Below, one piece after another: positions 1 through 38,038 of a stretch of 38,038 nucleotides of DNA. Made by a program: the position numbers and the translations under genes. The number at the start of each line of letters is the position of its first letter. The stretch's first letter is position 1. The stretch is from Balneolales bacterium (GTDB lineage Bacteria > Bacteroidota > Rhodothermia > Balneolales > Natronogracilivirgulaceae), in contig SLJN01000395.1 in the NCBI GenBank assembly GCA_007135115.1, forward strand, positions 1 through 38,038, given 5' to 3'. The notes under the pieces are model-generated. The model was given only the letters and a program-made list of their open reading frames with translations. It was not told the origin of the DNA and made no database searches.

Positions 1-1164
1 CTTTTTGTCATCATTTTTATAGTGAGTCTGGTTTACTTTTTAAATCGCCAGGCTTTTCACACCGTATTTGAAAATCAAGAGGCTTTAGCTGAAGGCAGCG
101 AGTGGGTTGAAAAGACCTATTCACTGGGAGGGCTGGTCGACTATATCGAAGCCAATCCTGACTATGTCTCTATTGCTTCGCTCAATCTCTCCTACCCTGA
201 TCAATCAATTCATTACAATGACGATACTCCAAGAGTTCTGGGAACCGTAGGGCATTTCTCTTTGCTGGGAAGCTGGTTCGAAGCAAAGCAAGACGGTATT
301 CTGTCTGCTGATTCTTTGGTTGCTATTGAAGACATCGAACGGTTTCATCTACCTAACATTTCGGAATCAGCACACCAGGCCGGGTTAATTGCTTTGAAAG
401 ATTATGCTGAAGATGACTATGTGCCGCTGAAGGAGGTCGTGCAGGTAATGATTACCAACAACCACCTTGCATCAGCAGATTTTCTTTACGACTTACTGGG
501 TTATGAGCGAATTGATAGCTTTACGCAAAACCGTTTTGGAGGAAATGTTGAAACTCCGCTACCCTGGAGCGGCTTTTACATCCTTGCGCAACCGATGCTA
601 CATGGCAAACAAGCGGAAGAAAAACTAAACCAGCTGGCGGATCTTGATCAGGAATCTTTAACCGATTTGGTACTTGACCGATTTCAGAAATTCAAGGATG
701 ATGAGGAGTTTAAAAGCCAGGTAAATCAAGCTTTTAGCGGGGATGGTCATAATCTGAATTTTACCGAGCAGCGGCAACTTTATAATTTGACGCCTCGCGG
801 GAAAGCAAGTGCTCTTGCCAAATTCGCTCAGAAAGTTTTGGATGATGAGTTTATTTCAGAAGACGTTAGCAGGGAAATGTACGAAATGCTTAGCTGGCCG
901 CTGGAAGAACAGTCAACCCGGCAGCATCTGGAGCGATATGGCGCCGTCTATGAAAATCGTATGAGTATTCTTGGTGGTGTGGATATGGGAGAATCTAAAT
1001 ACACCGGGGAACGCTATGCGCAAGCTATACTTTACGATAATATGCCGATTGGTCTTTGGATGCATATGTCCAGCAATTTTATGAACCAGGATTATCAAAA
1101 ACGGCTGATATATGATCCGGAACTTAAAAGGCGTAGCATATCGGCTTTAGCGGATGAATCTTAG
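1..1164 (+). CDS. Serine hydrolase / class A beta-lactamase-fold protein, 5'-truncated by the window edge, catalytic motifs apparently lost
   Basis: ORF 22..1164 stays open in frame to base 1 (LFVIIFIVSLVYFLN, membrane/signal-like). 'LGTVGHFSLLGSWFEAKQDGILS' and 'LKEVVQVMITNNHLASADFLYDLLG' align by eye with class A beta-lactamase-like serine hydrolases. Confidence 0.6.
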   Translation, partial: LFVIIFIVSLVYFLNRQAFHTVFENQEALAEGSEWVEKTYSLGGLVDYIEANPDYVSIASLNLSYPDQSIHYNDDTPRVLGTVGHFSLLGSWFEAKQDGILSADSLVAIEDIERFHLPNISESAHQAGLIALKDYAEDDYVPLKEVVQVMITNNHLASADFLYDLLGYERIDSFTQNRFGGNVETPLPWSGFYILAQPMLHGKQAEEKLNQLADLDQESLTDLVLDRFQKFKDDEEFKSQVNQAFSGDGHNLNFTEQRQLYNLTPRGKASALAKFAQKVLDDEFISEDVSREMYEMLSWPLEEQSTRQHLERYGAVYENRMSILGGVDMGESKYTGERYAQAILYDNMPIGLWMHMSSNFMNQDYQKRLIYDPELKRRSISALADES

Positions 1165-1283
1165 TATCGTATTGCTCTGCACTTGTTTTAAAAATTTCGC
1201 TTATTTGGATGTAATAGGTGCTGAGCGTTACCGAAATAAAACTCATCGCGGTGATTAACCTTCTATCTAAAAAAGAGTCTATT

Positions 1284-1994
1284 ATGTATAGCAAGCTAAC
1301 TTTAAATCTCGATCAGTTTATAAAATATCAGCTTGAGCAGTACAGGCAGGTACCGGTAAAGAAAAAAGAAATTCGACCGGTAATAACCATTTCTCGTGAG
1401 TTCGGCTGTGAAGGTTTTCCCGTTGCGAAATTATTGGCTGAAAAACTCAAGAGTGAATCCAAACTTGAGTGGCTGATTTACAACCGTGAGCTGGTCGACC
1501 GCTTCTCCGACACTACCGAATTTGATAATGAGTTGATGGAATCCCTCAGTAAACAACAACGCTCACAGGTTGATCAGTTTGTCGATCATATACTGGCGCA
1601 TAAGCCCAATAATTATGCCCTTTATAAAAAGATGGCTCGTAGTGTAAAAGCTCTGTCAGAGCGGGGATACTGTATCATTGTGGGATCCGGAGGTGCCATT
1701 TTGACCGCTGATCTTCCCAATTGTATCCACATTCGATTGAAGGCGCCGTATTCATTTCGCATTCAACGAATAAGCCGGGAATTGCAGGTTTCTGAAAATG
1801 AAGCCCGGAAAATTATCGAAAATAATGATCAATCCCGGGTTGAGATGATTCGCAACTTTACCAAACATGAAGTAGAAGACTCGAAGTTCTACGATTTAAT
1901 CATCGATAACGAGCGGTTTAACTCCCATCAAATAACAGAACATATCATTCTTGCACTGAACCAATGCGTTCCGGGCTGGCAGCCGAAATCCTGA
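1284..1994 (+). CDS. Cytidylate kinase-like family protein
   Basis: 'VITISREFGCEGFPVAKLLAEKL' and 'RISRELQVSENEARKIIENNDQSR' are typical of this family. ATG at 1284 preferred over the ORF-track start 1218. Confidence 0.8.
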   Translation: MYSKLTLNLDQFIKYQLEQYRQVPVKKKEIRPVITISREFGCEGFPVAKLLAEKLKSESKLEWLIYNRELVDRFSDTTEFDNELMESLSKQQRSQVDQFVDHILAHKPNNYALYKKMARSVKALSERGYCIIVGSGGAILTADLPNCIHIRLKAPYSFRIQRISRELQVSENEARKIIENNDQSRVEMIRNFTKHEVEDSKFYDLIIDNERFNSHQITEHIILALNQCVPGWQPKS

Positions 1995-2061
1995 TTTCGT
2001 ATATACGCTGCGGTAGGCGGCTGCGTAATTCTACCGGTAATCGATATACTACTTAATACAC

Positions 2062-2550
2062 ATGAATAACCCGCATCAATTTTGGCATTTGTTCTGGATC
2101 GTACCGGCCGGCTTACTCTATCTGATGATTCAGCAAGGTACGGTCTTACACGGTTTGCAGAATACCTACAACGAAGGTGAGATGTATCTGGCCGAAGTTA
2201 TTGATTTTGAAATCAAACAGATTGCCGCTCAAACCAACGGTCATCTTACCCTTGAGTTTGAGCCGGATAGCGGTGAGCTTATTCAGCGTCAGCTATCGCA
2301 ACCTATACAGAATGCCGCTCAGCTTCAAAATACCACGCACGTACCAATCCAGTATCTGGAAAGCAGTTTTCAACCAATCGTCATGATTCCGATTTATGAA
2401 TTTCACCGAAATATGGTGATGGCCAATATCGGAATTGCGTTTATTGCTTTTATGATCACAGGTTACCTGGGGTATCGTGCAAGCTCTTTTGCCCGCAAGA
2501 AGACCGCAGAAGATTCCGGTCCGGTTGAATATGAAATTGTGGATGCATGA
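2062..2550 (+). CDS. Hypothetical membrane protein
   Basis: Two hydrophobic segments. Stop overlaps the next start (ATGA, 2547-2550). Confidence 0.65.
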   Translation: MNNPHQFWHLFWIVPAGLLYLMIQQGTVLHGLQNTYNEGEMYLAEVIDFEIKQIAAQTNGHLTLEFEPDSGELIQRQLSQPIQNAAQLQNTTHVPIQYLESSFQPIVMIPIYEFHRNMVMANIGIAFIAFMITGYLGYRASSFARKKTAEDSGPVEYEIVDA

Positions 2551-3332
2551 TTACCGGTATTCCGCAGCTTTTTCTGATCCCAACCCCTCTTGGTAAAACT
2601 CCTGCGAATAACTCGATTCCACCCGATGTCATCAGGCAGATTCACGAGTTGGATACTTTTTTTGTAGAATCGGTACCGGCCGCCCGGCGGTTTTTGCAGT
2701 GGATCGAGCATCCGGTTCCGGAATATGAATGGAAACTTTATCTGCTGACAAAAAAAACATCCGCCAAAGAAATTGCCGAATACCTTGATGTCATCCGTGA
2801 CACTGGAGCAACCGGCATCTTTTCCGAGGCCGGAAGCCCCGCTGTAGCAGACCCGGGCGCTGATTTGGTCCGTCGGGCTCATCAACAGGGAATCCAGGTA
2901 ACCCCACTGACCGGCCCTTCATCGATCATCCTTGCGCTGATGGCATCGGGCGGAAACGGTCAGCAGTTTGCATTTCACGGCTATCTGCCCAGAGAGTCTC
3001 AGCAAACCAGGCAATCCATTTCCTCCATCGAGCGAAAGGCGGTTTCCGACGGATACACCCATTTGTTTATGGAAACCCCGCATCGTTCGCCGCAGCTTTG
3101 GCAGGATTTACTCGAAACGCTCAATCCGAAAACGATACTCGGGTTCGGACAAAACCTTACCTTGCCAAATGAATATACCGCTGCGAAAGAGGTAGGGGCA
3201 TGGAGAGCCGAGTCTGCCGACCTCCCGGCTGAACCTGCTATATTTTTTATCTATCGCAACCCGGAGGTGAAATCATTTTCCGGTAAAAAAGGCTACGGCA
3301 AGAAGAAAGGGCGAAAGAAGGGTAAGTTTTAG
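2547..3332 (+). CDS. SAM-dependent methyltransferase, RsmI-like (tetrapyrrole methylase fold)
   Basis: 'LFLIPTPLGKTPANNSIPPDVIRQI...TFFVES', 'GIFSEAGSPAVADPGADLVRRAHQ', 'TGPSSIILALMASG'; lysine-rich C-terminal tail. Confidence 0.82.
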   Translation: MITGIPQLFLIPTPLGKTPANNSIPPDVIRQIHELDTFFVESVPAARRFLQWIEHPVPEYEWKLYLLTKKTSAKEIAEYLDVIRDTGATGIFSEAGSPAVADPGADLVRRAHQQGIQVTPLTGPSSIILALMASGGNGQQFAFHGYLPRESQQTRQSISSIERKAVSDGYTHLFMETPHRSPQLWQDLLETLNPKTILGFGQNLTLPNEYTAAKEVGAWRAESADLPAEPAIFFIYRNPEVKSFSGKKGYGKKKGRKKGKF

Positions 3333-3360
3333 TGTTGAAACCGTCCCCATCAAGTTTGGG

Positions 3361-4143
3361 CTAACTCAGCGGTTCCAACAGCTCAATCACTTCATCATGA
3401 CCGTTTTGCCGGGCTATATCCAACGCGCGGTCCCCGTAATCGTTTCGGAGTTCGGTGTCGGCACCGTATTCAATGAGCATTTCAATAATTTCGACATAGC
3501 CCATTTCAGCCGCGTACATCATTGCGGTGAAACCGTCTTCTACTTGCTCATCATATTCAGAACCTTCCTCAAGCAAAAGCTCTACAATCTCGGAGTTCCC
3601 TCCATAAGCTGCATTGATGAGAGCCGTACCTCCCTGTGCATTGCGGGCAACGACATTGGCATCATGCTCCAAAAGCAGTTTCACCGTCTCGACATGTCCG
3701 CCGTGTGCGGCATACATTAAAGGAGTCAGGCGGCGTTCTTCTTCACGTGAATCAACGTAGGCGCCTTCTTCGAGGAGTATTTCTGCAATTTCGGTATGTC
3801 CGTTTTGAGCTGCCAGGATGATGGGAGTTTGCCCGTATACATCATAGACATCAAGATAGGCGCCTTCATCGACCAGGTACTCCACCATTTCCGTTTCACC
3901 GGCTTCGACGGCTGCAGTAAGGGGGGCTTGTTCCAGGCTGTTTTTATCATCGATATCAAAATCGGAATCCAGAAAATATCCCACAATTTCGACCTCTCCT
4001 TCTCTGGCATAATCGACCATGGCTTCGGTGGTCTTTTCGATATCTTTTCGGGAAAGTTCTTCCTTTGAATCCGTAGAACAGGAAAGAACTAATACCGAGG
4101 TCAGAATGATGAGGACTATCCGATTGTTTAAAGATGATAACAT
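3361..4143 (-). CDS. Ankyrin repeat-containing lipoprotein
   Basis: Lipobox 'LVLSCS'; repeated 'TPLMYAAHGGHVETVKLLLEHDANV' ankyrin units. Confidence 0.88.
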   Translation of the reverse strand: MLSSLNNRIVLIILTSVLVLSCSTDSKEELSRKDIEKTTEAMVDYAREGEVEIVGYFLDSDFDIDDKNSLEQAPLTAAVEAGETEMVEYLVDEGAYLDVYDVYGQTPIILAAQNGHTEIAEILLEEGAYVDSREEERRLTPLMYAAHGGHVETVKLLLEHDANVVARNAQGGTALINAAYGGNSEIVELLLEEGSEYDEQVEDGFTAMMYAAEMGYVEIIEMLIEYGADTELRNDYGDRALDIARQNGHDEVIELLEPLS

Positions 4144-4235
4144 AATGCTTAGTTTTTTATCACATCCGTAATTTTTGAGGATGTATAACCTGTTTTGATA
4201 CGAAATTTGAAACCTTAATAGTAGCTGTTACCTGT

Positions 4236-4634
4236 ATGGACAAAGTAAAAAAAACCGAAGAAGAATGGGCCAAAGAATTAACCCCGGAGCAATATCGTAT
4301 TTTGCGCCAAAAAGGTACAGAACGGGCATTTACCGGTGAATATAACGAATCCCCCGGAAAAGGAGTTTACCGGTGTGCAGGTTGCGGCAACCCCCTGTTT
4401 CACTCCGATACTAAATACAACTCCGGATCCGGCTGGCCGAGCTTTTACGCCCCCTATGATCCCGAACATGTTGATGAAGAAGAGGATCACTCATTTGCAA
4501 TGGTGCGCACGGAAGTGCTGTGTTCAAAATGTGACGGACACCTCGGTCACGTTTTTAATGATGGCCCTCAGCCTACCGGCCTTCGTTATTGCGTAAACTC
4601 TGCATCTTTAAAATTCGACCCGGATGAAAGCTGA
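4236..4634 (+). CDS. msrB: Peptide-methionine (R)-S-oxide reductase MsrB
   Basis: Zn motifs CAGC and CSKC, '[10 protein letters not shown]', '[25 protein letters not shown]' with the catalytic Cys in RYCVNS. Confidence 0.96.
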
Positions 4635-5201
4635 TCAAAGTCGATCATGCCTGATAATATCGTAACCTATACTGGGCATCTCCGCCTCGTGACGCTCTTC
4701 CTCGGATTGCCGGAAATAATGGGTGCGTACGAATGTGTTGATGATTGAAAACAGTTCTTCGGTATTCTGAAGGATTTCCGGTTCACGGTATTCCTGACTG
4801 CGAATGACCGATTCACCGTCTTCATCCAGATAATCTCTTAAAACGCGTTCATCCTCGACGATCAACGTGTAAGATGAACCCGGAATCGCCCGGTCTGTTC
4901 CGGATTGATATTGAATAATTTTTAATTCTTGTATATCACCTTCAAAGGTAAATTCAAACAGAAAAATACTGCCGTCGAATTCAATTTCCTCTTTGATGAT
5001 ATCCTGCTGAATATAGTCATCTACGGCAAACTCTACTCTTCTTTCGGACCACTCCGAAATGCCAACTTGCTCTCCACCATAATGAATAGGCTTGCCGGTG
5101 AGGTGTTCGCCGTCAACAATCTCCTCTGTAGTACTGCAGGCCGAAGTTAGCGCTAATAGCGTAATTACAATTATGGAAAATAGAAAAAGGCGGTAGCTCA
5201 T
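4635..5201 (-). CDS. Hypothetical lipoprotein
   Basis: Signal peptide with lipobox 'LTSAC'; start moved to the internal ATG at 5201. Confidence 0.6.
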   Translation of the reverse strand: MSYRLFLFSIIVITLLALTSACSTTEEIVDGEHLTGKPIHYGGEQVGISEWSERRVEFAVDDYIQQDIIKEEIEFDGSIFLFEFTFEGDIQELKIIQYQSGTDRAIPGSSYTLIVEDERVLRDYLDEDGESVIRSQEYREPEILQNTEELFSIINTFVRTHYFRQSEEERHEAEMPSIGYDIIRHDRL

Positions 5202-5435
5202 GAGGTTACTGCAATAGCCAGTCAGGTCAAGTTTCTCGATTGTCGAATTCATCCAATGAAGTTGGGGTGATGATTAAAAATACGAGATTGACCCGATTCC
5301 CTAAAATTTTACTTGAGATTAAACGGGTAGCGGCCCTCCTGTCCTGTACATTGCTTATGCCGGAGTTTCATTTTGATGTTTTGTATCCGGTTTTATTGGA
5401 AAGAAATGCGGGCTAATGCAGGCTTTTAAAAATAT

Positions 5436-5471
5436 AAAAAGCCGTTCCAGTTCTCACTGAAACGGCTTTTG
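5436..5471 (-). terminator. Rho-independent terminator downstream of the 5520-6380 lipoprotein gene
   Basis: aaaagccgttccag-ttct-cactgaaacggctttt hairpin with T-tract on the minus strand. Confidence 0.8.
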
Positions 5472-5519
5472 AGGTCCCTCCCCTGTATGTAGTTATTGGC
5501 AAAAAAGGATCGGGAAGGA

Positions 5520-6380
5520 CTATTCAAGTTCCTGGCAAGCTACCAGATCGTCGCCCATCAGGCCATCATCATATACTCTTACATGTATTTCATCGGCCTG
5601 AAAGAGTCTGACATCAACTTCGGCTTCTGCTGAAGCACTATGCTCCTCTTCTTCGGTTTCCATTTCAGGATAGTCTTCTTCCTGGCCGATAAGATCACCG
5701 GGGTCGTCGCAAGAGTCACGATAAATGCCCCACTGGTAGGATTCTTCTTCGGCAAGCTCATCAAGACTGATATCTGCGACGAACATTTCATCCGGAGCGA
5801 AACCTTCTACTTCGATGCTACCTTCGACATCTTCGTAGTCTTCGGTGCCTTCGAGATCCGCGCTGAATTCGACATCCTGTTTTTCAACATCGACATCGAG
5901 AACCGACATATTGGGTGCCGCTCTTAGCTCATCGCCATCTTCCAGGATCAACTGAAAAAACAGTTCATCCCGATTTTCGAAGGCATCAGCCAATATTTCA
6001 ACATCTACTTCGGCGCTGCTGCTGTTGGCAGAAATCGTGACCGAAGTTGATGCCAATTCAAAATGCTCACCTTCTACGGCTTCGGACGCATCTTCATTAA
6101 CAGACACCGAAACGGATCTGTCTGAATCAGCATGAGCTCCGATTAGTTGAACTTCATAACTGTGAACTTCACTTTCCTCCTGATCCGCATCAAGGGTGAT
6201 GCCATCAGACAAAGATGAAGTTGAACGATCCGGCGGAGCCCACTCGACCTGGTTCGCTTCGCTCAGGTCAAAATCCTGCTCTTCAAAACACCCCCACATC
6301 ACCAGCGGAAGAATAAGAAGAGCTCCAAACTTTAGTACATTTCTATGTTTCATAAACTTCAAATAATTTCTTGGTTCCAA
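5520..6380 (-). CDS. SusCD-associated lipoprotein with a Calx-beta/DUF4843-like region and a C-terminal Cu/Zn-SOD-like domain (triad 1)
   Basis: Lipobox 'LVMWGC'; 'EDASEAVEGEHFELASTSVTISANSSSAEVDVEIL' region; C-terminal 117 aa homologous to 11738-12595. Confidence 0.7.
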   Translation of the reverse strand: MEPRNYLKFMKHRNVLKFGALLILPLVMWGCFEEQDFDLSEANQVEWAPPDRSTSSLSDGITLDADQEESEVHSYEVQLIGAHADSDRSVSVSVNEDASEAVEGEHFELASTSVTISANSSSAEVDVEILADAFENRDELFFQLILEDGDELRAAPNMSVLDVDVEKQDVEFSADLEGTEDYEDVEGSIEVEGFAPDEMFVADISLDELAEEESYQWGIYRDSCDDPGDLIGQEEDYPEMETEEEEHSASAEAEVDVRLFQADEIHVRVYDDGLMGDDLVACQELE

Positions 6381-6461
6381 TTTCTATTTGAAACTGAGGT
6401 TTTCAGTTACCCCTTCACCGCAAAAAGAGTTCGCGGTGAAGAGGCAGCGCTGAAATGAGAA

Positions 6462-7871
6462 TCAGTATCCAGGGTTGTCATCGAGATCCGGGTTATTTTC
6501 CACTTCGCTGGATGGCAATGTTGACAGCACCCGGAAATCATCGTAGGGTAATGTCGGAAGTCCATCCTGCTTCGTGATATCCATAGCGCGGCGCTTCAGG
6601 TCATAGAATCGATGTCCTTCGAAGTTGAGTTCTCGCCGACGCTCAGGGAAAACCTCATCTACAATGAAATCCACAGCATCGTTGTACCCGCTAACCGGAC
6701 CAATACCGCGTGCTTCCCGTACGGTATTGAGTGCATCATGTGCGTCATCAAAATTGCCCAATTCAGCATGAGCTTCTGCTTTGATGAGATACATTTCCGG
6801 AACGCGGATCAAAGGAACATTGTCATCGAATGCACCAGTGCTGCAATTCCACTTCAGGGTGTACCAGTAGCCATCCGTATGTTCGGCAAACAGGTTAAAT
6901 CTCCAGTCATCTTCATCGAAGAGATCCAGCAGATTTTGTGAAGGAATCACATCATGCCAGTGCTGTGGATTGGTATACGGGCACAAACCAACGTTGGAAC
7001 CAAGACTTTCCTCAACCGGGTCGATATTCAATTCCATAATGGACTCTTCATTCGGCGTCTCGGAAAACGGGTTTCCGTCGGTGAATGCAGATTCCTCAGT
7101 AATGAGATCGGCATCGGTTTCGGCAAGCGCAATTTCAGCATGATCAACAGCTGCCTGCCAGTTTTCCAGATACAGGTTGATCCTGGCAAGAAGCCCGTGA
7201 GCTCCGGCATAATTTGCGAAGTATACCCCGCGATCATCGTCTGCAAGTTGTTCGGCGGCGTACTCTAAATCATCCAGAGCTTGCTGATACACCTCGGAAT
7301 TCGAACTTCGTGCACGCAGGTCGGCCTGATCCCGGTCGCGAGTAGGCTCTGTGCGGATAATGGCACTTTGCGTCCAACCATCTACTTCTCTTCCGGGCTC
7401 GTAACCATAGGTTCGAGCAAGGTCGAAATAGGCAAACCCACGCTGAAAGTGAGACTCACCATCAAGGCGCTGGCGTACATCATCGGGCGCATCAACGGTT
7501 TCAATGCCGTCGATTACGTAATTGGCTTCGTTGATGGTGTTATAGACCGTATTCCAGAAGGTAATATGGGATCCCTGGGAGTTTACAGCCATACCATCGT
7601 ATCGCCCGGAGGTATTCGGATGCTGGTCGGTATTATCCGCCAATACATCAGGACCGAGCGTGATCTCCCGTCCATACCGCCATTCACTTTGAAGGCGGTT
7701 ATAGACAGAAGTCATAATTGCTTCAATCCCGTCGATGCTTTCCTGAGCAGTTTCAGGATCTACTTCGGTGGAAGGGTGGGTTTCCAGCAGGTCATCACAA
7801 CCCGCAATGAGAGCAACCCCCATCACGAAAAGACCTATTCTACTTAAGTATTTCCACATAATTTTGTACAT
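6462..7871 (-). CDS. RagB/SusD family outer membrane lipoprotein (triad 1)
   Basis: Lipobox 'IAGCDDLLETHP', 'SVYNRLQSEWRYGREITLGPDVLADN', 'RRRELNFEGHRFYDLKR' near the C-terminus. Confidence 0.93.
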   Translation of the reverse strand: MYKIMWKYLSRIGLFVMGVALIAGCDDLLETHPSTEVDPETAQESIDGIEAIMTSVYNRLQSEWRYGREITLGPDVLADNTDQHPNTSGRYDGMAVNSQGSHITFWNTVYNTINEANYVIDGIETVDAPDDVRQRLDGESHFQRGFAYFDLARTYGYEPGREVDGWTQSAIIRTEPTRDRDQADLRARSSNSEVYQQALDDLEYAAEQLADDDRGVYFANYAGAHGLLARINLYLENWQAAVDHAEIALAETDADLITEESAFTDGNPFSETPNEESIMELNIDPVEESLGSNVGLCPYTNPQHWHDVIPSQNLLDLFDEDDWRFNLFAEHTDGYWYTLKWNCSTGAFDDNVPLIRVPEMYLIKAEAHAELGNFDDAHDALNTVREARGIGPVSGYNDAVDFIVDEVFPERRRELNFEGHRFYDLKRRAMDITKQDGLPTLPYDDFRVLSTLPSSEVENNPDLDDNPGY

Positions 7872-7903
7872 AATTTGATTCAGAATTTCGGTGATCCGGC
7901 TGA

Positions 7904-10900
7904 TTAGAAATTGATTTCAATTCCGCCTTCCAGAGTACGCGGTTGCGGAAAATAGGTTTGTCCACGATCGAAAACCTCCGGATCAAGCCCGGGGTACTCC
8001 GTCCAGGTAACCATGTTTTCGCTTTGTACGAAGACGGTAGCCGCGCCTAAGCCCAACCTGTTAGCGAGTTCTGCTGGCAAGGCGTAGTTCAGCTGTACGT
8101 TTTTCAACCGGATGTAGGAACCATCAAACAGTCGGCGGTCGGACCATGCGTTGTGATCGGTTCCACCAGGAAATGCACCCTGATTGTAGGCTTTCGGGAT
8201 ATCGGTAACCTGACCGGGCTCGGTCCATCGATTCAGCATATCCGGCGAAAGTACCCGACCACGGTGTGGTGCGAGGTGGAAGTTTGAATACTGCTCATCA
8301 AGGATGGTGCTGCCGTATTCATACTGGAAGAGAATATCCAGTGATACCGGTCCGTAGGAGAACTCATTACTCCATCCGCCGTAGTAATCCGGCATCATAC
8401 TGCCGGCAGCGAAATAGTCAGCTGTTCCAACAGAATAGGTCAGTTCACCATTTTGATCATACCAGAGTGCCCGGCCGTCAGCGGGGTTAACACCGGCATA
8501 ATTTCGAACCCACCATTGATGACGCTCATCACCGACGATGATTCTTGAAGCTGCTACGTTGGGGTCACTCATCCACTCCTGCTCACCTTCAAGCTCCAGT
8601 ACTTCACTTTGCTGGAAAGTGATGTTAAAGTCACTGGCCCACATGAACCGGCCGGCGTCAACAAGTACACCACCAACTTCAATTTCTATACCTTCATTAC
8701 GTACGATTCCGACATTTTCCATAATGTCGCTGAATCCACTATCCGAAGGCAACCAGCTTTCAAGCAGCAACTGCTCATTATCGGTTCGGTAGACACCGAC
8801 ATTACCGTAAAGCCGGTTACCTAAAAAAGCGAAGTCAACAGCCAGGTCGGTAGTCGCGGCCTGCTCCCAGCTTAACATGGCATTACCCAACTGCTGTGGA
8901 CGCAATCCGGTATTTCCCATATAAGTTCCGCCGGAACCGAACAGAGCTATTGAAGCGAAGTCACCGATATCGGCATTACCAGTAATACCATAGCTCACTC
9001 TCGGGCGAAGTTCATCCAACCAGCCGACATCCTGCATGAAATCTTCACGAGCGACATCCCAGGCAAGAGCACCAGAGTAGAACATTCCCCAGCGCTGATC
9101 TCCTCCGAATCGGGAGTGCCCGTCATAGCGCAGGTTTACGCTACCAAAATAGCGACGGTCGTAATTATACTGAAGTCTGGTAAAACCACCTGCAGTAGTG
9201 TATTCACTTGTTCTACCAGCTACGGCACTTGCCACACCGGCAAGGTTGAGCTGACCTAAAAGCGGGTTGGGAAGTTCTTCACCAGTAGCCGAATGGAAAT
9301 TGTAATCACGGTGACGATATTCTACACCAGCAAGTGCATTGAAGTTATGAACATCATCAAAGGTTTGACCGTAATCAGCTACAAAGTTACCGCTGTAGTT
9401 CTCGGTTTCTCTTGTTCGCTCCAATACTGATCCGCCATAAGCACCATATCGTGGAATGCTCGGATTGTTGTACCGGCGATCTCTTGACATGCGATAGTCA
9501 ACATTTAACTGTGCACGCACATCAAGATTTGGAGTTACCCTGTAGGTACTTGCAAGGTTGGAAACCAACTGAAATTCCCGGCCTACACGCTCTTCTTCGT
9601 GTAGCAACTGAACAACATTATAGATAGCACCCGGCACATCCTGTGTATAGGTACCATCATCTTCATAAATGGGGAAGGTATGACGAAGGGTAACCCCACC
9701 GTGAAACGGGCTGTTAATCCAGTTTCCACCGGTCTCTGCCTGACCGTTCATAACCGAACGGGAAAGACTGAGATTCGTTTCAAATGAAAGGCGATCGGAG
9801 GCTTCATGTTCAACATTTGAACGCAAAGTCATTCGATCATAATAGGAACTGTAAAAAGTTCCCTGATGATCTTCATATCCACCCGAGACAAAGAATCGAG
9901 TAGTCTCAGTTCCCCCCTGGGCAGAGAGGCTGTACCGCTGATTATAACCCGGCCGGGTCATTCCACCGAACCAGTCATAAGTTTGCACATCATCTACGGA
10001 TTCGGCACCAGGAGAACGATATGTCTCGAAAGCACTTTGCCTTGCGGATTCAATATCCTGGCCGAGGTCTCGTGCACGGTTTTCGTAGGCTTCCATCATA
10101 AAATTCACGAAATCCGGGCCTTCCATATAATCATACTCGCGATGGAGCTGATGGACACCGCCCCTTACACTTGCTGTAAAGTTCGTTACGCCTTCCTGGC
10201 CGCGACGGGTAGTAATCAGAACCACTCCGTTGGCACCCTGGGCGCCATAAATAGCAGTTGCCTCGGCGTCGCGAAGTACCTCAATGGATTCAATATCGGA
10301 AGGGTTAATACCACCGAGAACATTTGAATTGGTCGTGGCTATGTTAGACCGGAAATAATCTTCAATTGGCACTCCATCGACAATAAATAGCGGAGAGTTA
10401 CCACTATGAATAGATCCTATACCTCGAATACGGATATTGGCTGCCGCTCCTGGTTGACCACTGGAACCGACAAACTGGGTTCCGGCAGATTGCCCCTGCA
10501 GAGCCTGATCCGGGGTCTGAATGGTTCTTCCGCGAACACGTTCGCCACGTACAGAAGAAATCGCCCCGGTAACTTCTCGCCGCTCACGAATTCCATATCC
10601 GGTAACAACCAACTCATCAAGTCCAAGAGCATCGGGGACAAGCTCAACATTGAGTGTTGTCATTTCACCATCTGTAATGTCAACAGATCTTTCCTGCTCT
10701 CTGTAACCAACAAATGAGAAGATTACGGAATAACTGCCGGGTTCAAGACCTGTTAGTTCATAATTACCCTCAGCATCGGAAGTAGTACCGACCTCGAGAG
10801 CATCTATTCGAACAGTTGCCCCCGGCAACTCCTCACCATCATCTGCATCATAAATAGTTCCTTGTACACCGGTTTGCTGTGCAAACGCAGTAAAAGGCAC

Positions 10901-10951
10901 TATTATGAACAAAGCGAGTACTACAAGGAGGCTTGTAACCTTTTGTAACAT
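7904..10951 (-). CDS. SusC/RagA family TonB-linked outer membrane protein (triad 1)
   Basis: CarboxypepD_reg-like N-terminus '[20 protein letters not shown]', '[22 protein letters not shown]', plug '[21 protein letters not shown]', '[33 protein letters not shown]'. Confidence 0.96.
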   Translation of the reverse strand: [1015 protein letters not shown]

Positions 10952-11663
10952 AAATTAACCCTTATTTAGTGGTTATGATTGAATTAAGACCGGATGAGTC
11001 ATTAGTATTTATCCACCAATATGACCCACCAGTCATGTTTGCTGTGAAATCGTCCTAATTATATACTTGACCATTGCCACATGTATTCATGTACTACAGC
11101 CATCTGTCCATTTACCTCTAAAAAACCAGCTCCTAAGCATTGACTACACTTAAGAAGCCATCCAAATCAGCACTTTGATGTGAAATACCAGCACACATTT
11201 TTACCTTATCTTTAACTAACACCCAAAACAAAGTGATTTTTGTAACAAAATTCCAACATTTTTTTTCAAAAAATTAAATATATGGAAACATATTTTTACA
11301 TTATATGCTTAACCTACTGCGCCCCTTTCTTATACGTATTTTACTTTTATATGCCTTTATATTAACCCTAACTAATCGGCCTATTTTTCTCCTAACCAGC
11401 TCGCTTTATAGATGTTAGGCAAGTCAACATCTACCTTTACGGGGATTATTTTCTTGATGAGTTTGCTGTAGCAATCTGGTTTTAAATAAATATCGTCGCT
11501 TTTCTCCGGACTAGTTTTAATGACGATACAAAAAGCTTGAAGTGCCCCTCTCAATAATTTAACTGATTACAGCCCTACGCCTTTTAACAAGTGTTATTCA
11601 TCCGGGGTTGGGCAGTTTTACATTCATCCTTAAAATGATGGTACTGAATAGATCGGCAAAAAA

Positions 11664-11696
11664 AAAGCCGCATCAGTACAAGACCGATGCGGCTTT
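11664..11696 (-). terminator. Rho-independent terminator downstream of triad 2
   Basis: AAAGCCGCATC-agtacaagacc-GATGCGGCTTT, 11-bp perfect stem, T-tract on the minus strand. Confidence 0.8.
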
Positions 11697-11737
11697 ATCA
11701 GGAGTTATAAAACTCCTATGCATGTTGGTTATATGCT

Positions 11738-12595
11738 TTATTCAAGCTCCTGGCATGCGACCAGATCATCACCCAGAAATCCATCGTCGAATACTTGAAC
11801 ATGGATTTCATCATCTTGATATAACCGGACGTCTACTTCCGTATCGACAGAAGCACTGTTTTCGTCTTCACCGGTTTCAAGGTTGGGATAGTCTCCTTCG
11901 TCGCCTACCACGCCGTCTTCTGAATCACAGTCACCATAGAAGACACCCCATGAGTAGGTTTCTTCTTCTGCGAGGTCACTGAGATTGATTTCAGCGGCAA
12001 ACATTTCATCAGCAGTATTACCCTGAATGTCTACGCTACCGCTTACATCTTCGTAATCCTCAGTTCCCTCAAGTTCAGCACTGAAAGAAACCTCGTCTTT
12101 ACTCATGTAGATCGTAAAGTAGCTGTAGTTGGCCGCAGCTTCCAGATCATCACTGTCTTCAAGCTCCAGAACTAACGTTTCTTCCTGATCATTTTCGAAA
12201 TTATCCGAGAGGATTTCGATTTCGATTTCTCCGAAGCTTTCGTTAGCCGGTATGACGGCAGGACTATCGGTGTGCAGTTCAAAATGAACACCCTCTTCTG
12301 CAGTTGTTTCCTCACCGCCACCTGATTCGGTTATGGTGAAGTTTACATCCCGGTCGTCACCACTTTGTCCGGAAACCAGACTCAAGCCGACTTCGTGGTC
12401 AATGGCTTCTTCTGAATCCGGATTCATAGTGACCGTTTCGGTCCAACCCTGGCCAATATGAGTCTCAGAGAACTTCACTTGCGGTGGACCGTCATACGTT
12501 TCATCGCCGTCATCGAAGCATCCTGTTACCAGCAACGCAAGAATAACGGTTGAAAATAATGGCGTTAGAGTTTTTGCTTTAATCATGCTATGCAT
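11738..12595 (-). CDS. SusCD-associated lipoprotein, paralog of 5520-6380, with C-terminal Cu/Zn-SOD-like domain (triad 2)
   Basis: Lipobox 'LLVTGC'; C-terminal 117 aa aligns ungapped with 5520-6380 (about 73/117 identical, hand count). Confidence 0.72.
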   Translation of the reverse strand: MHSMIKAKTLTPLFSTVILALLVTGCFDDGDETYDGPPQVKFSETHIGQGWTETVTMNPDSEEAIDHEVGLSLVSGQSGDDRDVNFTITESGGGEETTAEEGVHFELHTDSPAVIPANESFGEIEIEILSDNFENDQEETLVLELEDSDDLEAAANYSYFTIYMSKDEVSFSAELEGTEDYEDVSGSVDIQGNTADEMFAAEINLSDLAEEETYSWGVFYGDCDSEDGVVGDEGDYPNLETGEDENSASVDTEVDVRLYQDDEIHVQVFDDGFLGDDLVACQELE

Positions 12596-12601
12596 TGCGT
12601 A

Positions 12602-14062
12602 TTAATATTCAGGATTTTGCTGAATTTCAGGATTGTTTTCCTCTTCGGTTTCCGGAATCGGAGCGATGACTCGGAAGTCATCATACGGAACCGGACTTTC
12701 TCCTTCAGCTTTGGGAATTTCGGCATATCGTCCTTCGCCTTCTCCACCTCTTCTCTTGAGATCAAAGAATCGGTGTCCTTCAAAAGCGAATTCGCGACGA
12801 CGTTCGTCCATAATCTCATCGATTGCTTCATCATAAGAGCTGGTGCTGGTTTCATAACCTCCACGAGCTTCCTGTACAGCGTTCAGGTAATCCACACCAC
12901 CCGATACATCGCCCTCTTCAACCAGGGCTTCTGCACGAATCAGATAGAGTTCGGGATATCTGATCAGCGGAGTGTTGTCAGTATGAGGACCGCGACTTTG
13001 ACTGTACTTGACAGTGAAGGTATGTCCGCCTTCTTCATCATACAGATCAAGTCGTACGTCATCTTCATCATAAAGCTCCATGAGATTATCAGCTGCCATC
13101 AAGTCGTGCCACTGATAAGGAAGAATAATCGGCGCAATGGCTTCATTCACACCGGGACTTTCTGTATCCGGATCAATGGAAAGCTCAAAAAGAGCTTCAT
13201 CGCTTGGATGCCCCTGAAAGTCACCCGCATATTCTTCCGGATCTACAAACTCAGCACCGGCAGCATTAATTGCATTTTCCGCGTGAGTAGCAGCCTCATC
13301 CCATTGTTCTGCGTAGAGATAAACTCTTGCCAACAATGCATGAGCCGCTTCATAGCTTACGTAATAGGGATCTCCGCGATCATTACCTTCGAGAAATTCG
13401 ATGGCATCAAGCAAATCCTGCTCGATTTGATCGTAGATTTCCTGAGTCGTAGCTCGCGGACGTTCGTCAGCTGCTTCAGCATCTTCGGTTGGCTCTGTTC
13501 TCAGTGGTACTGAAAGACCTTCCTGCTCACCGGACTCATCATACATAGGATGATTCGGCTCGTAGCCATACGTCCGTGCGAAATCATGATAGGCATACGC
13601 TCTGTTGAAAAGAGCTTCACCGATCAACATTTCAGCTCGGGCAAGATCAAATCCGTCATCGTCGCCTTCCTCATCGATCATCTCGTTGAGAGACTGGACG
13701 ACGGTATTACTTTCATTGATCAGGGTGTAACCGGTATTCCAGAAGTTGATATGTGCTCCGGTTGCATTAACGGCCTCACCGGAAAATCTTCCCGATGGGT
13801 CCGGATGCAAATAGGAGTTATCAGCCAGAATTTCCGGAGCGAGAATGAGCTGCTGTCCGTACCTGAATTCGCTCTGAAGGCGATTGTAGATGGAGGTAAC
13901 AACCGCATCTACTCCTTCCAGATCTTCAAGAGCCACTTCCGGCTCAACCTCTTCAACTGGTTCGGTATCCAACAGGTCATCGCAGCCTGTCAGATAACCG
14001 ACCATAAAGATTGCTATTAAAAAAGTTAAAATTCGATTCTGCATAAAATACTTAAACCTCAT
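12602..14062 (-). CDS. RagB/SusD family outer membrane lipoprotein (triad 2)
   Basis: Lipobox 'LTGCDDLLDTEP', 'SIYNRLQSEFRYGQQLILAPEILADNS', 'RRREFAFEGHRFFDLKRRG'. Starts at the base after the SusC stop; an alternative ATG is at 14044. Confidence 0.93.
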   Translation of the reverse strand: MRFKYFMQNRILTFLIAIFMVGYLTGCDDLLDTEPVEEVEPEVALEDLEGVDAVVTSIYNRLQSEFRYGQQLILAPEILADNSYLHPDPSGRFSGEAVNATGAHINFWNTGYTLINESNTVVQSLNEMIDEEGDDDGFDLARAEMLIGEALFNRAYAYHDFARTYGYEPNHPMYDESGEQEGLSVPLRTEPTEDAEAADERPRATTQEIYDQIEQDLLDAIEFLEGNDRGDPYYVSYEAAHALLARVYLYAEQWDEAATHAENAINAAGAEFVDPEEYAGDFQGHPSDEALFELSIDPDTESPGVNEAIAPIILPYQWHDLMAADNLMELYDEDDVRLDLYDEEGGHTFTVKYSQSRGPHTDNTPLIRYPELYLIRAEALVEEGDVSGGVDYLNAVQEARGGYETSTSSYDEAIDEIMDERRREFAFEGHRFFDLKRRGGEGEGRYAEIPKAEGESPVPYDDFRVIAPIPETEEENNPEIQQNPEY

Positions 14063-17000
14063 TTAGAAGTTGACTTCAATTCCGCCAAGGATTTGACGCG
14101 CTTGTGGATAGTTACCCTGGGTTCGCTCAACTGCTTCCGGGTCAATTCCGGAGAATTCAGACCAGGTGGCAAGGTTTTCACCCTGAGCAAATACACGTGC
14201 GCCACTTATGCCAATAGCTTCCACAAGTCTTGGTGGTACCTGATAACTCAGCGTAATATTCTTCAGGCGGATATAAGAACCGTCTTCGATATTACGGCTG
14301 GAAAGCTGTCGGTTACTGCCACCACCAGGGAATGTATTCTGGCTGTAGAGTCTTGGTACATCGGTTTCATCACCAGGTTCACTCCAAGCATTGTCCGGTA
14401 CATCAGCAACCATGTTTCGGTTACGTGAAGGATCTGCCAGGAAGAAAGCTACCGTGTGATTAAAGAGGTCAGCACCGTAGTCATACTGGAAAAAGATGTC
14501 GGCTTCAAAGTTGCCGAAGGTGAAGCTGTTAGCCCAGCCACCGTAGTAATCGGGAAGATAAGAGCCCAATACCGTATTATCAGAAGCTCCTGGGTTATAG
14601 GTGATCTCGCCATCTTCGTCATACCACATGGCACGGCCATTGGAAGAGTTTACACCTGCGTATTCAGGTCCCCACCATACATAGTACGGCTCACCTAAGC
14701 GAGTGTTCTGATCAATGGTTTCCTGGCCGTCTGCCAGTTCAACAATTTCATTATCAAGGAAACTGATATTGAATTCGGTATTCCAGACAAAATTACCGCG
14801 ATCTACTACGATACCGCCGATGTCGATTTCAATTCCGCGGTTTCGTACCGTTCCGACATTTTCTGTGATATCGTTATAACCACTGTCTCCCGGCAGAAAG
14901 GCATCAAGCAGTAAGTTTTCATTGTCTGTCTGATATACATCAACTTCACCGTAAAGTCTGTGGTCAAACAACGCCCAATCAATACCTAAATCAACAGTTC
15001 GGGCTTGCTCCCAACCAAGATCAGGATTACCGAGTTGTTGAGGCCTTACACCTGGGTTGGCCTCATAAGAGCCACCTTGACCGTAAAGGGTTCGGGAAGC
15101 AAAGTTATCGATATCGGCATTACCGGATATACCATAACTTACTCTGATTCGCATTTGATTGAGGGACTCAATGTCAAGAAAATCTTCCTGAGCAGCATCC
15201 CATGCCAATGCACCGGAGTAGAACAAGCCCCACTGGTTGTCGGCGCCGAATCTGGAAGAGCCGTCGTACCGGACGTTACCAGTTACGAAGTAACGCTGAT
15301 CGTAGTTATACTGCAACCTTGAGAATACACCACCCAACTTAAAGGAGGAAACGGTACTGTTTGCAGTCGTCGGGTTAGCAGTTAACGCCAGTGTGCTGAA
15401 TGCCGGACTGGGCAGACCTTCACCTCGGGTGTTAAATACAACCAGATCCTGCTCTCGATATTCACCACCCAGCGTACCGGTTATTGTGTGAACATCGTCA
15501 AATGTTTCACGATAGTTGAAGACCTGGTTAGTATTCCAGTTGGTAGTTCTGCGATTCGATTCGGTGATACCTCCACCATGATTCTGCAGATACTGGAGAA
15601 TACTTGGATTATCAAAACTACGATCGAATACATTTCGATGGTCAACACCCCAGGAGGAACGGAAGGAAAGATTATCGGTAAGCGTGAAGTCACCGGCAAT
15701 ATTACCAACAATACTTAGCGTATTACCGATTTGCTCACGCTCCTCAAGTACCTGAAGGTTGTTATAACTAATACCACCTCGGATCTCCGGATTATAAGAT
15801 CCATCATCCAGAAAGATCGGGTCGTTCGGTCGTGTCAGAACACCACCGTGGAACGGACTATTAATAAAGTTTCCGCCTTCGGCAGCTCCTTCCTGAAGAC
15901 TGCGTGTAATAGATACATTGGTCTCCAAAGTAAAGAAATCAGAAAAATCATGATCCAGATTCGTTCTGAGGTTCAGGCGGTTGTGGTTGGTTCCTACAAC
16001 AGATCCTTCGTGGTTCAGGTATCCACCTGAGATGAAAAACCTGGTGTTATCCGAACCACCTTGTGCTGAAGCCTGAACGCGACTAACGATACCACTTTGC
16101 AACATGGCATCCTGCCAGTCATAGGTTTCAGCTTCAGAAGGATCCGCTACACCTAATCCGTAGTCATCGAGCACGTCTTGGCGGGCCGTTTCGGGATCAT
16201 TGCCTAAATCCATAGCACGATTAGCGTAGGCTTCCTGCATGGTTTCAAGCCATTGTTCAGAGTCGAGCAGGTCATATCGATCAACTTGCTCATTTACACC
16301 CAGCTGAGAGGATACCGTGAATTCGGTTTGATCATCATGACCGCGGCGGGTTGTGATTAAAATCACTCCGTTAGATCCCTGAGCTCCGTAAATAGCCGTT
16401 GCTTCGGCATCTTTCAGGATCTCCATGGACTCAATATCCGCGGGATTGATAGATGACAGGAAGTTTGCGGCACCGTGTGTAGATGTACCGAGATCATCGG
16501 GCCCTGAATTGTCCATCTGAACACCATCCACGATTACCAACGGATCGTTTCCTGCCGTGAGCGAGCCAAATCCGCGGATTCGAACTTGCTGAGCTGCACC
16601 GGGCTGACCACTCTGGCCAACAACCTGTACACCAGAACTTCGCCCCTGAAGTGCCTGGTCAGGACTTGAAATGCTTCGACCCCGGAAGTCCTCGCCTCGT
16701 ACAGAGGAAATGGAACCGGTCACCTCTCGTCGCTCCTGAACAGCATAACCGGTAACAACCAGTTCGTCGAGACCTAACTCTTCAGGACGGAGTTCAATTT
16801 CAAGTGAAGTCAATTGATCCTGGGTAATTTCTACCTCAGTCTCATAAGTTTCATAGCCGACAAATGTGACTCGTACTGTATATGTACCAGGTTCCACATT
16901 ATCGATCTCGAAATCACCTTCAGGACCGGTAGTTTGGCCTTGTTCCGTCTCTTGAATAAGGACGGTAGCACCTACCAGCTCTTCTTCGGTTTCCGAATCG

Positions 17001-17098
17001 ATAACAGTACCTTGGATCCCGGTTTGCGCTAACGCAAGACCAGGTAACAAAAATACAGCACACAGCAACGTCGCCATGTGTTTAACTTTTTGTAGCAT
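14063..17098 (-). CDS. SusC/RagA family TonB-linked outer membrane protein (triad 2)
   Basis: '[22 protein letters not shown]', '[22 protein letters not shown]', '[23 protein letters not shown]', '[19 protein letters not shown]'. Confidence 0.96.
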   Translation of the reverse strand: [1011 protein letters not shown]

Positions 17099-17285
17099 AG
17101 GGACCTATAGATTATTATTTAACTGATTGGAATAAAGCAAGGCACTATCCAAATCACCACTATAAAGTTGTAAGTGGCTTAAGATGATAACCTTACAGTT
17201 ACGTTTCATTCTATCGTTAATATGCTTAATCAAACCAAGCCGGTTAGACAAGCACTGCCAAGGATTAGCACGGATTCATTTGTTA

Positions 17286-17307
17286 ATGATATCTCAATAG
17301 ATATCAT
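17286..17307. repeat. Inverted repeat (hairpin or operator-like) upstream of susC of triad 2
   Basis: ATGATATCT-caat-AGATATCAT, 9-bp perfect arms. Confidence 0.5.
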
Positions 17308-18359
17308 AAGCTTCCGACAATGCACTAATCCAACACTAACAGATTACTAACAAGTGCATCAATAGTATCAAATAACCTGTTGTTTTTCAAAGGCAATTAA
17401 CACATTATACAATGTTTTACAGCAAGTTTTCATCAAGATATTTTATGCAAAATCCACCTGCTTAAATGGCATTTTTTTTACAAATATCCAGCATAAATTT
17501 ACATAATCCGGGACAACCCTCTCTTTTCTTGTCGGACAATTTTGTTGACAATGATCAAATCCAAAACCTAATCAAATATTCAAATCATTGTCCACCATTC
17601 ACATATACATATTCCAAAATGTAACAACCAAACTCTAAAAGCCCTTTAACAGACGTAACATATAGGAATTGAACGTTTACACTGCTAAATATAATTTGGG
17701 GCACCCCTTTTAGATTATCCACTAAAACTCAAAGAAGCAGAATAGGTTATAATAATTTTCTGATCTTTTCCATCCTTTACAACTTATTGGAAGCTAGAGT
17801 AACATAGCAACTGAATTAACTTAGCCATCATCTGTTTAATTACAGCAATAAATCATTAGACGCTTACAAAATATTTAGATTAATTATCGTCATTACACTT
17901 AGTAAAACATTTTATAAAATTGTTTTACCCAAACCTCATTTTGTTACATTCATAAATATATAATGTAAAGTTTTATGTAGCAGTGTCGTATTAAAATTTT
18001 ATATATTATTTGTTAATTCGGCAGCTCACAAAGTCGATTATTCAAAGGCTTTGCAAATCCAGAATTTTTGGCCGAGATCAAGGCCAGGGGAGTTGTAAAA
18101 CCGCAGCGTATTAAGCATACATGAGGATTTGTAAAATTCCGACAACGCAGAGATCGGTCAAAAGGCGGTTTTGCGATACCTTCTATTAAGGGACTAACTT
18201 TAATTATTGATGGCTATAGTATAGAATGCCCTTCTTGACTGCAGTTGTATGGACCAACGCACCTTCGACCCGCAATCTTCTATCAATTCCCCTGAAGTAG
18301 TATTTAGTTTAGATTTTGATGGACTTTGTAACCTATTGAATAGATCACTCTAACATATT

Positions 18360-18397
18360 AAAAAAGCCGATACCGAATGAACGGTACCGGCTTTTTT
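18360..18397 (-). terminator. Rho-independent terminator downstream of the third susD
   Basis: aaaaaagccgataccg-aatgaa-cggtaccggctttttt: 16-bp stem with one mismatch plus T-tract. Confidence 0.85.
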
Positions 18398-18412
18398 CAA
18401 AGTCTTAAATGC

Positions 18413-19741
18413 TTAGTTCCCATCATAAATGGGGCTCCAGGGGTCTTCCCAATCTTGGTCGAAATGTTCGTTACTGTTGATTTCACTATCAGCTATAGGG
18501 AAACATAGCCTGTTGCGGTCGGTTACATCGGGCATACGCTCGAATTCATCGTATGCCGGAACATTGTCTGTACCTTCCAACCCATCATCAATCCACCTAC
18601 GAAGGTCATTCATGAAACGACCTTCGAGCCAGAATTCTATTCTGCGTTCTTCAAGCAGGTGCCCCCAGGCTTCTTCTACATTTTCAGCAGACCGTTCCTC
18701 CAGAGGCTCGCCGCCTTCAGATTGTATATCTGTGCGAACCTCATTTATGATATCCATTGCTTCTTCCCAGTTACCATTTCGAAGTTCGGCTTCTGCCTCT
18801 ATCAGGCGCATTTCACGGCCGGTATTCATGTTAACATTATCCGCAACGCCGCTGAACTTCTGCTGCTCATACAACGGGAGGCCCTCAGGAGTATCATCGG
18901 TTTCACGATCTACCCAGCCGGCTCTTGGATCTCCGGTTTCTTCATAGTACTCCTCGTAAAATGAATTATACACGGTCCAGTCTCCCCATGGGTCATCAGC
19001 TCCCAGATCATACATGATGTTGTACTGATCCGACTCCGAAGACGTATAAACCGCCTGGATCGAAAAATCGTCGCTGACCTGATTTGCATAATCAACCGCT
19101 TCATCCCAACGATTTAATCCGGGGCCCAAAACCGAGGCTAAACCTGCATGTGCAGCTTCTACGATTTGCATTTCCCCTGCGGCCTCACCTACTTGTACCG
19201 CTTCTTCAAAGCGCTCTTTTGCACGCTCAAGATACACGTCATTACCGCCGAGATCTTCACTGCCGTCAATGACAGCCGTACACATGTTTTCACCCAGCAA
19301 TCGGTTGGCGTGGCCGGCCAGTTTCTTTGCCCGGGCATTATAAACATAGGATGAAGCCTCATCTTCCCCGAGTACTTCATCAAACCTTCGGGAGGCATCC
19401 TCAGCAACAAAACGTGCTTGTTGCGCTACATTCCAGGCATTATTATCCAGGGCATCACGCCGCATGTCGCCAACTCTTGGCGGAACTTTAGGACAACAAA
19501 AATTCCGACCTGAACGGGTTATCTGCTTCGCCGACTCCTCACTGTGATAAGCAAGCTGCCAAAGCGAAGTAGAAAGAGCAAAATTGGCACCTTCCACGAC
19601 GGAAGCGTGAGCGCCATCATCATCCAGGAATTCATCTTGTACAGGTCCCGGATTTGTCACTTCGAAGTCGCAAGAGCTCGTTACAAAAGCGACCCCGGCA
19701 ATTAACATAAATCGAGTAAATATCTTTACAGGCTTACGCAT
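18413..19741 (-). CDS. RagB/SusD family outer membrane lipoprotein (third pair)
   Basis: Lipobox 'FVTSSCDFEVTNPGPVQDEFLDD', C-terminal 'EEAWGHLLEERRIEFWLEGRFMNDLRRW'. Start moved from 19921 to 19741 (MRKPVKIF) for a proper signal peptide. Confidence 0.9.
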   Translation of the reverse strand: MRKPVKIFTRFMLIAGVAFVTSSCDFEVTNPGPVQDEFLDDDGAHASVVEGANFALSTSLWQLAYHSEESAKQITRSGRNFCCPKVPPRVGDMRRDALDNNAWNVAQQARFVAEDASRRFDEVLGEDEASSYVYNARAKKLAGHANRLLGENMCTAVIDGSEDLGGNDVYLERAKERFEEAVQVGEAAGEMQIVEAAHAGLASVLGPGLNRWDEAVDYANQVSDDFSIQAVYTSSESDQYNIMYDLGADDPWGDWTVYNSFYEEYYEETGDPRAGWVDRETDDTPEGLPLYEQQKFSGVADNVNMNTGREMRLIEAEAELRNGNWEEAMDIINEVRTDIQSEGGEPLEERSAENVEEAWGHLLEERRIEFWLEGRFMNDLRRWIDDGLEGTDNVPAYDEFERMPDVTDRNRLCFPIADSEINSNEHFDQDWEDPWSPIYDGN

Positions 19742-19782
19742 AGCACTATCAGTTTGGTTAAATAATCTCATGACATTCCAGG

Positions 19783-22638
19783 TTAGAATGTGACTCTTAA
19801 GGAACCGGTGAATCGCATTGGTGCAGGTGTGGTTTCGGGAATACCGGTAGTCAATGCCGTTAAACCAGCACGAGACCAGATCATCTCGGGATCGAATGAG
19901 GTAAAATCCTCGTGGGTCCACAATCTGATATTGCTTGCAGAAAAGCTTAAAGACCCGGCGAGATTACCCGGCATGAACGTATCTATCGGAATAGATAAAC
20001 TGATGTTTCTCAATTTGAGATGATCAGCAGGTTCCACCCATAAGCCACTTTCAAGATTTTCACCGAAACAGTGAGCACGATCAAATGCATTGACCTGACC
20101 AATGTTTGAGTGATCATCGGAATACTCACCATGAGGAACAACGGCATACACGTCATCACAGGAAGAAGCGCCGCTTCCGCGATCTACGTTATTCCACTGC
20201 GCATCCTGTGTGATGTAATGCCCGCCCTGGTATTCGAGATTGGCATCCAGCGTAATACCATAGGGAATGGTTATACCGGTTTGAAAACCAATAGTATGCG
20301 TAGGCATAATCGGCCCGAAAAAGGCATCTGTTTCAAACTCCGGATCTGCATATTCATCGGCGTTTACAACCTTAGTCCCACGCTGTACCGGAGCAGGATG
20401 TCCCTCAACAAAAGTGTTAAATGTTTCGCCGCCTGTATCCAGAATTTCGCTGTTGTTCGTAGCCAGACTGCCGCCCACAAACCAGTTAAATCGCTCTGTA
20501 CGGATTACATCAGCATCAACTTCAAGTTCAATCCCTTCATTTTTCAGCGATCCGATATTTTCCAACTGAGAACCCGTAAAGCCCTGGCTTGGAACCTGCG
20601 GCACATTAAATAGCGCATTTTCGGTATGCTGATTATAATAGGTGAAGTTGATGTTCACCATGTTATTCATAATGCTGCTTTCAAATCCGGCTTCAAATTC
20701 CTGGGATCTCTCAGGTCCGAGATCCGGATTACCGACGTTGGCCGGTAGAAAGGCAGACTGACCTTCAAAACTTCTCGGGTTCCAGGTACGCACGGCATCA
20801 AACGGTCCGGGAGCTGTTCCGGCCATACCATAGCCGGCCCGGAGACGAAGTTCACCGAGCGTTTCTTCAGGGAAGAAATCTTCGTCAGAGATCACATAAG
20901 ACCCACTGATTTTCGGATAAGGCTGAAGTCCGAGATCTTCACCGAAGGTACTATTCCCATCAACACGCAGGCCCATCGTAAGGTAGTACCGATCTCTGAA
21001 GTTTAAGGTGGTTTCACCAAAGACACCGGCATCTATGACGCGGGAACTACTGCTATTGACCAGCCTTGATGATGCACTACTGAGCGTATGTTCTCCGGGG
21101 CCCGGCAGTCCAAGGCCAAAGCCATCCAACATTTGCTCATTGGTGGTTACATTTTGTCCACCCCAATTGAAGCGGGTTTGGAAATCTTCACTTACCCGAA
21201 GGGTGTAGGTACCCACGTACTCAAACGAATAGGCTTGGTTCACCCAGTTCTGTTCACTTACGCTTCCCCCGCTTTCAAGGATAAAACCAAATGGGGTATC
21301 GTGCATTTGATCCGTCATAGCACGATCGAGTCCGAAAACGATTCGATTGTTGAAATCGGCAGAAGGATTGTACCGAAAGGTTAAACCGGTGTTCAACCTG
21401 GAATTGGTTTGATACATTTTGGCATCAAAAAGCTGGTTGAGCACCTCCGGATCATCAGATCCAACCGGGCCGGACGGCTGACGGAATGCGTTGAACTGGA
21501 TGCCATACAGGTTATTTCCGACATGAGTAATCGACATATCGTGATTGCTGTATGAGGTATTTAAATCCATAGAAAGGCTTTCCAATAAATCCAGCGTAAG
21601 GTTAGCTCGTATGGAATATCTTTGTTCATGATCGTTCGGATGCACGCCTTCCCCATCATCAAACAAACCGGAAACAAAGTATTCAACACCTTGCTGACCG
21701 CCACTGACCGAAAGGCTATACTCCTGCCCGTAAGCATTTCTCAAATAAGGATCCATGCTTAAATATGGACGTTCATCGGAGCCACCAAAAGCCTGAACAC
21801 TTTGAACCCGCTGGGTTGTATTAAAAGCCCATCTCGGCGCGCCGTCTTCACCTCGTTTGGTAAAAATCTGAATGACACCGGCCGCAGCTTCCGATCCGTA
21901 TAATGTCGTTGCCGAAGCTCCTCTTACGACCTCAAGCCGATCAATATCATTAGGATTTATGTCATTCAGCGGACTGGATGTTGACTGAGGACTCTGCCAA
22001 AACTCCGCTCCACCCGACTGATTCAACGGGTAGCTATCCGCTCCCTGGCGCACACCATCAATGTAGATCAAAGGTTGGTTACTTTGGGACATACTCACGT
22101 TACCGCGCAAGCGGATTGCAGCACCAGCGCCCATTGTTCCAGAGCCGGGGTTAACAGAAACTCCGGTTGCACGACCGGTCAGCATCTGATCAACATTGCG
22201 TACCGGCTCAGAAATTTCAGCCGTACTTATTTCAGAGATATTACTTCCCAGCTCTCGCTGACGTGCACCAATAGCTGCACCGGTTACTACAAGTTCATCC
22301 AACCCGGTCACGTCGGCCGTCAATGATATATCGACGCTTGCTTCTTCACCTTCCACAACATCCACAGTGGTTGTCGACTCCTGATAGCCAACAAAATTAA
22401 CAACCAGCGTATATGAATCTGCCGGAACATCGGTTATTTCAAAATAACCGTCGGCATCAGCGGATGCTCCGGTTCCAAGTTCTTCGATAAGAACTGTTGC
22501 TCCGGGAAGTGCTTCTTCCGTATCTGCATCCACAATATATCCTGAAATCGTACCCGCTGATGAAACCCCAGTGAGGCCCATCAACAGAAACATACACAAT
22601 ATAAATGAGGATAAAGCTGTCGTAGCTTTTTGAGACAT
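19783..22638 (-). CDS. SusC/RagA family TonB-dependent receptor (third pair)
   Basis: 'GTISGYIVDADTEEALPGATVLIEELGTG', 'LDELVVTGAAIGARQRELGSNISEI', 'AIRLRGNVSMSQSNQPLIYIDGVRQG', 'ATTLYGSEAAAGVIQIFTKRG'. Start set at MSQKATT (22638). Confidence 0.95.
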   Translation of the reverse strand: MSQKATTALSSFILCMFLLMGLTGVSSAGTISGYIVDADTEEALPGATVLIEELGTGASADADGYFEITDVPADSYTLVVNFVGYQESTTTVDVVEGEEASVDISLTADVTGLDELVVTGAAIGARQRELGSNISEISTAEISEPVRNVDQMLTGRATGVSVNPGSGTMGAGAAIRLRGNVSMSQSNQPLIYIDGVRQGADSYPLNQSGGAEFWQSPQSTSSPLNDINPNDIDRLEVVRGASATTLYGSEAAAGVIQIFTKRGEDGAPRWAFNTTQRVQSVQAFGGSDERPYLSMDPYLRNAYGQEYSLSVSGGQQGVEYFVSGLFDDGEGVHPNDHEQRYSIRANLTLDLLESLSMDLNTSYSNHDMSITHVGNNLYGIQFNAFRQPSGPVGSDDPEVLNQLFDAKMYQTNSRLNTGLTFRYNPSADFNNRIVFGLDRAMTDQMHDTPFGFILESGGSVSEQNWVNQAYSFEYVGTYTLRVSEDFQTRFNWGGQNVTTNEQMLDGFGLGLPGPGEHTLSSASSRLVNSSSSRVIDAGVFGETTLNFRDRYYLTMGLRVDGNSTFGEDLGLQPYPKISGSYVISDEDFFPEETLGELRLRAGYGMAGTAPGPFDAVRTWNPRSFEGQSAFLPANVGNPDLGPERSQEFEAGFESSIMNNMVNINFTYYNQHTENALFNVPQVPSQGFTGSQLENIGSLKNEGIELEVDADVIRTERFNWFVGGSLATNNSEILDTGGETFNTFVEGHPAPVQRGTKVVNADEYADPEFETDAFFGPIMPTHTIGFQTGITIPYGITLDANLEYQGGHYITQDAQWNNVDRGSGASSCDDVYAVVPHGEYSDDHSNIGQVNAFDRAHCFGENLESGLWVEPADHLKLRNISLSIPIDTFMPGNLAGSLSFSASNIRLWTHEDFTSFDPEMIWSRAGLTALTTGIPETTPAPMRFTGSLRVTF

Positions 22639-23084
22639 ATAACCTCCGTTTGGTTCATATTTAGAACTGCATTTACAGTTTATCTGCAACAGGCAAGATT
22701 GATTTACACAACATCATTTTACCAATGCCATCCTGATGCTATGAAAAGTTAACAATATGAACTCATTTGTCAATTTTTGTTTTAATCTGTAAATATTTAG
22801 GAATTTTACATTTCTATATTAATAATTATGAAAAACTTTATCGTTAGGGTAAGTATGATACCAGCTTGGTTAAATTATTTAGCCAGTACTCCGATTATGC
22901 AACTTTGATTCATTATTATATTCTGCAAGATTTGCAATTCTCTTACATTTAATCTTTACTCTCCTGATCTTGATTTAAACTAAACTATACTCTTGTACTT
23001 TGATACAGCGTAATTTCATCGCTTGTATCTCTATACCAGTAAATTCATTAGCCGAATTTGAGGGACATTTACTGCATATAAAAA

Positions 23085-23115
23085 AACCCCGAAGCCAATG
23101 GTTGACTCCGGGGTT
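23085..23115 (-). terminator. Rho-independent terminator downstream of groEL
   Basis: aaccccgaag...ctccggggtt stem, A-run on the plus strand giving a U-tract on the minus strand. Confidence 0.75.
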
Positions 23116-23161
23116 AGAGACTGTCAGGCTGAGAGCCTGTTTGTCGGGATGGTGAGCGGGA

Positions 23162-24820
23162 TTACATCATGCCGCCCATGCCACCCATTCCGCCCATGCC
23201 GCCCATGTCAGGAGCGCCACCGCCGGCGGGTTCATTGTCATTGTCATCCGGCTTATCGGATACAACCGCTTCGGTAGTGAGCATCAGACCAGCTACGGAA
23301 GCAGCGTTTTCAAGAGCGGTGCGGGTAACCTTGGTCGGGTCAATTACACCTGCTTTGATCAGATCCTCATACACTTCGGTACGAGCGTTGTAGCCGTAGG
23401 CATCTTTGCCTTCTTTAACCTTTTGAACAACGATAGATCCTTCAGCACCGGCATTATTAGAAATGATTCGCAGCGGCTCTTCAAGTGCACGGCGAACAAT
23501 TTGATATCCAGTGGTCTGATCTTCGTTTTCGCCCTTAGCGTTATCGAGAGCATGGGAGCTACGCAGCAGTGATACGCCACCACCGGCTACGATACCTTCT
23601 TCAACAGCAGCGCGGGTAGCGTGCAGTGCGTCTTCAACGCGGGCTTTTTTCTCTTTCATTTCAACTTCAGAAGCAGCTCCGATGTAGAGTACCGCTACAC
23701 CACCGCTGAGCTTAGCCAGACGCTCTTGCAGTTTTTCACGGTCGTAGTCGGAGTCGCTTTCTTCGATGTTGCTCTTAATCTGGTTGATTCGAGCCTGGAT
23801 GTCGTCGTTTTTGCCTTTGCCATCAACAACTGTGGTGTTGTCTTTGTCGATGGAAACACGACCGGCTTGTCCGAGGAAATCCAGAGTTGCGTTTTCGAGC
23901 TTGTAGCCACGCTCTTCGGAAATAACGGTACCTCCGGTGAGGATGGCGATGTCTTCGAGCATAGCCTTACGACGATCACCAAAGCCGGGAGCTTTAACAG
24001 CTGCAATTTTCAGCGTTCCGCGGAGCTTGTTAACAACCAGCGTAGCGAGTGCTTCGCCTTCGATATCCTCGGCAATAATCAGCAGAGGCTTACCGGTTTG
24101 AATTGCTTTCTCGAGGATCGGCAGAAGATCTTTCATATTGGAGATCTTCTTGTCGTGGATCAGGATGTAGGGATCCTCAAGTTCGGTGGTCATCTTCTCT
24201 GAATCGGTAACGAAATAAGGAGAGAGGTAGCCGCGATCAAACTGCATACCTTCTACGGTATCCAGATGAGTTTCGGTTCCCTTAGCTTCCTCAACGGTGA
24301 TAACACCGTCTTTGCCGACTTTTTCCATAGCATCGGCAATGAGGTTTCCGATATACTCATCGTTGTTGGCGGAGATGGTTCCAACCTGAGCGATTTCGCT
24401 GCGGTCACTGATGTCGCGGCTCAGCTTTTTCAATTCTGCAACGACCTTGCCAACGGCATCGTCAATACCACGCTTCAGATCCATTGGATTGGCACCAGCG
24501 GTGACGTTCTTCAGGCCGGTGTTGATGATAGACTGAGCAAGAACGGTAGCAGTGGTTGTTCCGTCACCGGCATTGTCGCTGGTTTTGGAAGCAACTTCAC
24601 GCACCATCTGTGCGCCCATGTTCTCTACTTTTTCTTCAAGTTCGATCTCCTTCGCTACCGTAACACCATCCTTCGTTACCGTAGGAGCTCCGAAAGACTT
24701 TTCAATTACCACGTTACGACCACGAGGTCCGAGCGTAACTTTTACTGCGTTTGAGAGCTTGTCTACACCGCGTTTCAGTGCGTCGCGAGCCTCAACATTA
24801 TAATGGATTAGCTTAGACAT
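23162..24820 (-). CDS. groL: Chaperonin GroEL
   Basis: '[47 protein letters not shown]', '[15 protein letters not shown]', C-terminal GGM repeats. Confidence 0.99.
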
Positions 24821-24869
24821 AATTAAATTTCTATTTAGTTAAAGGTTAAACTGAATGAGCAAGTTTGGG

Positions 24870-25154
24870 TTACACAGTACCCAGAATATCGTTTTCACGC
24901 ATTATCATATACTCATCGCCATCAAGCGTGATCTCAGTGCCGGCATACTTGCCATACAGCACCTTGTCTCCCTCTTTTACGGTCATATCAACTTTCTGAC
25001 CGTTCTCCACTTTACCAGGTCCTACACTTACGACGGTACCGCGCTGTGGCTTTTCCTTGGCGGTATCCGGGATGATAATGCCGGACTCGGTCTTTTCTTC
25101 AGCGCTATCCGGCTTAACCAGAACTCGATCGCTTAAAGGTTTGAACTTACTCAT
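24870..25154 (-). CDS. groS: Co-chaperonin GroES
   Basis: '[42 protein letters not shown]', '[31 protein letters not shown]'. Confidence 0.99.
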
Positions 25155-25184
25155 ACCTGTAAAATATTTTTGTTGTTTTGGTTT

Positions 25185-25211
25185 TTAGCACTCAATTCTT
25201 GAGAGTGCTAA
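25185..25211 (-). promoter_or_regulatory. CIRCE operator (HrcA binding site) for groESL
   Basis: Exact consensus TTAGCACTC-N9-GAGTGCTAA, about 31 nt upstream of the groES start. Confidence 0.97.
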
Positions 25212-25224
25212 TTATTTCGCGGAG

Positions 25225-25253
25225 AAGATATACATTCGGCGACATTATGTCAA
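25225..25253 (-). promoter_or_regulatory. Sigma70-type promoter of groESL
   Basis: Minus strand TTGACA, 17-nt spacer, TATCTT, immediately upstream of the CIRCE element. Confidence 0.7.
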
Positions 25254-25612
25254 CATCCTAAAAGGCTACAATAGCCTCCATGAAAGGATTCCACAGCTAT
25301 CTATCTCCTACAGAAATGCTTGATCACAGTCTAAAAACTACTTGAGTACAAACACAGTCATTTGCACTCGCCCCATGTAACTGCTAATAACTACTGATAT
25401 TGTGTTATCGCAACACTCACTCATCACCCTGAGAATAGATTGATTCTGACACCAGAGCTAATTATTCAAAAGCGGGATTTCGAAGTGCTTTATAAAGGCG
25501 AGCTGTGATAATTCACCTATACAGTTACCTCTTGTAGTTTAATTCGGGAAATTTGCGTAACAAATAACTGTATAGTAGCCTGTTGAATAGAGCTGATTAA
25601 GAGATAATGAAT

Positions 25613-26110
25613 TTACTTTTCGGAGACCGCAAGAATTTCGAACTCCGGCTCATGATCTTCGCCAACGTCGTAACTCAATATGAGCTGCCCCATGATATGC
25701 CCGTCTTCAAAAGTGGCAAACATCCATTTGTCGTTTAATACGTGGATGGCTTCGCGGTCATAGAAATTCATAGTTCCACCGAGCACTCCTTCTGTAGGAA
25801 TTAAATCCGGGCGCTCCTGAAGCCTGTCCCTGAGAAAAGAAACAGGCTCGTTAATATTGATGCGTTCAAATTGGCGCAGATCATAGTCGGTGAATGGCTG
25901 AAATGCTACAAAATTGCCATTGCCGGTTTGTTCCTCCTCGTGCAGATGGGCCTGATCGTCTAACTGATCTTCAAGCTGGCGTACTTCCTCCCGGCAGTTT
26001 TCAAGATTTTCTTCCAACTCACGCAGATTTTGCTGCGATAAATACATGATCACACCCAAAACCACCAATAATCCGGCGAGTACTCCGATTAATATCTTTA
26101 AAAAATTCAT
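25613..26110 (-). CDS. Hypothetical single-pass membrane protein with coiled-coil segment
   Basis: N-terminal TM 'ILIGVLAGLLVVLGVIMYL' followed by a Glu/Leu-rich coiled coil. Confidence 0.6.
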   Translation of the reverse strand: MNFLKILIGVLAGLLVVLGVIMYLSQQNLRELEENLENCREEVRQLEDQLDDQAHLHEEEQTGNGNFVAFQPFTDYDLRQFERININEPVSFLRDRLQERPDLIPTEGVLGGTMNFYDREAIHVLNDKWMFATFEDGHIMGQLILSYDVGEDHEPEFEILAVSEK

Positions 26111-26375
26111 ATTACGTGCTTCCCTGTTGTTGCAGTTGAGAAAATGACAAGCTTTGATGCCACAAAAGTTTAACAGATGCGGGAATGTTTCATTGCTTTG
26201 AAAACTGGATCAAGATTCGGCATGCAATGAACCCACATTCTGCATTTTATGAATATGATTGGCGCTTTCCCATGAATCCCTCGGATACCCTGGTCGGTAA
26301 TTTTGCCTCGGGATGTTTTTGGTTGGGGACTTATTGACCCGGGATTCCGCTCCGCTACATCCCACGCTACCTATC

Positions 26376-26397
26376 AAACGTCCTTACAGGACGTTTT
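26376..26397. repeat. Short hairpin AAACGTCC-ttaca-GGACGTTT within a repeat-like intergenic segment
   Basis: 8-bp perfect stem, 5-nt loop, followed by T-tract on the plus strand. Confidence 0.5.
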
Positions 26398-26471
26398 TCA
26401 AATTCATCTTAGCGCTATTTATCTTTCAACATATCTGTGCAAATCCGCGTAAATCCGTGGCGAAAAACCAA

Positions 26472-29400
26472 TCACATATTTCTGCGATACTGCCCGCCCA
26501 CTTCGTAGAGCGCCCGGGATATTTCACCCAATGAGCATCGCTTCACGGTTTCCATCAGCTCTTCGAAAACATTTTCACCGGTGCGAGCTGCTTTTTGCAG
26601 ACGTTTGAGTGCTTCTTCCGATTCGCCGGAATTGATCTTCTTAAAATATTCAAGCTGATCGATCTGCTGTTTTTTCTCCTGCTCTGTACTTCGGATAAGC
26701 TCTACTTCAGCCGTTTCTTCTTCCTGACCTTCCGGCGGCAGGTAGGTGTTGACACCAATGACCGGAAGTTCTCCATTATGTTTCAGCGTCTCATAGTACA
26801 GACTTTCTTCCTGAATTTTTCCCCGCTGATACATGGTTTCCATCGCGCCAAGTACGCCACCACGTTCGGTAAGACGATCAAACTCCGTAAGGATGGCTTC
26901 TTCAACAAGATCCGTGAGTTCTTCAATAATAAAGGAACCCTGCAACGGATTTTCGTTCTTCGCCAGTCCCAACTCTTTGTTGATAATCATCTGGATAGCA
27001 ACCGCGCGGCGCACCGATTCTTCGGTTGGTGTGGTGATGGCTTCATCATAGGCATTCGTGTGCAACGAATTACAGTTGTCATATACCGCCATCAAAGCCT
27101 GCAGTGTGGTGCGGATGTCATTGAACTGAATTTCCTGAGCGTGCAACGAGCGCCCGCTGGTCTGGATGTGGTACTTCAGCTTTTGAGAGCGATCGTTAGC
27201 CTCATACAGGTTTTTCATCGCGATCGCCCAAATGCGACGAGCTACGCGTCCGATGACAGCGTATTCCGGATCCAGACCGTTGCTGAAAAAGAAAGAGAGA
27301 TTGTGCGCGAAATCATCAATATCGAGTCCGCGGGAGAGATAGTGCTCCACATAGGTAAATCCGTTGGCGAGCGTAAAAGCAGCCTGGGTGATCGGATTGG
27401 CTCCGGCCTCGGCAATGTGATAGCCTGAAATGGACACCGAATAATAGTTGCGCACTTTGTTCAGGGTAAAGTAGCGCTGGATATCCCCCATCATGCGCAA
27501 CGCGAATTCGGTGGAGAAGATGCAGGTGTTCTGCGCCTGATCTTCTTTCAAAATATCGGCTTGTACCGTGCCTCTGACCACCTGAATTGCTGAGGCTTTG
27601 ATTTTCTCATACGTTTCGGGGTCAACCAGCTGATCGCCTGGAATGCCGAGAAGCCCTAATCCAAAGCCTTCACTGGAGCGAGGCATATCTCCGTTGTAGG
27701 CAGGCTGTTCCACTCCCCGCTCTTTGAACCAGGATTGGATGGTATTTTGAGCCTCTTCCCACTTCCCTTGTTCTTTCAGGTACCGCTCCACTTCCTGATC
27801 AATTGCCGTGTTCATAAACATGGCCAGGATCATCGGAGCCGGCCCGTTGATCGTCATAGAAACCGAAGTCGTCGGCTGGGTTAGCTCAAAACCGGAGTAG
27901 AGTTTTTTCATATCATCAAGCGTACAAATACTGACTCCGGAGTTGCCGACCTTTCCGTAAATATCCGGGCGGTGATCGGGGTCTTCGCCATAGAGCGTAA
28001 CCGAATCAAAAGCGGTGGAAAGCCGGGCCGCAGGCATACCTTCACTCAAGTAATGAAACCGTTTGTTGGTTCGCTCCGGCGTACCCTCCCCGGCAAACAT
28101 TCGTGTAGGATCCTCACCTTCCCGCTTGAAGGGATAGACGCCACCGGTGTAGGGAAAATATCCGGGCAGGTTTTCTTTGAGCGCAAATTTGAGCCGTTCG
28201 CCATAATCTTTAAATCCCGGCAGCGCTACTCTCGGAATCTGCGTCCCGCTCAGGGATTCTTTAAATAATTTATTGCGGATGGTTTTATCCCGGATCTGAA
28301 CTTCAAACACTTCCTGCCGGTACTCTTCGGATCGCTGCTCCCAATTATCCAGAATATCCAGACTGCGGGGATCAAGCTTGGCCCGCCAGTGATCGCGCAT
28401 CTCTTCCAGGCGGGATTTCATGGCGTCCTTATCTTCCGGATTCCATTTTTCAATTTGGGTGAGTGTGCCCTCAACCTGACTCAATTTCGCCGCAATTTCA
28501 CTTTGTTCCTCCACCCAATCGTGATAGGTGTGAACGCTTTCGGTGATTTCCGATAGATACCGGACCCTTTTGGGAGGAATAATCGCCTGATGTTGTAAGT
28601 CTTCCACCGGCTCAGGGTTTGTGTAAATGGCGGTCTCCCATTTCACGCCGTAATCATCACGAACGCGATCAATCATGGCTTTAAATAGCCGGTTCACGCC
28701 TTCGTCATTAAACTGAGCAGCAATCGTCGGGTATACCGGAAGCTCACGATCTTCGGTATGCCACAACCCCTGGTTGCGTTTGTACTGTTTTCGGATATCC
28801 CGGAGCGCATCCAGCGAGCCTTTTTTCTCGAATTTGTTGAGCACGATAAAATCAGCCAGATCCAGCATATTAATTTTTTCGAGCTGAGTTGCCGCTCCGT
28901 ACTCGCTGGTCATGACGTATCCGGATACATCAACCAAATCCACAATTTCAGAATCACTCTGGCCGATACCGCTTGTTTCCACGATGATGAGGTCAAACCC
29001 GGCAGCTTTGCACAGCTCAATGGCCCCGCGAACGGAATCGCTTATCGTCCGGTCGGATTCACGAGTGGCCATGCTGCGCATATAGACTCTGGGATGATAG
29101 ACACTGTTCATCCGAATGCGATCTCCCAACAGCGCTCCGCCTGTACGTCTGCGGGTTGGGTCGATACTGATAATCGCCAGGTTCAGATCCTCAAATTCAA
29201 TCAGAAATCGCCGGATCAGTTCATCGGTAAGGGAGCTTTTCCCGGCACCGCCGGTTCCGGTCAGCCCCAGCAAAGGGATCTGCTTACCGTTTTGCCGACC
29301 TATGATTTCACCACTTTTTTTATCAATAACCGAGCCCTCTTCATATTGGAGAAGATCATCCCTTTCATTTTCGAGTGCCGAAATACAGCGGCCAAGCACT

Positions 29401-29930
29401 TTTTTATCGCGATTGCGGATGGCTTCAGTATCAACCTTACAATATTGAGAGGGATCAAAGTCACACTGCTCCATCATATGGTTGATCATCCCCTGCAAGC
29501 CCATGGTACGGCCATCTTCCACGGAAAAAATCCGGGTTACGCCATAATCATGCAGCTCTTTGATTTCGCGTTCCACGATAACACCACCGCCGCCGCCAAA
29601 AACTTTGATATGAGCCGCATCGCGCTCTTTGAGCAGATCAACCATGTACTTAAAATATTCCACATGGCCACCCTGATATGAGCTTATCGCAATGCCCTGA
29701 ACATCCTCCTGAATGGCACAATCCACAATCTCATTGACCGAGCGGTTATGCCCGAGATGAATAACCTCCGCGCCGCTGCTTTGCAGAATCCGCCGCATGA
29801 TATTGATACTGGCATCATGCCCGTCGAAAAGACTGGCAGCCGTTACAAATCGCACGGGATGTTCGGGTTGATAGGTTTCGTTGGATGGCTTCGGAGTAGA
29901 TTTAGCGGCCGTAGATGTAGCTTCACTCAT
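26472..29930 (-). CDS. icmF: Fused isobutyryl-CoA mutase / G-protein chaperone IcmF (adenosylcobalamin-dependent)
   Basis: N-terminal B12-binding domain '[17 protein letters not shown]...GGGGGVI', MeaB-like P-loop '[21 protein letters not shown]', C-terminal mutase barrel '[26 protein letters not shown]', '[19 protein letters not shown]'. Confidence 0.93.
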
Positions 29931-30129
29931 AATTGATCTATTTTGAATAAAAAAGCGCTTTCAATATTAATAATTTCTTTACTGTAATGATAATTCCCTG
30001 AGGGACCCAATACAGTTACATGCCTTATGGACGCGCAAATTTAGCAATTCCGCCGGAAATTTAAACCTTCATTTTCGGTTTCCGTACCCGCCCGGCTTTT
30101 CGGAGTGGATTCATTCTTCAACGTGAACG

Positions 30130-31839
30130 TTACATTTCGTCCAAATCCTCAGGAATCTCTTCTTCCGCCGGTTCCTCTTCAGGTTCAGGGTCTTCGATAT
30201 CGTCGGGTGGAGTGTCAAATTCTATATAGACCTGACCGGTAAACCCGCTTTCTACCGGTACATCCATCTGAACAAAGAACGGTTCGGGAGCTTCAAACGG
30301 ATCTACGGTGCCCGGATTCCAGCGGCCATCGCGGTTTTTATCCTCGAAGACTATCACACGATAATTTCCGGGGGGAAGCTCTTCAAGGAGTTTGGTATCG
30401 TGAAAACCACCACGTTTGATCCTTCTGTCTTCTTCATTGTAAAGCTCATAATAATGAACGGCATCCTCGGAAGAAGGTTCTTCTACGACGAGTTCGATTT
30501 CGCCGAAATCATCTTCAAACCAGATGGTCTGGGATACATCCCGGTGGGACATGGTTCCCGGATTCCAAATACGGAAGGTGTAGTCCTGACCATCATCCCA
30601 GATGCTATCCGGATAAATGTAAAATTGATTATCCCGGATTTCGGTGTGTTCCCAATCTTTGATTGTTGTGTCTGTGACAATTACCTGTAGAGAGTCCCGA
30701 ATGACATCGTCATCAATAAGATCGGCGTAGCGGAATCGCAGGGGTTCGGATTCGCGGATGCCAAACTCGGTGTCGTGGCGGATTAAGCGCTGAAGCGTGG
30801 TATCAGCTTCGTCGGAACCGCTGAACGGGTCGGTAGCATAAACGGCTTCATTGCCCTCTTCATCAAAAATATGGCGCATGTCGAGAAGATATTCGAGATC
30901 GGAATCGAGCGGTTCTTCGCTTCGGGCAAAAAGTACGTTCCGGTTACCCGGTTCTATATAGAGCGGCAAAGCATCATGCAAAGGTTCACCTTCAACATCG
31001 GTTACTTTGACTTCGCTGGTATCGCTGATTTCAATATTTTCATCAAACCGCATGCGCAATCTTTGCGGATTGTACATGCCCACACCAATCAGTTCCGGCG
31101 GAATGGAATCGACCTGCATGATGTGGAGGGTACCGAGATTTTTTTCTTCATCGGCATCAAGGTCCACAAATTCTTCGGAAAACGGCTGCGCAGCTTCCTG
31201 TGGCGGATCCCACCTGCGATTGCGATTGCGGTCATCAACCCAGAAAGCTTTGTACCTTCCCTCTCTTAGATACTCAAAGTTAATTTTTCCATCTTCATCA
31301 GCATCTGCAATGTAATCTGCCGTGCGGTCCAGGTCGTAGGGGACGCGATACAGTAGCACCCGGGCATGTTCTTTTCCAATACCCTCTCTGCCGTCAATCA
31401 CGTAGCCGGTAAGTTTGCCTTCATCGATTTCCGGACCGGTACTAACTGCAAGGTTAAAAGAGTTTTGCAGTGGGTTGTTATTCATGTCGGTGAGATCGGT
31501 GTTCAGGTTGAATATAATCGTGGTGGTATCCGGAAGGTCGGTAAGCAGCTCAACCGTTGCCGTTCGCCGGCTCCAGCTGATCTCGTAGTCTATATCCAAC
31601 TCAGGCTGGATCGAAAAAGCCTGCTCGAAAGAACTGCGATCCACCCAATTCTCAAATTCAAACACGATGGTGTTGTCATCAAAATTTACGGTACCGTCTT
31701 CCGGCTGGGTTTTGGCGATTACGGGTCCGGTACGATCCGGCTCTCCACCTGAAGGTTGTGTTGGTGTTGCACAATGGACGAATATGAAGGCAACGGCGGT
31801 TACCCAAAAAAGATGAAAGAAGAATTTACAGGGTTTCAA
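30130..31839 (-). CDS. Ig-like (Big_5/SbsA-like) domain lipoprotein
   Basis: Lipobox 'FVHCATPTQPSGGEPDRTGPVIAKTQPEDGTVNF'; 'DKNRDGRWNPG' type motifs; acidic Pro/Glu-rich C-terminus. Confidence 0.8.
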   Translation of the reverse strand: MKPCKFFFHLFWVTAVAFIFVHCATPTQPSGGEPDRTGPVIAKTQPEDGTVNFDDNTIVFEFENWVDRSSFEQAFSIQPELDIDYEISWSRRTATVELLTDLPDTTTIIFNLNTDLTDMNNNPLQNSFNLAVSTGPEIDEGKLTGYVIDGREGIGKEHARVLLYRVPYDLDRTADYIADADEDGKINFEYLREGRYKAFWVDDRNRNRRWDPPQEAAQPFSEEFVDLDADEEKNLGTLHIMQVDSIPPELIGVGMYNPQRLRMRFDENIEISDTSEVKVTDVEGEPLHDALPLYIEPGNRNVLFARSEEPLDSDLEYLLDMRHIFDEEGNEAVYATDPFSGSDEADTTLQRLIRHDTEFGIRESEPLRFRYADLIDDDVIRDSLQVIVTDTTIKDWEHTEIRDNQFYIYPDSIWDDGQDYTFRIWNPGTMSHRDVSQTIWFEDDFGEIELVVEEPSSEDAVHYYELYNEEDRRIKRGGFHDTKLLEELPPGNYRVIVFEDKNRDGRWNPGTVDPFEAPEPFFVQMDVPVESGFTGQVYIEFDTPPDDIEDPEPEEEPAEEEIPEDLDEM

Positions 31840-31849
31840 CAGTCCGGAT

Positions 31850-32461
31850 TCAATTACTTCGGGTGTTATACAGCAAGATTACCGTTACGGCAGTGGCACC
31901 GATTAATACAGCGGGCTCGGCGGCGGCTGATATCCACCTCCACCGAGAGGAATCGTTGATATCAGTAAAACGAGTGGCAGCCCAATCTGTTACAAGGTCA
32001 TCTTTATTTCGATAGGAAACGGTATCCGATTGGGCGACGGAATTTCGCAGATTATCCAGAATTACATCATCCCGGTCAACATAATGGATGGAATATTCCA
32101 GCGCGAGCGTACGGGTAGCACTGCGTCTGCTAAACCGGTCGAGGGTAAATACCGGTTCTATTTCCACTTCCAGGACAACCTCGGCGTTATCTCTTGATGA
32201 ATGTAATTTTACTCCGTCATCAAGCAAGCGATCCACAACCCTGCGATGCTGCTCATCGGGCAGATTGCTCCTAAGATACACCCCGGAATACCGACTGGTA
32301 TCAGGCCATGTTTGGGCAAGCTCTTCAGAAAGCGAGTTCAGCAGGAACTCAGCATTATCCGGCGAATCTGCATTTTCTGAAGCAGCTTCTGCGGACATCG
32401 CGAAAACGGAAAACACCCCTGCAAGTGCAATCACCAAATATGTTAGAATGTTTTTGGACAT
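31850..32461 (-). CDS. Hypothetical secreted protein
   Basis: Signal peptide 'ILTYLVIALAGVFSVFAMSAEAA'; 11 bp upstream of the Ig-like lipoprotein gene, likely same operon. Confidence 0.6.
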   Translation of the reverse strand: MSKNILTYLVIALAGVFSVFAMSAEAASENADSPDNAEFLLNSLSEELAQTWPDTSRYSGVYLRSNLPDEQHRRVVDRLLDDGVKLHSSRDNAEVVLEVEIEPVFTLDRFSRRSATRTLALEYSIHYVDRDDVILDNLRNSVAQSDTVSYRNKDDLVTDWAATRFTDINDSSRWRWISAAAEPAVLIGATAVTVILLYNTRSN

Positions 32462-32537
32462 ATCGGTAAAATAGAAATGGTTTCAGAGTAAATGAAATTA
32501 TGGATAAACTGGTTGACCATCATTAAGAACCGGTTGT

Positions 32538-32577
32538 TGAATCGTAGGGACGCAATGCATTGCGTCCCTACGATTCA
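32538..32577. repeat. 40-bp perfect palindrome (REP/MITE-like)
   Basis: TGAATCGTAGGGACGCAATG|CATTGCGTCCCTACGATTCA, both halves exact reverse complements with no spacer. Confidence 0.95.
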
Positions 32578-32747
32578 TTGGTAGCCAATTACCCAAATTT
32601 TCTTAATCTAATGATTTACCTTTAATACCTGTTGCTTCCAAATGGCATGATGAGTTTTCTTACAGACCCTATTTAGAATTTGTAATTTGATCCGGTTCAA
32701 GTTGTGTGAGAAACTCATAGAAAACTGTTACTGAGTTACCGAATTCA

Positions 32748-34148
32748 ATGAAATATATTCCCCATTTACCGCTTTATACTGACCTTTACCAAATTACTAT
32801 GGCCAGCGGTTACTGGCAAACCGGTAAAGCTGACGACCACGCGGTTTTCAACTATTTTTTCCGCGACTTCCCTTTTGGTAGCGGTTACGTCGTCTTTGCC
32901 GGGTTACATGATTTTTTATATGTACTCAATCATTATCGATTTGATGAGGCCTCGCTGGATTACCTTCAAGGGCGTGGCTTTCCAAAGGAATTTATTACTT
33001 ACCTGCAGCAACTTAAGCTTTCCGTTGAAGTAGAATCGGTTCCTGAAGGGAGTGTGGTATTTCCCGGAACCCCTTTGGTTTCGGTTTCCGGACCTTTACT
33101 GCAATGCCAGTTATTGGAGACAGTACTGCTTAATCAGATTAATTTTCAATCGCTGATTGCAACAAAGGCGGCGCGTATAAAGCAGTCCGCCGGTAATAAA
33201 GCCGTAATGGATTTCGGGTTGCGAAGAGCTCAGGGTTTAGGCGGGCTGCAAGCAAGCCGGGCAGCTTTTATTGGTGGAATTGATTCCACATCCAATGTGT
33301 GGGCGTCAAAGGAGTATGATATCCCGGCAAGCGGTACGGTAGCCCACTCCTGGGTGCAAAGTTTTGATTCCGAACTGGAAGCTTTTCGGGTTTATGCCCG
33401 GCACAATCCGGACACGACCACTTTGCTCATTGATACTTATGATACACTAAACTCCGGCCTGCCCAATGCGATAACCGTCGCAAAAGAGCTGGAAGAAAAG
33501 GGGCATCGGTTGGTCGCCGTACGGCTGGACAGCGGAGACCCGGTGAAATTATCAAAGAAGGTCCGCCAGGTTCTGGATGAAGCGGGTCTGGATTATGTCA
33601 AAATCGCACTATCCGACCAGCTTGATGAATACAGCATTGAAGAGCTGCTGCAAAATGGAGCACCCATTGATTTGTTCGGCGTCGGTACTCGCCTGGTAAC
33701 CGGAAATGAAACTCCGGCGCTGGATGGTGTTTTCAAAATCAGCGAAATTGCGGGTCACCCGACGGCAAAGCGTACCGATAATCCCAGAAAACAAAGCCTT
33801 CCGGGCCATAAAAGTATCATCCGGTTATTTGATGATCAGGGGTTCATGAAAGGTGACATCATCTGCCTGCAGGATGAAGTTGAACAGCTCAATTCCAACC
33901 GCATCTCCCCCGCTGACTTGCATTCTGATCTCCCGGACTTCGACACTTTTAGCATTCTTCCGGAACAAGTTCGCTATTCGGGTGATTTAAACGATATCAC
34001 CAATCCTCACGCATCCCGCAAATTTGCCTTACAACAGCTTAAGCAATTGCCCGAGGGATTAAAACGATTGAAAAATCCGGATCGTTACCCAATATGGACA
34101 AGTGAGGGTGTTAATCAACTGAAATCAAAAGTGCGCCAATTATCATGA
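32748..34148 (+). CDS. pncB: Nicotinate phosphoribosyltransferase
   Basis: 'LPLYTDLYQITMASGYWQTGKADDHAVFNYFFRDFPFGSGYVVFAGL', 'AHSWVQSFDSELEAFRVYARHNPDTTTLLIDTYDT', 'DLFGVGTRLVTGNETPALDGVFKI'. Confidence 0.97.
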   Translation: MKYIPHLPLYTDLYQITMASGYWQTGKADDHAVFNYFFRDFPFGSGYVVFAGLHDFLYVLNHYRFDEASLDYLQGRGFPKEFITYLQQLKLSVEVESVPEGSVVFPGTPLVSVSGPLLQCQLLETVLLNQINFQSLIATKAARIKQSAGNKAVMDFGLRRAQGLGGLQASRAAFIGGIDSTSNVWASKEYDIPASGTVAHSWVQSFDSELEAFRVYARHNPDTTTLLIDTYDTLNSGLPNAITVAKELEEKGHRLVAVRLDSGDPVKLSKKVRQVLDEAGLDYVKIALSDQLDEYSIEELLQNGAPIDLFGVGTRLVTGNETPALDGVFKISEIAGHPTAKRTDNPRKQSLPGHKSIIRLFDDQGFMKGDIICLQDEVEQLNSNRISPADLHSDLPDFDTFSILPEQVRYSGDLNDITNPHASRKFALQQLKQLPEGLKRLKNPDRYPIWTSEGVNQLKSKVRQLS

Positions 34149-34753
34149 GCACCTTAATCGTTGTTGACCTGCAAAATGACTTCTGCCCCGGCGGTGCACT
34201 TGAAGTCCCTGAAGGCGATACCATTGTACCGATCGTAAACAGCCTGATTGATCGCTTTCAAAACGTCATTATTACCCAAGACTGGCATCCGGAAGGTCAT
34301 AAATCATTTGCATCTTCCCACTCGGATAAATCCCCTTATGATACCAAGGAAATGCCCTACGGTACTCAGGTGTTATGGCCCGACCATTGCGTTCAAGGTA
34401 GCAGCGGCGCAGAGTTTCACCCCGATCTCAATACGTTGAAAGCTCAGCTTATCATCCGAAAGGGATTTCGAACGGAGATTGACTCCTATTCGGCTTTTTT
34501 TGAAAATGACCATACCACTTCCACAGGACTACATGGCTTTCTGAAAGATCTTGGTATGCACGATCTGTTTTTTTGCGGATTAGCATTAGACTTCTGCGTG
34601 AAATGGTCCGTTCTCGACGCTCTCAAACTCGGATATAATGCCAATCTCATAACCGACGCCACCCGAGGCATTGATCTGGACGGTTCTGTCGACGCTTCTT
34701 TTGCAGAAATGGAAGAAATGGGAGCTCATTTTATTACTTCTGAAGAAATATAG
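34145..34753 (+). CDS. pncA: Nicotinamidase
   Basis: 'LIVVDLQNDFCPGGALEVPEGDTIVPIVNSLI', 'ITQDWHPEGHKSFASSH', 'FFCGLALDFCVKWSVLDA'. Confidence 0.97.
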   Translation: MSTLIVVDLQNDFCPGGALEVPEGDTIVPIVNSLIDRFQNVIITQDWHPEGHKSFASSHSDKSPYDTKEMPYGTQVLWPDHCVQGSSGAEFHPDLNTLKAQLIIRKGFRTEIDSYSAFFENDHTTSTGLHGFLKDLGMHDLFFCGLALDFCVKWSVLDALKLGYNANLITDATRGIDLDGSVDASFAEMEEMGAHFITSEEI

Positions 34754-35189
34754 CCCTCTGAAATATATTAGTGGGATTTTTAGAAATTTCAGTATATTTT
34801 CATGCAATTCTGGTACTATATTCTATCCTATAAAACCATCATTTTTAAAGTTGCATTACCGGAATTTTTAGATCAGAGTTTTTTCTTTACCAGCCATTGG
34901 ATTACAGGAAGGCTTTGCAAAACACAGCTTAACCATCACAACAACATTATTCGGCTGATTTTCATCCGCCGCTCCATTAATTGAGTGCTTCTTGCTGATA
35001 ACCCAGTCAGTATCGGATAGCTGATAAAATCCTATCGACTTTTCTGTATAGCGGATTCCTCCTTACTGCTTATAGCCATTACAATTTTAAGGAAGGATAC
35101 CATCTTGTTGAGATAAGATTGCGCTAACCATGAAGAATCGAGTGCGAACCAGGTTATGACTTAATAGTACTTTATAAAGGATTCTTCTC

Positions 35190-36323
35190 ATGGCCTCCTC
35201 CATCAATGTTGATATGGCAATTCTCGGAGGTGGAATTGCAGGAACCTGCCTTGGATGGTACTTAAACAGAAAGGGTGCTAAAGTTGCTCTGATTGATAAT
35301 CAATGGGAAGAAAACTCTTCCAGACTTCCGGCAGCCATTGTTAATCCTGTATCAATTCAACAGCCCAATGCCGCTTGGCAAGCTGAGGCCTCTTACAATG
35401 AGTTACTGAGTCTGATCAACTCCATTCAGACAGATCACCCATCCATTCAGACAGATCACCCATTTTTTCACCAAACCGGTATCATTCGTCCGGCACTTGA
35501 TGATACATTATTTGCGAATTTCTGCGAAACTCTTAAATCCTCAGAATGGCCGGATGGATGGTTTTCCTGGCTTGATCAACAAGAATTGATTGAAAGCCTT
35601 CCGCAATCCCGTAACAAGTATGGCGGTATCAATCTTCGCAAAGGAGGCTGGATTAACCTGCCGGAATTCATGGAAAGCATTTACATTAAAATCCGGGAGC
35701 TGGACATACCCATTGTACAGGCCGAAAACTACCGTATTGAAAAAAGCCGGAATTCAGTGCAAATCTTCACAAACGAAGACCACAGTATTTGCTGTAACTA
35801 TTTGATTTTTGCTACCGGGGCTCACCTTAAACGATCCCCGTTGTGGTCTATCCTGCCGATGCATAAGGTGAAAGGGCAAAGCGCTCTGTTTAAAACTGCC
35901 CGACCCGTTAATTTTAAACAGCCCGTAATGGCATTGGGCCACATCATCCCACAAGATTCTCATCTTCTATATGCCGGCGGTACTTATGAACATGCCTATC
36001 AAGATGTACGACCTGATGAGCATGGGACCAAAAAGCTACACACTTTGATAAAAACCCTGTTGCCCGGTATCTCTGATCACATTGCACTTAAAGATCAATG
36101 GGCTGAGATTTCTCTGATAACTCCGAATAACCTGCCATTTTTAGGATCTCACCCTCGCCAGCAGGAGTATTACGTAATCGCCGGGTTTGGAGCCAAAGGG
36201 GCTATTACGACTCCTTACGCAGCTAACATTCTGGCGAATCACCTTATTCATGGCGAACCGATTTCCGATGAACTCAACACCGAACGCTACTGGCAAAAAC
36301 TCCGCAAACTGGGAAAAATTTAG
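35190..36323 (+). CDS. FAD-dependent oxidoreductase (DAO family)
   Basis: Dinucleotide motif 'DMAILGGGIAGTCLGWYLNRKGAKVALID', C-terminal 'YYVIAGFGAKGAITTPYAANILANHLIHG'. Confidence 0.85.
   Translation: MASSINVDMAILGGGIAGTCLGWYLNRKGAKVALIDNQWEENSSRLPAAIVNPVSIQQPNAAWQAEASYNELLSLINSIQTDHPSIQTDHPFFHQTGIIRPALDDTLFANFCETLKSSEWPDGWFSWLDQQELIESLPQSRNKYGGINLRKGGWINLPEFMESIYIKIRELDIPIVQAENYRIEKSRNSVQIFTNEDHSICCNYLIFATGAHLKRSPLWSILPMHKVKGQSALFKTARPVNFKQPVMALGHIIPQDSHLLYAGGTYEHAYQDVRPDEHGTKKLHTLIKTLLPGISDHIALKDQWAEISLITPNNLPFLGSHPRQQEYYVIAGFGAKGAITTPYAANILANHLIHGEPISDELNTERYWQKLRKLGKI
35421..35462 (+). repeat. Perfect in-frame 21-bp tandem duplication inside the oxidoreductase gene
   Basis: tccattcagacagatcaccca x2, encoding SIQTDHP-SIQTDHP. 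Confidence 0.97.
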
Positions 36324-36351
36324 AGACTAACCGGTAATCGCAATGGCTGAC

Positions 36352-37881
36352 TTAAAACCTAAAGTTCAGCCCCCCAAATCCGGCAGCCAGATGCGTCCCA
36401 CCGCTGCCTGAATTTTCGACGGCCATCACCGAGACTTCAAAGTTAAAAACCGATGTCTTGAGCCCTATTCCTGCGGAATAACTCGTGCTGGTTTTGCCTC
36501 CGAAACGTACGCCGGTTCGAACCGGAATCAAGTCTACAATATCGTAGTGGGCACCTGCTGAAAAGTGCGCATTGGAAGTATTCATACCGCGCTCAACCAG
36601 ACCAAATCCGAGATCCGTGGCAACGCCGAGGCGTCCCATTCGATAATAGGAGCCGAAATTGAATTGTGTCGGCAGGCCAACAACGTGATCGCCGTCATCA
36701 TCTAAGTTATAAGCCAAATACTGATTGGTGAGGATGCTGTCTTCAAGTACTGTGGTGAAATAATCTTCGAAATCATCATAATTTTCGTCGATGTATTCCA
36801 AATCTCCTTCGATACCTTCCCAAACCACGGTATCAGAGCCTTTATAGGTACCGGAGTTTTCTGAAAAGGAAATCTGACCAATATCCGTGACCGATGCAGA
36901 AATGTTGAGGTGATGATCACCGGAGCCGAAAAAGGATCCATCCGAAATCGGCTCAACGTCCATGTGCCAGGTCGCACCGAGTTGCGTATGCCAGCCGCTT
37001 CCGCGTGTGATACCGTCGTCAAGCGGGTCGCCATAGTGGGCTCCGAAATCACTGGTGAAGCCGTTGTCGCTCAGTTCCTGAGAGTAATCCGCCAGAGCCT
37101 GGGTTTCAGGACCGGTGGTTTGTATCACATAATCAAATTCGTGAATGATTCTCTCGTCGCCTTCAATGGTAAGGTTACTGTTCAGGTCAAACTCCGCATA
37201 ATGATGGCCCATCACATAGCCGACAGCAACACCGCCATAGAGTTGATGGGATTGCACCCATCCGGAATTTTCAATTTCCAGCCATTTCCGGTTGAAGCCG
37301 GCCGTGATATCACTGTACGTGACATTTTGCGTAGAGGTGTTCACGGGCTTACCGTTGCCGAAGTAGTTTGAATCAAAGCCTGTCAGCATTAACTCCATCA
37401 TCCCGCGGTTAAAACCTGCCTTGCTATGGCTGCTTACGCGGCTGCCCAGGGTGAAATACATATCATCATACCGGTAGGCCAGCCCGATCGGCATGGATTG
37501 GATCGAAGCTGCTCCGTTTTTCATCGAAAGATCATCCGGACCAAAAAAATCGGTGAGCGCGTGATCAATTTCCGCCTCCCCCAAAAACTGACCCGTAGTA
37601 AAATGGCGGTTGTAGGCGTCAACATTTACCAATGCGCCGCCGGTGCTGAATCCAAATCCTGCCAGGGAAAACCCGTATCGACGCTGATCCATATCTACCG
37701 CCGTCATCGACGGGTTGATGTACATGGATGAAATGCCGCCTGGCTTAGCCGCCCCGGCACCGGCCATGCCCAGATTTACACCTGACATCATACGCGCCTG
37801 CCCGAAACCCTCTTGACTGAATGCTGAAGAAAGTAACAGTATAAAAAGCACTCCACTAAGGAGTTGTTTGCCTCTGTTCAT
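36352..37881 (-). CDS. Putative outer membrane beta-barrel protein (DUF5723-like)
   Basis: Signal peptide, 'ARMMSGVNLGMAGAGAAKPGGISSMYINPSMTA' N-terminus, alternating aromatic strands, C-terminal 'AAGFGGLNFRF' ending in Phe. Confidence 0.6.
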   Translation of the reverse strand: MNRGKQLLSGVLFILLLSSAFSQEGFGQARMMSGVNLGMAGAGAAKPGGISSMYINPSMTAVDMDQRRYGFSLAGFGFSTGGALVNVDAYNRHFTTGQFLGEAEIDHALTDFFGPDDLSMKNGAASIQSMPIGLAYRYDDMYFTLGSRVSSHSKAGFNRGMMELMLTGFDSNYFGNGKPVNTSTQNVTYSDITAGFNRKWLEIENSGWVQSHQLYGGVAVGYVMGHHYAEFDLNSNLTIEGDERIIHEFDYVIQTTGPETQALADYSQELSDNGFTSDFGAHYGDPLDDGITRGSGWHTQLGATWHMDVEPISDGSFFGSGDHHLNISASVTDIGQISFSENSGTYKGSDTVVWEGIEGDLEYIDENYDDFEDYFTTVLEDSILTNQYLAYNLDDDGDHVVGLPTQFNFGSYYRMGRLGVATDLGFGLVERGMNTSNAHFSAGAHYDIVDLIPVRTGVRFGGKTSTSYSAGIGLKTSVFNFEVSVMAVENSGSGGTHLAAGFGGLNFRF

Positions 37882-38038
37882 ATCGTAACCCTTTGTAACT
37901 GTAGAATCCTGCTCCTCCTAATATACTCTGCTAAAGGTAGAATATAATTAACATATCCTTACCATGCAGTCCCTGATGACAAAATGCTCATTTTTCTGAT
38001 GGGTGATGCACTTATCAATGTATCACAGTAAATCTTCC

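Follow-up and report, generated by a model that had tools for sequence, protein, structure and literature searches.

Two SusC-SusD operons in a 38,038-nucleotide contig of a Balneolales bacterium (SLJN01000395.1, assembly GCA_007135115.1; the whole stretch is hereafter called the window) each carry, as their third gene directly after susD, a lipoprotein gene whose product ends in a domain predicted to adopt the barrel of Cu/Zn superoxide dismutase (SOD), with the copper-ligand histidines replaced. Our preferred reading, to which we assign a probability of about 0.6, is that of a surface lipoprotein at the SusE position whose C-terminal head, a repurposed and non-catalytic SOD/CHRD-like domain, assists the SusCD transporter. 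Metal-free SOD-like barrels (in chordin), microbial relatives of CHRD and lipoproteins made of a spacer and a variable head are each known separately; a search of open-licence literature turned up no case of the three combined in a SusCD operon.

Lipoprotein genes, spacer domain and distribution

Both operons lie on the minus strand. Operon A comprises a SusC-type TonB-dependent transporter (14063..17098), a SusD homologue (12602..14062; SusD_RagB, E 3e-26) and lipoprotein gene A (11738..12595), which encodes P0001 (P1; 285 aa) with a lipobox, a DUF4843/Calx-beta-like N-terminal domain and the SOD/CHRD-like C-terminal domain. Operon B consists of a SusC-type TonB-dependent transporter (7904..10951), a SusD homologue (6462..7871) and lipoprotein gene B (5520..6380), encoding P0002 (P2; 286 aa), a paralogue of the same architecture with 44% identity to P1 and its head at about 5523-5879. 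Five copies with the head are known, all in one genus: P1, P2, a third copy after a susD on another contig of the window's genome (L003) and two copies in the one same-genus genome (L006 and L007), each after susD. At E 0.01 per genome, neither the remaining relatives that were searched nor 395 further genomes drawn from the phylum yielded a head-bearing copy, and the fusion of the head to a SusCD lipoprotein therefore appears to be confined to one genus within the genomes searched.

The lipobox Cys26 of P1 (12518..12520, minus strand) is followed by the acidic stretch FDDGDE, and from this cysteine onward the five members read CFDDGDE, CFEEQDF, CFEDREF, CFEEQEF and CFEEHDY. The characterised export signals of Bacteroidota lipoproteins are acidic after the lipobox cysteine, with Ser, Gln or Lys at position +2 (PMC5080379); the five members share the acidity but have Phe at +2. 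The lipobox and the acidic residues that follow it suggest placement at the outer membrane, probably at the cell surface. By gene order, directly after susCD, the lipoprotein takes the place of SusE or an SGBP.

The N-terminal domain of P1 (residues ~39-165; 12101..12481, minus strand) would, as an Ig/Calx-beta-like domain, serve as a membrane-proximal spacer. The match to DUF4843 lies above the Pfam cut-off in P2 (E 1e-9) and below it in P1 (E 1.5e-6), the N-terminal half of P2 also gives weak matches to Calx-beta and to a BT_3987-like N-terminal domain, and in the AlphaFold2 (AF2) model built from two sequences the domain is unconfident (pLDDT <50). Related N-terminal domains occur after other susD genes of the lineage, either headless or, in ~450-aa proteins, joined to different C-termini. 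In two such lipoproteins (L150 and L151, on C218 and C16 of G000) the swapped C-termini consist of repeats that resemble, by eye, carboxypeptidase-regulatory domains. The arrangement is like that of the SusE/SusF-type lipoproteins, which bind glycans at the surface, and of the multidomain DUF1735 lipoproteins, which are encoded after susD and place an Ig-like spacer at the susE/F position in front of interchangeable C-termini (LamG3, F5/8 type C, GH18 and others; PMC11216935). A superoxide-dismutase-like head, not mentioned in the sections consulted, would join this set of C-termini.

Fold and relatives of the head

A preliminary description of this DNA had proposed an SOD fold for the last 117 aa of P1 and had read the Cu/Zn-SOD motif order from a translation that proved genuine, 11738-12091 of the minus strand encoding residues 169 (beginning at base 12091) to 285 and the stop. 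Alignment, profiles and models place the head at residues 167-285 (11741..12097, minus strand). An AF2 model based on 40 relatives and the two window sequences gave the head a pLDDT of 92.7 and a pTM of 0.85, and 47 of the best 50 Foldseek matches listed were Cu/Zn SODs, all with probability 1.00; the best was human SOD1 without loops IV and VII at E 9.7e-4, the only one of the matches listed below E 0.001, and the target TM reached 0.78 among them. Since the relatives could steer this model, a second one was made from the two window paralogues alone; its head had a pLDDT of about 64-85 and the same strands, and 49 of the best 50 matches listed were again Cu/Zn SODs, so that the fold assignment is independent of the relatives. 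At the level of predicted structure, residues 169-285 of P1 are confirmed as a Cu/Zn-SOD-type Greek-key barrel, and the proposed fold is upheld. The preliminary description had also named CHRD as an alternative that would refute SOD, an opposition that falls away: chordin CHRD domains are themselves SOD-like barrels without metal loops or metal, and bind sulfated glycosaminoglycans (PMC13382577).

Pfam annotation misses the head entirely. Searches of Pfam, NCBIfam and PDB sequences with the protein or the five-member profile returned no match for it, Pfam Sod_Cu (PF00080) and CHRD (PF07452) included; a WHxHxGxC DNA pattern gave only chance matches in unrelated frames of 196 relatives, and a first scan of genome contigs for relatives found none. 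An approximate 110-aa probe of the form WHVHxGxC ... VNVH ... ACG, used purely as bait and carrying no weight in any conclusion, retrieved real plasmid-borne proteins from Gemmatirosa, Thermomicrobium and Alicyclobacillus and, within the window's class, members of the window family at E 3e-8 and 5e-8. A degenerate DNA motif pattern applied to public genomes yielded 52 loci, 50 of them genuine (51 domains) and mostly from Gemmatimonadota; L109 and L117 were dropped as chance matches. The members from outside Gemmatimonadota include L094 (a Myxococcales MAG) and L113 (an Ectothiorhodospiraceae MAG). Two loci on contigs labelled Candidatus Kuenenia (L069 and L102) encode proteins nested among the Gemmatimonadota copies, possibly through mis-binning.

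These WHxH-GxC / VNxH / ACG proteins are mostly small, single-domain and exported, and they are annotated either not at all or, in looser relatives, as 'CHRD domain-containing protein'. They are homologous to the window head across the whole domain, with Trp, Gly, Tyr and Cys positions in common, and keep the three histidines, whereas the window head has lost them and is fused to a SusCD lipoprotein. The WHVH-type protein L094 is 35% identical to the window head over 122 aa (two-sequence E 8e-18), and a profile-profile comparison of the window family with the relatives by hhalign gave a probability of 98.8%, E 1.1e-16 and a score of 93 over 115 columns, against scores of at most 15.2 and probabilities of at most 0.9% for 30 column-shuffled profiles. 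The resemblance noticed earlier is thus beyond chance, and the head is, as judged from these alignments, a derived, degenerate relative of the family. The motif order described earlier holds overall; its equation of GDYPNL with GDLPNL is weak, most relatives having AYxPL and only L094, among those listed, having GDYP.

Direct comparison of the window family with SodC showed no significant similarity (hhalign probability 0.5%), and the kinship of the head with SOD is therefore seen through the intermediates and through structure. The profile of the relatives matched SodC with a probability of 69%, E 4.4e-5 and a score of 34 (shuffled controls, at most 17), and its matches in the PDB, although marginal (E 0.02 and weaker), were nearly all Cu/Zn SODs; in these alignments WHVH lined up with the HxH of the copper ligands. 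Pfam CHRD gave a weak match in 22 of 42 aligned sequences (best E 7.6e-5), and the nearest relatives fall between Pfam CHRD and Sod_Cu. The likeness of the head to Cu/Zn SOD (PF00080) consists in the barrel, the positions of Cys57 and Cys146 and, by way of the relatives, the register of the HxH strand; the closest structure is an SOD1 lacking loops IV and VII, and the head differs in having no copper-ligand set, zinc-loop histidines, active-site arginine or Pfam match. With the CHRD domain (PF07452), including that of human chordin, it appears to share an SOD-like barrel and missing metal loops, the absence of metal being in our case inferred from the residues, but chordin binds sulfated glycosaminoglycans and the window head is strongly acidic and has no CHRD match. 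Chordin CHRD is the closest precedent for a metal-free, glycan-binding barrel of SOD type, and microbial relatives of CHRD are known (Hyvonen 2003, as cited in PMC13382577). The window head would be a bacterial parallel to chordin, in which a metal-free barrel of this type became a glycan-binding component of an extracellular protein.

Lost metal-ligand residues and retained cysteine pair

The hallmarks of Cu/Zn SOD are the copper ligands His46, His48 and His120, His63 and the zinc ligands of loop IV, Arg143 and the disulfide Cys57-Cys146. In P1, the W-H-V-H-x-G-x-C position is occupied by W216-G-V-F-Y-G-D-C223 (11927..11950, minus strand), so that HxH falls on W-G-V-F (G217 and F219), as the preliminary description had placed it; the V-N-[VIL]-H position is occupied by I264-H-V-Q-V-F269-D-D (11783..11806, minus strand), with F269 as the equivalent of H120. 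Across P1, P2, L003, L006 and L007, the equivalents of H46 are G/G/S/A/G and those of H120 are F/Y/F/Y/Y (both replaced in 5/5), and those of H48 are F/Y/H/Y/Y (replaced in 4/5), L003 retaining a histidine (WSVH). The copper site, earlier described as dead, has therefore lost ligands in all five members. The Arg143 position is Leu in all five heads, the zinc-loop region contains one unconserved histidine in P2 and none in the other four, and the heads hold 0 to 2 histidines each, none conserved throughout.

Among the histidine-bearing relatives, the active-site arginine is found in 0 of 51, and 33 of the 51 have no histidine between the first cysteine and VNxH; the zinc site was therefore probably lost earlier than the copper ligands. 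In the tree, the window family, whose stem is long (2.29 changes per column), groups with the histidine-bearing L094 (97/88) inside a larger group that also includes L113 (99/92), and both the window family and L113 were flagged for unusual composition; because the window family nests with these histidine-bearing proteins, its histidine loss looks derived. The relatives suggest a stepwise route from an enzyme-type fold to a surface module, in which the arginine and conserved zinc-loop histidines would have been absent first and the copper-ligand histidines replaced afterwards, the fold and the cysteine pair being kept. The loss in the window family is notable, since nearly all AHIH/NVH-type lipoproteins examined elsewhere in the phylum keep these histidines. 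In L153-L163, also from elsewhere in the phylum, the lipoproteins have one to five tandem AHIH/NVH domains with the histidines kept. An apparently independent loss in the same domain family is seen in L040 (Gemmatirosa kalamazoonensis plasmid 2, 1237-1818), which reads WQLRRGQC and VRVGAS with the cysteine pair kept and belongs to a different histidine-bearing group of the tree (98/99). The neighbourhoods of four histidine-bearing relatives, inspected by eye, had no common copper-related theme; in the Thermomicrobium relative a cupredoxin gene lies next door, a single case.

As had been counted earlier, P1 and P2 contain exactly three cysteines each, that of the lipobox and a pair. The pair, in P1 Cys223 and Cys281 (11753..11755, minus strand), sits at the SOD disulfide positions, equivalent to Cys57 and Cys146, and the earlier assignment extends to all five heads, which retain it. 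The second cysteine, which the search pattern did not require, occurs in all 51 domains of the relatives, and 40 AHIH-type domains have neither cysteine. That the two are kept or missing together is compatible with a disulfide, presumed between Cys223 and Cys281. Double AHIH/NIH CHRD-like lipoproteins in relatives of the class (L045, L050, L054, L060 and others) have no such pair, and some of them carry, by eye, fasciclin-looking and cupredoxin-looking domains.

Proposed role of the head, and neighbouring genes

In all likelihood the head acts as a surface module without catalytic activity. A Cu/Zn superoxide dismutase, whether working or inactivated only recently, would share the barrel and the cysteine pair, but has next to no likelihood, because the copper ligands, the zinc-loop histidines and the active-site arginine are missing and the histidine-bearing relatives had already lost the arginine and, for the most part, the loop histidines. 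The loss would moreover be old rather than an ongoing decay, since synonymous sites (dS) are saturated in most comparisons, for which reason dN/dS ratios were not used, and the domain nevertheless stays constrained. Hardly more credible is another beta-sandwich, of Ig, CBM or Calx-beta-like type, that merely resembles SOD; it would agree with the missing Pfam match and the non-significant SodC comparison, but two models, one of them made without outside relatives, retrieved almost only Cu/Zn SODs among the matches listed. It is also unlikely, if to a much smaller degree, that the head still binds metal in another way, for example calcium by means of its acidic residues or, with low affinity, copper through residual groups. 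Asp and Glu make up 32-36% of the five heads (net charge, -37 to -41 per 118 aa), several of these acids are invariant and L003 keeps its WSVH histidine, but each head has at most two histidines, none of them conserved throughout, and the acidity may reflect an acidic proteome, SusD having 19-22% Asp and Glu. With such a charge, the head is also unlikely to bind sulfated glycans in the manner of chordin.

The remaining alternative gives the head no binding role at all: as a cap or spacer with a solely structural task, it would be a stable barrel, probably locked by the disulfide, by which the SusCD complex is kept in place or shielded. We regard this as possible though rather less than probable. 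Identity between the head of P1 and those of its four homologues is 56-64%, compared with 27-34% for the N-terminal domain, and the head is the most conserved part, also above SusD (48%) and SusC (50%) between operons A and B. This conservation speaks against a head that selects a ligand particular to its own operon, and suits a ligand class or a contact common to the operons, or plain structure; it agrees with a structural role almost as well as with binding. A cap would also be in keeping with the loss of the metal site without the gain of a new known binding motif, and with some sister lipoproteins of the lineage that are entirely headless. Against a cap stand the tighter constraint on the head relative to the N-terminal domain, and invariant residues, both acidic and aromatic (TEDYED, W216 and DY), that go beyond the apparent needs of a barrel core. 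The constraint also speaks for the preferred reading, in which the head would assist SusCD by (i) binding ligand, perhaps through an aromatic patch at the former copper site, or (ii) contacting the transporter. Trp216 and the two aromatics (Phe or Tyr) at the H48 and H120 positions suggest a putative binding patch; the proposal that the copper site was rebuilt as such a patch, making the SOD-type barrel a new kind of non-catalytic SusCD binding module, is tentative and, we think, somewhat doubtful. The significance of the fusion would be minor if the head proved to be structural only.

No carbohydrate-active gene was recognised beside either operon among the neighbours scanned. An MsrB-like gene, recognised by eye, adjoins operon B in the window (4236-4634) and lies likewise at 233-628 of L007, so that this neighbourhood is conserved in both same-genus genomes. 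The window also holds, at 18413-22689, a third SusC-SusD pair without an SOD-like lipoprotein, whose two ORFs overlap at 19783-19921, and its susD therefore probably starts downstream of the listed GTG.
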